Source: Moraxella nasibovis
GTDB taxonomy: Bacteria; Pseudomonadota; Gammaproteobacteria; Pseudomonadales; Moraxellaceae
NCBI RefSeq assembly: GCF_029581575.1
Contig: NZ_CP089975.1
Location: forward strand, 1,736,001 to 1,800,000
Reading direction: 5' to 3'
Length of the DNA: 64,000 bases
Under the pieces are notes generated by a model that was not told where the DNA came from, made no database searches, and saw only the letters and a program-made list of their open reading frames with translations. Within the stretch, counting starts at the first letter, position 1; each line of letters starts with the position of its first letter. The position numbers were made by a program, and so were the translations under genes. This document shows, one piece after another, positions 1 through 64,000 of this stretch.

Positions 1-266
1 CAAAATTCAATTTTTAGTATAACGCAAAATCTCGCTAAAATTGTTACAAAATTGCACATAATTATGGTGAAATTGTATACAAACTCTCAAATTGATGGTG
101 TGGCTTGCTGACACTTGCTTAATATGAGCATCAAGCAAATAAATGGTGGTTATTTTAGCGGTTATTTTGCACATTGCTGTCTTTATGAACCGCCTTTATG
201 ATGGTATGATGATGGCATCTTGGCGTATTGTCAATTCAGCTTTAATATAAACTTTAAGGAGCGGGT

Positions 267-1286
267 ATGAGCGCATTTATGGAAAAACTGGCATTAACCA
301 CCCCCATCATTCAAGCACCGATGGCAGGCGCAAGCAATGCCGACTTTGTGGCAAAGGCATGTCAGCTTGGTGTATTGGGCTCGCTTGGGGCGGGCATGAT
401 GTCGCCAAGCCAAATCAAAGATGAGATCGGTCGCATCAAGGCGCAGACATCTGCCGCTTTTAATGTCAATCTGATGATCCTAGACGAACAGCTGACCGAA
501 CACTATGCCGCCCCCATGCCATCTTGGCTGTCAGAGCTTTATGATGAGCTTGGCGTCACACCGAGCATGGATGCAAAGCCTGCACACACCTTTGCCGAGC
601 AATTTGCCGTGCTGCTTGATGAGCCTGTGCCTGTGGCAAGCTTTACTTTTGGGATTTTAAGCCAAGCGCAAGTTGCAGCCTTGCATGAAGTCGGCACACT
701 GGTGGTCGGGACGGCAAACACACCAGATGAAGTGCAGGCGTGGCAGGCTGTGGGTGCGGATGCGGTGGTGGTGCAAGGTGCTGGCGCTGGCGGTCATCAA
801 GGCGGCTGGCTGGATGTGGATGGCAAAAAGACAGACACCTTGACGCTATTAAAGCTTGCCAAAGCCAGCTCAGACATCACTCTCATCGCCACAGGTGGCA
901 TTGCCAGCCGTGAAGATGTACGGTGTATGCTAGATGGTGGCGCAGATGCTGTGGCGGTGGGTACGACATTTTTAACCACCCAAGAAAGCCCGATCAGCCC
1001 ACTTTGGAAGGATAAATTATTACAAGCCAAAGCATCAGATACTCGGCTGACTCGCCTATATTCTGGCAAATGGGCAAGGGGCATAGAGACAGACTACATG
1101 CGCCGCTTTGCCGATAAAGACAATGATAGCCTGCCCACCTACCCCACCCTAAATGCCATGACCAAGTCGCTAAGGGCGCACGGAGCAAGCAACAAAAATA
1201 CCGATTATATGTCGCTTTGGTGTGGCGTTGGTGTGGCAAATTGCCGTGATGAGAGCATGGAGACGCTGATAAAAAGGCTCAGCTAG
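267..1286 (+). CDS. Nitronate monooxygenase (2-nitropropane dioxygenase family)
   Basis: This is a cytoplasmic FMN enzyme of the nitronate monooxygenase family, which oxidises alkyl nitronates. The motif PIIQAPMAG (residues 13-21) opens the TIM barrel. GAGAGGHQGG lies in the middle, and ATGGIAS followed by GADAVAVGTTFL forms the phosphate-binding region of the flavin site. The length of 339 residues is usual for the bacterial class. The start is supported by AAGGAG five bases upstream. It is a single gene facing nhaA, with a bidirectional terminator between them. The family is broad, so the physiological substrate is not known. I saw no truncation. Confidence 0.88.
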   Translation: MSAFMEKLALTTPIIQAPMAGASNADFVAKACQLGVLGSLGAGMMSPSQIKDEIGRIKAQTSAAFNVNLMILDEQLTEHYAAPMPSWLSELYDELGVTPSMDAKPAHTFAEQFAVLLDEPVPVASFTFGILSQAQVAALHEVGTLVVGTANTPDEVQAWQAVGADAVVVQGAGAGGHQGGWLDVDGKKTDTLTLLKLAKASSDITLIATGGIASREDVRCMLDGGADAVAVGTTFLTTQESPISPLWKDKLLQAKASDTRLTRLYSGKWARGIETDYMRRFADKDNDSLPTYPTLNAMTKSLRAHGASNKNTDYMSLWCGVGVANCRDESMETLIKRLS

Positions 1287-1341
1287 TGCTTTTATCTTAG
1301 CGCCCTTTTGTTTTGATACTCTTTACAATGACCGTTAGCGC

Positions 1342-1380
1342 AAAAAAACGGAATAGACTTTGAACCTCTTCCGTTTTTAT
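1342..1380. terminator. Bidirectional Rho-independent terminator
   Basis: The arms AAAAACGGAA and TTCCGTTTTT flank a 15-base loop, with A and T tracts on the two sides. It lies between the convergent nitronate monooxygenase and nhaA genes and can serve both. Confidence 0.8.
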
Positions 1381-1405
1381 TACTCTTACCTTAAGTCAAG
1401 CTCAA

Positions 1406-2635
1406 TCAATGTTTTTTAAGCTCATCTGTCCCCAGATACATGTCATTGCTCTCGGCAAGTGTTGGGTTATCGGCATCTTTGATATTGCGACGCAGCACCA
1501 AATAGCCTACGATGCCTGCGATGAGTGAGCCGCCAATGATGCCAATTCGGGGGTCAAATTCCTCTGGAACGCCGCCAAAGGCAAGCCCTGAGATGAACAA
1601 ACTCATGGTAAAGCCGATACCACAAAGCATGGAGACGCCATAAATTTGCATCATGGTTGTGTCTTTTGGCAAGCTTGCCATTTTGGTTTTTAAAGCAAGG
1701 AATACCGCACCCATGACGCCCACCTGTTTACCAATAAATAAACCTGCGGCGATGCCCAGTGGCACAGGATGTAGTAGACTGCTGATGCCTGCCCCAGCCA
1801 GCGACACGCCCGCATTGGCGAAGGCAAACAGTGGCAAAATCCCAAACGCCACCGTATTATGCAAGTCATGTTCAAGCTCTTCAAGTGGCGAATGTTCTGG
1901 GTCTTTTTTGTTTTTTAGCGGGATAAAAAACGCCAATGCCACACCCGCCAAAGTCGCATGAATGCCCGACTTTAATAGCGCCGCCCACATGATTAGTCCG
2001 ATGAAAAGATAAGGTGTGATTCGCACGACATTCATACGATTTAAAATAAACAGCGGCACAAGGCACGCAAGCGCAATCCCTAACGATGCCAACGACAAAT
2101 CAGCAGTATAAAACAGCGCAATGATGACAATCGCACCGATGTCATCAAAAATGGCAATCGACACCAAAAATACCTTCAACGCATTAGGCACTTTATTGCC
2201 CAAAAGGCTCAGCACACCCAAAGCGAAGGCGATGTCGGTCGCCGCAGGAATCGCCCAGCCCGCCAGATGCTCGCTGTTATTGTAGTTAAATGCAGCATAG
2301 ATGGCAGCAGGCACGACCATACCACCGACCGCACACAAAGCAGGCAAAATGATCTGCTTTATGTCAGAAAGCTCGCCGATGAGCGCTTCTCGCTTTAATT
2401 CAAGCCCTACCAAAAAGAAAAAAATCGCCATCAGACCGTCATTGATCCAGTGGTGAGCATCTTTGGCAATCTCAAATGCCCCAATCTGCACAACAACAGG
2501 CGCATGAATGAAAGCATCATAGAATGTATGCAAAGGCGAGTTGGCGACGATCATCGCAAGAATGGCAGCAAGCGCAAGGATAATCCCCCCTGCGGCTTCG
2601 AGTTCAAAAAAAGACTTAATGCGGTTCATCGGCAT
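1406..2635 (-). CDS. nhaA: Na+/H+ antiporter NhaA
   Basis: This inner-membrane antiporter exports Na+ in exchange for protons, for pH and sodium homeostasis. The 409-residue protein is almost entirely hydrophobic helices. It carries [15 protein letters not shown], which holds the conserved Asp equivalent to E. coli D133, and [14 protein letters not shown], which holds the adjacent Asp pair of the ion site. AFANAGV is also typical of the family. The first of two nearby Met codons is preferred because AGAGA lies seven bases before it. Transcription converges on the nitronate monooxygenase gene, and a shared terminator follows. The family assignment is secure. Confidence 0.96.
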
Positions 2636-3032
2636 GGCTGTATCTCTTATCGTAGGCGTTGTCGGTGAATGTCAAATTAAAAAATTAAAATATGAAAGTT
2701 AAATATAGCACAACAAAATGTGTCAAGATTTACTGATTTGCCATGTCATTCAAACAAGATGAGCGCCTGCATCAAGCTTGCTTGCACTGGCTCATCTTAA
2801 TTATTGCTGTCACTTAGTGACTGATGGCTATGGGCATATATCAAAAAACCTTTCACAAGGTTAGCAATATATCACAAAAACTGATGAGGCTAAATGATTT
2901 TTGCGATATTTATAGCAAAAAGTTACAAAAAACCTATCGATAGGATAAAAAGTGGACAGTTATGACCTAAGATCATGAATTGATGACAAATGATGTCGGC
3001 AAATGGCAAATAAATGGCAAATCAAGCATTCA
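2636..3032. other. Intergenic region with three small palindromes
   Basis: No gene is seen here. The stretch is AT-rich and holds the 13-bp palindrome GTCACTTAGTGAC at 2809-2821, the hairpin AACCTT-tcac-AAGGTT at 2847-2862 and the 12-bp palindrome CCTATCGATAGG at 2933-2944. It contains the promoter side of nhaA and the 3' side of the TetR gene, so any of these could be operators or termination signals. None is assigned. Confidence 0.4.
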
Positions 3033-3647
3033 TCAAGACGCTGCATCATTGTTAGGATACATCTTTGGCAGATCAAGCAGCTGCTGCACAAAGGCAAATT
3101 TTAAGGTCTCTCGACTGCCCAAATAACGCTGATAAAAGCTAGAATTTAACAGCCCTGCGCCGCCCTGACCCACCGCCCAAATCAGCGCCACATAGTCACG
3201 CACCGCCATGGCACTATTTTGCTCATGCAGATACTGCTCGGCAATCTCCATCAGCCGTTTCATGCGCTCTCGACGCACCTGATACAGCTCGCCAAAGACC
3301 TTGTTTAACCCCACCGAAGTGCCAGCCAGCCGCTCTTCGATGTGATTAAACAGCATCGCACGCTGTGGCAGTCTGAGCTGCAAAAGCGCCATGCGTGCCA
3401 CACCAGCGCCCGCACCATCTTGCGTCATGTTCATGCGCAACAGCCTACGCTCATAGTCGATCAAAATACGCAGCAAAAGCTCATCTTTACTGGCAAAATG
3501 CTTATACAGCGTACCCTTCGCCAAATCCAGATGCTGCGCCAAGCTGTCAAGCGTCAAATCTCCCTCGCCAGACTCTAAAATAAGTTGTTCGGCAGTTTCT
3601 AGAATCTTCAACTCTCGTATTTCAAATAATTCCTTGCGATTTGGCAT
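3033..3647 (-). CDS. TetR-family regulator, DesT/FabR-like
   Basis: This is a TetR/AcrR repressor of 204 residues. The N-terminal helix-turn-helix includes LTLDSLAQHLDLAKGTLYKHFASKDEL, written here as its two halves LTLDSLAQHLDL and AKGTLYKHFASKDEL. The remainder is a helical ligand domain without obvious motifs. The start at the second in-frame Met is chosen because AAGGA sits five bases before it; the upstream Met at 3668 would add seven residues without a good site. It is divergent from a fatty acyl desaturase, and the shared region holds a GTGAA-N6-TTCAC palindrome resembling the Pseudomonas DesT operator. The likely job is to sense acyl-CoA composition and repress the desaturase. The TetR call is seen in sequence; the DesT role is inference. 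Confidence 0.85.
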   Translation of the reverse strand: MPNRKELFEIRELKILETAEQLILESGEGDLTLDSLAQHLDLAKGTLYKHFASKDELLLRILIDYERRLLRMNMTQDGAGAGVARMALLQLRLPQRAMLFNHIEERLAGTSVGLNKVFGELYQVRRERMKRLMEIAEQYLHEQNSAMAVRDYVALIWAVGQGGAGLLNSSFYQRYLGSRETLKFAFVQQLLDLPKMYPNNDAAS

Positions 3648-3868
3648 AAGTATCCTTGCGCAAGCCATACACTCAGACCTGCTTAGTTTTTAACCTTGAT
3701 AAAATTCTCAAAAAGTCCAAAAATTATAGCAAACTCAACTGACGAAAAACAGCCATTTATGTATAAAAATTTCATAGCATCATCAGCCTGTCACATCTTC
3801 TTTAATTTTAACAAACCCAAATGTAGCCACCATAAAAAATCACACACCACATACATTCATCATTTGAT

Positions 3869-3884
3869 GTGAATAAATGTTCAC
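3869..3884. promoter_or_regulatory. Candidate DesT-like operator
   Basis: GTGAATAAATGTTCAC is a perfect GTGAA-N6-TTCAC palindrome between the divergent TetR gene and the desaturase. Its right half overlaps the candidate -35 box of the desaturase, so binding would block RNA polymerase. It resembles the operator recalled for Pseudomonas DesT (AGTGAACGCTTGTTGACT). Confidence 0.6.
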
Positions 3885-3908
3885 TTTTATCAATTTTTCA
3901 GCTATAAT
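3880..3908 (+). promoter_or_regulatory. Desaturase promoter
   Basis: TTCACT as -35 and a consensus TATAAT as -10 are separated by 17 bases. The start codon of the desaturase lies about 50 bases downstream. The -35 overlaps the palindromic operator. Confidence 0.6.
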
Positions 3909-3957
3909 AGTAAATAGTAGCATCACTTTTATTAATTTTGACCAACAGGACATTGCC

Positions 3958-5136
3958 ATGAGCGTCGAAAGAAATCCACAAACCTTTGACAACCCCCCGA
4001 TTAACTGGGTGCCCGCCATCGTCTTGTTGTCCACTCCGATACTTGCCCTTGTGCTTGTGCCTTGGTACTTGTGGACACATGGCATCAATCCTGCCGTATG
4101 GACGGCGTTTGCGTTTTTTATGGCATGGACAGGGCTGTCGATCACCGCAGGCTACCATCGTCTGTGGGCGCACAAGGCGTATGATGCCCATCCGATCGTG
4201 AAGTACTTTTTGTTGCTTGGGGCGACTTTGGCGGTGCAAAGCTCGGCTTTTGACTGGTGCTCTGGGCATCGCACGCACCATCGCCATGTCGATGATGTCT
4301 ATGACGACCCATACTCATCAAAGCGTGGATTTTGGTTCAGTCACATGGATTGGATGCTGCGCAAATACCCAAGTGGTCAATATGACTACAAAAACATCCC
4401 CGACCTAAAAAAAGACAAGGTTCTACAAATCCAGCATAAATACTACGGTCTATGGGTGGTATTGACCAATGTCTTGGTGGTGGGTCTGGCGGGTCTTTTG
4501 ACTGGCGACATGCTTGGCACTTTCATCATCGCAGGTCTTTTGCGCATGGTGCTGACGCATCACTTTACTTTTTTCATCAATTCGCTGTGTCATATGTTCG
4601 GCACTCGCCCTTATACAGATGAAAACACCGCACGAGACAACCCAATTTTGGCGATTTTCACTTGGGGTGAAGGCTATCATAATTACCACCATTATTTCCA
4701 ATACGACTATCGCAATGGCGTCAAATGGTGGCAATACGACCCGACCAAATGGTTCATCAGTATCCTTTCAAAAGTCGGTCTTGCCAAAGACTTAAAGCGT
4801 GTCGATGATGTCACCATCAAGCACGCCGAAGTCACCATGCAGTTTAAGCGTGCCCAAGAGCGCATCGCTCAAGGCGGCGAGATGAGTTTGGACGAGCGTT
4901 TGGCAGTATTCAAAGAGCGCATCAGCGCAGAATATGACGCTTTCATGCAGACCGTCGAGGAATGGCACGCCCTAAAAGCCAAGTCGGTCGAGCTAAAACG
5001 CACCGAATTTGCCAACCGTCTGCATGAGGCCGACGAAAAGCTCAAAGAGCAATTTGCTCAAATCGAGGCACAAATTTTGGCGCACAGCGAACGCATCGAG
5101 CACGCTTATTTGCACCTAAAAGGCAAATCCGCCTAA
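3958..5136 (+). CDS. Acyl-CoA/fatty acid delta-9-type desaturase
   Basis: This integral-membrane di-iron desaturase introduces a cis double bond into saturated acyl chains and so tunes membrane fluidity. All three histidine boxes are present: HRLWAH, HRTHHRH and HNYHH. Hydrophobic segments precede and separate them. After the third box there is a C-terminal tail of about 110 charged, helical residues. The start used is 27 codons inside the longest frame, because AGGA is well placed before it and the extra upstream part would run through the promoter. The 392 residues fit the bacterial family. The divergent TetR neighbour and the operator overlapping its promoter indicate repression. Chain-length preference cannot be told from sequence. 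Confidence 0.93.
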   Translation: MSVERNPQTFDNPPINWVPAIVLLSTPILALVLVPWYLWTHGINPAVWTAFAFFMAWTGLSITAGYHRLWAHKAYDAHPIVKYFLLLGATLAVQSSAFDWCSGHRTHHRHVDDVYDDPYSSKRGFWFSHMDWMLRKYPSGQYDYKNIPDLKKDKVLQIQHKYYGLWVVLTNVLVVGLAGLLTGDMLGTFIIAGLLRMVLTHHFTFFINSLCHMFGTRPYTDENTARDNPILAIFTWGEGYHNYHHYFQYDYRNGVKWWQYDPTKWFISILSKVGLAKDLKRVDDVTIKHAEVTMQFKRAQERIAQGGEMSLDERLAVFKERISAEYDAFMQTVEEWHALKAKSVELKRTEFANRLHEADEKLKEQFAQIEAQILAHSERIEHAYLHLKGKSA

Positions 5137-5167
5137 TGCTCAGAATCCCTACATCTGGTTTCTCCTT

Positions 5168-5199
5168 ACCCTTTATCTGCATGATAAAGGGTCTTTTTT
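5168..5199 (+). terminator. Terminator after the desaturase
   Basis: A perfect 10-bp stem ACCCTTTATC/GATAAAGGGT with a 5-base loop is followed by CTTTTTT. It ends the desaturase transcript before selO. Confidence 0.85.
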
Positions 5200-5289
5200 A
5201 TGGTACAATTTTGGTGATTTTAAGATTTTATATCATCAATTTTGCCTACAAGGGCATCAAATCCACCCAGCCAACATTAAGCCTAGCAC

Positions 5290-6750
5290 ATGAAACACCA
5301 TCACCACTACCTGACGCTCAATCCCGCCTTATACCACCGCCAAGACGCAATGCCGCTTGACAACCCAAGACTCATGCATTTTAATCACGCACTGCATGAG
5401 ACTTTGAGCGACTCACCTGTCGATAAGGTGGATTGGCGGCGTGTCATCGGCGCTGATAATGCTGCCTTTCCCAATGAATTTCAGCCCCTAGCCATGGTCT
5501 ATGCTGGGCATCAGTTTGGGCAGTGGGCAGGACAGCTGGGCGACGGACGAGGACTGCTGCTTACGCAAGTGTTTGATAAACAAGGCAAATTACAAGATTT
5601 ACACCTAAAAGGCGCAGGCAAAACCCCTTTTTCTCGCTTTGGCGATGGGCGTGCGATGATAGACAGCACCGTGCGTGAGTATCTTGGCAGTCATGCACTG
5701 TCCATGCTTGGTGTGCCAAGCTCAAATGCGCTTGGCTGCGTTGTCTCAGACACGCCAATCATGCGTCAGCAGATGGTGCGGGCGGCGGCACTTCTGCGAG
5801 TGAGCGACTGCCATGTCAGACTTGGGCATTTTGAGTGGCTGGCGGTGTATCATCCCGAGCTGTTTGGCGAGTTTAGTTATCAGATGATGGCGGCATATTA
5901 TCCAAAGATTGACAGATACGACATCGATGAGTTTTTGCGTCAGGTGTGTAAAAACACCGCCAAGCTCATCGCCAAGTGGCAGCTTGTCGGTTTTAGCCAT
6001 GGTGTCATGAATACGGACAATCTGAACATCACAGGTACGACGCTCGACTTTGGTCCGTTTGGCATGATGGAGCGTTTCAATCCCAGTTGGATCAACAACC
6101 ACTCCGATCATCACGGTCGCTACACTTATCAAAATCAGCCGACCATCGGACATTGGAATTTGCAGCGCTGGCTTGCCTGCTTTGAGCTGCTGTCTGTCAA
6201 GGATTCGGTGATGGCGGACTGCCTAGATGCTTATAAGACGACGCTACACGACAGCTATGATGAGGGCATTTGCCAGAAAATTGGGCTACCCAAAGACAGC
6301 ACAAGCCTTTCTTTGGCGTATGAATTTGTCGGCTTATTAAAAACTTATGAGCTTGATTATACCAACAGCTTTCGTGCGCTTGCCGCCTTACTCGATGATG
6401 GCTGTGCGCATGAGCAAGCACTGCTGGCGACGCTGAATGATGAGCTAAGGCACCAAGAGCATGGATGGGAGCGATGGCAAGACTGGTTGGCACGCCATCA
6501 GGCACACATGCGCCATACCACAAGCACGCAAGAAAGCGTGCAGAAAATACGCCAAACCAACCCTGTTTATATTCTAAGAAACGCCATGGCAGAGCGCGCC
6601 ATTCAAGGCGCTCTTGATGATGATTTTTCTGAGATGGCAAGGCTCTTTGAGCTGCTCAGCCGCCCTTTTGATGTACAAAGCATCGCCGTCAAGGACGACA
6701 CCACGCCGACTCACCGCCACGACATGACGCCTGTTAGCTGCATGTCTTAG
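5290..6750 (+). CDS. selO: Protein adenylyltransferase SelO (YdiU)
   Basis: SelO is a pseudokinase-fold enzyme that transfers AMP from ATP to protein Ser, Thr or Tyr residues and is linked to redox stress. Family signatures are clear: AGHQFGQWAGQLGDGRG near residue 72, LKGAGKTPFSRFGDGRAM near 105 and HGVMNTDN with LDFGPFGMM in the catalytic part. The 486 residues are of normal length. The protein ends in Cys-Met-Ser, which puts a Cys third from the end, where the vertebrate protein carries selenocysteine. The start lacks a strong ribosome binding site, but upstream Met codons are not available in frame. It stands alone between the desaturase terminator and a convergent lipoprotein gene. Confidence 0.94.
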   Translation: MKHHHHYLTLNPALYHRQDAMPLDNPRLMHFNHALHETLSDSPVDKVDWRRVIGADNAAFPNEFQPLAMVYAGHQFGQWAGQLGDGRGLLLTQVFDKQGKLQDLHLKGAGKTPFSRFGDGRAMIDSTVREYLGSHALSMLGVPSSNALGCVVSDTPIMRQQMVRAAALLRVSDCHVRLGHFEWLAVYHPELFGEFSYQMMAAYYPKIDRYDIDEFLRQVCKNTAKLIAKWQLVGFSHGVMNTDNLNITGTTLDFGPFGMMERFNPSWINNHSDHHGRYTYQNQPTIGHWNLQRWLACFELLSVKDSVMADCLDAYKTTLHDSYDEGICQKIGLPKDSTSLSLAYEFVGLLKTYELDYTNSFRALAALLDDGCAHEQALLATLNDELRHQEHGWERWQDWLARHQAHMRHTTSTQESVQKIRQTNPVYILRNAMAERAIQGALDDDFSEMARLFELLSRPFDVQSIAVKDDTTPTHRHDMTPVSCMS

Positions 6751-6882
6751 GCTTGAACTTAGGCTTGGCAACACACCCAAAAATCACTAAGGGCTAACAA
6801 GGGTAATGCCAAAAGCCACCCCTGTCAGCCCCATCTTTGCCAGCAAATGAGCAAACGAACGCCTTAAAATACGCTTATGCAC

Positions 6883-7386
6883 CTATCTGACTGGCACCAG
6901 ATGAATGGCGTTTTGCATGGCGATGATTTTAAGGTCGCTGCCCTGCCGCTCAAAGCCATAGACATCACTAAGCATCCACATCACTTCATCGATGAGCTCG
7001 CTGGTGCATTCGCCATTTTGTCTGGTTGAGCGGTCGATGAGCAGCTTTTCATTGGACAAATCGTGCGTATTAAAAGTCACCAAAATCCGCTCGCAGCCAT
7101 CATAAAACTCGCCCTTACCAGTGCCAAATTCTCGTAAATCAAGCATCAAATCGCCGTCAATGTCTCGCCCATTCATGCTGACCACTCGCCATTGACCCGT
7201 CATGAATTGCTCGGTTGCTTTGGTCTTACCCATGGTAACGGCTGCCGTCGGCATGGTCGCAATCGGTGCGGCTGTCGTTTGTGTCGCACTGTCTTTACCC
7301 GTAGGCGCTGGGCTGTCACAAGCAGCCAAAAATAACAAAGATGCCGCAAGCACCGTCGGCACTCGCCACTGTTTTATATCAATCAT
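6883..7386 (-). CDS. META-domain (HslJ-like) lipoprotein
   Basis: The 167-residue protein starts with a lipoprotein signal peptide, and LFLAAC places the lipidated Cys at residue 23. A Thr/Ala/Pro-rich linker follows. From about residue 62 there is a META/HslJ-like domain: GQWRVVSMNGR, a GCERI segment, a central Cys and a final strand pattern GSDLKIIAMQN. Proteins of this family sit in the envelope and have been tied to stress or antibiotic tolerance, but the molecular role is unknown. It is divergent from ccoS and convergent with selO. The lipoprotein call is firm and the domain call is moderate. Confidence 0.72.
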   Translation of the reverse strand: MIDIKQWRVPTVLAASLLFLAACDSPAPTGKDSATQTTAAPIATMPTAAVTMGKTKATEQFMTGQWRVVSMNGRDIDGDLMLDLREFGTGKGEFYDGCERILVTFNTHDLSNEKLLIDRSTRQNGECTSELIDEVMWMLSDVYGFERQGSDLKIIAMQNAIHLVPVR

Positions 7387-7760
7387 ATCTTTTCTTTATG
7401 GTCTTTTTGATTTTTATGCTCAGCACTTCAAATGGCATCTCAAAGCGCAATAATAATAAAGCATGTCAAATTCAAATACACTCACTAAAATAAACTCAAT
7501 ATTTATCCTTTTGAGTATCAAGCATTTTTACAAAAAAGGCAAGACAAAACCCCATGCTTTTGGTTGTAATTTTGTAGTCAAAGATTTTAGTTAGACTTTT
7601 AAATTCTTTGGTGCGTCGTCCTTATGCTCCAAAGTCAACATCCTCATGCCATTTGATGGATAGTATGTTATAATAATCATTCATCATTTGGCACAACAAG
7701 ACAGCCGTCAAGCAAGCGTTATCAAGCGAGCATGGCTGGCGAAACTGCAACAGGAACGCC
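7387..7760. other. Intergenic region between META lipoprotein and ccoS
   Basis: No gene is recognised. The region is AT-rich and must hold divergent promoters. The only clear signal is an extended -10, TGTTATAAT at 7666-7674, for ccoS. I looked for an FNR/Anr box because ccoS belongs to the microaerobic oxidase, but only a half site TTGAT (7653-7657) is visible. Confidence 0.5.
7666..7674 (+). promoter_or_regulatory. Extended -10 element for ccoS
   Basis: TG-T-TATAAT is a full extended -10. No good -35 hexamer is present 17 bases upstream, which is common for extended -10 promoters. Confidence 0.4.
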
Positions 7761-7934
7761 ATGTTAAGCATTTATCTACTCATTCCATTAAGTCTCATGC
7801 TCTTTGTGGTGGCGATTTGGGCGATTTGGTATGCGGTGAAGTCAAACCAGTTTGAAGATCTGGACAATGCCCCAGAACAAATCATCTTAGACGACCGTCA
7901 AGAACGCCGCAAACTTCACAAACAACTCAAATAA
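7761..7934 (+). CDS. ccoS: cbb3 oxidase assembly protein CcoS
   Basis: This 57-residue membrane protein is needed to mature the cbb3-type cytochrome c oxidase. A single transmembrane helix covers about residues 4-24. The family motif follows directly as WYAVKSNQFEDLDNAP, matching the usual W-A-V-x-S-x-Q-F-D-D-L pattern. The C-terminus is short and charged. AGGAA stands four bases before the start. It is 18 bases upstream of a SafE-like membrane protein, an arrangement common in cco loci, but ccoN-P and ccoGHI are not in the window, so the assembly gene is displaced or the structural genes lie elsewhere. Confidence 0.85.
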   Translation: MLSIYLLIPLSLMLFVVAIWAIWYAVKSNQFEDLDNAPEQIILDDRQERRKLHKQLK

Positions 7935-7952
7935 GCACTTAGGGCTACTTTT

Positions 7953-8813
7953 ATGACCATGACTCTTTTATTGGCTGCGCTCGCCATGGGATTTTTTGGG
8001 TCGCCACATTGCTTGGGCATGTGCGGCGGCATTGTTGCCGCTTTTGGTATCTCGATGAGAGACCTAAGCCCAAGCAAGCGTCGAGCGCTCATCATCACCT
8101 ATCACATCGGCAGACTCATCAGCTACATGATGCTTGGCGTCATCGCAAGCCTTATTGGCAGCCAAGTCATTGCACCATTTTTGACGGACAATGCCCTACC
8201 CAGAATTCTGCTGGGCGGTGCGCTGATTTTTGCCGCCCTGCTGATGCTCGGCGTACCTGTGCTAAATCGCCTTGAAAAACTAGGCTTGGGACTTTGGAAT
8301 CGACTCTCGCCCATCCGCCAAAAAGTCCTGCCCATCAACAGCCTGCCCAAAGCAATGGGCGCAGGGATGCTGTGGGGGCTTTTGCCGTGCGGCTTGGTAT
8401 ATGGCGCGCTTGTCATGGCGGTCAGCACAGCAGCCACGCAAGTCGATGCCTTGTCTGGCGCGGTATTCATGCTGTTTTTTGGACTGGGTACACTCCCCAT
8501 GCTCATCGCCACCGACTCCATGATCGCTTTTTTGCAAAAAATGGTGGCAAAATTTAACCTGCGTCAATTCAGCGGCGTACTCATGCTCATCTCAGGGCTT
8601 TCGGTCGCCCTATCGCCTGCCATCATGCACGCCATGCATGGGCATGATCACACAGCGCACGCCCATCACAGCACGCACGACCACACCAGTCATCACGGCA
8701 CACGCGACCATGCCACGCACAGCGAGCACAACCATCACAGCCCCGACCACAATCATAGCGACCACAGCCACAGTACGCACACAAATCATACAGACACGCA
8801 CAGCCATCACTAA
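7953..8813 (+). CDS. SafE/TauE-like (UreH-type) membrane protein with His-rich tail
   Basis: This is a six-helix inner-membrane protein of the sulfite exporter TauE/SafE superfamily. Its signature GFFGSPHCLGMCGGI lies near residues 13-27, and a second half-repeat GLLPCGLVYGA lies in the middle. The family members beside ccoS are suspected to move metal or to aid oxidase maturation. The last 61 residues hold 25 histidines with Asp, Ser and Thr, a probable metal-binding tail that would hang outside the membrane core. It follows ccoS by 18 bases, so co-transcription is likely, and it is followed by a terminator. The substrate is unknown; copper or nickel handling is inference from the tail and the neighbour. 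Confidence 0.8.
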   Translation: MTMTLLLAALAMGFFGSPHCLGMCGGIVAAFGISMRDLSPSKRRALIITYHIGRLISYMMLGVIASLIGSQVIAPFLTDNALPRILLGGALIFAALLMLGVPVLNRLEKLGLGLWNRLSPIRQKVLPINSLPKAMGAGMLWGLLPCGLVYGALVMAVSTAATQVDALSGAVFMLFFGLGTLPMLIATDSMIAFLQKMVAKFNLRQFSGVLMLISGLSVALSPAIMHAMHGHDHTAHAHHSTHDHTSHHGTRDHATHSEHNHHSPDHNHSDHSHSTHTNHTDTHSHH

Positions 8814-8827
8814 AAAGACAGCACAAA

Positions 8828-8856
8828 AATAAAGCACCCAAAAAAGGTGCTTTATT
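8828..8856. terminator. Bidirectional terminator
   Basis: An 11-bp stem AATAAAGCACC/GGTGCTTTATT surrounds a short A-rich loop between the convergent SafE-like gene and the flavoprotein gene. Confidence 0.75.
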
Positions 8857-8881
8857 CATGTAAATCCGACCGTACAATCAA

Positions 8882-10276
8882 TCAAACATCAAAAATCTTG
8901 CCACGATTGATGATGTTATTCGGGTCAAACACCGCCTTAACCGCTTTCATATATTCAATCTCGGCAAGCGAGCGAGTATAATCCAAATACGGCTTTTTGG
9001 TCATGCCCACACCGTGTTCGGCAGAGATTGAGCCTTTGTATTTTTGCACCGTTTCAAAGACATATTGATTGACCACTTGGCATTTGCCAAAAAATTCATC
9101 TTTGGAGAGGTTTTCAGGTTTTAAGATGTTCAAATGCAAATTGCCATCGCCAATATGCCCAAACCAGCAAATCTCAAAATCAGGATAATTGTCCTTAACA
9201 ATCTTTTCAATATCGGCAATAAAATCGCCCAAATGCGTAATTAATACCGACACATCGTTTTTGTAAGGGGTGAATACCGAGATGGTTTCGGAGATGCTTT
9301 CACGCAGCTTCCAAAGTTCGTGCAACTGCCCCACGCTTTGGCTCATCACGCCATCAACGATGAGTCCGTCTTCGGCACATTGCTCAAACACGCCCATCGC
9401 TGTGTTCAGCACTTCATCGCTGATGGCTTCAAATTCAAGCAACACATAAAATGGCGTTTGGCTGTCAAATGGGGCTTTGGCGTGTCCAGCACTGATGACT
9501 TTTTCAATGGCAACTTGGTCAAAAAACTCAAAAGCAGTCAAAGTCAAAGCGGTATTAAAGCGTTTGAGCAGTGCCACCACCGAGCCAAAATCAGGCACGC
9601 CAAGCACCATGGCGGTCAAATCAACAGGCTGTTTTTCTAATTTGATGAGTGCCTTAGTAACAAAGCCAAGCGTACCTTCTGCTCCGATGAACAAATGACG
9701 AAAATCATAGCCCGTGGCGTTTTTGAGCATACCGCCGTTCAACTCCAGAATGTCGCCTTTGCCTGTGACGACCGTCAAGCCCAAGATTTGATTGCGAGTC
9801 ATGCCATAGCGAATGACCTTGATGCCACCTGCGTTTGTACCGATGTTGCCACCGATTTGGCTTGAGCCTGCGGACGCAAAATCCACGCCATAGTACAGTC
9901 CACGACTTTCGGCAAATTCTTGCAAGGCTTTGGTGATTACACCAGCTTCCACTTCTACCATGCGGTCGGCTTCATAAAAAGTACCGATGGCGCTCATCTT
10001 GTCAAAACTCACCACCACTTCGCCATTTGCCGCCACTGCCCCTGCTGACAGACCTGTGCGACCGCCAGACGGTACAAGGCAAACCTTGTGTTCATTGGCA
10101 AGGCGGACGATTTGGGCGACTTCTTCGGTGGTGCGTGGAAAAACGATGGCTGATGCATCTGGGGCGAAATGTTTCGTCCAGTCCTTACCCCAGTTGTCTA
10201 GGCTGCCTTCGTCAGTTTTGATTTGGCTGTCGGTAAGGATGCTGCGGACTTCGTCCAAAAAAGCGGTGTGGGTCAT
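8882..10276 (-). CDS. FAD-binding oxidoreductase, GlcD/D-2-hydroxyglutarate dehydrogenase-like
   Basis: This is a flavoprotein of the GlcD/DLD family that oxidises D-2-hydroxy acids. The PCMH-type FAD domain shows PSGGRTGLSAGAV (about residues 68-80), GSSQIGGNIGTNAGGIKVIRYG (about 137-158, given in two motifs GSSQIGGNIGTNAGG and IKVIRYG) and GAEGTLGFVT. The C-terminal domain carries the metal/substrate motif WFGHIGDGNLHLNI and the end motif SAEHGVG. The 464 residues are full length. Close candidates are D-2-hydroxyglutarate dehydrogenase, which removes the side product of SerA, and D-lactate dehydrogenase; the sequence alone does not decide. AGAGA precedes the start. It is monocistronic. Confidence 0.85.
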   Translation of the reverse strand: MTHTAFLDEVRSILTDSQIKTDEGSLDNWGKDWTKHFAPDASAIVFPRTTEEVAQIVRLANEHKVCLVPSGGRTGLSAGAVAANGEVVVSFDKMSAIGTFYEADRMVEVEAGVITKALQEFAESRGLYYGVDFASAGSSQIGGNIGTNAGGIKVIRYGMTRNQILGLTVVTGKGDILELNGGMLKNATGYDFRHLFIGAEGTLGFVTKALIKLEKQPVDLTAMVLGVPDFGSVVALLKRFNTALTLTAFEFFDQVAIEKVISAGHAKAPFDSQTPFYVLLEFEAISDEVLNTAMGVFEQCAEDGLIVDGVMSQSVGQLHELWKLRESISETISVFTPYKNDVSVLITHLGDFIADIEKIVKDNYPDFEICWFGHIGDGNLHLNILKPENLSKDEFFGKCQVVNQYVFETVQKYKGSISAEHGVGMTKKPYLDYTRSLAEIEYMKAVKAVFDPNNIINRGKIFDV

Positions 10277-10431
10277 GAAAATTCTCTATACATCTTTAAA
10301 ATGTGTGGAATGACTGACAAATGTCATGCAATGACGCATTATAACCTGTCAGCGATGTGGTGTAAATGGCAAAAAAGTTGTGACATGAACAACAAAAATT
10401 TTGGCTTTCAATGGCAAGCCAAGCATCAATC

Positions 10432-10464
10432 AAAACAAAAATCCGCCCATGACGAGCGGATTTC
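10432..10464 (-). terminator. Terminator after gdhA
   Basis: On the minus strand the stem AAATCCGC/GCGGATTT is followed by a T-rich tract. It lies just beyond the gdhA stop codon. Confidence 0.75.
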
Positions 10465-10488
10465 GGTTTGATATTTATCCATCAAAGA

Positions 10489-11829
10489 TTATAGGTAGCC
10501 ATACGCCACAAGTGCGTTCGCCACTTGGGTAAAGCCTGCGACATTGGCGCCTGTCATATAATCCACCGCACCTTTGGTTGTGCCGTATTTTTTGGCAGCT
10601 TCTAGCGAGTTGTCGTGGATGTTTTTCATGATGTCTTGCAATTGAACATCGAGTTCCTCAAAGCTCTTGTACTGACGCACAGAGTTCTGGCTCATCTCCA
10701 GACCAGACACCGCCACACCGCCAGCGTTCGCTGCTTTACCTGGTGCATAAGCGATGCCGTTGTCACGCACGATGTCGATGGCTTCTGCGGTCAATGGCAT
10801 GTTTGCACCTTCGCTCACATATTTTACGCCATGCTTAACCAATGCTTTTGCATTATCTGCATCCACTTCGTTTTGGGTGGCGCAAGGCAGTGCCACATCA
10901 GCATCAAACTGCCAAGGCTTTTGACCTTCTAGCCATTCGCCGCCAAATTCTGACACATAGTCAGCCAACGCTTTACCTTCTGCCTTGTGGTTTTTCACCC
11001 AGTCAATTTTCTCTTGGGTGAAGCCGTCTTTGTCCACCAAAGTACCTTTTGAGTCAGAGAAAGTGATGACTTTACCGCCCAAGTGTAGGCATTTTTCGGC
11101 AGCGTATTGTGCCACATTGCCTGCACCTGATACTAAGACAGTTTTGCCTTCTAGGGTTTCGTTGTTTACTTTTAGCATATTGTCAAGGAAATACACGAGG
11201 CCATAACCAGTCGCCTCAGTACGAATCAGCGAGCCGCCATGACCCACGCCTTTACCAGTCAATACGCCTTCAAATTCACGGGTTAGGTTTTTGTACATCG
11301 CAAACATATAGTTTACTTCACGACCGCCCACACCGATGTCGCCTGCTGGCACATCCATGTCTTTACCGACATTTTTGTGAAGTTCACGCATGAACGCATA
11401 GCAGAAACGGCGGATTTCAGCCTCACTTTTGCCCTTAGGGTCAAAGTCTGAGCCACCCTTAGCACCGCCCATAGGCAGACCAGTCAGGGCGTTTTTGAAA
11501 ATTTGCTCAAAGCCTAAGAACTTCAAAGTGCCTTCGGTTACGGTTGGATGGAAACGGATGCCGCCTTTATATGGACCGATGGCATTGCTAAACTGCACAC
11601 GCCAGCCACGGTTAACTTGCACTTCACCTTTGTCATTTTCCCAAGTCACACGGAAAGAGATGATGCGGTCAGGCTCGCACAGGCGTTCAAATACTTGTAG
11701 GGTCTCAAATTTTGGGTTGTCGGCATAGACCTGCTCGATGGTCATGGCGACTTCTTTAACCGCTTGGATAAATTCTGGTTGATGAGCGTAGTTTTTTTCA
11801 ACTTTTTCGATGGCTGCTTTGATGGTCAT
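10489..11829 (-). CDS. gdhA: NADP-type glutamate dehydrogenase GdhA
   Basis: This cytoplasmic enzyme interconverts 2-oxoglutarate plus ammonium and glutamate. YKGGIRFHP, LTGLPMGGAKGGSDFDPKG with the catalytic Lys, DIGVGGREVNYMF and RTEATGYG are all diagnostic of the short hexameric class. At 446 residues it matches the E. coli enzyme closely. The start is taken 13 codons inside the longest frame, where AGGAA lies seven bases upstream and the family N-terminus begins. A good promoter lies about 75 bases upstream and a terminator follows. NADP preference is inferred from the class and length. Confidence 0.95.
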   Translation of the reverse strand: MTIKAAIEKVEKNYAHQPEFIQAVKEVAMTIEQVYADNPKFETLQVFERLCEPDRIISFRVTWENDKGEVQVNRGWRVQFSNAIGPYKGGIRFHPTVTEGTLKFLGFEQIFKNALTGLPMGGAKGGSDFDPKGKSEAEIRRFCYAFMRELHKNVGKDMDVPAGDIGVGGREVNYMFAMYKNLTREFEGVLTGKGVGHGGSLIRTEATGYGLVYFLDNMLKVNNETLEGKTVLVSGAGNVAQYAAEKCLHLGGKVITFSDSKGTLVDKDGFTQEKIDWVKNHKAEGKALADYVSEFGGEWLEGQKPWQFDADVALPCATQNEVDADNAKALVKHGVKYVSEGANMPLTAEAIDIVRDNGIAYAPGKAANAGGVAVSGLEMSQNSVRQYKSFEELDVQLQDIMKNIHDNSLEAAKKYGTTKGAVDYMTGANVAGFTQVANALVAYGYL

Positions 11830-11911
11830 GGCAGGTTTCCTTGTTGATGTTAATGAAAATGGCTGCAAATACAGATTGATTATTTTGACCGATAGACATA
11901 TCAGTATTCAC

Positions 11912-11940
11912 AATATAATAAAATTTGGGGTAAATTGCAA
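11912..11940 (-). promoter_or_regulatory. gdhA promoter
   Basis: Reading the minus strand, TTGCAA and TATATT are 17 bases apart, leaving a leader of about 75 bases before gdhA. Confidence 0.45.
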
Positions 11941-12075
11941 ATATTATTCACAAAATTTTATCAATATATTAAAATTTATGATATATAAAGAGACATCAAC
12001 AGTTTTTGCAAATATATTGACATTGTACATGCCAAATTATGTTTTTAAATCTCATTTGATGGCACCAAACAGCCA

Positions 12076-12107
12076 CAAAAAAAGCCTTGCTATGAGCAAA
12101 GCTTTTT
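12076..12107. terminator. Terminator after the C13 peptidase gene
   Basis: AAAAAGC-c-TTGCT pairs with AGCAA-a-GCTTTTT, giving A and T tracts on either side. It follows the stop of the minus-strand peptidase gene. Confidence 0.7.
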
Positions 12108-12141
12108 GGGGAATTATTATTGGCAACTGGCTTTGAGCGCA

Positions 12142-13587
12142 TCATTTGGCATCTTCAGCTTGGGTGAATTTTGGCAGCGTTACGACAGGATTGCTGGCGT
12201 GATAAAACAGCGCCTTTTCTAGCTCAGGCAACGCCGTCTGCATCATCGCACCCACCACCATCTGCGGCTCCGACGGCTCAAATCCCATCAGTGCCTCACG
12301 CTCGCCCACACGACGACGCGCCTGCTTAAATGCGCCATCAAGCGTGTTCTGCTCACGCATACTCTCTGCAAAAAACGCTCGCCCAAAGTAAGTCATGTCC
12401 GCATCGTCACTGCACCCAAAAGACGCACGGTCAGCACGGCTGGCGGTGATGATCACCGTCGTCGGGCTAGACAGCGCCTGAATGAAAGCGCCTGAATAAC
12501 AAGACGACACCACAATCACCCGCCAGCGAATGCCAGACGCATCAAGTGTGCCACGCAGCCAAACAGGATCGATCTCATCGAGCGTCAAAGGCGGATTGGT
12601 CATCACCAAATCTCCCAAAATACTGCCAGACTCATCCACCGCCCCATGCGAGCTTAAAGTCAAAAACAGCACATCTTCCTCGGTGTTCATCTTCATGCCA
12701 ATGTCTTTTAGCGTCCGTGCCAAGCTGGTGCGAGAGGCAATCGGATACTCCTCCCAAGTGTGTGGATTATTGATGAGCGAAATGGAGCGATCTTTCATAC
12801 CAAAGCGCGCGTCAAACAGCTGATTTGCCTGCTCAATTTCGCTGGCAAAGACATTTTGCTCGGCATAGCCTGCCACACCCACAAAGTACCACTCGCTCTT
12901 GCCACGCACACCTTTGGCGATGGCGGAGAGATTTTGATCAAGCAGCAGCGCTTGGTCATAAAACTGACGCTCGCTTAATGTCGGCGAGGCTTTTTCTGCC
13001 TTAAAAATCGGCTGATCAGCGACATTTTTTTGCCACACCACCAGCAGCGCCACCGCCCCTGCCAACATCAAAAGACGCTCCCACCACGACCAATGCAGCT
13101 TTTTGGCAAAAATCCACAGCAAAGACGCCGTCTGCCACACAAACAAAAAAGTAAACAGCGTCGGCAAAACACCATACAAAAAGGACGGCAACCAACCCTT
13201 AATGTCCAAAAACTGAATGCTACTTTGCAGCAGCACCAGCATCGTGTCAGCCGTCAGCCACAGCACCACAGGCACGAACAGCAGCGAATAATTCATCGTC
13301 CTTCTTGCCAAAATGATGCCCACCACCAAGATGATGACCGGCCAGATCAAATAGCTGATGAGTCCTTGCTCATTAAACAAGCCGTGCTCACTTGCTGATA
13401 AGTAGCCAAATAAAATATTCGCCCCTGACGCTGCCAGCAGCAACACCACAAACTGCGAAAAAGTCGGACGCACTAAGGCAAAAGCACGAATGCTGCCGAC
13501 AAGCATGTGCAAGGCGGCGCTGATGTTTGAAAATAAATTGGCGGAGAATCTGGGCAATGATTCGATTTTTAGGGAGGATAAAGGCAC
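12142..13587 (-). CDS. Membrane-anchored C13 family (caspase-like) cysteine peptidase
   Basis: The 481-residue protein has about five hydrophobic helices in its first 190 residues and then a soluble domain. That domain has the clan CD catalytic dyad: SSHGAV with His314 and VVSSCYSGAF with Cys363, each after a hydrophobic strand, as in legumain-like C13 peptidases. SRADRASFGC after the Cys strand fits the substrate-pocket region. The soluble part is likely periplasmic, but topology is inference. The start codon is GTG with GAAG nearby. It is the nearest downstream gene to tsaD on the same strand, 165 bases away, and is followed by a terminator. Bacterial members are essentially uncharacterised, so no substrate is claimed. 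Confidence 0.82.
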   Translation of the reverse strand: MPLSSLKIESLPRFSANLFSNISAALHMLVGSIRAFALVRPTFSQFVVLLLAASGANILFGYLSASEHGLFNEQGLISYLIWPVIILVVGIILARRTMNYSLLFVPVVLWLTADTMLVLLQSSIQFLDIKGWLPSFLYGVLPTLFTFLFVWQTASLLWIFAKKLHWSWWERLLMLAGAVALLVVWQKNVADQPIFKAEKASPTLSERQFYDQALLLDQNLSAIAKGVRGKSEWYFVGVAGYAEQNVFASEIEQANQLFDARFGMKDRSISLINNPHTWEEYPIASRTSLARTLKDIGMKMNTEEDVLFLTLSSHGAVDESGSILGDLVMTNPPLTLDEIDPVWLRGTLDASGIRWRVIVVSSCYSGAFIQALSSPTTVIITASRADRASFGCSDDADMTYFGRAFFAESMREQNTLDGAFKQARRRVGEREALMGFEPSEPQMVVGAMMQTALPELEKALFYHASNPVVTLPKFTQAEDAK

Positions 13588-13752
13588 GATGAGCTTCTTT
13601 TAAAAGTAAAATTGGCAAACTGCCCTATTTTCTCAAAATACGCCCATGCACGCAAGATAAATTTAAAGCGATGACAAGATTGGATAAGATGCTTTATGGT
13701 TGATGGCAAGTATGGGCGATTGAGCATTTGCTGATGGCAAGTCATGACGCTG

Positions 13753-14793
13753 TCACTGCGATGTCACATCCAGCGTCTGCATGTCCCATCTTGGTACACA
13801 CGCCACCGAAAGACCGTCCGTTTGTCCCAGTTTTAGGCGGCAATATCCAGCGTAGGCAATCATCGCCCCATTGTCCGTGCATAGCTCAGGCGGTGCGTAA
13901 TAGACGCTGGCACCGATTTTGGCAAGTGACTTTTCAAGCTCGGCACGCAGTCGCTGATTGGCAGACACGCCCCCTGCGATGACTAGGCGTTTTAGGTTGG
14001 TTTGTTTTAAGGCTTTGGTGCATTTTTTGACCAAAGTATCCACCACCGCATATTGAAAACTTGCCGCAATATCCGCTCGCACACGCTCATCGCAGTCGGC
14101 ATTTGGCGTGTCTTTGATGAGATTATGCACCGCCGTTTTCATACCGCTGAACGAAAAATCCAGCCCCTTGCCAAGCATCGGACGGGGCAATTCATACGCC
14201 AGATGATTGCCTGTTTCGGCAAGTTTGGCGACATTTGGTCCGCCTGGATAAGGCAAGCCGAGCATTTTTGCCGCCTTATCAAAGCACTCGCCTGCTGCAT
14301 CGTCAATGGACTCGCCAAGCACGGTGTATTGTCCCACGCCTTCCGCCTGCACAAGCATCGTATGACCGCCAGACACCAGCAGGCACACGAACGGAAATTG
14401 CACCGCATCGCCCAAAATCATCGGAGCAAGCAAATGCCCTTCCATATGATGCACACCAATGGCAGGCACACCCCACGCATAGGCAAGCGTCCGCCCAAAC
14501 AACGCCCCTGTCATCAACGCCCCAATCAGCCCAGGACCTTTGGTATAGGCGATGGCGTCAATGTCGCCTTTGTCAATATCAGCCTGTGCAAACAGCTCGT
14601 CAAGCAGCGGCACCAATTTACGAATATGATCACGACTGGCAAGCTCAGGTACGACCCCACCATAAGTGGCGTGTAGCTCAATCTGACTGTACAGCACTTG
14701 GGCAAGCACGCCGCCTTTGCCGTCATTCATCTGACTGTCATAAATCGCAAGCCCTGTTTCATCGCAGGAAGTTTCTAAACCAAGTACTTTCAT
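13753..14793 (-). CDS. tsaD: tRNA t6A37 threonylcarbamoyltransferase TsaD
   Basis: TsaD, with TsaB and TsaE, transfers the threonylcarbamoyl group to A37 of ANN-decoding tRNAs, an essential step for decoding accuracy. [19 protein letters not shown] opens the ASKHA fold. [13 protein letters not shown] supplies the metal-binding His pair, and VSGGHTMLV and [11 protein letters not shown] are further family motifs. At 346 residues it is full length. AGAG precedes the start. Nearby genes are not functionally related. Confidence 0.97.
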
Positions 14794-14901
14794 GAATAGC
14801 TCTATTTTGTGATTTTATCATTATGGCTTATTATATCATGGATTTATATCGCAAATTTGCATTAGATTCACCACTTGTTATTTTGCCAATTTTAGGCAAA
14901 T

Positions 14902-14927
14902 AAAAAGCCGTCCAAAGACAGCTTTTA
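14902..14927. terminator. Terminator after the small membrane protein gene
   Basis: AAAAGC-c-GTC pairs with GAC-a-GCTTTT around a CAAA loop. It lies between tsaD and the next minus-strand gene and can end the latter. Confidence 0.65.
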
Positions 14928-14944
14928 TGCCAATATCGCACCAA

Positions 14945-15415
14945 TCACTGACAAACGGCTTTGGTGATGTCATCGGTCATTGGCGTTTTACCCCATTTTG
15001 GCGCATCAGAAAAATCTGACTGCATACGATCTCGGCAGTCCACCAAAATCTGCGTGTGCTGTGCTGCCATGCGTCTTTCAAAAAAGTACAAATTGGCTTT
15101 TTTAATGTCGCCTGCCATCGGCTCTTTTACACCCTCAACCGCCACAAATTTTAAAATCGGCGGCTTAGCATACGACCACGGCTTATAAAAGGCAGGCTCA
15201 GCGTGCGTCGCCACCACCGCTACCCCCTCTGGCAGGCGGCTTTTGGTATGCTCAAACCAAGTATATTCACTAAACACCTGAAACCCCATCATGCCAAGTC
15301 CTGCCGCCGCTGGCACAATCCAGTGTGGCAACTTTTTAATCAATAATCTTAACGACAGTGCCACGCCTGCCGCCATAAAACCTGACAATACTGTCGCAAT
15401 CAGCTCCCAAAACAT
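14945..15415 (-). CDS. Uncharacterised small membrane protein
   Basis: I do not recognise this 156-residue protein. Two hydrophobic segments (about residues 3-22 and 30-50) form a hairpin, followed by a soluble domain of about 100 residues, probably periplasmic, that contains two Cys (one in VDCRDRM, one near the end). The start at the second in-frame Met is chosen because AGGAAG lies six bases before it; the longer frame would add a Cys- and Lys-rich leader without a good site. It is isolated by terminators on both sides. Confidence 0.6.
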   Translation of the reverse strand: MFWELIATVLSGFMAAGVALSLRLLIKKLPHWIVPAAAGLGMMGFQVFSEYTWFEHTKSRLPEGVAVVATHAEPAFYKPWSYAKPPILKFVAVEGVKEPMAGDIKKANLYFFERRMAAQHTQILVDCRDRMQSDFSDAPKWGKTPMTDDITKAVCQ

Positions 15416-15556
15416 GATTTTCTTCCTTTTAGAAATACAACAATCATCTGCCCACACCGACAGACAAACATCGCTTTCACTATATCACAAAGACACTTGC
15501 TTTAATAGCAAAATTTTTGACATTTTTATAAAAATTTCTTTGATTTTCATACAGTT

Positions 15557-15593
15557 ATAAAAAATGCAAGCCCTAGAGCCTGCATTTTTTTTT
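15557..15593 (-). terminator. Terminator after the symporter gene
   Basis: AAAAATGCA and TGCATTTTT form a stem with a G/C-containing inner part and long A and T tracts. It lies just past the stop of the minus-strand symporter gene. Confidence 0.75.
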
Positions 15594-15609
15594 GGTTTAA
15601 GAACAATGA

Positions 15610-17385
15610 TTAGTGATCAATCGCTGCGCCTGCACCTTTTGGATAGCGTACGCTTTCAACAAGGTCTTGAATCTCTTGTGGCGGTGGTGCTGTCATATAA
15701 GAGACAACAAATGCAACCACGAAGTTCAAGAGTGCGCCGATAGGACCGATGCCCAATGGGTTGATGCCCATGATCCAGCCTGATGCATCATCTGGTAGCA
15801 TTGCTGTACCTGGAATGAAGAACCAGCCTTTGAACAAGAAGATGTACACGCAAGTGAAGATCAAACCCGCCAGCATACCCGCTACCGCACCTTTATTGTT
15901 GATGCGTTTTGAGAAGATACCCATCATCAGCGCAGGGAATAGTGATGAACCTGCAATACCGAATGCCAGCGCAACCGTTTGTGCTGCAAAGCCCGGTGGA
16001 TTCATACCTAGCCATGTTGCAATCGCAATAGAGACAACCATCGCAATACGAGCAGCATTCAATTCACCCTTATCTGAAATATCTGGTTTTAGAACCATCT
16101 TAATCAGGTCGTGCGAAATTGCTGATGAGATAGCAAGGAGTAGACCTGCGGCAGTCGATAGTGCCGCTGCGATACCACCTGCGGCGATCAAGCCAATGAC
16201 CCAACCTGGTAGGTTTGCAATCTCAGGGTTGGCAAGTACCATGATGTCGTTGTTTACATCCAGTTCGTTGCCTTTTAGACCTTTGGCTTCGGCAGCTGCC
16301 AAGAATGCTTCGTCTTTTGACTTGTCATTATAGTAGTCGATCTTGCCGTTACCATTTTTGTCTTCGAATTTCAAAAGACCAGTCGCTTCCCAGTTTCTCA
16401 TCCACTCTGGACGAGCTTCATAGTCGATTGGCGCAGAAGTCGTGCCTTGTGGATACACAGTCTCAACCAAGTTCATGCGAGCCATAGAGCCTACCGCAGG
16501 CGCTGCTGTGTATAGTAAGGCGATGAACACAAGCGTCCAACCTGCTGACGAACGAGCATCAGAGACCTTATTTACAGTGAAGAAACGGATGATGACATGT
16601 GGCAAACCTGCTGTACCAATCATGAGTGACAAGGTCAATAGGAACATATTTAGCTTGTCTGGCACATCGGCAGTATAAGCCGCAAAGCCCAGATCAGTAA
16701 CCAGTGCATCAAGCTTGTTAAGCATGGTCATGCCGCTTTCGACATCAATGCCAAACATACCAAGCTGTGGAATTGGGTTGCCAGTGATGTTTAGTGAGAT
16801 GAAAATTGCAGGAACGATATAAGCAATCATCAACACCACATATTGAGCCACCTGTGTATAGGTAATCCCTTTCATACCGCCAAGTACGGCATAGAACAGT
16901 ACCACGATGGCGGCGATGATAAGACCTGTGTTCTTATCCACTTCCAAAAAGCGAGAGAACGCCACGCCTGCACCCGTCATCTGACCGATCACATAAGTGG
17001 TACACGCCAAAATCAAGCACACCACCGCAATCAAGCGAGCAGGCTTAGAGTAGAAACGATCGCCAATAAAGTCAGGTACGGTAAATTTACCAAACTTACG
17101 AAGATATGGCGCAAGTAGCAAGGCAAGCAGTACAAAGCCGCCCGTCCAGCCCATCAAATAAGCAGACGCAGCATAGCCACCCATCGCAAGCATACCTGCC
17201 ATCGAGATGAAGCTGGCAGCACTCATCCAGTCAGCACCAGTTGCCATGCCGTTTACGACAGGGTGAACACCACCGCCTGCGACATAGAATTCTTCGGTTG
17301 AGCCAGCACGAGCCCACAGTGCGATACCAAAGTATAGCAGGAAAGACGCACCAACGAAAATCAAATTAATGACAAATTGACTCAT
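15610..17385 (-). CDS. Sodium:solute symporter, large subunit (ActP-like, VC_2705 subfamily)
   Basis: This is a 591-residue SSS-family transporter with about 13 membrane helices. The N-terminal EEFYVAGGGVHPVVNGMATGADWMSAASF region (motifs EEFYVAGGG and GMATGADWMSAASF) and GGMKGITYTQVAQY are classic for ActP-like carboxylate symporters. A hydrophilic insert contains an EF-hand-like loop, DKNGNGKIDYYN at residues 342-353. The small-subunit partner lies three bases upstream, which places it in the two-component VC_2705 subfamily (TIGR03647/03648 as I recall). The nearby LysR gene and methylcitrate genes make a short-chain carboxylate such as acetate or propionate a reasonable substrate, but that is inference. 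Confidence 0.88.
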   Translation of the reverse strand: MSQFVINLIFVGASFLLYFGIALWARAGSTEEFYVAGGGVHPVVNGMATGADWMSAASFISMAGMLAMGGYAASAYLMGWTGGFVLLALLLAPYLRKFGKFTVPDFIGDRFYSKPARLIAVVCLILACTTYVIGQMTGAGVAFSRFLEVDKNTGLIIAAIVVLFYAVLGGMKGITYTQVAQYVVLMIAYIVPAIFISLNITGNPIPQLGMFGIDVESGMTMLNKLDALVTDLGFAAYTADVPDKLNMFLLTLSLMIGTAGLPHVIIRFFTVNKVSDARSSAGWTLVFIALLYTAAPAVGSMARMNLVETVYPQGTTSAPIDYEARPEWMRNWEATGLLKFEDKNGNGKIDYYNDKSKDEAFLAAAEAKGLKGNELDVNNDIMVLANPEIANLPGWVIGLIAAGGIAAALSTAAGLLLAISSAISHDLIKMVLKPDISDKGELNAARIAMVVSIAIATWLGMNPPGFAAQTVALAFGIAGSSLFPALMMGIFSKRINNKGAVAGMLAGLIFTCVYIFLFKGWFFIPGTAMLPDDASGWIMGINPLGIGPIGALLNFVVAFVVSYMTAPPPQEIQDLVESVRYPKGAGAAIDH

Positions 17386-17388
17386 GGC

Positions 17389-17655
17389 TTAGTCCTCCTC
17401 TACGCCAAATTCTTTGTCTAGCTTGTTCATGCGCCAAGCGTAGAAAAAGATCAAAGCAACGAAAGTAAGGATGGCACCTTGCTGACCGAACCACAGTCCA
17501 AGGTCTGTACCCATGAATGTGATACCCATCAAAGCTGGGCGAAGTAGAACGGCGAAACCGAGTGAGCAAATCGCCCACACAATCAAGCAGCCGATAATGA
17601 TACGCACATTGGCTTTCCAGTAGCCTGCGACGTCTTTATCTGTACCATGTGACAT
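17389..17655 (-). CDS. Sodium/solute symporter small subunit (DUF4212)
   Basis: This 88-residue membrane protein has two helices: about residues 18-37, and 55-75 ending in YAWRMNKLDKEFGVEED. The YWKANVRIIIGCLIVWAI stretch matches the DUF4212 family, whose genes sit directly before an SSS-type large subunit, as here with a three-base gap. The start was moved eight codons downstream of the longest frame because a strong AAGGAGG lies just upstream. It is presumed to assemble with the transporter. It is first in the operon and divergent from lysR. Confidence 0.87.
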   Translation of the reverse strand: MSHGTDKDVAGYWKANVRIIIGCLIVWAICSLGFAVLLRPALMGITFMGTDLGLWFGQQGAILTFVALIFFYAWRMNKLDKEFGVEED

Positions 17656-18015
17656 GGTAACCTCCTTGTAAATTGCCAAAGCAATTTAAAATACACTTCC
17701 CTAATAAAATCCTTTTAAGACCTTAATGTCCTAAAAATCTACCACTCAAAATCTTATTAAGAAAGCAGACCTAGTTATTAAAATTCCATAACATCCAGCC
17801 GATACGCAAGAGATTTACTCATACAAATCAGCCAGTGAATCGCATAATAGCATAATTTTTTAGCTTTTCAAGTACTTTTGCAAAAATTTTAGAATTTTTT
17901 TTAACTTATTTGCAACAATATAGCAACCTAAATTGCAAACTTAAACCACTTGCCAAAAGCCCTTTCCACTCCACCGCTTTTATGCTACTCTACACACTCA
18001 TCATGGAGTTTTTAA
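17656..18015. other. Divergent promoter region, symporter genes and lysR
   Basis: No gene is seen. The stretch is AT-rich, with poly-T runs near 17895, and carries the promoters of the symporter pair and of lysR. LysR regulators often bind such shared regions, but I could not pick out a convincing T-N11-A site among the A/T runs. Confidence 0.45.
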
Positions 18016-18948
18016 ATGGATTTGCATCAGCTAAGCGCCTTTATGCACATTGCCAAAACGGGCAATTTTAGCCAATCTGCCAAAGCCCTAAATATGTCGC
18101 AGCCGACCTTATCTCGGCACATTGCCCAGCTTGAGCAGGCATTGGGGCAGACGCTCATTCATCGCACACACCGTCCAATGACGCTCACGCCAGCAGGGGC
18201 TTTCTTTTATCAGCACGCCCAAAAAAGCGTCAATGAATTAAACGAACTCATCACGCTCACCCAAAACTTTGGCAAATCGCCCACAGATACGCTCACGATT
18301 GGGTTTGTGGCGTCGATTTTGTACGGTTTATTGCCTGATGTGATTGGCGAATTAAAAAGCAAATTGCCAAATCTTACCATCAAACTTTTGGAAGTTGGCT
18401 CAAATGAACAACCCACCGCTCTTAAAGCAGGACAGATTGATGTGGGCTTTGGGCGACTTATGTCGTCTGATGCATTCATTCGCCAGACTTTTTTAAGGCA
18501 CGAAAAGCTGATGGTCGCTTTGCCTTGTCAGCATAAACTTGCGACCAAAAGGTCGTTGTCTTTTTCGGTATTGGCTGATGAAATGCTGATTTTGTATCAT
18601 CGCACACCCTTGATTCTTGGCGAAGGACAGACGCTAGACCCCCTACTTCGTCTATTTCACGAACGCCATCTGTATCCGACACACACCCAAAAAGCCAGCG
18701 ACATTCAGATTGCCCTAGGTTTGGTATCGGCAGGCGAGGGCATTACGCTTGTGCCAATGAGCCTAAAAGGCGTGCGTCGTGAACAAATCGCCTATGTGCC
18801 GCTAGAATCGCCTGATGCGACTTTTCCCATTTATCTAAATACGCTCAATAATAATCCAAACCCCAATATCCTAGCCCTGCTTGATGCAACTTATGCCATT
18901 TATCAAGCCAAAACTATCGAACATCAGCCAAGAATCATCAATTTGTAA
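18016..18948 (+). CDS. LysR-family transcriptional regulator
   Basis: The 310-residue protein starts with the standard LysR winged helix-turn-helix: MDLHQLSAFMHIAKTGNFSQ, then SAKALNMSQPTLSRHIAQLE and LIHRTHRPMTLTPAG. The C-terminal periplasmic-binding-like domain begins near TLTIGFVASILYGLLPDV and resembles the BenM/CatM branch. GGAG is seven bases before the start. It is divergent from the two-component symporter and upstream of prpBC in the same direction, separated from prpB by a hairpin terminator. It could control either; the shared divergent region favours the symporter. The effector is unknown. Confidence 0.88.
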   Translation: MDLHQLSAFMHIAKTGNFSQSAKALNMSQPTLSRHIAQLEQALGQTLIHRTHRPMTLTPAGAFFYQHAQKSVNELNELITLTQNFGKSPTDTLTIGFVASILYGLLPDVIGELKSKLPNLTIKLLEVGSNEQPTALKAGQIDVGFGRLMSSDAFIRQTFLRHEKLMVALPCQHKLATKRSLSFSVLADEMLILYHRTPLILGEGQTLDPLLRLFHERHLYPTHTQKASDIQIALGLVSAGEGITLVPMSLKGVRREQIAYVPLESPDATFPIYLNTLNNNPNPNILALLDATYAIYQAKTIEHQPRIINL

Positions 18949-19022
18949 CTAAATATTTCAAAAATCACTGCCATTATCTACATTTTGCATAACTCTCTGG
19001 GCTAAATTATCCAAAATTTGAC

Positions 19023-19056
19023 GATAAGTATTCATTTTTTGAATACTTATCTTTTT
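19023..19056 (+). terminator. Terminator after lysR
   Basis: A perfect 12-bp stem GATAAGTATTCA/TGAATACTTATC with a T5 loop is followed by T5. The stem is A/T-rich, so a protein-binding role is also possible. Confidence 0.6.
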
Positions 19057-19099
19057 GGCAATGATTTGCTGATTTTACACAAAGATTTGGCTATGGCGT

Positions 19100-19135
19100 T
19101 TGGTTAAAATTGCCGTTATACTAAAAATTAACCAA
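19100..19135 (+). promoter_or_regulatory. Candidate prpB promoter with flanking inverted repeat
   Basis: TATACT at 19117-19122 is a good -10 for prpB. The perfect 8-bp arms TTGGTTAA and TTAACCAA sit on either side of it. A regulator bound to both arms would cover the -10. No convincing -35 hexamer is seen. Confidence 0.45.
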
Positions 19136-19180
19136 TCAGTTTACTTTCATTCACTCACAGCCAACTTAAGGATAATAGCA

Positions 19181-20071
19181 ATGAGTATTTCAGCAGGTCG
19201 CCGTTTTCGTGATGCCATCAATAGTGAAAAAGCAAACGGTCGCCCCCTTCAAATCGTCGGCACAATCAATGCCTATACCGCCATGATGGCAACACAAGTC
19301 GGACACAAAGCGATTTATTTATCTGGTGGCGGTGTTGCCAATGCGTCTTTTGGTTTGCCTGATTTGGGTATGACCAGTCTAAATGATGTTTTGACTGACG
19401 CCACACGCATTACCAATGCTGTGGACACGCCACTTTTGGTAGATATTGACACAGGTTGGGGTGGCGCATTTAACATCGCTCAAACCATCAAACAAATGGA
19501 AAAAGCAGGGGTCGCTGCCGTACATATTGAAGATCAAGTCACTCAAAAGCGTTGTGGGCATAGACCAAATAAGGAAATTGTTAGTACTGCTGAAATGGTA
19601 GATCGTTTAAAAGCTGCTTTAGATGCCAAGACCGACCCTGATTTTGTGGTGATGGCTCGCACTGATGCGTTGGCAGTAGAGGGTTTAGACGCTGCTGTCG
19701 AGCGGGCGGTTGCCTTTGCCGAAGCAGGTGCTGATATGATTTTTGCCGAAGCACTTACCGACATTGAACAATACCTTAAATTTACCGATGTGTTAGACAT
19801 TCCTGTTTTGGCAAATATGACAGAGTTTGGACAAACTGACTTATACACCACCGAACAATTATTCAATGTCGGTGTCGATATGGTGCTTTATCCACTTTCT
19901 GCATTTAGAGCGATGAATAAAGCTGCACTCAATGTGTATCAGACGCTAAAAGATGATGGTGTGCAAACTGCCGTATTAGATACGATGCAAACGCGTATGG
20001 ATTTGTACGATTTCTTGAACTATCACGCTTTTGAACAAAAGTTAGATGAATTGTTTAAAAAAGGCAAATAA
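19181..20071 (+). CDS. prpB: 2-methylisocitrate lyase PrpB
   Basis: PrpB cleaves 2-methylisocitrate to pyruvate and succinate, the last step of the methylcitrate cycle for propionyl-CoA breakdown. It is a 296-residue member of the isocitrate lyase/PEP mutase family. [28 protein letters not shown] and the active-site loop KRCGH are present, the last being the family catalytic Cys motif. The start is the internal Met preceded by AAGGA rather than the longer frame, which would run through the promoter. It is followed by prpC after 95 bases. Confidence 0.96.
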
Positions 20072-20166
20072 TCATCGTTAAAATCCCAAAAATCACACGC
20101 CAGCATTAGCCCAATTTGCCAATGCCAGCATAATTAACAATCACTGTCAAACAAAAGGAGTTTATC

Positions 20167-21330
20167 ATGACAGACGCTCAAACCCTACCACAAACCCCTA
20201 ATTTTAAGCCCAAAAAATCAGTCGCCCTAAGCGGACAAATCGCAGGCAATACCGCCCTTTGTACCGTTGGTAAATCGGGCAATGATTTGCATTATCGTGG
20301 TTATGATATTTTGGATTTGGCAAAAACTTGCGAATACGAAGAAATCGCTCATCTTTTAATTCACGGACATTTGCCAAACCGCTATGAGTTAATTGCCTAT
20401 AAGCAAAAATTAAAATCAATGCGAGGACTCCCAATTCGGGTCATTGAAGTATTAGAAAGTTTGCCTGCTCATACGCACCCAATGGATGTTTTGCGGACGG
20501 GCGTTTCTATGCTTGGCTGTGTATTTCCAGAGCGAGAAAGTATGCCAACCAGTGAAGCCCGTGATATTGCCGATAAATTATTGGCGTCTCTTGGTTCTAT
20601 TCTTTTGTATTGGTATCAATATTCGCACAATGGCAAACGCATTAGCGTGGAGAGTGAAGAAGATAGCATTGGCGGGCATTTCTTGCATTTATTGCATGGC
20701 GAACGCCCATCAGAGAGCCATATTAAGGCGATGCATATCAGCTTGATTTTGTACGCAGAACATGAATTTAATGCGTCCACATTCACAAGCCGAGTCATTG
20801 CGGGAACGGGTTCGGATATGTATTCTTGCATCACAGGCTCGATTGGGGCATTAAAAGGCCCGAAACACGGCGGTGCGAATGAAGTCGCTTACGACATTCA
20901 AAAACGCTATCGCAATGCTGATGAAGCCGAAGCCGATATTAAAGAACGCATTAGCAAGAAAGAAATTATCATTGGCTTTGGACACCCTGTTTATACCATC
21001 GCTGATCCAAGGAATGTGGTGATTAAACAAGTCGCCAAAGATTTAAGCGAAGAAACAGGCGATATGCGACTGTTTGACATTGCCGAGCGATTAGAGACGG
21101 TCATGTGGGACGAGAAAAAAATGTTCCCGAATCTAGACTGGTTCTCGGCGGTGTCTTATCAAAAAATGGGCGTGCCTACTGCAATGTTTACCCCATTATT
21201 TGTCATTGCACGCACCGCAGGTTGGTCAGCTCATATCTTGGAGCAACGAGCGGACGGTAAAATCATTCGCCCAAGTGCCAATTATACCGGTCCTGAGAAT
21301 TTGGCATTTGTGCCGATGAATGAGCGGTAA
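20167..21330 (+). CDS. prpC: 2-methylcitrate synthase PrpC
   Basis: PrpC condenses propionyl-CoA with oxaloacetate to 2-methylcitrate. The 387-residue sequence is of the small citrate-synthase type found for Prp[28 protein letters not shown] at the N-terminus (motifs [10 protein letters not shown] and LHYRGYDI), [11 protein letters not shown] with the catalytic His and IIGFGHPVY are conserved. AAAAGGAG lies six bases before the start. A citrate synthase proper is less likely given prpB directly upstream. A probable terminator follows, so in this strain prpBC may be a transcript of its own, apart from acnD and prpF. Confidence 0.96.
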
Positions 21331-21336
21331 TTAAAT

Positions 21337-21382
21337 AAAACAAGGGCATATTTTTAATTGGGAAAATGCGCCTTTGTTTTTA
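21337..21382 (+). terminator. Probable terminator after prpC
   Basis: AAAACAAGGGC pairs with GCCTTTGTTTT (one mismatch) around a 22-base loop and ends in T5. It would separate prpBC from the genes downstream. Confidence 0.5.
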
Positions 21383-21412
21383 AAATGCACAGTTTTATTT
21401 ATAGCCATAAGC

Positions 21413-21557
21413 CGTAAGGTGCGTATTACGCATTGTTTAGAAGTTATATACCAAAAGAACTTTAAAGTTACCACAAAATTTATTTTTGGGCGTAAGGTGC
21501 GTATTACGCACCGTTTAGAGAACTGTCTTTTGATTGGTGCGTATTACGCACCTTACG
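21413..21557. repeat. REPIN-like cluster of three 17-bp palindromes
   Basis: Three copies of GGTGCGTATTACGCACC (the first ends one base early as GCGTATTACGCA) begin near 21418, 21496 and 21536. The first two are preceded by CGTAA and followed by GTTTAGA in direct orientation. The third is inverted and followed by TTACG. Copies two and three therefore form 22-bp inverted arms around a 23-base spacer, the layout of a REPIN. A related pair lies between glcB and aceA. Confidence 0.75.
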
Positions 21558-21582
21558 ATTGTAGGTTTTCTGGAGTTTAATT

Positions 21583-22083
21583 ATGAAAAATATCGCAATC
21601 TCTTTATTGTGCTTATCTTTATTATTAACCGCTTGTCATAAACCTAACAATATTGATATGCAAAAAAATGATAATTTGGCGACAAAAGATGGTATTCAAA
21701 GCAATACAGAAAACAGCATTGATGGCTCAATAAATAAAAAAGTAGATATATTTTATTTATTGAATGATGATATCGTTTTACAGGATAATCTTTTTTTAGA
21801 ACATAGATTTCCAGCTATTTTAACAGTCAATAAAAAATGTTTATCTATTGAGACGATAAATGAAGGAAAAATTTATACATTGGTAATACCAAATACCAAT
21901 GAAGTTTTGTTTGATGAAAATAAAAATGTTATTGGGTTGTTTAATAAATCCACAAAAAGAAAAATTTTAATTAGTGAAAAAATTGGACTAAGTGACTCAA
22001 AAGCAGTAACACCAACTTCATCAAAGAAAGAAGTGCCAAAAGATTGTTCAGAAACCTTATTATTAACACAGGAAATTGTTTGA
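21583..22083 (+). CDS. Putative lipoprotein A of a tandem paralogous triplet
   Basis: This 166-residue protein has a lipoprotein signal, with LLLTAC giving the lipid-bearing Cys at residue 18. A Lys/Asn-rich linker and a small domain follow. The domain shares EIFYL or DIFYL, a CLSIE segment, IYTLVIP, EVLFDENKNVIGL and a C-terminal KEVPKDCSETLLL with the next two genes. Two conserved Cys could form a disulfide. I do not recognise the family. GGAG precedes the start. Base composition is far more A/T-rich than in prpC or acnD, which suggests acquired DNA. It is the most divergent of the three. Confidence 0.7.
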   Translation: MKNIAISLLCLSLLLTACHKPNNIDMQKNDNLATKDGIQSNTENSIDGSINKKVDIFYLLNDDIVLQDNLFLEHRFPAILTVNKKCLSIETINEGKIYTLVIPNTNEVLFDENKNVIGLFNKSTKRKILISEKIGLSDSKAVTPTSSKKEVPKDCSETLLLTQEIV

Positions 22084-22100
22084 AATTAAGCGTATTCTAT

Positions 22101-22149
22101 TTTTCACAGCCAAAGGAACTTAGCAATAAAAAACCACCGTAAACCCTAC
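22101..22149 (+). pseudogene. Relic copy of the acnD leader and start region
   Basis: These 49 bases repeat 23804-23853, the leader, ribosome binding site and first codons of acnD, with two substitutions and one missing base. The acnD start ATG is ATA here and no frame continues. It directly follows lipoprotein A, as acnD itself follows the unknown gene, so the block between the copies is flanked by direct repeats. Confidence 0.75.
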
Positions 22150-22178
22150 TTGTATTTGTTTGATAAATAAGGTGTTTT

Positions 22179-22688
22179 ATGAAAAATATCTCAATCTCTT
22201 TATTATGTCTATCAATGTTGTTAAGCGCTTGCCAACAAACAAATGGTATTGATAAGACAAAACCAAATGAAGCAGAAAATCAACAAAAAACCAATATTGT
22301 TGAAAACACAAAAATCAAAAAGGCAGAACCAACAATAGAAAATAAAGAAATATTTTATCTAACAAGCGATGATATTTCTGACATGCCAACAGAACTTCGA
22401 GAACATCTAACCAGTATGGATTTAATTATCCATAATAATTGCCTGTCATTAAAATCAAGAAATGATGAAGATAAAATATACACTTTTGTTTTATCAGATG
22501 AAAAAGAAATTTTATTTGATGAAAATAAAAAAATTATTGGCTTAACCAACCCTAAGTCAAAGAAAAAATTCTTAATTGGTGAGCAGGTTGGATTAAGTGG
22601 CACAAATTCAGTTAATGCCACTTCATCAAAAAAACCAGTACCAAAAGAATGCTCGCAAACTTTATTATTCACAGGGGAAGTTTTTTAA
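22179..22688 (+). CDS. Putative lipoprotein B of the triplet
   Basis: This 169-residue paralogue of its neighbours has lipobox LLSAC with Cys18 and then QQTNGID, shared with lipoprotein C. The folded part runs from EIFYLTSDDI through CLSLKSRN, KIYTFVLSDEKEILFDENKK and ends KPVPKECSQTLLFTGEVF. AAGG precedes the start. It is close to lipoprotein C along its whole length and more distant from A, so B and C are the more recent duplication. Codon use is strongly A/T-biased. The function is unknown. Confidence 0.7.
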   Translation: MKNISISLLCLSMLLSACQQTNGIDKTKPNEAENQQKTNIVENTKIKKAEPTIENKEIFYLTSDDISDMPTELREHLTSMDLIIHNNCLSLKSRNDEDKIYTFVLSDEKEILFDENKKIIGLTNPKSKKKFLIGEQVGLSGTNSVNATSSKKPVPKECSQTLLFTGEVF

Positions 22689-22702
22689 TTTCCATACCTA
22701 TT

Positions 22703-22736
22703 AAAACTGAATAATATAATAATATTATTCAGTTTT
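22703..22736 (+). promoter_or_regulatory. Perfect 15-bp stem-loop directly before lipoprotein C
   Basis: AAAACTGAATAATAT and ATATTATTCAGTTTT flank the 4-base loop AATA. The right arm ends in TTTT, immediately followed by the GGAG ribosome binding site of lipoprotein C. It may terminate the lipoprotein B transcript or control translation of C. Confidence 0.6.
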
Positions 22737-22747
22737 GGAGTAAATAT

Positions 22748-23248
22748 ATGAAAATTTATACAATCTCTTTATTTTTATTGTGTTTATCAATGCTATTAGG
22801 TGCTTGTCAGCAAACTAATGGTATTGACAACATAAAAACAAATCAAAATGCCAAAACGACTGAAAATGCAGAAGTAAAAAAGATAGAACTACCAACAGAA
22901 AATAAGGAAATATTTTATTTAACCGAAAAAGATATTATTGAAATGCCAAAATATTTGGCACAAATGAGAAATGGTATGGATTTAATCATATACCATAATT
23001 GTTTATCATTAAAATCAAGAAATGGTGAAAATAAAATATATACTTTTGTTTTAAATGATGACAGTAAAGTTTTATTTGATGAAAATCAAAAAATCATTGG
23101 CATTATAAACACAACATCAAATAAAAAAATATTGCTTGGCGATATAGTTGGCTTAAATGGCTTAACTTCTGAACCAGCCACTTTATCAAAAAAACCAGTA
23201 CCCAAAGAATGCTCGCAAACCTTGTTATTTACAGGGGAATTTATATAG
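22748..23248 (+). CDS. Putative lipoprotein C of the triplet
   Basis: This 166-residue paralogue has lipobox LLGAC with Cys20 and then QQTNGID. The C-terminal half keeps EIFYLTEKDI, HNCLSLKSRNGENKIYTFVL, VLFDENQKIIGI and KPVPKECSQTLLFTGEF, nearly identical in places to lipoprotein B. GGAG is well placed before the start. It is preceded by a perfect stem-loop. No family is recognised. A surface or immunity-type role is possible because small paralogous lipoproteins often diversify, but nothing in the sequence proves it. Confidence 0.7.
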   Translation: MKIYTISLFLLCLSMLLGACQQTNGIDNIKTNQNAKTTENAEVKKIELPTENKEIFYLTEKDIIEMPKYLAQMRNGMDLIIYHNCLSLKSRNGENKIYTFVLNDDSKVLFDENQKIIGIINTTSNKKILLGDIVGLNGLTSEPATLSKKPVPKECSQTLLFTGEFI

Positions 23249-23296
23249 AATTGGTTTTCTAATATTAAATTTAACAAACTTAAAATTGGAGTTCTG

Positions 23297-23797
23297 ATGT
23301 TAAATATAGAAATTTGTGATAACAAAGACCACAAAGCCGTTTATTATCGTAACTCTGATGATGTGGCAATTCGGATTACCATTTTGGATTTAAACCATAC
23401 CATTATTCAGGATGTAATTTCTGAATACGATAAAACAGGTAAACATATTTGCGATGTGTTATTTGGTACAGACCCAACCGAAATTATTGCTTATCGTGAA
23501 TATCATTTTTGTGACGATAAAAATGCGAGCGGTTGGACGGATTATAAAAAAGTGAATGGCGAATTTATCAAATTGCACTCAAAAAATGGTGTTTGGATTA
23601 TTCAAGATGAACTGTTTCGTTGCGATTGGTTTTATCCAAATGGCGAATTGGCATTTTATGATGTGTTTAAATTTGATGATGATATTGGCGAAATGTGCAA
23701 AGAACATTCTTATTTTGCCAACTCAGAAGTAATTTTGGATTATGCTGATAAACCAAAATTAGAGCATTTTGATGATTATTATTTAGATTTTTTATAA
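23297..23797 (+). CDS. Hypothetical protein within the prp islet
   Basis: This 166-residue soluble, acidic protein has no signal peptide and no motif that I recognise. Aromatic and acidic residues are frequent (REYHFCDDKNASGWTDY, DWFYPNGELAFYDVFKF), and the C-terminus is DDYYLDFL. The pattern of short strands with conserved-looking WxDY and YPNGEL stretches recalls small immunity-type or MORN-like repeat proteins, but this is only a resemblance. GGAG lies before the start. It is A/T-rich and stands between the lipoproteins and acnD, inside the block flanked by the acnD-leader repeats. Confidence 0.55.
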   Translation: MLNIEICDNKDHKAVYYRNSDDVAIRITILDLNHTIIQDVISEYDKTGKHICDVLFGTDPTEIIAYREYHFCDDKNASGWTDYKKVNGEFIKLHSKNGVWIIQDELFRCDWFYPNGELAFYDVFKFDDDIGEMCKEHSYFANSEVILDYADKPKLEHFDDYYLDFL

Positions 23798-23828
23798 AAA
23801 ATTTTTTCACAGCCAAAGGAACTTAGCA

Positions 23829-26414
23829 ATGAAAAACTACCGTAAACCCCTACCAAACACCGAGCTACATTATTATGATGTAGAACAAGCGATTAACGAT
23901 GTCAAGGCGGACAGCTACAAAACACTCCCCTACACCGCCAAAGTGCTTGCCGAACAGCTCGTTCGCCACTCACACGATGACCCAAAATTAGGCGAGTATT
24001 TAACACAGCTTATTGACAATAAACAAGAATTGGACTTTGCGTGGTATCCTGCACGGGTGGTATGCCACGACATTTTGGGACAGACCGCCCTTGTGGATTT
24101 GGCGGGACTGCGTGATGCGATTAGCGATGCAGGGGGCGACCCTTCCAAAGTCAATCCTGTGGTACAAACTCAGCTGATTGTTGACCACTCGCTTGCGGTG
24201 GAACACGGGGGCGATGACCCTGACGCTTTTGCCAAAAACCGTGCCATTGAAGACCGCCGAAACGATGACCGTTTTGACTTTATCAATTGGACAAAAACTG
24301 CCTTTGAAAATGTTGATGTTATCCCTGCGGGTAACGGCATTATGCACCAAATCAACCTTGAAAAAATGTCGCCTGTGGTGCAGGTTAAAGACGGCATTGC
24401 CTTTCCTGACACCTGCGTGGGGACGGACAGCCATACGCCACACACGGACGCTTTGGGCGTGATTTCGGTGGGCGTGGGCGGACTTGAAGCCGAATGCGTA
24501 ATGCTGGGCTTGCCGTCAATGATGCGTACGCCTGACATTGTGGGCGTGCATTTGACAGGTAAACGGCAAGCTGGCATTAGTGCGACTGACATTGTATTGG
24601 CTTTGACCGAATTTTTGCGTGCCGAGCGAGTGGTGGGGGCGTATTTGGAATTTTTTGGCGAAGGGGCAAACTCGCTGTCGGTGGGCGACAGAGCGACCAT
24701 TGCCAATATGACCCCTGAATATGGGGCAACCGCAGGGCTGTTTTATATTGACCAAAACACTTTGGATTATCTCACCTTGACAGGGCGAGAAAGCGAACAA
24801 GTGAAATTGGTGGAGCAATACGCCAAAACCGTTGGGCTGTGGGCGGATAAAATGACAAATGCCCAGTATCCACGAGTTTTGGAGTTTGATTTATCAAAGG
24901 TAACTCGTAACATCGCAGGACCTAGCAATCCGCACGCCAGAGTTGCCACGAGCGACCTTAAAGCCAAAGGCATTGCAGGGGTGGTAGAAAATCGTGATGA
25001 CGGCTTAATGCCTGACGGAGCGGTGATTATCGCCGCGATAACGAGCTGTACCAACACTTCCAACCCAAGAAACACCGTTGCCGCAGGATTATTAGCCAAA
25101 AAAGCCAATGAATTGGGTTTAACTCGTAAACCTTGGGTCAAATCGTCCTTTGCCCCTGGTTCTAAGGTTGCTCGCCTTTATTTAGAAGAAGCCAAATTAT
25201 TACCCGAACTTGAAAAATTGGGCTTTGGCATTGTCGCTTATGCCTGCACCACTTGTAATGGAATGAGCGGTGCGTTACGACCAGAAATTGAACAAGAAAT
25301 CATAGAGCGAGATTTATACGCCACAGCCGTGTTGTCGGGCAATCGCAATTTTGACGGACGCATTCACCCACAAGCCAAACAAGCGTTTTTGGCAAGTCCG
25401 CCCCTTGTTGTGGCGTATGCGATTGCAGGAACGATTCGTTTTGACATTGAAAATGACTCACTTGGCAATGACCAAAATGGCAATCCGATTTATCTAAAAG
25501 ACATTTATCCAAGCGATGATGAGATTGATGACATCGTGGCAAAATGCGTCAAACCCGAGCAATTTCGTGAAATTTATATCCCAATGTTTGATTTAGATAA
25601 ATCGCAAAAGGCAAACAGTCCGCTTTATGATTGGCGTGAACAGTCCACTTATATTCGCCGTCCGCCCTATTGGGAAGGGGCTTTGGCGAAAGAATGCCAA
25701 TTACAAAACTTACGACCGCTTGCCATTTTGCCTGATAACATCACGACCGATCATTTATCGCCGTCCAATGCCATTGTCAAAAATTCGGCGGCGGGTGAAT
25801 ATCTTGCCAAAATGGGCGTGCCAGAAGAAGATTTTAACAGCTATGCCACGCACAGGGGCGACCATTTGACCGCACAACGGGCGACTTTGGCAAATCCCAA
25901 ACTCTTTAATGAAATGGTCAAAAACGCTGACGGCACAACCCGTCAAGGCTCGCTGGCTCGCATTGAACCAGACGGGCAAGTGGTGCGAATGTGGGAAGCG
26001 ATTGAGACCTATATGGAGCGGGGTCAGCCTTTAATCATCATCGCAGGGGCGGATTATGGGCAAGGGTCAAGCCGAGACTGGGCGGCAAAAGGCGTACGGC
26101 TTGCAGGCGTGGAAGTGATTGTCGCAGAAGGTTTTGAACGCATTCATCGCACCAACCTTGTGGGAATGGGCGTGTTGCCATTGCAATTTATAAACGGTCA
26201 AAATCGCCATACGCTTAAATTGGACGGTACGGAAATTTATGCGGTACAAGGGGAAATCTCGGCTCGCTGTACTTTGGATTTAATCATTGAACGCAACAAT
26301 GGCGAGACCCAAACCGTGCCTGTCTTATGTCGTTTGGATAGTGATAGTGATGTGAGAACTTATAAGGCGGGGGGCGTGTTAAGGGAGTTTGCGAGTAAAT
26401 TTTTAGATAGCTAA
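23829..26414 (+). CDS. acnD: Fe/S-dependent 2-methylcitrate dehydratase AcnD
   Basis: AcnD dehydrates 2-methylcitrate to 2-methyl-trans-aconitate, which PrpF then isomerises; the pair replaces PrpD. It is an 861-residue aconitase-family protein. The [4Fe-4S] ligands are Cys407 in ITSCTNTSNP and Cys473 and Cys476 in ACTTCNGMSG. DNITTDHLSPSNAI marks the swivel domain, and GADYGQGSSRDWAAKG is the substrate-binding loop. AAGGAA precedes the start. In the usual arrangement it would follow prpC and be followed by prpF. Here both junctions are interrupted by A/T-rich accessory genes, while acnD itself has normal composition. Confidence 0.95.
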   Translation: MKNYRKPLPNTELHYYDVEQAINDVKADSYKTLPYTAKVLAEQLVRHSHDDPKLGEYLTQLIDNKQELDFAWYPARVVCHDILGQTALVDLAGLRDAISDAGGDPSKVNPVVQTQLIVDHSLAVEHGGDDPDAFAKNRAIEDRRNDDRFDFINWTKTAFENVDVIPAGNGIMHQINLEKMSPVVQVKDGIAFPDTCVGTDSHTPHTDALGVISVGVGGLEAECVMLGLPSMMRTPDIVGVHLTGKRQAGISATDIVLALTEFLRAERVVGAYLEFFGEGANSLSVGDRATIANMTPEYGATAGLFYIDQNTLDYLTLTGRESEQVKLVEQYAKTVGLWADKMTNAQYPRVLEFDLSKVTRNIAGPSNPHARVATSDLKAKGIAGVVENRDDGLMPDGAVIIAAITSCTNTSNPRNTVAAGLLAKKANELGLTRKPWVKSSFAPGSKVARLYLEEAKLLPELEKLGFGIVAYACTTCNGMSGALRPEIEQEIIERDLYATAVLSGNRNFDGRIHPQAKQAFLASPPLVVAYAIAGTIRFDIENDSLGNDQNGNPIYLKDIYPSDDEIDDIVAKCVKPEQFREIYIPMFDLDKSQKANSPLYDWREQSTYIRRPPYWEGALAKECQLQNLRPLAILPDNITTDHLSPSNAIVKNSAAGEYLAKMGVPEEDFNSYATHRGDHLTAQRATLANPKLFNEMVKNADGTTRQGSLARIEPDGQVVRMWEAIETYMERGQPLIIIAGADYGQGSSRDWAAKGVRLAGVEVIVAEGFERIHRTNLVGMGVLPLQFINGQNRHTLKLDGTEIYAVQGEISARCTLDLIIERNNGETQTVPVLCRLDSDSDVRTYKAGGVLREFASKFLDS

Positions 26415-26494
26415 AAATTTGTCAATCGTGTAAAGGCAAGGCAATTTTGCGGTAGAATCGTCTTGTTGGTTTTAATTTTTAAGAGGATTTAAAT

Positions 26495-28936
26495 ATGTCT
26501 GAACAAAACTTTGAAAACGAAATTATTGAAGGCTTGATTGGTGGCAGAGCAATTTTGTTTACTGGAGCTGGTTTTTCTGTTGGAGCAATAAATCTAGAAG
26601 GTAGGTCTCCTGTAATGGCAAGAGGGCTTTCCGCTAAAATTGCAGAATTAATTTCTGTTGAGGAAGATAAAGAAGATTTGGGTTATGTGTCAGATAAATT
26701 AATATCTCATCACAAAGAAAAAATACCTGCTTTAATAGAGCTTTTGAAAAAAGAATACAGCATCAAAGAAAGTAGCGAAGAACAAAACCTATTTGCATCC
26801 ATTGATTGGCGTAGGGTTTATACCACAAATTATGACCAAGTTTTTGAAATGGCACTAAAAAGCAATGGAAAGCCATATACTTCTATTGATATGGATATGA
26901 AGACCGCTAATTATATCCAACAACAAAATACTTGTATTCACATCAATGGATTTATAGATAACCTAAAAGAAAGTGATTTGGATGGAAAATTTAAATTATC
27001 AAATTCATCTTATGTTTCTCCCGATGGTTTTTTAGAATCTGATTGGTATGGATTATTCAAAAGAGATTTGGATAATAGTTCAATTATTTTATTTGTTGGC
27101 TACTCCCTATACGATTTAGATATTGAAAAAATTTTATTTTCAAAAAATGAAGTATTTCAAAACAAAACATATTTTATAGTTGGAGAAAATTGCAATGAGA
27201 GACAAGTATACAAACTATCAAAATACGGAAAAGTAATTAAAAAAAATTATGATTTTATATCACAAATTATTAAAAATAACAGAAATATAATATCCAATAA
27301 TGATAAATATATTGTATCATCTTTTGATTTATGCAGTTTTTCTGACTATGAAGATAAGTATTTTTCTGATGATGATATTAAGGATTTCTTGGTACATGGC
27401 AAGCTAAATAAGATGGCAATAAAGAATTCTGTTCTCGATGAAAATTTTGATAAATATGCTATTTACAGAGAAGATATTGATAATGTAGTTGATGCATTAA
27501 GCAACAATGATTATGATATTGCTATTGGTACCAGTGAATTTTGCAATGGAAAAAGTGTTTTTTGCGAGCAATTATCTATCATTGCTACAAGTCAGAATTA
27601 TCATGTTTATATCGCCAATGAACATTTCGAATATTTTTATGACGATTTATCGTTCATAAATAAACAATCTGGAAAAGTTCTTGTAATTATTGATGATTAT
27701 ATAAGGTATAAAAATGAAATAAAAGATTTCATAAAAATAAAATCCAAAAATATTAAATTATTTTTAACAGCCAGAACATCAGAAAATATAAAATCATTCA
27801 ATGACATTGGCATAGATAGATATTATAGCTTGGATTTAGATTACCTAAAAATTGGGGAAATCAATCAACTTGTATCTATATTTAATGGCTTGGGTGTGTG
27901 GGGTGCTAATGCCAATTTAACAGACTTAAAAAAGCTTCAAAGAATCAAAGATAACTACGAAAGTCAAATATCTTTAGCTTTGTCTGATATTTTAAACTCC
28001 GAAGTTGTTAAAAATAAAACCAAAAATATACTAAGCGAAGTATTTAATGTTTTTAGTAGAAAAACAATATTTCATATATGTTTTTTTAAAGTTGTAGGAA
28101 TAAATTTGGACAAAGATTTATTGGATGAGATTATTCAGAATAAGGAAATTTACGACAGTTCAAAAATTAACAACAAATACTTTTTATCATTATTTTCAAA
28201 TGAAAAGAATGTTATTTCTGGAAAATCAAGCATCTTTTGTGCTTGGATTATTAAAAATTTCTTTAATCCCAGGGAAATAATGAACGAAATGCACACTTTA
28301 GCCAAATATTTCGATACACGAAGAAGAGATTTTTATAATAGTTATCAAAGAGATAAGATTTTTAAATCTGTTTTGAGATTTTCTTTTATCGAAAGAATAT
28401 TACCCGAAAGTGGAAAAAGAGATAATTTAAAATACTACTATGATAAATTAAAGAATGATATTGATTGGCTAAAATATGACCCTCATTTTTGGCTTCAATA
28501 TGCAATGGCTTTCATGACATTTCCAGATAAATATGACGAAGCTCAAAATTTCCTAGACCAAGCATACTCTTTGGCTGATAAAAAAATAGGGTATTCTATT
28601 GATAATATACACAATCAACAAGCTAGATTGTTTATAAAACAAGCTAGACAAAATTCTGATGGAAAAATCTGTTTTGATTTTTTTAAGAAGGCACATAATT
28701 TATTGAGACAAACACCAAATGATGTCTACAAGTACAGACAAATGAAAGAGTATCATGAGTTATACAAGGATAGATTTCATATCTTGAGCAAAGAAAATAA
28801 AAAAGATTTTTTAAATCTAATTAAGCAATCTATTAAATCACTTGAGATGCAAATAAACAGTCAATTTGACCCTCATTTGGATTTGTTAATTAATACATTA
28901 CACAAAATTACTTCACAAAATACAAGTAAGGAGTAA
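26495..28936 (+). CDS. SIR2-domain protein with STAND-like NTPase and TPR-like C-terminus, probable anti-phage defence
   Basis: This 813-residue protein has a complete N-terminal SIR2-like NADase module: FTGAGFS (residues 22-28), TTNYD (110-114), His149 in CIHING and FVGYSLYD (200-207). A P-loop-like region follows, with GTSEFCNGKS (345-354; Ser at the first Gly of the Walker A) and a Walker B-like VLVIIDDY (395-402), then LFLTARTSE. The last 250 residues are helical and TPR-like (WLQYAMAFMTFPDKYDEAQNFLDQA, parts WLQYAMAF and YDEAQNFLDQA). This order matches SIR2-STAND defence proteins of the Avs5/DSR kind, which deplete NAD+ on infection. AGAGGA precedes the start. The gene is extremely A/T-rich: the 60 bases from 27241 hold seven G or C. 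It lies between acnD and prpF, against all operon logic. Domains are seen; defence is inference. Confidence 0.8.
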   Translation: MSEQNFENEIIEGLIGGRAILFTGAGFSVGAINLEGRSPVMARGLSAKIAELISVEEDKEDLGYVSDKLISHHKEKIPALIELLKKEYSIKESSEEQNLFASIDWRRVYTTNYDQVFEMALKSNGKPYTSIDMDMKTANYIQQQNTCIHINGFIDNLKESDLDGKFKLSNSSYVSPDGFLESDWYGLFKRDLDNSSIILFVGYSLYDLDIEKILFSKNEVFQNKTYFIVGENCNERQVYKLSKYGKVIKKNYDFISQIIKNNRNIISNNDKYIVSSFDLCSFSDYEDKYFSDDDIKDFLVHGKLNKMAIKNSVLDENFDKYAIYREDIDNVVDALSNNDYDIAIGTSEFCNGKSVFCEQLSIIATSQNYHVYIANEHFEYFYDDLSFINKQSGKVLVIIDDYIRYKNEIKDFIKIKSKNIKLFLTARTSENIKSFNDIGIDRYYSLDLDYLKIGEINQLVSIFNGLGVWGANANLTDLKKLQRIKDNYESQISLALSDILNSEVVKNKTKNILSEVFNVFSRKTIFHICFFKVVGINLDKDLLDEIIQNKEIYDSSKINNKYFLSLFSNEKNVISGKSSIFCAWIIKNFFNPREIMNEMHTLAKYFDTRRRDFYNSYQRDKIFKSVLRFSFIERILPESGKRDNLKYYYDKLKNDIDWLKYDPHFWLQYAMAFMTFPDKYDEAQNFLDQAYSLADKKIGYSIDNIHNQQARLFIKQARQNSDGKICFDFFKKAHNLLRQTPNDVYKYRQMKEYHELYKDRFHILSKENKKDFLNLIKQSIKSLEMQINSQFDPHLDLLINTLHKITSQNTSKE

Positions 28937-28941
28937 TCAAA

Positions 28942-30108
28942 ATGCAAACCCCAATCCCAGCCACTTATATGCGTGGTGGCACATCAAAAGGCACATTTTT
29001 TAATTTGGCGGATTTGCCCGAGCCTTGCCAAGTAGCAGGGCAAGCACGAGACTTGATTTTACTCCGTGTCGTGGGCAGTCCAGACCCCTACGGCAAGCAG
29101 ATTGACGGACTGGGCAACGGCTCATCAAGCACTTCCAAAGTCGTGATTATCTCACCTTGCACGGACGGCACGCACGATGTCAATTATCTGTTTGGACAAG
29201 TGGCGATTGATAAGGCGATGATTGATTGGTCGGGCAACTGTGGCAATTTGACAGGGGCGGTCGGCTCATTCGCTATTTTTAATGGCTTGATTGATAAAGC
29301 AAAAATCCCCGAAAATGGCATTTGCACCGTCAAAATTTATCAAGAAAATATCTTTAAGACCATCATCGCCTATGTACCCATCAAGGACGGAGCGGTGGTA
29401 GAAACGGGCGATTTTGAGCTGGACGGCGTAACCTTCCCCGCGAGCGAAATCAAAATTGAATTTATTGACCCTGTGGACGACACGGGCGAGATGTTCCCCA
29501 CAGGCAATTTAAAGGATACTTTGACCGTGCCTGATGTGGGCGAATTTGAAGTTACGATGATTAACGCAGGCATTCCCACGATATTTTTGTACGCTCACGA
29601 GCTTGGGCTTTCAGGCACAGAAAGGCAAGCCGACATTAACACGAATGGCGAAATTCTCGCCAAATTAGAAAAAATCCGTGCTTACGGTGCGGTCAAAATG
29701 GGCTTAATTGATGATGCCAAAGAAGCAGTCAGCCGTCAGCACACACCCAAAATCGCTTGGGTTGCACCGCCTACCGACTATGTCGCATCCAGTGGCAAAA
29801 CCGTCAAAGATGATGACATTGACCTTTTGGTGCGGGCGATGAGTATGGGACAACTGCACCACGCAATGATGGGGACGGCAAGCGTGGCGATTGGCACGGC
29901 AGGGACGATTGTTGGGACGATTGTCAATGATGTGGCAGGTGGTAAGGCGTTGAACGAAGTTACTTTTGGACACCCGTCAGGCATGCTTACTGTTGGTGGG
30001 CAATCTGAATGCGTGAATGGCAAATGGGTTGCTCGTAAAGTATCTATGAGCCGTTCGGCAAGAAGGCTTATGACCGGACAAGTATGGGTGCCTGCCGATA
30101 GTTTTTAA
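28942..30108 (+). CDS. prpF: 2-methylaconitate cis-trans isomerase PrpF
   Basis: PrpF converts 2-methyl-trans-aconitate, the product of AcnD, to 2-methyl-cis-aconitate. It is a 388-residue protein with the diaminopimelate-epimerase-like fold. TYMRGGTSKGTFF near the N-terminus, DGLGNGSSSTSKVVI and CGNLTGAVG are the conserved parts, and FGHPSGMLTVGG lies near the C-terminus. Its AAGGAG ribosome binding site overlaps the last codons and stop of the SIR2 gene, so it is presumably read from the same transcript. Composition returns to that of the other prp genes from the first codon. Confidence 0.95.
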   Translation: MQTPIPATYMRGGTSKGTFFNLADLPEPCQVAGQARDLILLRVVGSPDPYGKQIDGLGNGSSSTSKVVIISPCTDGTHDVNYLFGQVAIDKAMIDWSGNCGNLTGAVGSFAIFNGLIDKAKIPENGICTVKIYQENIFKTIIAYVPIKDGAVVETGDFELDGVTFPASEIKIEFIDPVDDTGEMFPTGNLKDTLTVPDVGEFEVTMINAGIPTIFLYAHELGLSGTERQADINTNGEILAKLEKIRAYGAVKMGLIDDAKEAVSRQHTPKIAWVAPPTDYVASSGKTVKDDDIDLLVRAMSMGQLHHAMMGTASVAIGTAGTIVGTIVNDVAGGKALNEVTFGHPSGMLTVGGQSECVNGKWVARKVSMSRSARRLMTGQVWVPADSF

Positions 30109-30243
30109 CCACCCCACCCCATCAAGCAGCATTTTCCAAGCTGGCGAGCATTCCAAGCCCAAAGATACTTGCACATCAGCTTGGCAAATGGCACGCCATC
30201 AAACACCCAAACGCACATATTTTTTATTCTTTTGAGTGCAATA

Positions 30244-30272
30244 CTGGCATTTTTTTCATAACATGATAAAAT
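30244..30272 (+). promoter_or_regulatory. Promoter of the PBP1A gene
   Basis: CTGGCA and the extended -10 TGATAAAAT are separated by 17 bases, about 50 bases upstream of the start codon. Confidence 0.4.
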
Positions 30273-30321
30273 GGCACATCTTATTCATAAAAATTCGCCT
30301 TTGATGGCAAGCTAAGACACC

Positions 30322-32751
30322 ATGACAAAGACCACTTCAAACGCCAACAACATCTCGTTATTACCCATTCTTTTGCGCATTCTTGGCGCCATCGTTGCCT
30401 TGATTTTAATTTTGGTGCTTGCTTTTCCCATCGGCTTTTATGGCATGGCGATGTATTTGCAGCCAAATCTGCCTGATCTTAAAAACATCGACACCAGCAA
30501 ATTTGAAATGCCCTTGCAGATCTATACGGCGGATAATAAGCTCATCGGTCAGTATGGCAACCGCTTTTCAATGCCCGTGACTTATGAGCAAATTCCAAAA
30601 CAGCTGATCAATGCCTTCTTAGCGGCTGAGGATTCTAGCTTTTTTGAGCACAGTGGCATCAGTGTTAAAGGCATTGGGCGTGCCTTGACCGAAGTGGTCA
30701 CCAATGATGACACCCAAACTGGTGGCTCGACCATCACCATGCAGGTCGCCAAAAACTACTTTTTGAGCGCAGAACGCACCCTAGACAGAAAGCTGACTGA
30801 GCTTTTCATCGCTCGTAAAATTGAAAATGAGATGAGCAAAGATGAAATCTTAACCTTGTATGTCAATAAGATTTATCTGGGTGAAGGTGCTTATGGTGTG
30901 GCTGCGGCAGCACGAAAGTATTTTAGTAAGACCTTAGATGAGCTGACGATCGCTGAGATGGCGATGATTGCAGGTTTGCCAAAAGCCCCTTCTGCTTACA
31001 ACCCTGTGGTCAATCCTGAACGAGCTTTGATTCGCCGAAATTGGATCATCGGGCGTATGTTGGAGGACGGGCACATCAGCCAAGCTGAGCATGATGAGGC
31101 GGTCCAAGCACCCATCGGTCTGCATCTGTATCGTGAAAAGCTTGATTTGAACATGCCTTATTTGGCGGAAATGGCCCGTAATAGTCTGGTCGAGAAGTAT
31201 GGCGAATCAGTCATGGACAGCGGCTGGCGTGTGCAAATGACTGTCAGCAGCGATGAGCAAATCGCCGCCGAGCAAGCACTCATCGCAGGACTTCGAAATT
31301 ATGACACTCGTCATGGTAATGGCTGGCAAGGCGCAGAAGCCGAATCTGGTGACTTAAATAATTTCCTTAATTATGACAACATGTATCCTGCGCAGGTTAC
31401 CAAAGTAACAGGCAGCGGCTTTGAGGCGAAAATCCAGTCTGGCGACACCATTCAAGTCGCTTGGTCTGGCGGCATGAATTGGGCTCGCCGCTTACTGGAA
31501 CCCGGTAAGACAGGCGGCTATTTTAGCGCTCCAAGCCAGATGGTGCAGGTGGGCAACATCGTGCGCGTCACACCACTCAACGAAGAAAAAACCGCTTGGC
31601 GACTGACACAGCCACCTTCCATTCAGGGTGCTTTGGTCTCTATCCACCCTGAAAACGGTGCGGTGCGTGCATTGGTTGGTGGTTTTAATTTTAACCACAG
31701 TAAATTCAACCGTGCCACCCAAGGCTATCGCCAACCCGGCTCTATCATCAAGCCACTCATCTATGCTGCCGCCTTGGAAACAGGCAAATTTACCCCAAGC
31801 AGCCTCGTGTCTGACGCTGCCATCAGCATTGGCGGCTGGCAACCTAAGAATGCCGATGGCAGATATACTGGCGACATGCCAGTGCGCCGTGCGCTCGCCC
31901 TATCAAGAAACACGCCATCGATCCGACTGCTGCGTGCCACAGGACTTGACTACGCTCGCCAGACGCTTGACATGATGGGGCTTGAAAAAGAGCGCCTGCC
32001 AGCGACATTGGCACTGGCACTGGGTGCGGCAGATGCTACGCCACTGCAGATGGCGACTGGTTTTGCCACTTTGGTCAATGGCGGTCATCGTGTGCAGCCC
32101 TACTTTATCGAGCGCATTTATGATTTTAATAATCAAACCATCTTTCAGGCAAACCCTGTCCAAGCCTGCGCTGTGTGCTTTAATGAAGCCTTGGACAAGC
32201 TGAACGCATCCGTCGCCAAATCTTTTGAAGAAAGCAAAAATCAAGCCACAGACACCACCCAGACCGAGCCAGCCTTTGATACAAAAGGCAGCACGCTACA
32301 CGACCGCTTACAACCCAAAACACCTGCCGTGTATGCCAACGCCCAGCAAGCCCCTCGTGTCATCAGCCAAAAAACCGCCTACGAGATGGCTGGCATGCTG
32401 CGTGAAGTCATTACAAGTGGTACAGCAAGAAAAGCCTTGGCGCTTGGTCGCTCAGATGTGGGCGGCAAGACAGGTACCACCAACCAAGCCAAAGATGCAT
32501 GGTTTGCTGGCGTGCACCCGACCAGCGCAACGATCGTCTGGGTGGGCTTTGACAACCCTGCACCGATGGGCGCCAATGAGTATGGTGGCGTGGCAGCCCT
32601 GCCCATCTGGATGAGCTTTACTCGTGAGCAGCTGCGTGGCACGCCTGTGCGCTGGGTCTCCGCCAACGACCGCTCAAAGGCTGAGAAAGAGACTCAGCAC
32701 ATCATCAATCTCACCGATGATGTGCCATCAGGTCAAAAAATCACCAATTAA
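30322..32751 (+). CDS. mrcA: Penicillin-binding protein 1A
   Basis: This bifunctional peptidoglycan synthase is anchored in the inner membrane by one helix at about residues 14-42. The GT51 glycosyltransferase domain shows AAEDSSFFEHSG with the catalytic Glu and GGSTITMQVAKN. The transpeptidase domain has RQPGSIIKP with the acyl-enzyme Ser, SRNTPS as SxN and GGKTGTTN as KTG. An OB-like insert lies between the two domains. The length of 809 residues is normal. The ribosome binding site is weak. A strong terminator follows. PonA is the same protein under another name. Confidence 0.96.
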   Translation: MTKTTSNANNISLLPILLRILGAIVALILILVLAFPIGFYGMAMYLQPNLPDLKNIDTSKFEMPLQIYTADNKLIGQYGNRFSMPVTYEQIPKQLINAFLAAEDSSFFEHSGISVKGIGRALTEVVTNDDTQTGGSTITMQVAKNYFLSAERTLDRKLTELFIARKIENEMSKDEILTLYVNKIYLGEGAYGVAAAARKYFSKTLDELTIAEMAMIAGLPKAPSAYNPVVNPERALIRRNWIIGRMLEDGHISQAEHDEAVQAPIGLHLYREKLDLNMPYLAEMARNSLVEKYGESVMDSGWRVQMTVSSDEQIAAEQALIAGLRNYDTRHGNGWQGAEAESGDLNNFLNYDNMYPAQVTKVTGSGFEAKIQSGDTIQVAWSGGMNWARRLLEPGKTGGYFSAPSQMVQVGNIVRVTPLNEEKTAWRLTQPPSIQGALVSIHPENGAVRALVGGFNFNHSKFNRATQGYRQPGSIIKPLIYAAALETGKFTPSSLVSDAAISIGGWQPKNADGRYTGDMPVRRALALSRNTPSIRLLRATGLDYARQTLDMMGLEKERLPATLALALGAADATPLQMATGFATLVNGGHRVQPYFIERIYDFNNQTIFQANPVQACAVCFNEALDKLNASVAKSFEESKNQATDTTQTEPAFDTKGSTLHDRLQPKTPAVYANAQQAPRVISQKTAYEMAGMLREVITSGTARKALALGRSDVGGKTGTTNQAKDAWFAGVHPTSATIVWVGFDNPAPMGANEYGGVAALPIWMSFTREQLRGTPVRWVSANDRSKAEKETQHIINLTDDVPSGQKITN

Positions 32752-33163
32752 GCCAACGGCTCAGCTAAGAAAAACGGTTAAACTCGGTTAAAATTTCATA
32801 CATATCATGGGGTGAATCATTCTCGCCCCATGATTTTTATCACACGACCACACCGAACCAAAAATACGATGCAGTCTTGCAAGGATGAATCGCAATCTCC
32901 CTAGGCATTTATGGTAAATTTTGTGTTAATTTTAACATTCTTTGTTTAAAGTCCTATGTTTAAAATCCTATAAGCGCAGCCTCACCCCATCTTTCATCAA
33001 CGCTCACTTTAAACTCAGCCAATCTGAATCATAACCATCTTTTAAACACAGTAAAACAAATTTATCAAGCAAATCATCGCACATCATGGTAAGATAGGAA
33101 CATACGCAGGACGCGCATCAGAAAAGGAAATATTCTTAGTTTTAACAACACAAAGGAACGACC
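32752..33163. other. Intergenic region between the PBP1A gene and dapF
   Basis: No gene is seen. After the terminator the sequence is A/T-rich, with an imperfect tandem pair TTTAAAGTCCTATG and TTTAAAATCCTATA near 32945-32975 and a possible extended -10 TGGTAAGAT at 33087-33095 for dapF. The dapF ribosome binding site AAGGAA closes the stretch. Confidence 0.45.
32804..32838 (+). terminator. Terminator after the PBP1A gene
   Basis: A perfect 9-bp stem ATCATGGGG/CCCCATGAT with a 13-base loop is followed by TTTT. Confidence 0.75.
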
Positions 33164-34063
33164 ATGCTTATTGAATTTACCAAAATGCACGGACTAGGGA
33201 ATGACTTTATGGTCATCGACCTAGTAACTCAGCGTATGAATCTAACCACTGATTTGGTGCGTCTGCTTGCTGATCGTCATGTGGGCGTAGGCTTTGATCA
33301 GCTGTTGATTGTTGAGCCACCCAGCCGCCCTGATGTGGATTTTAAATATCGTATTTTTAATGCTGACGGCACAGAAGTCGCCCAATGTGGCAACGGCGCA
33401 AGATGCTTTGCGTCATTTGTACAAGCTCGCAAACTCTCCTTTAAACAACGCCTGCGTGTAGAGACCGCCAGTGGTATCATCACACTATCCACCGACCGCT
33501 ACGGCTGGGTGCAGGTAGATATGGGCAAGCCAAAATTTGAACCCCACGAGATTCCATTTGCCCCACAAGCCATCACCAAAGTTGGCAACTCTTATCGCCT
33601 AAATGTCGATGGCACGCCTGTTCAGCTCTACATCGCCAATATGGGCAATCCGCACGCCGTCATCAAAGTAGATGATGTTTTGACCGCCGATGTGGAAAAA
33701 TTAGGCAAAGCCATTGAAAATCACCCTGCTTTCCCTGAGCGTGTCAATGTCGGCTTTATGCAAGTCATCAACCAACGCCACATTCGCCTGCGTGTCTATG
33801 AGCGTGGTGTCGGCGAAACCCAAGCTTGTGGCACAGGTGCGTGTGCCGCTGTCGCAACCGGTATTCGTGAGGGCTGGCTTGATGAGGGCGTGGATATCAG
33901 AGCTCAATTATACGGTGGCAGTCTGGCGATTCGCTGGCAAGACGGCTATTCTGTGATGATGACAGGACCGACAGCCTTTGTTTTTGAAGGGGTGTTCAGC
34001 CCAGATGGACTTGCCGCCCAAGCAGGGATTAACCTTAGCCCTAATGAGACGGACGATTATTGA
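33164..34063 (+). CDS. dapF: Diaminopimelate epimerase DapF
   Basis: DapF converts LL- to meso-diaminopimelate for lysine and peptidoglycan synthesis. Both catalytic Cys regions are visible: QCGNGARCF and the C-terminal [23 protein letters not shown] at the N-terminus is standard. At 299 residues it is somewhat longer than the E. coli enzyme, with the surplus at the C-terminal tail. AAGGAA precedes the start. xerC lies downstream in the same direction, as in many gammaproteobacteria, but with a repeat-laden gap. Confidence 0.96.
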
Positions 34064-34089
34064 TTAAGTGGTTTGTCCATTAAATGATC

Positions 34090-34138
34090 GTCAAGCCAAA
34101 ACTTGACAATGAATATGGGGCGAAAGATTTTTCGCCCC
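34090..34138. repeat. Two hairpins after dapF
   Basis: GTCAAG-N6-CTTGAC (34090-34107) is followed by GGGGCGAAA-N4-TTTCGCCCC (34117-34138). The second has no T tract and looks more like a dispersed palindrome than a terminator, though it may act as one or protect the dapF mRNA end. Confidence 0.55.
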
Positions 34139-34176
34139 TGCAATGCCATAAAAATCCTGCATCATTGGTAAAGCAA

Positions 34177-34253
34177 TGTAGGTTGGGTTGAGGCACGAAA
34201 CCCAACAAAATCAAAGAGTTACACTAAAAATAGTAGGCTTTGCCTACCCTACA
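34177..34253. repeat. MITE-like palindromic element upstream of xerC
   Basis: Outer inverted repeats TGTAGG and CCTACA enclose two inner palindromes, GTTGGGTT-N9-AACCCAAC and GTAGGC-TTT-GCCTAC. A piece of the same sequence, TAGGTTGGGTT, recurs at 48563-48573. There is no coding capacity. Confidence 0.55.
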
Positions 34254-34336
34254 CGACTGATCTTACCAAACCCAACCCACAAAACTGATAACTTTGCCAT
34301 TAAACCACCCCATCATCAGCCCCAAAACCAACCACC

Positions 34337-35338
34337 ATGCGACTCAACAGCCTACTTGCCAAACTTACCCCCACCGAAAAGCCCATCCCATCACAGGCGG
34401 ATTTACCCAAGAATTGGGCGGTCGCACAGGCATGGCTTGATGATTTGTCCTTGCAAAATTATTCCGAACACACCATCACCGCCTACACCACCGCCCTGAT
34501 GCGATTGATGAATTTCATTGAGCAAGACATACGACTGCAAGGCGACTATCTGGCGTTTGACCATAAGGATTTGAGCCGATTTTTGGTATTAAGATTGGAA
34601 AAAGATGGCATTAAGGCAATCAGCGCCAAACAAACGCTCTCTGCCATTCGTAAATTTTATGCTCATTTGATTAAAATCGGCAAAGCCGCACACAACCCCA
34701 CCACAGGCTACCGCCTAAAAGCCGAGCCCAGAGCCTTGCCCAAAGTCGGCGATGTGGATATGATGGCTCAGCTACTGGATCAGCCCATGCCAGATGATGC
34801 CGCCAAAGCTCGGCTATGGATACGAGACAGAGCGATGTTTGAACTGATGTACAGTAGCGGACTTCGTTTATCGGAGCTTGCCAGTCTTGATGTCAATGAC
34901 ATTGACCTGACGGCAGGGGTAGTCAAAGTGCTGGGCAAAGGCAATAAAATGCGTCTTGTCCCTGTGGGCAAAAAAGCCATTGACGCCATCAGCATCTACC
35001 TGCCCCACCGAGACCTATGGCAGGAAAATACTGACGCCCTATTCATCAGCGAGCGACATGGCACACGCCTAAGCACCAGAGCCATACAGCTTCGTTTAAA
35101 GGTCTGCGCCACCAATGCAGGCATCGCCCAAAATCTACACCCCCACCTACTTCGGCACTGCTTTGCTTCACACATACTGTCTGCCAGTGGCGATCTGCGT
35201 GCGGTACAAGAAATGCTCGGACACACCGACATCAGCACCACGCAGATTTACACCCAAGTGGATTTTAGCACGCTAACCAAAGTCTATGACAAAGCCCACC
35301 CAAGAGCAGTGTCTCGTGTGCTAAAATATGAGAAGTAA
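34337..35338 (+). CDS. xerC: Tyrosine recombinase XerC
   Basis: XerC resolves chromosome dimers at dif together with XerD. The N-terminal SAM-like domain ends near residue 130. The catalytic domain has Arg in SSGLRLSEL, Lys in GKGNKMR, the HLLRHCFASH box, LGHTDIS and the Tyr nucleophile in TTQIYTQVDF. The 333 residues include an N-terminal extension of about 25 residues relative to the E. coli protein; the start has no clear ribosome binding site, so a later start is possible. Position after dapF supports XerC over XerD. Confidence 0.9.
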   Translation: MRLNSLLAKLTPTEKPIPSQADLPKNWAVAQAWLDDLSLQNYSEHTITAYTTALMRLMNFIEQDIRLQGDYLAFDHKDLSRFLVLRLEKDGIKAISAKQTLSAIRKFYAHLIKIGKAAHNPTTGYRLKAEPRALPKVGDVDMMAQLLDQPMPDDAAKARLWIRDRAMFELMYSSGLRLSELASLDVNDIDLTAGVVKVLGKGNKMRLVPVGKKAIDAISIYLPHRDLWQENTDALFISERHGTRLSTRAIQLRLKVCATNAGIAQNLHPHLLRHCFASHILSASGDLRAVQEMLGHTDISTTQIYTQVDFSTLTKVYDKAHPRAVSRVLKYEK

Positions 35339-35492
35339 AATTCACATTCATCAAAACAAAACTTATCCCCAAAATCTGTGGATAACTGTGTGGAAAAACA
35401 GTACTTTTATCGGCACACCCTTTATTTTATCAAGCATTGTTCGTACTGTGATTTTTATTCATCGACTGTGGATTCATCAGAATCTTTTAATC

Positions 35493-35523
35493 AAAAAAAC
35501 CACCCTGCCAAATGACAGGGTGG
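35493..35523 (-). terminator. Terminator after fetA
   Basis: On the minus strand CCACCCTG pairs with CAGGGTGG, and a run of seven T follows. Confidence 0.8.
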
Positions 35524-35548
35524 GTGGAGAAAACTTAAGAAATAACAA

Positions 35549-37639
35549 TTAGTAAGTGAAGTTCACGCCAACACGATATTCACGACCTACGCCTGGCAAG
35601 CCAGAGATGGCTGAATGCGAATAATAGAACTCATCGCCCACATTATTCACGGCAAAATTCACATTGAGTTTATCATTGTTAAGTGGCTTCCAGTTAGCAT
35701 AGATGTCTGTAACATCATAACCATATTTGGTCATGTTTAGGTCATTGCCGCGATTGCCATTTACTTGTGTTTGCCATGCACTTTGACCTTTGACATCATC
35801 AACTTTGCGATGATTAACACCAACTTCTAGGTTTGGCTGAGCAAAACGATAAGCCAAACCTGCTGTCCAAGTACGACCAATGGTGCTACCAAATTCACGA
35901 TTGCTAAAAGCAATATTGCTACCATTAGCTGCTTTTTGGCTATAGTATTGTGGATCGCTCTCTGCCACACCTAGACGAGCTGTAAATCCATTCCACTTAT
36001 ATCGCGTATTGATTTCATAGCCTTTATTTTTGGCGTATCCCACATTAAAGATTTTATTCACCGGATCATTTTGATTATGGCGAGCACCAGAAGTTAATAG
36101 ATTATCAATCTTCTGCCAGAAATAAGTACCATCTACCGATAAGTTGCCATTATTGTAGTTAAAGCCTACTTCGGTGTTTTTCGCTTGCTCCGCCTTTGTA
36201 CCTTCTGCGATATCAGCTGAACGACCACCTGCCGACAAAAGTGCATCAACAAGGCGTGGACTACGAGTAGCATAGTTATGAGTAGCACTAAAACTTAGGC
36301 TCGGTGTCGCTTGATAAATCACACCAACACTCGGATTTAAAGCGCCATCAGAGGCTTTATTACCATACACCGAGGTGTAATCAAAATGATCATAACGCAA
36401 GCCACCAGTCAAGGTGAAATCACCAACATTACCAATCACCTCTCCATAAACACCGATGTCGTCTTTTTCGGTGGTTTGCAATTTGCCATTATTTTCACGG
36501 TTTGGCGAGGTTTCTTGATGGCGGTAGTTCACCCCGTATTTAAATACGGTGTCAGCATTAACCTGTTTGTCGAAACCTAAATTAGCACCAGTTGTTTTTA
36601 CAGAAGTTGTATTAGCAGCTGCCACTTGACCTGCATAGCCATTACCCACATCAGAGTTAGAAAAACGCTCATTTTTCATCAAATACACATTGGCTTGTGC
36701 GCGACCCAAAGCACCAACACCGCCAGTATATTCAAGATTGGTGTTCTCCATTGATAGTTCGCGGTAGAAACCCTCATTTCCAACAAAATAGTCAAATTCC
36801 TCACGAACATTTCGCACACCTTTGTTCGTAGTGTTAAAATGGCTAAGTACGAAACGATGATCACCCAAGTTATAGCCTGCCTTAATCAGATAGCTTTCTT
36901 TATCCATCGCCTGAAAAGCAACTTCATCACTTGGATGTTTTTCATTAACTGCGGTATAAGGACTGACATACTGACCTGATTTTGCATTACTATCCTTACG
37001 ACCCTCTTTACGACCTGGCTTGTAGTTATCTTGGCTTGCTTCATTGTAGCTAACCAAGAAATCAAAATTACCTGCTTTACCAAAACCAGTAACGCCATAG
37101 CTATGCTCATCATTCGAGCTGTAGCCTGCATTTACTTTTACACCCCAATCTTTGTCAGTATTTCTCAAAAGGTCGGCAGCTTCAACAGTCTTCGCTACAA
37201 TCGCACCGTTGGTCGCACCAATACCTGCTGATGCTGAACCTGCACCTTTTTGTACAGAAACAATCTTCACCAAAGATGGGTCTAGCATATGGCGACCTTG
37301 ATGGTATAGGATTTGGCTGTCCGAGTAGGCATTGTCCACTTTGACATCCACTGAGTTTTGACCCATACCACGAATGGTCAAGTACTGTGAAGTACCATTA
37401 CCACCACTAAAATCAATCGATGGCTCGCTGTTTAGCAGCCCACGCAGATCCGTTGCTGTGCTTTCGTCCTTTTCTTGTAGTGTTACGACATTGGTCTTAA
37501 CTTTGGTGCCTTGGCGGTCAATGGTAACATTTAAAGCATCCAAAGTTACCGAAGGCTCCTCTTGCGCCATTGCCACTTGCGTGCTCAGCGCACCCAGCAC
37601 GGCAACTGCCAATGGTAGGCGTTTTAAGGTGTGTTTCAT
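35549..37639 (-). CDS. fetA: TonB-dependent siderophore receptor, FetA/FrpB-type
   Basis: This is an outer-membrane beta-barrel receptor for iron-siderophore uptake. A signal peptide ends at AMAQ (about residue 25). The plug domain is strikingly like neisserial FetA/FrpB: STATDLRGLLNSEPSIDF, GNGTSQYLTIRGMGQNSVD, DNAYSDSQILYHQGRHMLDP and VQKGAGSASAGIGATNGAI. Barrel strands follow to the C-terminal GREYRVGVNFTY, with the terminal aromatic expected of outer-membrane proteins. The 696 residues are full length. GGAG precedes the start. The upstream region has a promoter, a very A/T-rich Fur-like stretch and a 12-bp inverted repeat in the leader. The ligand in Neisseria is catecholate siderophore; here it is inferred. 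Confidence 0.92.
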   Translation of the reverse strand: MKHTLKRLPLAVAVLGALSTQVAMAQEEPSVTLDALNVTIDRQGTKVKTNVVTLQEKDESTATDLRGLLNSEPSIDFSGGNGTSQYLTIRGMGQNSVDVKVDNAYSDSQILYHQGRHMLDPSLVKIVSVQKGAGSASAGIGATNGAIVAKTVEAADLLRNTDKDWGVKVNAGYSSNDEHSYGVTGFGKAGNFDFLVSYNEASQDNYKPGRKEGRKDSNAKSGQYVSPYTAVNEKHPSDEVAFQAMDKESYLIKAGYNLGDHRFVLSHFNTTNKGVRNVREEFDYFVGNEGFYRELSMENTNLEYTGGVGALGRAQANVYLMKNERFSNSDVGNGYAGQVAAANTTSVKTTGANLGFDKQVNADTVFKYGVNYRHQETSPNRENNGKLQTTEKDDIGVYGEVIGNVGDFTLTGGLRYDHFDYTSVYGNKASDGALNPSVGVIYQATPSLSFSATHNYATRSPRLVDALLSAGGRSADIAEGTKAEQAKNTEVGFNYNNGNLSVDGTYFWQKIDNLLTSGARHNQNDPVNKIFNVGYAKNKGYEINTRYKWNGFTARLGVAESDPQYYSQKAANGSNIAFSNREFGSTIGRTWTAGLAYRFAQPNLEVGVNHRKVDDVKGQSAWQTQVNGNRGNDLNMTKYGYDVTDIYANWKPLNNDKLNVNFAVNNVGDEFYYSHSAISGLPGVGREYRVGVNFTY

Positions 37640-37672
37640 ACATTACTCCATAATGTCTATGATTGGCAATAC

Positions 37673-37708
37673 GCTAAGATTTTGGAGAGTTTTTATCAAA
37701 ATCTTAGC
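37673..37708 (-). promoter_or_regulatory. Inverted repeat in the fetA leader
   Basis: The 12-bp arms GCTAAGATTTTG and CAAAATCTTAGC are separated by 12 bases and lie between the fetA promoter and its start codon. It can act as an operator or as an mRNA hairpin. Confidence 0.55.
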
Positions 37709-37730
37709 ACTTAGTAATAACTTGACAACA

Positions 37731-37759
37731 ATTATATCAAATCTAAATAAATTTGCAAA
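37731..37759 (-). promoter_or_regulatory. fetA promoter
   Basis: Reading the minus strand, TTTGCA and TATAAT are 17 bases apart. The next 30 bases upstream (37762-37792) are almost only A and T with repeated ATTATT units, a plausible Fur-binding stretch. Confidence 0.5.
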
Positions 37760-37828
37760 CAAAAATTATTATTATTTATATAATAAAATAATTCCCATAT
37801 GCGATAAAAAGTAACGCAATAATCGCAA

Positions 37829-37858
37829 AAAAAATAACCGCTTGTTTAAGCGGCTATT

Positions 37859-37860
<2 letters not shown>
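37829..37860. terminator. Bidirectional terminator at the ferredoxin stop
   Basis: AAAATA-a-CCGCTT pairs with AAGCGG-c-TATTTT around a GTTT loop. It overlaps the end of the ferredoxin gene and terminates it on the minus strand. Confidence 0.7.
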
Positions 37861-38471
<611 letters not shown>

Positions 38472-38492
38472 GGGTTTCTCAAAATAGGTTTT

Positions 38493-38921
38493 TCAAATGA
38501 AATGTTCAAAAGGATTGATTAATTTAACAGGCATACCATCAAAATCTTTTACATTGCGAGTGGCAACCGTTAAATCATGGGCGATGGCGGTGGCGGCGAT
38601 ATAAGCGTCATTGGTGCTTTTTGGGTTGGGGATATTTAGGCTGGCGTAAATTTGAGCAACCTTTTCATCAACTGGTAGAATTCTACCGTCAAATTTCTTA
38701 AATACCCAATGATTTAGCCAATCTTCCAATACATCAGCTTGCACAAAATCCTTATTATGGCGTTTTAACAAAACACCAAATTTTAATTCGCCAACCACAA
38801 TCGCACTCAAATAAACTTTTGAAAAGTCCAAAGTTTTGACCCAATGAGTTACATTGGGGTCGGCTTTATTTTGCTCTATTTTTCTGACTTCGGAAATCAC
38901 ATTGGTATCAAGTAAAATCAT
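38493..38921 (-). CDS. PIN-domain toxin (VapC-like)
   Basis: This is a 142-residue predicted ribonuclease of the PIN fold. Acidic residues of the active site are in MILLDTNVISE near the N-terminus, in VVGELKFG and in STNDAYIAATA. The C-terminal RNVKDFDGMPVKLINPF is typical of VapC/FitB proteins. AGGA is seven bases before the chosen Met; the longer frame would start inside the antitoxin gene. The antitoxin-like gene lies ten bases upstream, so the two form a toxin-antitoxin operon behind trhP. The target RNA is unknown. Confidence 0.85.
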   Translation of the reverse strand: MILLDTNVISEVRKIEQNKADPNVTHWVKTLDFSKVYLSAIVVGELKFGVLLKRHNKDFVQADVLEDWLNHWVFKKFDGRILPVDEKVAQIYASLNIPNPKSTNDAYIAATAIAHDLTVATRNVKDFDGMPVKLINPFEHFI

Positions 38922-38931
38922 TGCTTTTTCC

Positions 38932-39231
38932 TTAATCGTCAAATAAAGTTTCCAAATTATTTAGATCTGGTGGCAACTCTTTAAATTCAGGAATGTCAAA
39001 ATCCATATCACCAATTGCCTTATACTCCATGCACGCATCATATAAGGTTTTTGACTTGGTTGGTTCTTTTGGTAACAAAACAGACAGCAATTCTTTTAAT
39101 TGCACAAAAGTAGAATAATCCAATTGCACTTTTTCAATGTCGTTGTGCTGATTTTTGATAAAAATACTATTATCCTGCAAAGCGGTATACAGCCGCCCTG
39201 CATTGGCATTAATATTAGGATTGATATTCAT
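38932..39231 (-). CDS. Probable antitoxin of the PIN toxin
   Basis: This 99-residue protein lies directly upstream of the PIN toxin gene with a strong AAGGAG. The N-terminal half is polar. The C-terminal half, SKTLYDACMEYKAIGDMDFDIPEFKELPPDLNN, shown here as its parts LYDACMEYKAIG and DFDIPEFKE, is acidic and looks like a toxin-wrapping tail. I do not recognise a standard AbrB, RHH or Phd DNA-binding motif, so the call rests on position and size. A 17-bp palindrome lies just before its ribosome binding site. Confidence 0.6.
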   Translation of the reverse strand: MNINPNINANAGRLYTALQDNSIFIKNQHNDIEKVQLDYSTFVQLKELLSVLLPKEPTKSKTLYDACMEYKAIGDMDFDIPEFKELPPDLNNLETLFDD

Positions 39232-39242
39232 TTCAACTCCTT

Positions 39243-39259
39243 CTTGATTTAAAATCAAG
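39243..39259. promoter_or_regulatory. 17-bp palindrome between trhP and the toxin-antitoxin genes
   Basis: CTTGATTTAAAATCAAG is a perfect palindrome around one base. It overlaps the trhP stop codon and precedes the antitoxin ribosome binding site. An autoregulatory operator of the toxin-antitoxin pair or a hairpin at the trhP end are both possible. Confidence 0.45.
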
Positions 39260-40670
39260 TAAAAATCGGCTCATCAACTTTTTTCATCACAAGGGCGAAT
39301 TTTAATAACTCTTTATCCATTTCTTTAAAAGGATTGTTGATTTGGCACACCCAACCAGAACCCAATGCCGACTCGATTGGTTCGCCTTTTTTGTCCCACA
39401 TTTGCTCAAGTCGATAGACCAAATTGCCCTGCGGAGTCATGATTTCAACTTCATCGCCGACGCTTAGTTTGTTTTTGATTTGCAAAATCAATTTATCATC
39501 GACAATGTCCGATACTTCGGCGACAAATTGCTGATGGTCGGTTTTTGATGAGCCGTATTCATAGTTTTGATAATCTGAATGCACATGACGGCGTAAAAAG
39601 CCTTCGGTATAACCACGATTGGCAAGACCATCAAGCGCGGTAATAAGACTTGTGTCAAATGGCTTGCCTGCCACCGCATCATCAATGGCACGGCGATACA
39701 CTTGGGCAGTTCTGGCGACATAATAATGCGATTTGGTACGCCCTTCGATTTTTAAAGAATGCACGCCCATTTGTGTCAATTCTGGCACAAGCTCCACTGC
39801 GCGCAAATCTTTTGAGTTCATAATATAAGTGCCATGCTCATCTTCGTACATTGCCATCAGCTCGCCTGGACGACCTTGTTCTTCGATCAGCACCACTTCA
39901 TCAGATGGTTTTTCGACATAATCATCACCCATGATGACATCGCCGTTTAGGTTGATGGTGGCAATGTCGCTGTTTTTGCTGTCAGGAACGAAAACTTGCG
40001 GTGTGGCTGGCACAATATCGCCCGTCTCATTCTCGGTCGCCTTATAGGTATTATAAGACCAACGGCAAGCATTGGTGCAAGTGCCTTGGTTGGCATCTCG
40101 CTTATTGATGTAGCCAGACAACAGGCAACGCCCCGAATATGCCATACAGAGCGCCCCGTGGACAAACACTTCGATTTCCATCTCAGGCACTTCGGCGATG
40201 ATTTGTTCAATTTCTTTTAAGGACAATTCACGGCTGACAATGACACGAGACACACCCATCTGTTTCCAAAACTTCACCGTTGCCCAGTTCACCGCATTGG
40301 CTTGCACTGACAGATGAATCGGCTGTTCTGGAAAATGCTCACGCACCATCATAATCATGCCTGCGTCCGACATAATCAGTGCGTCAGGTTTCATCTCGAT
40401 GACAGGGCGAATGTCTTCGATAAAGGTTTTTAATTTGGCATTGTGGGCTTGGATATTGACCACCACATAAAATTGCTTACCCAAAGAATGTGCATAAGCA
40501 ATGCCTTTGGCAAGATTTTCTTCGTCAAAATCGTTGTTCCGCACTCGCAAAGAATAGCGAGCCTGCCCTGCATACACGGCATCCGCCCCATAAGCAAAGG
40601 CGTATTGCATATTTTTAAAAGTACCTGCTGGACATAAAAGTTCGGGTTTACGGATGGTTTGGTTTGTCAT
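39255..40670 (-). CDS. trhP: tRNA hydroxylation protein TrhP (YegQ, U32 family)
   Basis: TrhP uses prephenate to support 5-hydroxylation of U34 in tRNA, the first step to cmo5U or mo5U. It belongs to the U32 peptidase-like family. PELLCPAGTFKNMQYAFAYGADAVYAG is the N-terminal signature (PELLCPAG and GADAVYAG). Four Cys for the iron-sulfur cluster lie in CMAYSGRCLLS and GTCTNACRW. KIEGRTKSHYY is also conserved. The 471 residues are full length. The ribosome binding site is weak. Confidence 0.92.
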   Translation of the reverse strand: MTNQTIRKPELLCPAGTFKNMQYAFAYGADAVYAGQARYSLRVRNNDFDEENLAKGIAYAHSLGKQFYVVVNIQAHNAKLKTFIEDIRPVIEMKPDALIMSDAGMIMMVREHFPEQPIHLSVQANAVNWATVKFWKQMGVSRVIVSRELSLKEIEQIIAEVPEMEIEVFVHGALCMAYSGRCLLSGYINKRDANQGTCTNACRWSYNTYKATENETGDIVPATPQVFVPDSKNSDIATINLNGDVIMGDDYVEKPSDEVVLIEEQGRPGELMAMYEDEHGTYIMNSKDLRAVELVPELTQMGVHSLKIEGRTKSHYYVARTAQVYRRAIDDAVAGKPFDTSLITALDGLANRGYTEGFLRRHVHSDYQNYEYGSSKTDHQQFVAEVSDIVDDKLILQIKNKLSVGDEVEIMTPQGNLVYRLEQMWDKKGEPIESALGSGWVCQINNPFKEMDKELLKFALVMKKVDEPIFT

Positions 40671-40796
40671 AGGATTGGCTTTTTAAAATTGAAAAATTGC
40701 TCTTATTATAGCAATTTTGCAGATAAAAATCATAGTAAATTTGTAAGGTTTGTCATGTCGCCACTGCACTCATCACAGCCTAAATATCAGCCCTAA

Positions 40797-40830
40797 AATA
40801 AAAACAGCCACTCTGCGATGGCTGTTTTTT
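40797..40830. terminator. Terminator after oppA
   Basis: AAAACAGCCA pairs with TGGCTGTTTT around an 8-base loop, with T-rich tracts on both strands. It follows the stop of the minus-strand peptide-binding gene. Confidence 0.75.
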
Positions 40831-40848
40831 GGTGGACAAAGCTTGGCA

Positions 40849-42492
40849 TCACTCGGTGATTTCCCAATCTTTGACATACCAGTTTTTAAGCGGATCATTT
40901 GGACTGATGCCTTTTAAATGCGTCTTAATCAGGCTTGGACTGACCGCAGTAAATACAGGCATGATGGCTGCATCTTTTTGTAGCAATCTTTCAGCATCAA
41001 CATAAGCCTGACGACGACTCTCATCGGTCGCACCAGCAGACAGCGTCGAGTCCATCAGCCTGTCGTACTCAGCATTGCTATAAAAACTGGTGTTATTGCT
41101 ATTGCCAGTACGCATCAGATTCAAGAAAGTCGATGGCTCATTATAATCTGCGCACCATGCAGGGAAAGAGATTTGGAAATTGCCCTGATGGCGCGTATCA
41201 AGGAACATTTTCCATTCTTGATTGATGACTGAGATCTGCGCATTTGGCAGATACTGCTTATACAGTGACGACATTGCCGAAGTCAAGCGCTTACCACCCT
41301 CGCTGGTGCTGTACAAAATCTCAACCTTGGCAGGATTTTGCTGGCTGTATCCAGCCTGCGCCAACAGGTCATTCGCCATCTTGGCACGCTCTTCCATAGG
41401 AAGGCTTGCCCAGTCTGGCAACACCTTCGTCATGCCTTGGGTGTAATGCGGGGTAAGCTGATAACTTGACTCCTCACCACGACCAAGCACCTCTTTGGTG
41501 ATCAAATCTCGATCCAGCGCCATCGACAGCGCCGTACGCACACGCACATCATCTAGCGGCGCTTTTTTGGTGTTGTATTCAAGATAACTGGTGCATAGTG
41601 TCGGCGTCACCACCACTTCATCAGGCAGCTCCGCTTTCAAATCTTTAAACATCTCGGCAGGCACGCCAGAAAAATCCACCTCGCCAGCCTTATAACGAGA
41701 CATCGCTGCTTGTGCAGTTACTGGCAAAAACGCAACACTATCAATCTTGGTATTTGCATTGTCAAAATAGCTTTCGTTGCGTTTTAAGATGATATGCCCA
41801 TTGACTTTCCAGTCATCAAGCTTGTACGCACCATTGACGACGATATTGGCAGGGTCTGTCCACTTATTGCCATGTTGCTCAATGGCTTGTTTTGGCGTGG
41901 CAAAGGTCGCAGGCAAAAGCATTAAATCCGCCAAATAAGGCACAGGATCTGTGGTGGTAATTTCAAGGGTGTAATCATCCAATGCCTTGACGCCCAATGT
42001 GCTTGGCTGAGCCTTACCCTCACTGATTGCTTGAGCATTTACCACTTTTGCATCCACCAGATAAGTACCATAAGGCGAGGCGGTGCCAGGGTCGGTCAAT
42101 CGCTGTAACGCAAACACAAAGTCGTGCGCTGTCACAGGTGTGCCGTCAGACCACTTGACATCATTTCTCAGCTTAAAAACCCACACCTTATCATCAGCAC
42201 TCTCCCATTGTTTTGCCATCGCTGGGACGGTCTTGCCGTCTTTATCGGAGGCAGTCAAACCCAAAAACATCTGGCGATGAATGGAGAAAGAATACATATC
42301 GGAGGCTTTTTGCGGATCAAGCGACTCTGGCTCGGCGCCATTGACAATGACAACATCAGCGATTTTATTACTAGACTTGGTGCTTGATTTTGTGTCGCCT
42401 GTACCCGATGTGGCAGCTTTATCGCCACAGCCTGCCAAAAGAAGGCAACTCGCCATCAAACCTGCAAATAATGGTGTGGGTGTTAATTTCAT
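40849..42492 (-). CDS. Oligopeptide-binding lipoprotein, OppA-like
   Basis: This is a solute-binding protein of an ABC peptide importer, lipidated at Cys22 of the lipobox LLLAGC. A Ser/Thr-rich linker follows, then the SBP_bac_5 fold: EPESLDPQKASD, FKLRNDVKWSDGTPVTAHDF, NGAYKLDDWKVNG and LDDVRVRTALSMALDRD. The 547 residues are normal for OppA. AAGGAT precedes the start. No permease or ATPase gene of the system is present on either side, so it is an orphan, as oppA can be when several binding proteins share one transporter. Moraxella catarrhalis OppA is a known surface antigen; identity here is by family only. Confidence 0.88.
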   Translation of the reverse strand: MKLTPTPLFAGLMASCLLLAGCGDKAATSGTGDTKSSTKSSNKIADVVIVNGAEPESLDPQKASDMYSFSIHRQMFLGLTASDKDGKTVPAMAKQWESADDKVWVFKLRNDVKWSDGTPVTAHDFVFALQRLTDPGTASPYGTYLVDAKVVNAQAISEGKAQPSTLGVKALDDYTLEITTTDPVPYLADLMLLPATFATPKQAIEQHGNKWTDPANIVVNGAYKLDDWKVNGHIILKRNESYFDNANTKIDSVAFLPVTAQAAMSRYKAGEVDFSGVPAEMFKDLKAELPDEVVVTPTLCTSYLEYNTKKAPLDDVRVRTALSMALDRDLITKEVLGRGEESSYQLTPHYTQGMTKVLPDWASLPMEERAKMANDLLAQAGYSQQNPAKVEILYSTSEGGKRLTSAMSSLYKQYLPNAQISVINQEWKMFLDTRHQGNFQISFPAWCADYNEPSTFLNLMRTGNSNNTSFYSNAEYDRLMDSTLSAGATDESRRQAYVDAERLLQKDAAIMPVFTAVSPSLIKTHLKGISPNDPLKNWYVKDWEITE

Positions 42493-42729
42493 AAATCATC
42501 CTTATTTTTGAAAATATCACTGAATGAAAAACACTCTGTTACACAACAACAAAGCACAGGTAATGTAACGCAAAATCCCTACAAAGTCCATACCCATTCA
42601 TAAAAAAAATCTCAGTCCATCCAAATCTTATCAAGCCAATACTTGTACCGTATCATCAATGGCAAAACCATCAAATAAATCCAAAAATCATGCCAAGCTT
42701 ATCATTCAGCCCACCACTTACGGCAGTTT

Positions 42730-43653
42730 TTAATACCCCCGTTTTTGTAGCCAATCCACCATTTGCAAGAGCAGATTATGCTCGCCAAAAGTTGCCACCT
42801 GCTCCCTTGCCTGCCCAAACAGCTCGTCCGCATAGGCACGGGCTTTTTCTACGCCCAAGAGCTTGACATAAGTGGATTTGTCCAATTTTTCATCACTGCC
42901 TGCCATCTTGCCAAGCGTTGCCGTGTCCGCCACCACATCCAGCACATCATCTTGCACCTGATAGGCAAGCCCAATGAGCTTGGCATAACGACCCAAACGA
43001 GCCAGCGCCTCGCCATCAGCTTTGGCACACACCGCCCCCATCAGCACACACGCCTCAATCAACGCCCCTGTTTTGTCGGCGTGAATGCCCTCCAACTCAT
43101 CTTGCGTTAGGGATTTTTGTTCGCCATTTAAATCCGCCTGCTGACCCGCCACCATGCGTCTGGCATTGACGGCAAGCAGTTTGGTCAATTTGGCAAACAC
43201 CGCATCATCAATCGCCCCAAACCCAGAAAAATCCTCGCCCAGCACCTCAAAGGCAAGCGACTGCAAGACATCGCCCACCAACATCGCCGCCGCCTCGCCA
43301 TAGACCACATGACAAGTGGGCTTGCCACGGCGCAGCTCGTCATCGTCCATGCACGGCAAATCATCATGCACCAAAGAATAACAATGCACCATCTCAATGG
43401 CAAGCATGGCACGGCGAACATCGTCCAGACGCTCATCATCGCCACCCACCGCCAAAAAAGTCGCGAGCACCAGCAGTGGTCGCACTCGTTTGCCACCGCC
43501 TGCCACCGCATAACGAGTCGCCTCATCTAGTGGCTTTGGCAAATGCACTTGGTCAAACACCGCCTCAAAATCCGCCATCAACCGCTCCGCCACAAAAGCC
43601 TGCACGCCTGCCAGTGTTTTTTTGTCAAATACCAACGCTTTTTTGTCAAACAT
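42730..43653 (-). CDS. ispA: Farnesyl diphosphate synthase IspA
   Basis: IspA condenses isopentenyl and allylic diphosphates to C15 farnesyl diphosphate for quinones and cell-wall lipids. The first Asp-rich motif is HDDLPCMDDD and the second is YQVQDDVLDVVAD. GGGKRVRPLL and MIHCYSLVHDD-like VHCYSLVHDD are conserved. The 307 residues include an N-terminal stretch with a short internal repeat (FDKKALVFDKK). xseB and dxs, common neighbours, are not present. Confidence 0.92.
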   Translation of the reverse strand: MFDKKALVFDKKTLAGVQAFVAERLMADFEAVFDQVHLPKPLDEATRYAVAGGGKRVRPLLVLATFLAVGGDDERLDDVRRAMLAIEMVHCYSLVHDDLPCMDDDELRRGKPTCHVVYGEAAAMLVGDVLQSLAFEVLGEDFSGFGAIDDAVFAKLTKLLAVNARRMVAGQQADLNGEQKSLTQDELEGIHADKTGALIEACVLMGAVCAKADGEALARLGRYAKLIGLAYQVQDDVLDVVADTATLGKMAGSDEKLDKSTYVKLLGVEKARAYADELFGQAREQVATFGEHNLLLQMVDWLQKRGY

Positions 43654-43770
43654 CGCTCATTCCAATCAGTAAAATTGCCTTTATCATACCCCAAAACTGC
43701 CTTTTTTTGGGGAATTTTGGCAAAAAATCAAAAAACTTTCAAAAATTTTAAATTTTTTTGCAAAAAACAC

Positions 43771-43798
43771 TTGCAAAGTTCAAAAATTCGTATATAAT
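43771..43798 (+). promoter_or_regulatory. Promoter of tRNA-Phe
   Basis: TTGCAA and the consensus TATAAT are separated by 16 bases, ending about 31 bases before the mature tRNA. Confidence 0.7.
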
Positions 43799-43829
43799 AC
43801 GCACCACTTAGCCAGCAAAGCTAATCAAC

Positions 43830-43905
43830 GGCGCGGTAGCTCAGTCGGGAGAGCAACGGATTGAAAATCCGTGTGTCGGCAGTTCGATCCTGCCCCACGC
43901 CACCA
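43830..43905 (+). tRNA. tRNA-Phe (anticodon GAA)
   Basis: A 76-base cloverleaf with encoded CCA is present. The anticodon loop TTGAAAA gives GAA for Phe at positions 34-36. The anticodon stem ACGGA/TCCGT and T stem GGCAG/CTGCC pair fully, and the T loop is TTCGATC. The acceptor stem GGCGCGG/CCACGCC has one mismatch, C5 against A68. A promoter and a terminator frame it as a single-gene unit. Confidence 0.95.
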
Positions 43906-43910
43906 TATTT

Positions 43911-43948
43911 AAAAAAGCACTCAATGATTTGGGTGCTTTTTCTTTTTT
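43911..43948 (+). terminator. Terminator after tRNA-Phe
   Basis: AAAAAGCAC pairs with GTGCTTTTT around the intervening loop, and CTTTTTT follows. Confidence 0.8.
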
Positions 43949-43998
43949 AAGTTTTTTAAATATTTTAAGCATTTGCCATTTTTTCAAACCCTTTGCCC

Positions 43999-44030
43999 AA
44001 TAAAAACTCCGCCCAATGGACGGAGTTTTA
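43999..44030 (-). terminator. Terminator after the cytochrome b561 gene
   Basis: AAAACTCCG pairs with CGGAGTTTT; on the minus strand a T-rich tail follows, just past the stop codon. Confidence 0.75.
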
Positions 44031-44039
44031 AACCTATGC

Positions 44040-44549
44040 TTAACGCATTCTGGCAAGAATATTGTCCTTGACGACAAACTGATGATACAAGGCAGCGCCA
44101 ATGTGCAGCACGATGAGCAGCCACATCGCCGTCCAGACAAAGTCGGTGTGCCAAGCATTCATGAGTCTTGCCATGTCTGCATCTACCCCGACCAGCATCG
44201 GCATCTCAAACAGCCCAAACACGCTCACGCCACGACCGCCATACATCGACATCAGCATGCCTGTCAGCGGCATGGCAAGCATCGCCACATATAAAGCTAG
44301 GTGCGTCAAGTGCGCAATCGCCGTCTGCCAAGCTGGGGCTGACAAAGGGGCTGGCGCTTTGGTGGCGACACGAGTGATGATGCGCAAAATCGTCCAAATC
44401 AAAAAACTTGCGCCAATCGACTTATGCAGACCGATGTACTCGTCGCCCAAATTGATGGCGATGAATGCCGCCAAGATGAGCAGCGCACCCACCCAGTGAA
44501 AGATACGCACGGCAAGCGTGTATTTGTGGATTGGCTGTGCAGCACTCAT
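44040..44549 (-). CDS. Cytochrome b561
   Basis: This 169-residue inner-membrane b-type cytochrome has four helices and takes electrons from quinol or superoxide. Candidate haem-ligand His residues lie in RIFHWVGALL, GLHKSIGASF, HLALYVAML and LHIGAALYHQF, in the usual four-helix spacing. GGAG precedes the chosen Met; the longer frame would add 29 residues without support. A Fur-like site lies about 110 bases upstream, beyond a plausible promoter, so iron control is possible. Confidence 0.88.
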   Translation of the reverse strand: MSAAQPIHKYTLAVRIFHWVGALLILAAFIAINLGDEYIGLHKSIGASFLIWTILRIITRVATKAPAPLSAPAWQTAIAHLTHLALYVAMLAMPLTGMLMSMYGGRGVSVFGLFEMPMLVGVDADMARLMNAWHTDFVWTAMWLLIVLHIGAALYHQFVVKDNILARMR

Positions 44550-44598
44550 AAAAGTCTCCAAAGTCAGATTTTTGACGACGATGTCAGTAGATGATAAA

Positions 44599-44627
44599 AT
44601 AAAAACAAGTGTAGCGGATTGGCACAA
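44599..44627 (-). promoter_or_regulatory. Candidate cytochrome b561 promoter
   Basis: On the minus strand TTGTGC and TTTTAT are 17 bases apart, about 50 bases upstream of the start codon. Confidence 0.4.
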
Positions 44628-44659
44628 AAAATCCATAGGTTTTTGTTTGTGATTTTGTT

Positions 44660-44678
44660 AGTAATGATAATAATTACC
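44660..44678. promoter_or_regulatory. Fur-box-like site
   Basis: AGTAATGATAATAATTACC matches the 19-bp Fur consensus GATAATGATAATCATTATC at 15 positions, including an unbroken TAATGATAAT. It lies between two divergent genes and could serve either. Confidence 0.55.
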
Positions 44679-44891
44679 ATATAAACCTGCCAACCACCTT
44701 ATTTTTGTATTTATTTGTAGAAATCACCTTTTAAATTACATACAAATCCAAGCAACGACTCGGCAAGCCAAGATCAACCCTTAAATTTTAGGTTTGTCCA
44801 TCATAAAGCGACAAATGAGCAATTAAATCAAGTAAATCACACCAATAAAAATCAAGCATCAAGGCAAGGCAAAAAAAGGTAATTATTATTT

Positions 44892-45920
44892 ATGTTACTT
44901 ACAAAATCAGCGATGGCAAAAATTGGTCTGTATAGCACGACAATCCTTGCTCTGCTTGGCTGCGATCCCGTCTCGTCTGCAACCGATGCTTTGAGTGATA
45001 AAATTGACCAGCGAGAAGATTCGTTCATCACCAAGCGAGACCAAAAACTCAAAGACGAAGTCAGCCGCGCGCCTGCCATCATCGAAGGCGACACCGTCAT
45101 GCTGGATAAATCACAGCTGACCTCCGTCAAGACCGCACGCTATCAGCCCAGCTTTTCGCTAGAAGGGGTCATCAAGCCCATTTTGCACACACCAATTTAC
45201 CCGCCTGATGGCACCGCCGTCAAAGAAATGCTCGTCAAAGCAGGCGAGGTGGTCGAAAAAGATCAGCCCATTGCCATCATGACTGCCACTCACACAGGCA
45301 CACCGACACCGCTAACCGCCCCACACGCTGGCGTCATCAGCGAAGTGATTGACGGTGATGACAAAGAAAATGCCCCTCTGTTTTATCTGTCAGATGAGTC
45401 AAAATATCAATTTGTCAGCCGCCTGCCAAGCTACCTAAAACCACACATCCAGATTGGCAACAGTGTTGAGCTGACCATCGAAGGCAACACCTTTGGCGGT
45501 CAGGTCACCAATGCCACCATCGACCACACAAGCTTTGAATATCTTGATGTGCAGGTGCAAATTCCACCCAAAAAGGACAATCTACAAGCCCTGCGTACAG
45601 GTCAGCTGGTCAAAGGTGTCATCGAATACGGGCAAATTGAAGTCGGTGCGCTGCTGCCAGACTATGCCATCATGGGGGATGACCTAAACCCACTGGATCT
45701 AAGCGCACTGTATGTGCCGCCACACAAGCCATCAGCACCCATCACTGCGAGCGCTTGGGTTGTCAAGCAAAACGCACACTTACAGCTCGCGCCCATTCAT
45801 GTCATCGAATATCAGCCCACCACACGCCGCTTTTTGGTCTCAGGCATCACCGACGACAGCCTGATCGTACTGACCACCCTGCCCAAAAATGCCGATGGCA
45901 AGCAGGTCATCATCGACTGA
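44892..45920 (+). CDS. Lipoprotein of the membrane fusion (HlyD/RND adaptor) type
   Basis: The 342-residue protein has a lipobox ALLGC with Cys24. A helical charged stretch is followed by a lipoyl-like half, GTAVKEMLVKAGEVVEKDQPIAIM (parts GTAVKEMLVKAGE and DQPIAIM), and then TAPHAGVISEVIDGD, the second lipoyl half. A beta-barrel region with VELTIEGNTFGGQV comes next. This is the layout of periplasmic adaptors of RND pumps. No inner-membrane pump or outer-membrane channel is encoded nearby. Downstream is a two-component system. The ribosome binding site is poor. The call as adaptor-like is moderate; function without a pump is unclear. Confidence 0.7.
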   Translation: MLLTKSAMAKIGLYSTTILALLGCDPVSSATDALSDKIDQREDSFITKRDQKLKDEVSRAPAIIEGDTVMLDKSQLTSVKTARYQPSFSLEGVIKPILHTPIYPPDGTAVKEMLVKAGEVVEKDQPIAIMTATHTGTPTPLTAPHAGVISEVIDGDDKENAPLFYLSDESKYQFVSRLPSYLKPHIQIGNSVELTIEGNTFGGQVTNATIDHTSFEYLDVQVQIPPKKDNLQALRTGQLVKGVIEYGQIEVGALLPDYAIMGDDLNPLDLSALYVPPHKPSAPITASAWVVKQNAHLQLAPIHVIEYQPTTRRFLVSGITDDSLIVLTTLPKNADGKQVIID

Positions 45921-46107
45921 TACGGCAAAATTGTTACAGTCAATCGCCAAAAACGGTGGATTTTTTGCACAATTCTTGGAAAAATTACGCAAAATCCATA
46001 AAAATTCAAAATTGGCTACAATTTAACACTTGCTAATATCTATAAACATTGGCAAGATATAGCATACTTATTTTTTATTGACATTTAAAACTTTTAGGAC
46101 AATAACC

Positions 46108-46830
46108 ATGAACAAACAAATCCTACTTATTGAAGACGATCCAGATTTGGCGGAGCTGGTCAGTGAATATCTGTCGATGAACTATTATGAAGTGCATCAT
46201 GCCGCCACAGGTCAGGCTGGGCTTGATCTTTTGGACGCCAAAGAGCGAGACATCAGCCTCATCGTGCTTGACTTGATGCTGCCTGACATGGACGGCATGC
46301 AAGTTTGTCAAAAAGTCCGTAGCGCCAAAAACCCACAAATCAACAAAGTGCCAATCGTCATGCTCACCGCCAAGGGTGACACCACCGACCGTGTGCTGGG
46401 TCTTGAAATGGGCGCAGATGACTACATCTCCAAGCCCTTTGAGCCTCGTGAGCTGTTGGCTCGCATTCGTGCCGTATTGCGCCGCCACGAGACGCCAAAC
46501 CAAGCCGATTTGCACTCTGGCAGTCTGACCTTTGGGCGCTTGACGGTATTTCCAGACAGTCATGAAGTCACCATCGATGATAAGATTGTCCGTCTGACCA
46601 CACACCAATTCCAACTACTGCACTACTTTGCCACACACGCAGGCAAGGTGCTAAACCGTGAGCAGCTCTGGCAAGCCATGCCAAATGACGACAGCTCTGA
46701 GAACATTGATCGTGCCATCGATGTGCATATTTCACGCCTAAGAGCATTGATTGAAGACAATCCTCGCCAACCAAAACGCATCATCACCGTGCGTGGCGTT
46801 GGCTACCAATTTGCCACCGACCAAGTGTGA
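46108..46830 (+). CDS. OmpR-family response regulator
   Basis: The 240-residue protein has an N-terminal receiver domain with the acidic pair in LLIEDDPDL, phospho-acceptor Asp55 in VLDLMLPDMDG and Lys in GADDYISKPFEPREL. The C-terminal winged helix contains LTTHQFQLLHYFATHAGKVLNREQL (parts LTTHQFQLL and GKVLNREQLW) and IITVRGVGYQF. AGGA lies eight bases before the chosen Met. A terminator separates it from the sensor kinase gene. The adaptor-like lipoprotein gene upstream may belong to its regulon, but this is inference. Confidence 0.92.
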   Translation: MNKQILLIEDDPDLAELVSEYLSMNYYEVHHAATGQAGLDLLDAKERDISLIVLDLMLPDMDGMQVCQKVRSAKNPQINKVPIVMLTAKGDTTDRVLGLEMGADDYISKPFEPRELLARIRAVLRRHETPNQADLHSGSLTFGRLTVFPDSHEVTIDDKIVRLTTHQFQLLHYFATHAGKVLNREQLWQAMPNDDSSENIDRAIDVHISRLRALIEDNPRQPKRIITVRGVGYQFATDQV

Positions 46831-46840
46831 TCTGACAGCA

Positions 46841-46873
46841 AAAGACCATCGTCCTGATGGTCTTTTTGTTTTT
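46841..46873 (+). terminator. Terminator between response regulator and kinase
   Basis: A perfect 10-bp stem AAAGACCATC/GATGGTCTTT with a 5-base loop is followed by TTGTTTTTT. It lies within what would otherwise be a two-gene operon. Confidence 0.8.
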
Positions 46874-46916
46874 TGGCTTTTATTTTAGGTTTTGATTGTA
46901 AAGATTGGCGCAGCTT

Positions 46917-48440
46917 ATGAAAACTCGGCTTGGACCCAACTCGGTATTTGCTCAGCTGTTTGTGAGCGTCTTTTTGGCGATCATTGCTTTTGCCATCGCC
47001 ATGGTGCTGCTTGCTCAGCTGGTGCATAACAACTCAGACGGCATGCGTTCTCGTGCGGTGGCTGAGCAGATCATGACGCAGGTCAACCCGCTGATCACAG
47101 AAGCCGAGACGCTCAGCAAACAAAACGAGCTACTTAGAGCCAGATTCATCTTGGCGGTGGTTAAGCGCAGTTTTGACATCTTTGATGAAAGCCTCAATGC
47201 CAAAATCGGTCTGTACGCCCCCAATGGCGAGCTGATTTTGCAGACCGAAGACAGTGCTTTACCACCTAAGATCATCGATGACAGATCATGGCTAGATGCC
47301 GTCATCCCCGGCGTGTTCTCGCCTGCGCACCACCATGTCACACTGACCAATGCCGCAGGCTATCGACTGTGGTACGAAAGTCGCACGCCACCGCCAGAGC
47401 GTCCTTTTTCTGCGCTGCTCAATCTATTTACAGGTACGCTACTGCTTGTGCTTATCATGTCGGCAGTGCTTTGGTGGATCGCCCACAACATCACTTGGCG
47501 CATCAACCAAATGAGTCAGCAGATGGTCAAGCTGGGCGATGGTGATTTTAGCGTGCGAGTCAGCGAGCAAGGCAATGATGAAATCGCCGCCCTCGCCTAT
47601 GGCTTTAACCAGTCCGCCCAAAAAATCGAGCAACTCATCAATGCCAACAACCTTCTGCTTGCCCATGCCAGTCACGAGTTTCGCACGCCCATCACACGCA
47701 TTCGCTTACAGATTGAGATGATGGACATGCTGGCAGGCAAATTGGGCGATGACGACAAGGCAAAATTTGACAAGCGCGCCGCCGCCATCAACCGTGATTT
47801 GACAGGATTAAACGACTTGGTGGAAAGCATCTTGCTCGTCAGCCGTCTGGACGCTGGGCACGCCTTGGAGTCTGCCGAGCAGGTGGATCTGTACGACTTG
47901 GTGCGTGCTGAGTGTCAGCACTACTCGGAGGTGACGCTATTTGCCGAATCGGTCATGATGACCGCCCAACCAAAGCTTTTGACGCATTTGGTGCGAAATC
48001 TGCTCAATAACGCCATGATTCACGGCATACCGCCCATCGAAGTGTATGTCTATGAGGCGATGGATACAGCAAGCATTGGCAGCATTCCAGCCAGCCTGAT
48101 GGACGCACCACTTACCATCAATGATGGCACACCCAAAAAATCCAAAAAACCACTGCTGAGCTTTTCACGACAAAAGGATGACACGCCCAAAGAGCCTGCC
48201 TTTGCCGTGCTTGCGGTCATCGACCAAGGCAGTGGCATTCCAGAGGATAAGCGAGAGGACATTTTTAGTCCCTTTGTGCGTCTAAAACAAGAGAAAAAAG
48301 GCTCAGGATTGGGTCTGTCGCTCGTCTCGCAGATCGTCGAGGCGCACGCAGGGCAAATCCGCACCGATACCTATCAAGGCAAAACTCGCTTTTTGGTCGC
48401 TCTACCACTCAAAGCAAAGACCAGTCAAAAAGATGGGTAA
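46917..48440 (+). CDS. Sensor histidine kinase
   Basis: This inner-membrane kinase of 507 residues is the likely partner of the OmpR-type regulator just upstream. A first helix at about residues 13-37, a periplasmic sensor of about 130 residues and a second helix (LLLVLIMSAVLWWIA) are followed by HAMP. The phospho-acceptor is His253 in ASHEFRTPI. The ATPase domain has LVRNLLNNAMIHG, VIDQGSGIPEDKRE and GSGLGLSLV. Between the N box and the G1 box there is an extra Ser/Lys-rich segment of about 45 residues (382-427). The ATG is chosen over a TTG four codons upstream. The sensed signal is unknown. Confidence 0.9.
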   Translation: MKTRLGPNSVFAQLFVSVFLAIIAFAIAMVLLAQLVHNNSDGMRSRAVAEQIMTQVNPLITEAETLSKQNELLRARFILAVVKRSFDIFDESLNAKIGLYAPNGELILQTEDSALPPKIIDDRSWLDAVIPGVFSPAHHHVTLTNAAGYRLWYESRTPPPERPFSALLNLFTGTLLLVLIMSAVLWWIAHNITWRINQMSQQMVKLGDGDFSVRVSEQGNDEIAALAYGFNQSAQKIEQLINANNLLLAHASHEFRTPITRIRLQIEMMDMLAGKLGDDDKAKFDKRAAAINRDLTGLNDLVESILLVSRLDAGHALESAEQVDLYDLVRAECQHYSEVTLFAESVMMTAQPKLLTHLVRNLLNNAMIHGIPPIEVYVYEAMDTASIGSIPASLMDAPLTINDGTPKKSKKPLLSFSRQKDDTPKEPAFAVLAVIDQGSGIPEDKREDIFSPFVRLKQEKKGSGLGLSLVSQIVEAHAGQIRTDTYQGKTRFLVALPLKAKTSQKDG

Positions 48441-48652
48441 TAAATCCAAAAATTACAAAGACGGCGCTGCTTTACTTTTGTCAGTTGATGATACATGTCA
48501 ATTTGGTGTATGCAGATTGTCCGTATGGCAAATTACAATTTACCCTGCTGACCTCAGTTATATAGGTTGGGTTTAACCCTTCGTTGAAAACCACTCTTTT
48601 AACGGCGGACTGAATCTGCCCCCACACCTTCATCAAGCCCCAAACACCCAAC

Positions 48653-48683
48653 AAAAAAGCCGTCACAAAGACGGCTTTTTTTA
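48653..48683. terminator. Bidirectional terminator before prc
   Basis: AAAAAGCCGTC pairs with GACGGCTTTTT around a 5-base loop. It sits between the convergent kinase and prc genes. Confidence 0.85.
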
Positions 48684-48693
48684 GGTGGGCTGC

Positions 48694-50865
48694 CTAACGC
48701 TTGGCATCAAACATCAAGCGTGCCGCCTCCAAGACATAAGCCTCGCTCTCTGGCAGCTTTGGTCGCAAGCTTTCTTTCATTGCGCCACGCTCCTCGGCAA
48801 GTGCATCTTGGCTGGCTTGGTAGGTCGCCCAGCTGGTATAAGGCGCCTCACCCATCGCTTGACGGCGAGCATTCTCGGCTGCCAAAGTGCGATTTTCAAT
48901 CTCTTGGTTTTTAGCACGGCGCTGATCGATATTGACCGCCGAAGGTTTTTTGTCGTCATCAAGCGCACGGATGGCGTTCAGTTCTTTTAGGTAAGTAAAC
49001 TGTGCGTCATTGGCTTGGCGCTCTTTGGAAATCTGCGACAATCTGGCAAGCAAATCTTGGCTGTATTTGCCTTCTGCCATAAAGTCCGCACTGGCGATGG
49101 TATCCCACTCCAAAGGGTTTTTGTATTCTCGTTCGCCAAATTCGATGCCTTCATAAATATTCACCAGCTCAATGTCAGGCACAACACCCTTGTTTTGGGT
49201 GCTGCCGCCATTAACACGATAAAATTTACGCTGAGTAATGGTCGCTGAACCAAGCGCCAAATCATCTCGCTGTGACTGCGCTGAGCCCTTGCCCGTCGTG
49301 GTACTGCCCACCACCAAGCCACGCCCATAGTCTTGGATCGCCGCCGAAAAAATCTCAGACGCAGACGCCGAGCCTAGGTTGATAAGCACCGCCATCTCGC
49401 CTGCATACAACTGCTCGCCGCCATCTTTGTCGGCATAAATCTGGACATTGCCACGGTTGTCACGGATCTGCACCACAGGACCTTCTTTAATGAACAATCC
49501 TAGCATTTTCGCCACTTCATCCAGCGAGCCGCCCGGGTTGTTTCGCAGATCAACCACCAGACCGTCGATGTTTTGCGCATTTAAGGCATTTAGGGCTTTC
49601 TCGGTATCAAGGCTCACCGAGCGATAATCATCAACATCAGCACCACTGCGACGAGCTTTAAAATTCAAATAAAAACTTGGAATCTCAATCACGCCCACAC
49701 GCTTGATACTGCCTTCATAAGGCACTTCGATCACTCGGTGCTGCACGCCAGATTCGTCCTGCTTGACCACATCACGCACGATGGTGACATTGCGAGCAGC
49801 GCTGTCTGGCGTATTGGGCTGCTTGACTCTGATGGTGACAGAAGTTCCCTTAGGTCCACGAATCAAGGCGACAATCTCGCGTGTGCTAAACCCGATGGTA
49901 TCGACCATCTTGCCATCTTCCTGCGCCACACCAATGATCAGGTCATTGGCACGCACCTGCCCTGTTTTTTGGGCAGGTCCGCCATCGACCAGACTGATGA
50001 TGCGAGTGTAGTCAGGGTTTTTGCGGTCAGGGCGAATGGATACGCCGATGCCTTCTAGTTGCAAATTAGACATGATCTGCATTTCGTTCGCCTGCACAGG
50101 CGCAAAATAATTGCTGTGCGGATCATAAGTCATCATGGCGGCATTTAAAATACCCTCCATGATTTCGTCATCTTTTAGGCGAGCAAGCTGTTTTTGCTGG
50201 CGGTCGATACGATTGGTCAAAATCTCATTGGGCGTGCGATTTTCACCTTTGACCAAATCTTGACCTTTGGCAAGCTCAGGGTTGTCCAAAAATGCTTGGT
50301 CTTTTGCCTTGTCGCCCTCTTGATTGAGCGTGATGCTGATGAGCGCGTCTGTGGTCTGATTTTGCCAATATTGTAGCTGTTCTGCCTTATCTTTAAAACG
50401 GGGCGCCTCTTCACGATCCAGCACGATACTCTGATCGGTACGCAAATCGACCTCATGAGCCAGCATTTGCTTGGCGGTGTCGTAGTATTCGTTGGCACGA
50501 GTGCGATAACGCTCAAAAATCTCAATTCCTGCACTCAGATCACCACGCTTTAAACGCTCGGCAAAAGTGTCGCCATATTTTGCCATAAACTCATCGACAT
50601 CCGACTGCAAAAGCAGCGTGCGTGATGCGTCCAGATTGTCAAAATAAGTTTCTAGGATTTTTTTGCCCATCTCACGATCTAGGGGCTGTTTTAGATAGTG
50701 GGCACGGTCAAGCAGCAGCGACACCTGACGGGCGGTGACTTTTTGTTCAACGCTCGGCTCAAAACCCTGTTTGTCAGCTGCCACCGCCACCGTGCTGATG
50801 CTTTGCGCCAACGCCACCCCGACGATCGCTGTCGCCAAGCTCGACCACAAAAATTGCTGTTTCAT
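48694..50865 (-). CDS. prc: Carboxy-terminal processing protease Prc (tail-specific protease)
   Basis: This periplasmic S41 serine protease trims or degrades envelope proteins, including peptidoglycan enzymes and PBP3. A signal peptide ends near AVAA (residue 30). An N-terminal helical domain comes first. A PDZ domain follows, around EGIGVSIRPDR and VDGGPAQKTGQVRANDLIIGV (part GPAQKTGQV). The catalytic domain has DLRNNPGGS, INLGSASASEIFSAA with the Ser and TTGKGSAQ with the Lys of the dyad. At 723 residues it is the long Prc class, not the shorter CtpA. AAGGAT precedes the start. nagZ is divergent. Confidence 0.94.
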   Translation of the reverse strand: MKQQFLWSSLATAIVGVALAQSISTVAVAADKQGFEPSVEQKVTARQVSLLLDRAHYLKQPLDREMGKKILETYFDNLDASRTLLLQSDVDEFMAKYGDTFAERLKRGDLSAGIEIFERYRTRANEYYDTAKQMLAHEVDLRTDQSIVLDREEAPRFKDKAEQLQYWQNQTTDALISITLNQEGDKAKDQAFLDNPELAKGQDLVKGENRTPNEILTNRIDRQQKQLARLKDDEIMEGILNAAMMTYDPHSNYFAPVQANEMQIMSNLQLEGIGVSIRPDRKNPDYTRIISLVDGGPAQKTGQVRANDLIIGVAQEDGKMVDTIGFSTREIVALIRGPKGTSVTIRVKQPNTPDSAARNVTIVRDVVKQDESGVQHRVIEVPYEGSIKRVGVIEIPSFYLNFKARRSGADVDDYRSVSLDTEKALNALNAQNIDGLVVDLRNNPGGSLDEVAKMLGLFIKEGPVVQIRDNRGNVQIYADKDGGEQLYAGEMAVLINLGSASASEIFSAAIQDYGRGLVVGSTTTGKGSAQSQRDDLALGSATITQRKFYRVNGGSTQNKGVVPDIELVNIYEGIEFGEREYKNPLEWDTIASADFMAEGKYSQDLLARLSQISKERQANDAQFTYLKELNAIRALDDDKKPSAVNIDQRRAKNQEIENRTLAAENARRQAMGEAPYTSWATYQASQDALAEERGAMKESLRPKLPESEAYVLEAARLMFDAKR

Positions 50866-51032
50866 TGCTCATCCTTACTGTCGAAGTTAAGAAAAATTCG
50901 CATTATGTTAGCACATTCCATCTTTCTTGTGTGATGGTTTTTGTGAGTAAATTTCTTTGGATGGATACATTTGCCAAAAATCATGGCATAATAAGCAATA
51001 TTTTCAATTTATTAGTAAAAAACAGGAAAAAT

Positions 51033-52109
51033 ATGGCAACTGGTATCATCATGGCGGATGTGGCAGGGACAACCCTGAGCGACGCCGACAAGGCATTTTT
51101 GGCAAATGACGCCATCGGTGGTGTGATTTTATTTGCCCGCAATGTACAAACCCCCGAGCAAGTACGCGCGCTCACCGACCAAATGCGACAAATCAGCCCT
51201 ACGCTCATCATCGCCTCCGACCAAGAAGGCGGACGAGTGGCAAGATTTCGCACAGGATTTTCGCCTTTGCCTGCGATGGGACGACTGGGCGAGCTGTATG
51301 ACGACAATCCACAAAAAGCCTGCCAGCTTGCCTACGATACAGGCTATCTGATGGCGTGCGAAGTGCTGGCGGTGGGCGTGGATATTAGCTTTGCCCCTGT
51401 GCTTGACATTGATGGTTGTAGCCTTGTGATTGGCGATCGAGCCTTTCACGCCGACCCAAACATCGTTACCATCTTGTCGGCACGCTTTATTGACGGCATG
51501 AATGACGCTGGCATGAAAGCCACTGGCAAGCATTTTCCTGGACATGGCTCTATCGCCCCAGATTCTCATGTTTCTGATGCCATTGACCATCGCAGCTTTG
51601 ATGAAATCATGGCGTGCGACTTGATAAGCTTCAAACAAAATCTTGCCAGACTCTCCGCACTCATGCCTGCTCATGTGATTTTTAGTCAAATTGACGACAA
51701 GCCTGCTGGCTTTTCAAAAGTGTGGCTACAAGACATTTTGCGTGAGCAATTGGGCTACGATGGCGTGCTGTTCTCGGACGATTTGTCCATGAAAGCCGCT
51801 CATGTGGCAGGCGATGTTAGTATGCGTGTCAAATCCGCCATTGACGCTGGGTGCGACATGGCACTGGTGTGCAACAGCCGTGAAGATGCTCTATTGGCGG
51901 TAGAATTTGCCAAGACCATGCCCGATGTGCCAAATCGCTTTGCTCGCATGAAAAGCCAAATCCCAAGCTGGCAAGGGGATTTGCACCGCACTTGTGTGTC
52001 GGCTTTTGCTTATTATCAAACAGCCAAAGAGCAGGTGCAGGCGGCATTTTTTGCCACGCCTGCCCAAACAGACAGCGCCAAAGACCCAACCAACTATCGC
52101 CCATCATAA
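51033..52109 (+). CDS. nagZ: Beta-N-acetylhexosaminidase NagZ
   Basis: NagZ removes GlcNAc from anhydro-muropeptides in the cytoplasm during peptidoglycan recycling, producing signals that induce AmpC in some species. It is a 358-residue GH3 enzyme. ASDQEGGRVARFRTGF, GVDISFAPVLDID, KHFPGHG and the nucleophile-bearing VLFSDDLSM are all present. The start is the Met after AGGA; the longer frame would extend back through the prc promoter. ppaC follows after 33 bases. Confidence 0.95.
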   Translation: MATGIIMADVAGTTLSDADKAFLANDAIGGVILFARNVQTPEQVRALTDQMRQISPTLIIASDQEGGRVARFRTGFSPLPAMGRLGELYDDNPQKACQLAYDTGYLMACEVLAVGVDISFAPVLDIDGCSLVIGDRAFHADPNIVTILSARFIDGMNDAGMKATGKHFPGHGSIAPDSHVSDAIDHRSFDEIMACDLISFKQNLARLSALMPAHVIFSQIDDKPAGFSKVWLQDILREQLGYDGVLFSDDLSMKAAHVAGDVSMRVKSAIDAGCDMALVCNSREDALLAVEFAKTMPDVPNRFARMKSQIPSWQGDLHRTCVSAFAYYQTAKEQVQAAFFATPAQTDSAKDPTNYRPS

Positions 52110-52142
52110 CCATCATCACAGCTCATTTATCGGTCAAAACTT

Positions 52143-53144
52143 ATGCACCACATTTTTGGACACACAAGCCCCGACACAGACGCATTTGCTTCGGCATTTG
52201 CGCTGGCGTATTGGCTAAACGCTCAGCATATCAATGCCATCGCTTATCGTCTGGGCGAACCCAACCTTGAAACGGCGTTCGTCATTCGCCATTTGTTTGC
52301 TCATTTTACCAAGGACTTTGCCGACACACCGAGTCAGCTTTTGCCCTATCTTGACCCAAACAATCCGCTCGCCACGCTCCAACATGGCGACAAAATCGGA
52401 CTGACCGACCACAACGAAAGTAGCCAATCCATCGCCAATGTCGGCGACTTTGACATTTGTTTTGTCATTGACCACCACAAAATCAACCTTGCCACGCCGC
52501 ACACCGCCTATGTTCGCATCTCGCCTGTGGGCTGTACTTGCACGATTTTGTATGAAATGTTCGCCCAAAAAGCCATCGCCATACCGCCATCGCTTGCCAT
52601 GCTCATGCTGTCTGCCATCATCTCCGACACGCTCAATCTCACCAGCCCTACCACCACCAATGACGACAGGCAAGTTGTGGAAAATTTATTAAAAATCATT
52701 GGCTTATCACACGATGACAAAGATAAATTTGCCCACGCCATGTTCATGGCAAAAAGCGACATCAGCCATCTAGACGCTCGGCAAATTCTACTGATGGATT
52801 ATAAAGAGTATGATTTTTGCGGACACAAATGGGGCATTGCAGGGATTGAAACCTTAAACAGTGAGCAGGTTTTGGCACGCCGTGATGAACTGTCGGTCAT
52901 GGCAAACACCCTAAAATCCGACAAAAACCTTGACCATCTGATGATTGCCATTGCCGACATTGGGACAAAAACTGGCTATGCTCTTGCTTACGATGACGCT
53001 CAAAATACCATCATCGCCCAAGCCTTTAACGCCAAAGCCAGTGATGACGGTGTATTTACACTATCTGGCGTGGTCAGCCGCAAACGCCAAATCGTCCCTG
53101 CGCTTGAAAATTATTATCGTCACACACCAAACAACACCACTTAA
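52143..53144 (+). CDS. ppaC: Manganese-dependent inorganic pyrophosphatase PpaC
   Basis: This family II pyrophosphatase of the DHH superfamily hydrolyses PPi in the cytoplasm. The metal ligands are in FGHTSPDTDAFAS, GLTDHNE and VIDHHKIN. ISDTLNLTSPTTT is the DHH-domain linker region, and SGVVSRKRQIVP is the C-terminal substrate-binding motif. At 333 residues it is slightly longer than the usual 310. The ribosome binding site is weak. It lies 33 bases after nagZ and 29 before leuE, so a three-gene transcript is likely. Confidence 0.94.
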   Translation: MHHIFGHTSPDTDAFASAFALAYWLNAQHINAIAYRLGEPNLETAFVIRHLFAHFTKDFADTPSQLLPYLDPNNPLATLQHGDKIGLTDHNESSQSIANVGDFDICFVIDHHKINLATPHTAYVRISPVGCTCTILYEMFAQKAIAIPPSLAMLMLSAIISDTLNLTSPTTTNDDRQVVENLLKIIGLSHDDKDKFAHAMFMAKSDISHLDARQILLMDYKEYDFCGHKWGIAGIETLNSEQVLARRDELSVMANTLKSDKNLDHLMIAIADIGTKTGYALAYDDAQNTIIAQAFNAKASDDGVFTLSGVVSRKRQIVPALENYYRHTPNNTT

Positions 53145-53173
53145 CACAAAAACAGCACAAATCAAGGTCATCT

Positions 53174-53824
53174 ATGTTCGGCATCACCGATTTAACCGCT
53201 TATCTGATTGGCGTACTCATCATCATTCTGCTGCCTGGTCCAAACAGCTTGTACTGCCTATCCGTCTCAGCAGGGCAAGGCAAAAAGGCAGGGGCGTGGG
53301 CGATGCTTGGGATTTTGGTGGGCGACAGTCTTTTAATGCTCGCCACCGTCTTGGGGGCTGGCACCTTGCTAAAAATATATCCTGCAATTTTTGATGGCAT
53401 CAAACTTATCGGTGGGTGTTATTTGGCGTACATCGGTGTGCGACTGATGATGGGAGCGTATCAAACTTTCAAAAACCGCCACGCCATCGCAGGCAAAAGC
53501 TACACACCACCTGCTGTCGCCAAGCAAAATTATTTTTATCGCTCACTTTCGCTTAGCCTGACCAATCCTAAGGCAATTTTGTTTTTCTTATCTTTTTTTG
53601 TGCAATTTGTCCGCCCTGATTATGATAAGCCGTTTTTGACCTTTTTTGTATTAGCGGTCATTCTGCAAATTGTCAGTTTTTTATATTTGACTTTGCTGAT
53701 TTTTAGTGGCAAAAAACTTGCCGACATTTTCAGCTCTCGTCCGATGATCATGACGCTTGCAATGCTTGGCGTGGGCTGTTTGTTTATTGGCTTTGGGGTG
53801 AATTTGTGGCTGGCGAAGTTGTGA
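53174..53824 (+). CDS. leuE: LysE/RhtB-family amino acid exporter, LeuE-like
   Basis: This is a 216-residue inner-membrane exporter with six predicted helices. LPGPNSLYCLSVSAGQGKKAG (part LPGPNSLYCLSV) and LSLTNPKAILFFLSFFVQF are the two conserved family stretches. The second is nearly as in E. coli LeuE, which exports leucine and related amino acids. AAGG precedes the start. It is the last gene of the nagZ-ppaC run, with a hairpin after it. Substrate preference is inferred from similarity to LeuE. Confidence 0.87.
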   Translation: MFGITDLTAYLIGVLIIILLPGPNSLYCLSVSAGQGKKAGAWAMLGILVGDSLLMLATVLGAGTLLKIYPAIFDGIKLIGGCYLAYIGVRLMMGAYQTFKNRHAIAGKSYTPPAVAKQNYFYRSLSLSLTNPKAILFFLSFFVQFVRPDYDKPFLTFFVLAVILQIVSFLYLTLLIFSGKKLADIFSSRPMIMTLAMLGVGCLFIGFGVNLWLAKL

Positions 53825-53846
53825 GTGTTAAATGTTGTTAAAACAA

Positions 53847-53877
53847 AAACCCCAAAACCATCACGATTTTAGGGTTT
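53847..53877. terminator. Terminator between leuE and the ankyrin gene
   Basis: AAACCC-c-AAAA pairs with TTTT-a-GGGTTT with one mismatch, between convergent genes. Confidence 0.6.
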
Positions 53878-53923
53878 GTTTGATTGGATTTTAAGTGGTT
53901 TTAATCAGCTTAAAAACCATCAA

Positions 53924-54676
53924 TCACTGACAATTAGCCTTGCCTGTGCGATGATTGACCGCGCCATGTTTGGCAAGCAAAGCAACCATCTCGCTGTGTC
54001 CGTTGGCACAAGCAAACGACATTGCACTGTGATCTTTGGTTGAGACCAGATTGACATTCGCCCCTTGGTCGATGAGATATTGGGTGGTTTCTAGGCGGTT
54101 GTTGCTGGCGGCGACGATGAGTAGCGTCTCACGGTCATCTTCTACGGTTTGATCGTTGAGATCCACAGGCTTCTCGGCGTTTAGTAGGGTGTGGACTTTT
54201 TTGACGATGTTGGTATTTTTACCCAAAACCGCCGATTTCATCACATTATACACATCGCCTTTGTCGGTGGCGTGCAGGCTTGCGCCCTGCTCAATCAGAT
54301 AATCCACCATGTCTTCATAGCCGATGAACGCCGCCCAGCCCAGAGCCGTCTGTTCAAGGCTGCCAACATCTTTGGCTTCTAGGTTTTGACCGTTCTCCAC
54401 CATATATTTGACCGTTGCCAAATCGCCTTTTTTGACCGCATCAAACCAAGCGGCATCAGGACCTGTGGACGGCTTGTCATAAAACACACGCCAAGACAGC
54501 TTGTTTGGATTGGCGATGTCCACATTTTCTTCGTGGCTAAAGCGAAAATCAGCCTGTGGTGCTGGTGCAGTGGTGGTCACAGCGGCAGACTTGGCGGCTG
54601 GCTGATTGTCCGTTTGCGTGTTGGTGCAGCCTGTAACTGCCAACGCCAATAACGATAAAACAAAAAGTTTTTTCAT
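53924..54676 (-). CDS. Ankyrin-repeat lipoprotein
   Basis: This is a 250-residue envelope protein. The lipobox AVTGC places the lipidated Cys at 17. A low-complexity Ala/Thr linker is followed by ankyrin repeats: TALGWAAFIGYEDMVDYLIEQGASLHATD (parts TALGWAAF and VDYLIEQGA), TLLIVAASNNRLETTQYLIDQGANVN and SAMSFACANGHSEMVALLAKHGA. AGGTG precedes the start chosen at MKKLF. Such proteins act as protein-binding scaffolds in the periplasm, and some are linked to catalase or oxidative stress. Here the neighbours are leuE and arcD and give no hint. Confidence 0.85.
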   Translation of the reverse strand: MKKLFVLSLLALAVTGCTNTQTDNQPAAKSAAVTTTAPAPQADFRFSHEENVDIANPNKLSWRVFYDKPSTGPDAAWFDAVKKGDLATVKYMVENGQNLEAKDVGSLEQTALGWAAFIGYEDMVDYLIEQGASLHATDKGDVYNVMKSAVLGKNTNIVKKVHTLLNAEKPVDLNDQTVEDDRETLLIVAASNNRLETTQYLIDQGANVNLVSTKDHSAMSFACANGHSEMVALLAKHGAVNHRTGKANCQ

Positions 54677-54806
54677 AACATCACCTGACATTGTCAATAA
54701 AGTTATCAATAGAGCTGCCATTATAACCATCAACGACAGTCGTCACAACCCAAATCACCCAAGGTTACACAAATCCCACAAGGCTCAAAATCAAAAAATC
54801 ACCAAA

Positions 54807-56216
54807 TCACAAACCAAGCAAGCTCGGCAATTTAACCACAGCATAAATAAATAACAAAAACAGCACGCCCAAGACCGCTTTTTCGTAGCTGCTCAATGTC
54901 AGTCTGCCATGATGCTGATGATTGGAATACAAATAAATCGCCATACCAGGAATGTACAGCACCACCGATAATAACAGATACTCAAGACCTGCGGCATACA
55001 CAATCCAAAGCCCGTAGATCGACGCCATAAAGCCTGTGAGCTTGATGTACCATTTGGCGTTTGTGGTGATGGATAGTTTGAATAAATACGCACCAATCAA
55101 AAAATAAGGAATCAAAATCATCGATGTGGAGATGAGCAAAAGCGTATTATAGCTTTGTTCAAAAATAAACACCAAAACCAAGCACAGCTGCACGACAAGC
55201 CCTGTGAACCACAGCGAATGAATGGGCGTGCCATTGGCGTTTAGCTTGTCCAAAATCTTGGGGAAGGCGCCGTTTTTGGCGCCGCGATAAGGCACCTCAG
55301 CAGAGTACATGGTCCAGCTGACATAAGATGCCAAAACCGAGACGATAAGACAGGCGGTGATGATGACCTTACCTGTCGGACCCATCATCGCATCCAAAAG
55401 TGCGCCCATCGAAGGGTTGGGTAGCGCCGCGATGGTCTCGCGTGGCAAAATCCCCAATGAAAATATGGTGATGGCCACATACAGCACCAGCGCGATCAAA
55501 ATCCCAAGCACAGTGGCAAGCCCAACATCGGCGCGTCTTTTGGCGTGAGCAGAGAGCACACTTGCCCCTTCGACACCAGTGAAAACCCACAGCGTGATGA
55601 GCATGGTGCTTTTGACCTGATCGGAGATGCTGCTGTTTAGACTTGCGCCTGCCATGTCCGCCTTAAAAGTGCCGAAATCAAAATACCAAAGCCCCAAGGC
55701 AATGAATAAAATGAGCGGCGCAATCTTGACAAAAGTGGCGATGAGATTGACAAATGCCGCCTCCTTGATGCCGCCTGCGATGAGCGCGTGCACAAGCCAA
55801 ACGATGATCGATGAGCCGATAAAGGCGGCTAAAGTATTGCCCTGACCAAAAATCACCGTGCCGCCAACATCGGTAAAGACGCCCAAACCCTCAAAAGCAA
55901 CCGTCAAATAACCGACAATGCCAATGGTGGCGCACAGCCAATAGCCCCACGCCGACATAAAGCCTGCCATATCGCCAAAGCCTTCACGGGCATAGGTATA
56001 AATACCGCCATCCAAGTCGGGTCTGAGTCTTGAAATAAAGAAAAACGACAAGCCCAAAAAGATGATGCCAATGCCTGTGATGAGCCAGCCTGTCATGATG
56101 GCTTGACCGCCTGCGACTGCTGCCATGTTTTGGGGTAAGCTAAAAATCCCCGAGCCGATCATTGAGCTCAATACGAGCGCGGTCAGGGATAATAAACCGA
56201 TTTTTTTGTGTGACAT
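54807..56216 (-). CDS. arcD: Arginine/ornithine antiporter ArcD (APC family)
   Basis: This is a 469-residue inner-membrane amino acid antiporter with about 12 helices. The N-terminal LVLSSMIGSGIFSLPQNMA and the GGIYTYAREGFGDMAGF stretch match the basic amino acid antiporter group (ArcD, LysP-like). FTGVEGASVLSAHAKRRADVG is also typical. AAGG precedes the start. No arcABC genes are in the window, so it may serve arginine, lysine or ornithine exchange without the deiminase pathway. Substrate is inferred. Confidence 0.82.
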   Translation of the reverse strand: MSHKKIGLLSLTALVLSSMIGSGIFSLPQNMAAVAGGQAIMTGWLITGIGIIFLGLSFFFISRLRPDLDGGIYTYAREGFGDMAGFMSAWGYWLCATIGIVGYLTVAFEGLGVFTDVGGTVIFGQGNTLAAFIGSSIIVWLVHALIAGGIKEAAFVNLIATFVKIAPLILFIALGLWYFDFGTFKADMAGASLNSSISDQVKSTMLITLWVFTGVEGASVLSAHAKRRADVGLATVLGILIALVLYVAITIFSLGILPRETIAALPNPSMGALLDAMMGPTGKVIITACLIVSVLASYVSWTMYSAEVPYRGAKNGAFPKILDKLNANGTPIHSLWFTGLVVQLCLVLVFIFEQSYNTLLLISTSMILIPYFLIGAYLFKLSITTNAKWYIKLTGFMASIYGLWIVYAAGLEYLLLSVVLYIPGMAIYLYSNHQHHGRLTLSSYEKAVLGVLFLLFIYAVVKLPSLLGL

Positions 56217-56315
56217 AGGATGCCTTATTGATTAATGTGCAAAATGCGATGGGCGATTTTATTAATAAAAAATAGGCCAACGAACCCAAAGCTGCTTGAG
56301 TGACTTAAGCTTAAA

Positions 56316-57209
56316 TTATTTAAGATGCTCGGCCATCTTTTGAATGTGCTCCACTCCAATGCCGCAGCAGCCGCCAACGATGTCAGCGCCTTGTGCTGCC
56401 CATTTTTTTGCCCATTGTAAATAAGCATCAGGACCCAGATCTTCGCGCACTTCATCAATCTCATCGTTGGCAGCGGCATCTTTGGCTTGGGGCGCGAAGG
56501 CATTGGCATAGACGCCGATTTGGATATCGCGAGCGCCAAGCCTGTCAAGCGTGTCTTTGGTGGTGGCGATGGCATCGCTCATCACCTCAGGCTGACTGCA
56601 ATTAAACAAAATCGCCTGCACGCCAAGCTCTGCCATTTGCTCTACAGCCAATTTGACAGACTCACCAGAGCGCAGGCTCGGCTCATCGACCGTCTCATCA
56701 TCGATGAGCGTAAACGACACCCAAACAGGGCGACCGTCCACGGGCAATAAAGGCTTGATGCTTGTAGGCTCGATGACGCTGCTTTGGGTCTCAAGAAGCC
56801 AAATATCAACATAAGGCGACAGCCCTTCGATGAGTGGTCCTGCGATCATCGCAAATTCATCAGATCGAATCAGATCGGCGCGATACGAGCCAAATAAAGG
56901 TGGCAGCGATCCTGCGACTTTGGCGGCGGTGCCTGTATTGATGGCAGCGTTTTTGGCAAGCTGTCCTGCCAGATCTGCCAAGCGCTTGCCATCTTTGGCG
57001 AATCGCTCATCACCGATATGAAAAGGTACGACGGCATAGCTGTTGGTGGTGATGACCTGTGCGCCTGCACGGATAAAATCTTCGTGCACCGCCTGCACCA
57101 AATGCGGCGCCTCATACAAGGATAAGGCCGACCACTCAGGCTGACGAAAAGGGGCGTTTTTGCGCATGAGTTCACGGCTCATGCCACCGTCTAAAAGGGT
57201 GATTGACAT
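56316..57209 (-). CDS. Homocysteine S-methyltransferase family protein
   Basis: This 297-residue TIM-barrel protein probably transfers a methyl group from S-methylmethionine or a similar donor to homocysteine. The N-terminal LLDGGMSREL replaces the LLDGALGTEL pattern of MmuM. VITTNSYAVVP is typical. The zinc-binding Cys residues are in LFNCSQPEVM and GGCCGIG. The length fits MmuM. It lies 99 bases upstream of arcD on the same strand; the two could be co-transcribed. Methyl donor is not decidable from sequence. Confidence 0.87.
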   Translation of the reverse strand: MSITLLDGGMSRELMRKNAPFRQPEWSALSLYEAPHLVQAVHEDFIRAGAQVITTNSYAVVPFHIGDERFAKDGKRLADLAGQLAKNAAINTGTAAKVAGSLPPLFGSYRADLIRSDEFAMIAGPLIEGLSPYVDIWLLETQSSVIEPTSIKPLLPVDGRPVWVSFTLIDDETVDEPSLRSGESVKLAVEQMAELGVQAILFNCSQPEVMSDAIATTKDTLDRLGARDIQIGVYANAFAPQAKDAAANDEIDEVREDLGPDAYLQWAKKWAAQGADIVGGCCGIGVEHIQKMAEHLK

Positions 57210-57256
57210 GATAAACTTCTTTTTAAAATCAAAAAACCACCCATTCTACCACAAAA

Positions 57257-57292
57257 CAAAAACCCCAAAGCCAAAAACTTTGGGGTTTTTAA
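57257..57292. terminator. Bidirectional terminator after glcB
   Basis: A perfect 11-bp stem AAACCCCAAAG/CTTTGGGGTTT is flanked by A and T tracts, directly past the glcB stop. Confidence 0.85.
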
Positions 57293-57308
57293 AGTCAATC
57301 AACACCAA

Positions 57309-59474
57309 TCAATCGCCTTGATAGCCTTTTAGCTTCAAGCGCGCCTTATGCAGTAGTGGCTCGGTGTAGCCAGACGGCTCGGTCGCTCCCTTAAAGATAA
57401 GATCAGCCGCCGCATGGAAGGCAATGTTGTTGTCAAAGTCGGCACTCATCGGACGATAGGCAGGGTCAGATGCGTTTTGCTCGTCCACGACTTTTGCCAT
57501 GCGTTTTAGCGTTTCCCACACTTGCTCTTCACTCACAATGCCGTGAGCCAGCCAGTTGGCGATGTGCTGGCTTGAGATACGCAAGGTTGCACGGTCTTCC
57601 ATCAAGCCAACATTGTTAATATCAGGCACTTTTGAACAGCCTACGCCCAAATCCACCCAACGCACGACATAGCCCAAAATACCTTGGCAGTTGTTATCCA
57701 GCTCTTTTTGCTTGTCTTCATCAGACCAATTGGTATCGCTTGCTAGCGGAATGGTCAGCAGATCATCAATGCTTGGCATTTGCTCTGACTTGATTTCGGT
57801 TTGGCGGTTTGCCACATTACACTGATGGTAGTGAATGGCGTGAATGGTCGCACCATTCGGGCTTGGTACCCACGCACAGCTTGCTCCTGCTTGTGGGTGT
57901 TCGATTTTAGTGCGGTACATTTCGGCTAATTCGTCAGGTTTTGGCCACATACCTTTACCAATTTGAGCCTTGCCCAAAAGACCAGTCGCAAGACCAATGC
58001 CGACATTGCGTTTTTCGTAGGCGTTAAACCAAGTTTGACCCTTAATCTCACCTTTTCGCACAAATGCCCCTGCCTGCATGGCGGTGTGAATCTCATCGCC
58101 CGTTCTGTCCATAAAGCCTGTATTGATAAAGATGGTACGGTCTTTTGCCTGTGCGATACAGTTTTTAAGGTTTGTCGAAGTGCGTTTTTCTTCATCCATA
58201 ATGCCCATTTTGACCGAGTTGGCAGGCAGACCGATGGCTTCTTCGGCACGACCAAACAACTCTACCGCAAACGCCACTTCATCAGAGCCGTGCATTTTTG
58301 GCTTAACAATGTACATTGAGCCTGTGCGAGAATTGCGAAGTGAATTTTCGCCACGAATGTCGATGGCAGTCAGCATTGGCGTGATCAATGCATCCATAAT
58401 GCCTTCAAAAATCTCTTCACCATTCACCAAAATCGCAGGGTTGGTCATCAAATGACCCACATTGCGAAGTAGCATCACCGAACGACCGTGTAGGGTTTGG
58501 CTGTTGCCATTCAAATCGGTATAGGTGCGGTCGGCATTTAGCGTACGGGTGATGGTTTTGCCATTTTTTTCCAAGTTTTCGGACAAATCGCCTTTCATCA
58601 GACCCAGCCAGTTGCGATAGCCTTCTACCTTCTCTTCGGCATCAACGGCAGCGACCGAGTCCTCTAAGTCTTGAATGGTGGTAACGGCAGCTTCCAAAAT
58701 CACATCTTTGACGCCAGCTTTGTCATCTTTGCCAATCAAATGCTCACGATCAATCTCGATGATGGCGTGCAAGCCATTGTTTTTTAGGATAATTTCTGTT
58801 GGATTGTCTGCTGTGCCGTTAAAGCCTGCCAGTTTTTCAGCGTTTTGCAAAGTTACCACTTTGTCGCCAATTTTAGCCGATAATTTGCCATTATCAATTT
58901 GATAAATTTCCACATCAGCGTGCGAGCCGCCCACAAGCGGGAAAGTTTCATCAAGGAAATTTTTTGCAAATTCAATGACTTTCGCCCCACGGACAGGGTT
59001 ATAACCCTTGCCTTTTTCAGCACCGTTTTCTTCGCTGATAACATCAAAACCATACAAAGCGTCATAGAGCGAACCCCAACGAGCGTTAGCGGCATTTAGG
59101 GCGTAGCGGGCATTTCGTACAGGCACAACCAATTGAGCCCCTGCGATGGTGGCGATTTCATCATCGACATTTTGGGTTTCAATGCTAAAATCAGCCACTT
59201 CTGGCTCAAGATAGCCGATTTCGGTCAAAAACGCTTTATACGCACCCAGCTCATAGGCGTTGTTTTTGTGCCAGTTGTCAATTTGGGCTTGCAATTCATC
59301 ACGGCGAGCAAGCAGTGCCTTGTTCTTTGGTGTTAAATCAAGCACCACTTGTTCAAAATTTTTCCAATAAGTGTCGCTGTCAAGTCCTGCAACTGGCAGG
59401 GCTTCATTTTCAATAAAGTCGAATAAGATTTTGTCAATGGCAAGAGAGCCTTTTTGAATGCGTTGGGTAGCCAT
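57309..59474 (-). CDS. glcB: Malate synthase G
   Basis: GlcB condenses glyoxylate and acetyl-CoA to malate, completing the glyoxylate shunt whose first enzyme is encoded just upstream. It is the 721-residue monomeric G form. [53 protein letters not shown] (part [14 protein letters not shown]) and [20 protein letters not shown] (part [13 protein letters not shown]) are diagnostic. AAGGA precedes the start. It is separated from aceA by 188 bases that hold a palindromic repeat. The enzyme is cytoplasmic. Confidence 0.97.
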
Positions 59475-59589
59475 AATTTTATCCTTAAAATTTAAATAAC
59501 AGGGGTGGTTGTCAGGTGTGTCTCACGCACCAATGATAGACAAAACGGTGTCAAGGACAAGCCAAAACACCGTTTTGATAAATTTTTAC

Positions 59590-59637
59590 ATAAGGTACGC
59601 CACATTTTTCCTAGCGGTGCGTGCTACGCACCTTACG
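59590..59637. repeat. REPIN-like palindrome between glcB and aceA
   Basis: GGTGCGTGCTACGCACC followed by TTACG is a copy of the palindrome family found three times after prpC. A degenerate left arm ATAAGGTACGCCAC lies 12 bases before it in the opposite orientation. It might reduce read-through or stabilise the aceA mRNA end. Confidence 0.65.
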
Positions 59638-59662
59638 CATTATCATTTTGGGAGAATTGACA

Positions 59663-61261
59663 TTAACCGCCAAATTGGTTCATGGTGTTCTTAGTCGCAT
59701 CACCAGCTTTTAGAGCGTTTTCACCAGAGAAGATTTCTTTGTGATCATCGCCGATGTCCGAACCTGCCATTGCTTGGTGTTTCACGCAAGCGATGCCACC
59801 ACGGATTTCTTTACGCTGTACGCCAGCCACATAAGCAAGCATACCTTCATCACCGAAGTAGCCCTTAGCAAGCTCGTGCGTAGATAGCGCTGCGGTATGG
59901 TAAGTTGGCAAGGTGATTAGGTGATGGAATACACCCGCTTCACGAGCCGCATCCGCTTGGAATGTACGGATTTTCTCGTCTGCGTCATTGGCAAGCTCAG
60001 AACCGTCATATTTGGCATCCATTAACTTGTCACGCTCGTAACCAGAAACATCTTTACCTTCAGCTACCCAGCGGTCATACGCTTGCTGACGGAAGTTGAT
60101 CGTCCAGTTGAATGATGGCGAGTTGTTATAAACAAGTTTTGCGTTTGGTACTTGTTTTTTGATGTCGTTGACGAAACTTGCGATACCAGCCACATCTGGC
60201 GTTGGCGTTTCGATCCAAATCATGTCCGCACCATTTTGTAGCGAAGTTACGCAGTCTAGTACCACACGGTCATGCTGAGTGCCTTCACGGAACTGATACA
60301 AGCCAGACGCTAGGCGAGTTGGGCGATGTAGCTTGCCGTTACGCTTGATTAGGATTTCGTCTTCTTTGGCGTCCGCGATGTCAATCTCGGTAGTTTCTAG
60401 GTAGCTGATGTATTTGCTCGCTAGATCGCCTGGTTCACGAGATACAGGGATTTTTTGAGTTAGGTCAGCACCTTCTGAGTCGGTACGAGCAACGATGACA
60501 CCTTCGTCCACGCCAAGCTCTAAGAAGGCATAACGCACAGCGTTGATTTTGGCTAGGAAGTCTTCGTGTGGTACGGTAACTTTGCCCGCTTGGTGACCAC
60601 ATTGCTTAGCGTCAGATACTTGGTTTTCGATTTGGATCGCACACGCACCAGCCTCAATCATTTGCTTGGTTAGTAGGTAAGTTGCTTCTTCATTACCAAA
60701 ACCTGCGTCAATGTCAGCAATGATTGGCACAACATGAGTTTCGAAGTTGTCGATTTGAGCTTCGATTTCTTTTACTTTTGCTGTATCGCCAGCCGCTTCA
60801 GCTTTTTGCATTGCACGGAATAGGTCGTTCAATTCTTTTGCGTCAGCTTGACGAAGGAAAGTGTAGATTTCTTCGATCAATTTTGGCACAGAAGTTTTTT
60901 CGTGCATAGATTGGTCAGGCAGCGGACCAAACTCAGAACGAAGAGCGGCAACCATCCAGCCTGATAGGTAGATGTAGCGTTTGTTTGTGGTGCCGAAGTA
61001 TTTTTTGTTGGCGATCATTTTTTGCTGAGCGATGAAACCGTGCCAGCAGCCTAGTGATTGAGTGTATTTTGAGTTGTCAGCGTCGTATTCAGCCATGTCA
61101 CGACGCATGATGGCAGCGGTGTATTTGGCGATGTCCAGACCAGTTTTAAAACGGTTTTGAACAATCATGCGAGCCGCATCTTCTGGGCGGATGGCGTCCC
61201 AAGTACCGCCTAATTTTTCCTTAACAGAACGAACATGTTCGAGTGCTGATTGATAAGTCAT
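59663..61261 (-). CDS. aceA: Isocitrate lyase AceA
   Basis: AceA splits isocitrate into succinate and glyoxylate, letting cells grow on acetate or fatty acids. The 532-residue sequence is the long form found in Pseudomonas and Acinetobacter, about 100 residues longer than the E. coli enzyme. The catalytic loop motif is KQCGH, in SDAKQCGHQAGKV. PIIADIDAGFGNEEATYLL and YNNSPSFNW are other active-site parts. AGGAG precedes the start, and a small hairpin lies in the leader. Position before glcB supports a shared glyoxylate-shunt role. Confidence 0.97.
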   Translation of the reverse strand: MTYQSALEHVRSVKEKLGGTWDAIRPEDAARMIVQNRFKTGLDIAKYTAAIMRRDMAEYDADNSKYTQSLGCWHGFIAQQKMIANKKYFGTTNKRYIYLSGWMVAALRSEFGPLPDQSMHEKTSVPKLIEEIYTFLRQADAKELNDLFRAMQKAEAAGDTAKVKEIEAQIDNFETHVVPIIADIDAGFGNEEATYLLTKQMIEAGACAIQIENQVSDAKQCGHQAGKVTVPHEDFLAKINAVRYAFLELGVDEGVIVARTDSEGADLTQKIPVSREPGDLASKYISYLETTEIDIADAKEDEILIKRNGKLHRPTRLASGLYQFREGTQHDRVVLDCVTSLQNGADMIWIETPTPDVAGIASFVNDIKKQVPNAKLVYNNSPSFNWTINFRQQAYDRWVAEGKDVSGYERDKLMDAKYDGSELANDADEKIRTFQADAAREAGVFHHLITLPTYHTAALSTHELAKGYFGDEGMLAYVAGVQRKEIRGGIACVKHQAMAGSDIGDDHKEIFSGENALKAGDATKNTMNQFGG

Positions 61262-61719
61262 GATAGTCTCCTAGATTCCATGTTGGTGTATCATTACTGG
61301 TGTAGCACCTTGCTGCACCCCAAAATCTGCAACCGTCTGGCTGCCTGTGATTTGAGATACAGCATACCCAAAACTTTGGCATTTATCCAATAGCAAGGCA
61401 TAATGTTCGATATTTTTTAAATAAATGATTACTTAATTACCATTAAAAATCTTGATGATTTAAACATAAAAACCACCATTAACCCCATGAAAATAAAGAC
61501 AATTTCTCATCTTTATTTACCCCATAAAATACAAAATTACCGCAAAAATCACCATAAAAATTTTCTCAACCTCCCATCAAATTGTAACAAATTATCCCAA
61601 ATTTTTAAAAAATCATCTGCTTTTTAAGACCTTATCGCCACTTTATGTGCTAAAATCCCTGACAAAACCACTTGCAAAAATCCATTAACAAAATCACCAA
61701 CAACAATCACCCCATCATC
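61262..61719. other. Divergent region between aceA and ubiC
   Basis: No gene is seen. Near the aceA start, GGTGTAGCA and TGCTGCACC (61299-61319) form a tight hairpin in the aceA leader. The middle, 61400-61600, is very A/T-rich. An extended -10 TGCTAAAAT at 61648-61656 is suitable for ubiC, without a clear -35. Confidence 0.5.
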
Positions 61720-62211
61720 ATGGCAACACCACCAAACACTCTACTGCCCTATCTGACCACACAAGGCTCTTTGACCGCATTATTAGAAGTCAAAGCAGGT
61801 CAGCCTTTGTGCGTAAAAGTCATCAAAGAAGGCTGGCAGGCACTTGATTTTCAACAAAAAAAATCGCTCGGTTTGCCCGTTCATCGCCCATTGGTGGCGT
61901 GGGTGCGAGAAGTGGAGCTGTTTGGCGATGGCAAAGTTGGCGATGATAAAGGGGCTAAAAAAGGCGCATGGGTGCGTGCCAAAAGCATTTTTCCCATCGA
62001 AAGCCTGACAGGAAATGCCAAACGCCTACGCCATCTGCACGGCACGCCCATCGGCTATGTGATGTTTAAAAAACACCGTACCCTGCCCTGCACTCGGCGG
62101 ATTTTTTGTCAAGATGGGCAATGGGGTCGGCGTAGCATTTATGATTGGCAAGGCAGAGTACTTTTGATTGAAGAGCAGTTTTCGCACGAATTTGTAGCAG
62201 TGCTGTCATGA
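61720..62211 (+). CDS. ubiC: Chorismate pyruvate-lyase UbiC
   Basis: UbiC converts chorismate to 4-hydroxybenzoate and pyruvate, the first committed step of ubiquinone synthesis. At 163 residues it is the usual size. LVAWVREVELFGDG, the WVRAKSIFPIESL stretch with the substrate-binding Arg, GTPIGYVMFK and RRSIYDWQGRVLLIEEQF are conserved. The start is taken at the ATG of MATPP; a TTG 16 codons upstream would give an Asn-rich leader that looks untranslated. ubiA is not next to it. glyA follows after 100 bases. Confidence 0.87.
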   Translation: MATPPNTLLPYLTTQGSLTALLEVKAGQPLCVKVIKEGWQALDFQQKKSLGLPVHRPLVAWVREVELFGDGKVGDDKGAKKGAWVRAKSIFPIESLTGNAKRLRHLHGTPIGYVMFKKHRTLPCTRRIFCQDGQWGRRSIYDWQGRVLLIEEQFSHEFVAVLS

Positions 62212-62311
62212 AAAATCTCAAAAAATTCGCAAAAATATCCGCCAAAGATCAGGCGGTTTGTGGTACACTACAAAGGTTTTTATTCCATCCATTTTAGTTT
62301 AAGGTAACCCC

Positions 62312-63694
62312 ATGTTCAAAGACATTTCATTGCACGCTTACGACCCAGACATCGCCGCCGCCATCGACGCCGAAGGTCGCCGTCAAGAAGATCACATTGA
62401 GCTTATCGCCTCAGAAAACTACTGCTCACCTGCGGTGATGGCAGCCCAAGGCTCAAACCTTACCAACAAATATGCCGAAGGCTACCCAGGCAAGCGCTAC
62501 TATGGCGGCTGCGAGCATGTCGATGTCATCGAACAAATCGCCATTGACCGTGCCAAAGCGCTATTCGGTGCAGATTATGCCAATGTTCAGCCGCACTCAG
62601 GCAGTAACGCCAACGCCGCCGTGTATCTTGCCCTACTAGAAGCAGGCGACACCGTCATGGGCATGAGCCTAGCTCACGGTGGTCATTTGACGCACGGAGC
62701 CAGCGTGTCATTCTCTGGCAAAACTTACAACGCCGTGCATTATGGCATTGATGACAATGGCATGATTGACTATAACGAAGTGGCTCGCCTTGCCCAAGAG
62801 CATAAGCCAAAGATGATCATCGCAGGCTTTTCTGCTTATAGTCAAGTGATGGATTGGCAAAAATTCCGTGAAATCGCAGACAGCGTCGGTGCTTATCTGT
62901 TTGTTGATATGGCTCATGTGGCAGGTCTTGTGGCGGCTGGCGTCTATCCAAACCCAGTGCCGTTTGCCGATGTGGTTACCACCACCACCCACAAAACCTT
63001 GCGTGGTCCTCGCTCAGGTCTGATTCTGGCTCGTGCCAACGAAGAAGTTGAGAAAAAACTGAACTCAGCCGTATTCCCTGGCACGCAAGGTGGTCCGCTC
63101 ATGCACGCCATCGCCGCCAAAGCCGTGTGCTTTAAAGAAGCGATGAGCGATGAGTTTAAGACCTACCAACAACAGGTCGTCAAAAATGCCAAAGCAATGG
63201 CACAAGTCATTCAAACTCGTGGCTACGATGTCGTCTCTGGCGGTACCGAAAACCACCTGATGCTCATCAGCCTAATCAAGCAAGAAATCACCGGCAAAGA
63301 AGCGGACAAATGGCTTGGCGATGCACACATCACCGTAAACAAAAACTCCGTGCCAAACGATCCAAAATCGCCATTTGTAACCAGTGGCATTCGTATCGGT
63401 ACGCCTGCCGTCACCACTCGTGGCTTTACCGAGACAGAATGTGTGGATTTGGCAAACTGGATCTGCGATGTATTGGACGCTCGTGGCGATGAAAAAGTGC
63501 TGGCAGAAGTCCGTGCCAAAGTCGCTGACATCTGTGCAAAATTGCCAGTTTACCAAAAATCTAAAACCAAAGAGCTGTTTGCCAAAATCAGCGACATGAT
63601 CGATGAGCAAGCCGACAGTGAATTTGTCAATACTGCCAAAGAAAAATTCAACGAATTTTACGAAAAGGCGATGACCAAAATCAACAAAGCTTAA
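62312..63694 (+). CDS. glyA: Serine hydroxymethyltransferase GlyA with C-terminal extension
   Basis: GlyA interconverts serine and glycine while charging tetrahydrofolate with a one-carbon unit. It is a PLP enzyme of the cytoplasm. [33 protein letters not shown] and [14 protein letters not shown] with the PLP Lys are diagnostic. The usual GlyA sequence ends near residue 414 (CAKLPVY), but here about 46 more residues follow, Lys/Glu-rich and predicted helical. AAGG precedes the start, and a possible extended -10 TGGTACACT lies at 62261-62269. A strong terminator follows. Confidence 0.96.
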
Positions 63695-63713
63695 TCGCAA
63701 GCAGTGATTTCAT

Positions 63714-63755
63714 CAAAAAGCAGAGGTGGATATGATTTCACCTCTGCTTTTTTTA
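63714..63755 (+). terminator. Terminator after glyA
   Basis: AAAAAGCAGAGGTG pairs with CACCTCTGCTTTTT around a 10-base loop, with a T7 tail. It also faces the convergent tcdA gene. Confidence 0.88.
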
Positions 63756-63780
63756 TTATGCTTTTTAAATTTGACATCCA

Positions 63781-64000
63781 TCATTTGGCAATCATCGCCA
63801 AACATTCTGACGCCATGACCATACCCACGACACTCGTCACCACCACCGCCGAACCGTAGCCGCCGCAGTTCAGCCCGCTCTCACACGCCGTTGCCATTTT
63901 TAGCTGCTCGGTCGAATAGACACATTTCATGCCAAATTTGCCTTTTTTGTTCTGACTGATGCCCTTTTCTTTTAAGCGAGTACGCAGCTTGGCAAGCAAA
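63781..64000 (-). CDS. tcdA: tRNA t6A37 cyclic dehydratase TcdA (CsdL), 3' end only
   Basis: Only the last 72 or so codons are in the window; the gene continues past its right edge. TcdA is an E1-like ATP-dependent enzyme that cyclises t6A37 to ct6A in tRNA. The visible part, KLRTRLKEKGIS, KKGKFGMKCVYSTEQ and GGYGSAVVVTSVVGMVMAS, matches the C-terminal end of TcdA (the VFSTE and GSAxxVTxxFG stretches). The C-terminal tail is short. The Met at the right edge is internal and not the start. The call rests on the tail only. Confidence 0.8.
   Translation of the reverse strand, partial: LLAKLRTRLKEKGISQNKKGKFGMKCVYSTEQLKMATACESGLNCGGYGSAVVVTSVVGMVMASECLAMIAK

What the first reader, a model, noticed from the sequence alone, without database searches (positions are those of the whole stretch)
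26495..28936. SIR2-STAND-like probable anti-phage gene inserted between acnD and prpF
An 813-residue protein with a complete SIR2-type NADase motif set, a P-loop-like middle and a helical TPR-like C-terminus sits alone inside a propionate catabolic operon. Its base composition is far more A/T-rich than both neighbours (seven G/C in the 60 bases from 27241). The SIR2-STAND order is known from NAD-depleting defence proteins (Avs5, DSR types), but this member shows no transposase, integrase or companion defence gene, and its slot suggests the methylcitrate locus is an unrecognised insertion spot for defence genes.
Basis: partly seen in the sequence, partly recalled or inferred. Interest (0 to 1): 0.85.

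Follow-up and report, generated by a model that had tools for sequence, protein, structure and literature searches.

The report
Avs5-like gene in shared defence slot
The gene is a relative of the known NAD-destroying anti-phage protein Avs5, and it sits in a slot of a propionate-breakdown operon that related bacteria fill with different, mostly anti-phage-like genes.

Summary

acnD and prpF lie on one contig in 13 of 21 other same-genus genomes, and all 13 hold 0.87-5.6 kb between them. In 10 of the 13 the cargo matches defence families (Old, type II R-M, HEC-01, ApeA-HEPN, Juk, AriB, PD-T4-4), some only through promiscuous ATPase profiles. In 9 of 11 other family genera scored the gap is about 20-200 nt. 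Cargo is nearly unrelated between genomes, while synonymous identity of the flanks tends to rise toward the slot, as homologous replacement would leave it. Three literature searches listed no paper on this slot. Anti-phage activity and the exchange mechanism are inferred.

The parts
26495..28936 (+). Avs5-like SIR2-STAND gene, 813 aa
26495..27289 (+). SIR2 NADase-like domain (about residues 1-265)
   Evidence: Pfam SIR2_2 at 107-233; solved SIR2 domains align over about 1-265
26564..26578 (+). GAGFS motif, residues 24-28
26822..26836 (+). TTNYD motif, residues 110-114 (N112 catalytic by analogy with PaAvs5 N110)
26939..26950 (+). H149-I-N151-G152: NG variant of the sirtuin HG motif
   Evidence: KomC alignment; NG variant described for PaAvs5
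27449..27994 (+). STAND-like nucleotide-binding region (about residues 319-500); N-G-K353-S at 351-354, D400-D401
   Evidence: weak nSTAND_NTPase5 match 319-430; invariant N351, G352, K353, D400, R427 in 8 sequences
28268..28921 (+). C-terminal helical-repeat region (about residues 592-809), putative sensor
   Evidence: model helices
26415..26494 (+). Leader between acnD stop and the gene; first about 57 nt shared with G016, G001, G013
   Evidence: no terminator-like site
26415..28941 (.). The acnD-prpF slot
23829..26414 (+). acnD, left flank
28942..30108 (+). prpF, right flank

Best explanation
The gene encodes an Avs5 (AVAST type 5) protein of the EfAvs5 kind: an N-terminal SIR2 NADase, a STAND nucleotide-binding middle and a C-terminal helical-repeat sensor. 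Most likely steps: the repeat region recognises a phage protein, the STAND core opens and the protein assembles into a filament, the SIR2 domains become active and hydrolyse NAD+, and infection is aborted. Shown here: architecture, motifs, full-length homology and fold. Inferred from published Avs5 work: trigger, filament, NAD+ loss, protection. The gene occupies a genus-wide slot between acnD and prpF that holds one short accessory system at a time, mostly anti-phage-like, and is refilled by replacement. The likely mechanism is homologous recombination between the conserved flanks after DNA uptake; the flank and cargo patterns are shown here, the uptake is inferred.
Against: No activity test. 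PADLOC 2.0.0 and NCBIfam give no Avs5 call, and the same holds in PADLOC for five plasmid homologs. nSTAND match is below Pfam's cut-off, and the first Walker A glycine is replaced. Whole-chain rmsd to 9JAP is 22.5. The matches in G016, G005, G002 and G003 rest on AAA_15/AAA_21 ATPase profiles, which hit many families; G018 has only a weak Csn2 match (1e-4), G008 none, and G012 holds ordinary-looking genes. The flank signal is weak with the 4 distant genomes (acnD 17 of 32, prpF 26 of 32; far-far 2 of 6 and 2 of 6), and the prpF start is also more conserved in amino acids (0.904 against 0.852), so constraint may contribute. Other junctions of the operon vary too. One genome per species was seen, so exchange within a species is untested.
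Confidence: 0.75

Rival explanations
1. The protein is an Avs5-like NADase, but the slot is just a permissive gap that collects any passing DNA; defence genes are common there only because they are common in mobile DNA.
For: prpC-acnD and prpB-prpC gaps vary too; G012 holds ordinary-looking genes and G015 and G012 share a transporter.
Against: 10 of 13 linked relatives have defence-family matches in this slot, against 1 of 10 scanned ORFs of the neighbouring variable gap; inserts are short and mostly one or two genes.
Confidence: 0.2
2. The gene is a DSR-type or ThsA-type SIR2 defence protein rather than Avs5.
Against: The ThsA match ends at profile position 231 of 478; the full-length match is EfAvs5. 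DSR2 rows reach 250-370 aligned residues against 795 for EfAvs5.
Confidence: 0.03
3. The gene serves propionate metabolism or regulation of the operon.
For: Co-directional, 5 nt before prpF; no terminator-like site between acnD and the gene.
Against: Absent from 347 other family genomes at E 1e-20, although acnD is found in 14 of 14 other family genera searched; cargo differs between species and persists where the operon is broken.
Confidence: 0.02

Closest known systems
EfAvs5 (AVAST type 5, SIR2-STAND; PDB 9JAP)
   Same: Full-length homology, same domain order, NG variant at the HG position in the aligned chain
   Different: About 30% identity; chromosomal slot in a catabolic operon; phage range unknown
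PaAvs5 (PMC12931631; sections 8, 9, 11, 12, 31 read)
   Same: SIR2-STAND-repeat architecture, GAGxS, TTNxD, NG motif, P-loop Lys, conserved Arg
   Different: nSTAND3 in PaAvs5, a weak nSTAND5 match here; here two consecutive acidic residues in Walker B; direct sequence comparison not made
ThsA, DSR2, KomC
   Different: Other sensor parts; the ThsA profile matches only the SIR2 half
E. coli defence hotspots (PMC10121019, passages)
   Same: Variable defence cargo between conserved core genes
   Different: There, defence-carrying mobile elements integrate and most hotspots are empty (median 8% occupancy); here 14 of 14 linked genomes are occupied, cargo is short, no integrase was seen, and the slot lies inside an operon

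Membership tests
Avs5 (AVAST type 5) | N-terminal SIR2 domain with GAGxS and TTNxD | tested here: met
   motifs as given in PMC12931631
Avs5 (AVAST type 5) | HG or NG catalytic motif | tested here: met
   N151-G152 aligned with the KomC H146 position
Avs5 (AVAST type 5) | STAND NTPase with Walker A Lys-Ser/Thr and Walker B | tested here: inconclusive
   K353-S354 and IIDD are present, but the first Walker A glycine is replaced and the nSTAND match is below Pfam's cut-off
Avs5 (AVAST type 5) | C-terminal helical repeats | tested here: met
   model, helices at 592-809
Avs5 (AVAST type 5) | Full-length relation to a proven Avs5 | tested here: met
   9JAP, E 6e-123, title EfAvs5
Avs5 (AVAST type 5) | Phage-triggered NAD+ loss, filament formation, protection | not testable with these tools
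   needs experiments
ThsA (Thoeris) | SIR2 followed by a SLOG sensor | tested here: not met
   profile match stops at 231 of 478; no SLOG domain among Pfam matches
DSR1/DSR2 | Full-length DSR architecture | tested here: inconclusive
Defence hotspot between core genes | Conserved flanks with variable, mostly defence cargo | tested here: met
   13 of 13 linked relatives filled, 10 with defence-family matches
Defence hotspot between core genes | Cargo brought by integrase- or transposase-bearing elements | tested here: inconclusive
   No integrase among the 20 cargo ORFs scanned with Pfam; an unscanned 217-aa ORF in G006 reads like an IS transposase (my reading); G012 and small G015 ORFs not scanned

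The most novel reading that the evidence does not exclude
The acnD-prpF junction of this genus is a dedicated, single-occupancy defence socket: DNA taken up from other cells brings a new defence gene flanked by acnD and prpF ends, and homologous recombination replaces the old one without any mobile-element enzyme, so species carry one interchangeable system at this position. The unknown genes found there (G008, G018) would then be undiscovered defence systems, and reading from a propionate operon might couple defence to host niche.
Probability: 0.45. Interest if true: 0.75.

Novelty: new variant of a known kind. Interest (0 to 1): 0.6.

Why it matters
The protein is a new member of a known family. 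The locus is the new part: a constantly occupied defence slot inside a catabolic operon, with no integrase seen in the ORFs scanned, offers a simple model of how small defence genes are exchanged between species. It also gives a place to look for new systems by position: the unknown G018 and G008 genes there have relatives on plasmids (210 and 4 records). PADLOC 2.0.0 and NCBIfam gave this protein no Avs5 call, so such genes may go unlabelled.

Tried and rejected
DSR and ThsA membership were considered and not adopted. A promoter or terminator in front of the gene: promoter-like sites in 26300-29000 no more than in shuffles (15 against 16.7), none on the + strand between acnD and the gene, no terminator-like site; the leader hairpin folds better than shuffles in G016 (z -2.2) but not in the window (z -0.9). 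The repeat GGTGCGTAATACGCACC as a cassette end: 6 places in the genome; in 3 of 81 loci, of which two are the same G001 place; near the 3' junction in G001 and behind the gene in L003, but not in the window's slot, so no general border. Repeats inside 26300-29100: short A/T-rich pairs, none framing the insert. Control gene pairs from wider flanks: only two other pairs were seen in at least 4 genomes, the LysR-type gene to prpB (152-287 nt, 4 genomes) and prpB-prpC (99-1786 nt, 7 genomes), so junction variability itself is not unique to the slot. No homolog in phage records; viral contigs gave none with the single protein and 11 with the alignment. The paper on Avs5 filamentation (PMC11897194) is not held; I saw only citations of it and two passages of PMC12700824.

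Rows dropped before counts. Of 22 same-genus genomes (window's included) 14 have acnD and prpF on one contig. In G003 only the acnD end is on the contig; in G018 acnD and prpF are broken; both are counted as linked. Not counted: G014 (two contigs; acnD followed by another gene), G011 (prpF at a contig edge), G021 (acnD piece), and G007, G009, G017, G019, G020 (no close acnD or prpF match). Of 14 family genera 11 were scored; G027 (far apart) and G025, G028 (different contigs) were not. Of 22 cargo ORFs listed, 20 were scanned (left out: the second Doc-like copy, the IS-like ORF); 15 of the 20 have a PADLOC match at 1e-3, two of them weak (Fic 2.6e-4, Csn2 1e-4). The genes of G012 and the small ORFs of G015 were not scanned. 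In the prpC-acnD gap 10 of 21 ORFs of 90 aa or more were scanned. The flank test used 12 of the 14 genomes (G003, G018 left out).

Full report
Observation. The ORF at 26495-28936 is intact and single-copy. Windows wholly inside it have 24-33% G+C against about 45-52% in most of acnD and prpF; GC3 is 0.22 against 0.48 and 0.51. It starts 80 nt after the acnD stop and ends 5 nt before prpF.

Active site. PMC12931631 (sections 8, 9, 11, 12 and 31 read; passages and outline) reports GAGxS and TTNxD, and an NG in place of the sirtuin HG in about half of Avs5 homologs; Ala or Gln at that Asn abolishes protection by PaAvs5. Here the motif reads H149-I-N151-G152. The KomC chain with H146N aligns residue 146 with N151, and L045 has His at that position; L075 and L076 contain HLHG. 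So N151 stands at the catalytic-His position. His149 is invariant in 8 of 8 and 11 of 11 aligned sequences, so both are worth testing.

Distribution. In one search (57 genomes, own included) the only other match is weak and partial (G039, 29% over residues 103-243). At E 1e-20 none of 347 other family genomes matches. In plasmids 22 of 72,556 records match, 13 over at least 80% of the query: Escherichia 11, Zymomonas 3, Proteus 2, Providencia 2, and one each of Duffyella, Klebsiella, Skermanella and Lacticaseibacillus; none of 50,697 phage records; 11 loci in viral contigs with an alignment query. L003, titled Lonepinella koalarum MAG, encodes an 86% identical protein. Its DNA matches the window at 26396-28943 and otherwise only in a 33-nt repeat. 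Before the gene it keeps a decayed piece of acnD (score 56.6; 500 shuffles at most 33.8; 46 nt at 87% to G004 acnD), and behind it an element also found near the 3' junction of G001 (33 nt, 97%). L003 has three places with a 12-base word that I recall as a Neisseriaceae uptake signal, so its binning is doubtful; one of its genes is 98% identical to a gene of G005.

The slot. acnD and prpF were located in 22 genomes of the genus. In 13 besides the window's they lie on one contig, with 870-5622 nt between the matches and G+C 25-39%. Cargo: G016 Old-like ATPase (1e-46); G005 ATPase like PD-T4-4_A (7e-26) with a 218-aa partner; G002 AAA/Old-like ATPase (AriA 3e-27, Old 3e-21) plus Fic; G013 Old (1.5e-229) plus a Doc-like gene (shared with G002 at 92% DNA identity); G004 type II restriction enzyme (4e-123) and methyltransferase (7e-95); G001 ApeA N-terminal domain and HEPN as two genes (PADLOC Cas13-ApeA 2e-12); G010 HEC-01A (1.6e-193) and HEC-01B (4e-80); G015 JukA-like (1e-15) plus other genes; G006 AriB-like (2e-26), a weak AriA-like ATPase (1e-10) and an IS-like ORF; G003 PD-T4-4_A (6e-43) and a 200-aa partner; G008 a 254-aa unknown; G018 two genes, one with a weak Csn2 match that I do not count; G012 ordinary-looking genes. 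That is 10 of 13 relatives, 11 of 14 with the window. The matches of G016, G005, G002 and G003 rest on ATPase profiles that hit many families. In 12 of 14 the cargo runs with the operon (not in G006 and G012), and in 11 of 14 the last cargo ORF ends within 60 nt of prpF. G018 and G008 proteins have plasmid homologs (210 and 4 records).

Ancestral state. In 9 of 11 other family genera scored, the acnD and prpF matches are about 20-200 nt apart; G031 and G030 have 3.3 and 6.9 kb with what read as cellular genes. In G027 prpF lies far away and a 130-aa GmrSD_N piece (5e-21, a restriction family) follows acnD.

Exchange. Cargo shares no DNA between genomes except the leader (49-57 nt, G000, G016, G001, G013; 75 nt G013/G016), the Fic/Doc region (G002/G013), a transporter (G012/G015) and short 3' elements (G001 with G016, G013, G002). 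The closest flanks carry different cargo: G016 acnD is 88.6% identical to the window's in DNA. Four-fold-site identity among 8 close genomes is higher near the slot: last 100 acnD codons above the rest in 23 of 28 pairs although amino-acid identity there is lower (0.886 against 0.910); prpF codons 16-100 above the rest in 28 of 28, with amino-acid identity also higher (0.904 against 0.852). With 4 distant genomes it is 17 of 32 and 26 of 32, and among these 2 of 6 and 2 of 6. The acnD result is the cleaner sign of replacement; the prpF one may be part constraint. Pairs are not independent, so I give no probability. Cargo outlasts the operon in G021 (acnD piece, ATPase region 98.6% identical to that of G002 but in two ORFs, about 40 nt of prpF), in L003, and in G018.

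Control. The prpC-acnD gap varies too (334-2663 nt in 11 genomes), as does prpB-prpC (99-1786 nt in 7). In the prpC-acnD gap 10 of 21 ORFs were scanned: 1 PADLOC match, a methyltransferase (mad2 4e-18); Pfam shows Adhesin_E and a HINT pretoxin domain among others. So the operon is variable at several junctions, but the defence matches concentrate in the acnD-prpF slot as far as scanned. No genome-wide control was made.

Literature. Searches for Moraxella with prpF/acnD, Moraxella with anti-phage hotspots, and methylcitrate with defence islands (listings only) showed no paper on this slot. N. meningitidis acnD and prpF homologs carry consecutive numbers, NMB0433 and NMB0434 (PMC4441257, passages). 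E. coli hotspots are mostly unoccupied, median 8%, and described as integration sites of mobile elements (PMC10121019, passages).

Verdict. The gene is a new member of Avs5; the slot is a new variant of a known kind, a defence hotspot, supported by comparison and not by experiment.

Noticed in passing
window 21331-23828: A second A/T-rich variable gap in the same operon (prpC-acnD): three related lipoprotein-like ORFs and a 166-aa ORF; relatives hold Adhesin_E or HINT-pretoxin genes there.
   Followed up: partly
L028:1365-2126 and L037:6149-7436: Unknown slot genes in G008 (254 aa) and G018 (167 and 275 aa); the 254-aa and 275-aa proteins have plasmid homologs in 4 and 210 records: candidate new defence genes by position.
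   Followed up: partly
L042:4838-7753: G021: acnD 3' piece, a G002-like ATPase in two ORFs and about 40 nt of prpF at a site without the rest of the operon.
   Followed up: partly
L062:4676-5068: In another family genus (G027) a GmrSD_N piece follows acnD, with an IS-like ORF behind it (my reading).
   Followed up: no
L003: Contig titled Lonepinella koalarum MAG holds three places with a word recalled as a Neisseriaceae uptake signal and a gene 98% identical to one of G005: doubtful binning or wide transfer.
   Followed up: partly
window 21496 and 21536: Two copies of the palindromic repeat GGTGCGTAATACGCACC between prpC and the lipoprotein-like ORFs; 6 places in the genome.
   Followed up: partly
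L004:2668-5202: An Avs5-like gene on a 7-kb Proteus plasmid beside a RelE/ParE-type toxin gene.
   Followed up: no
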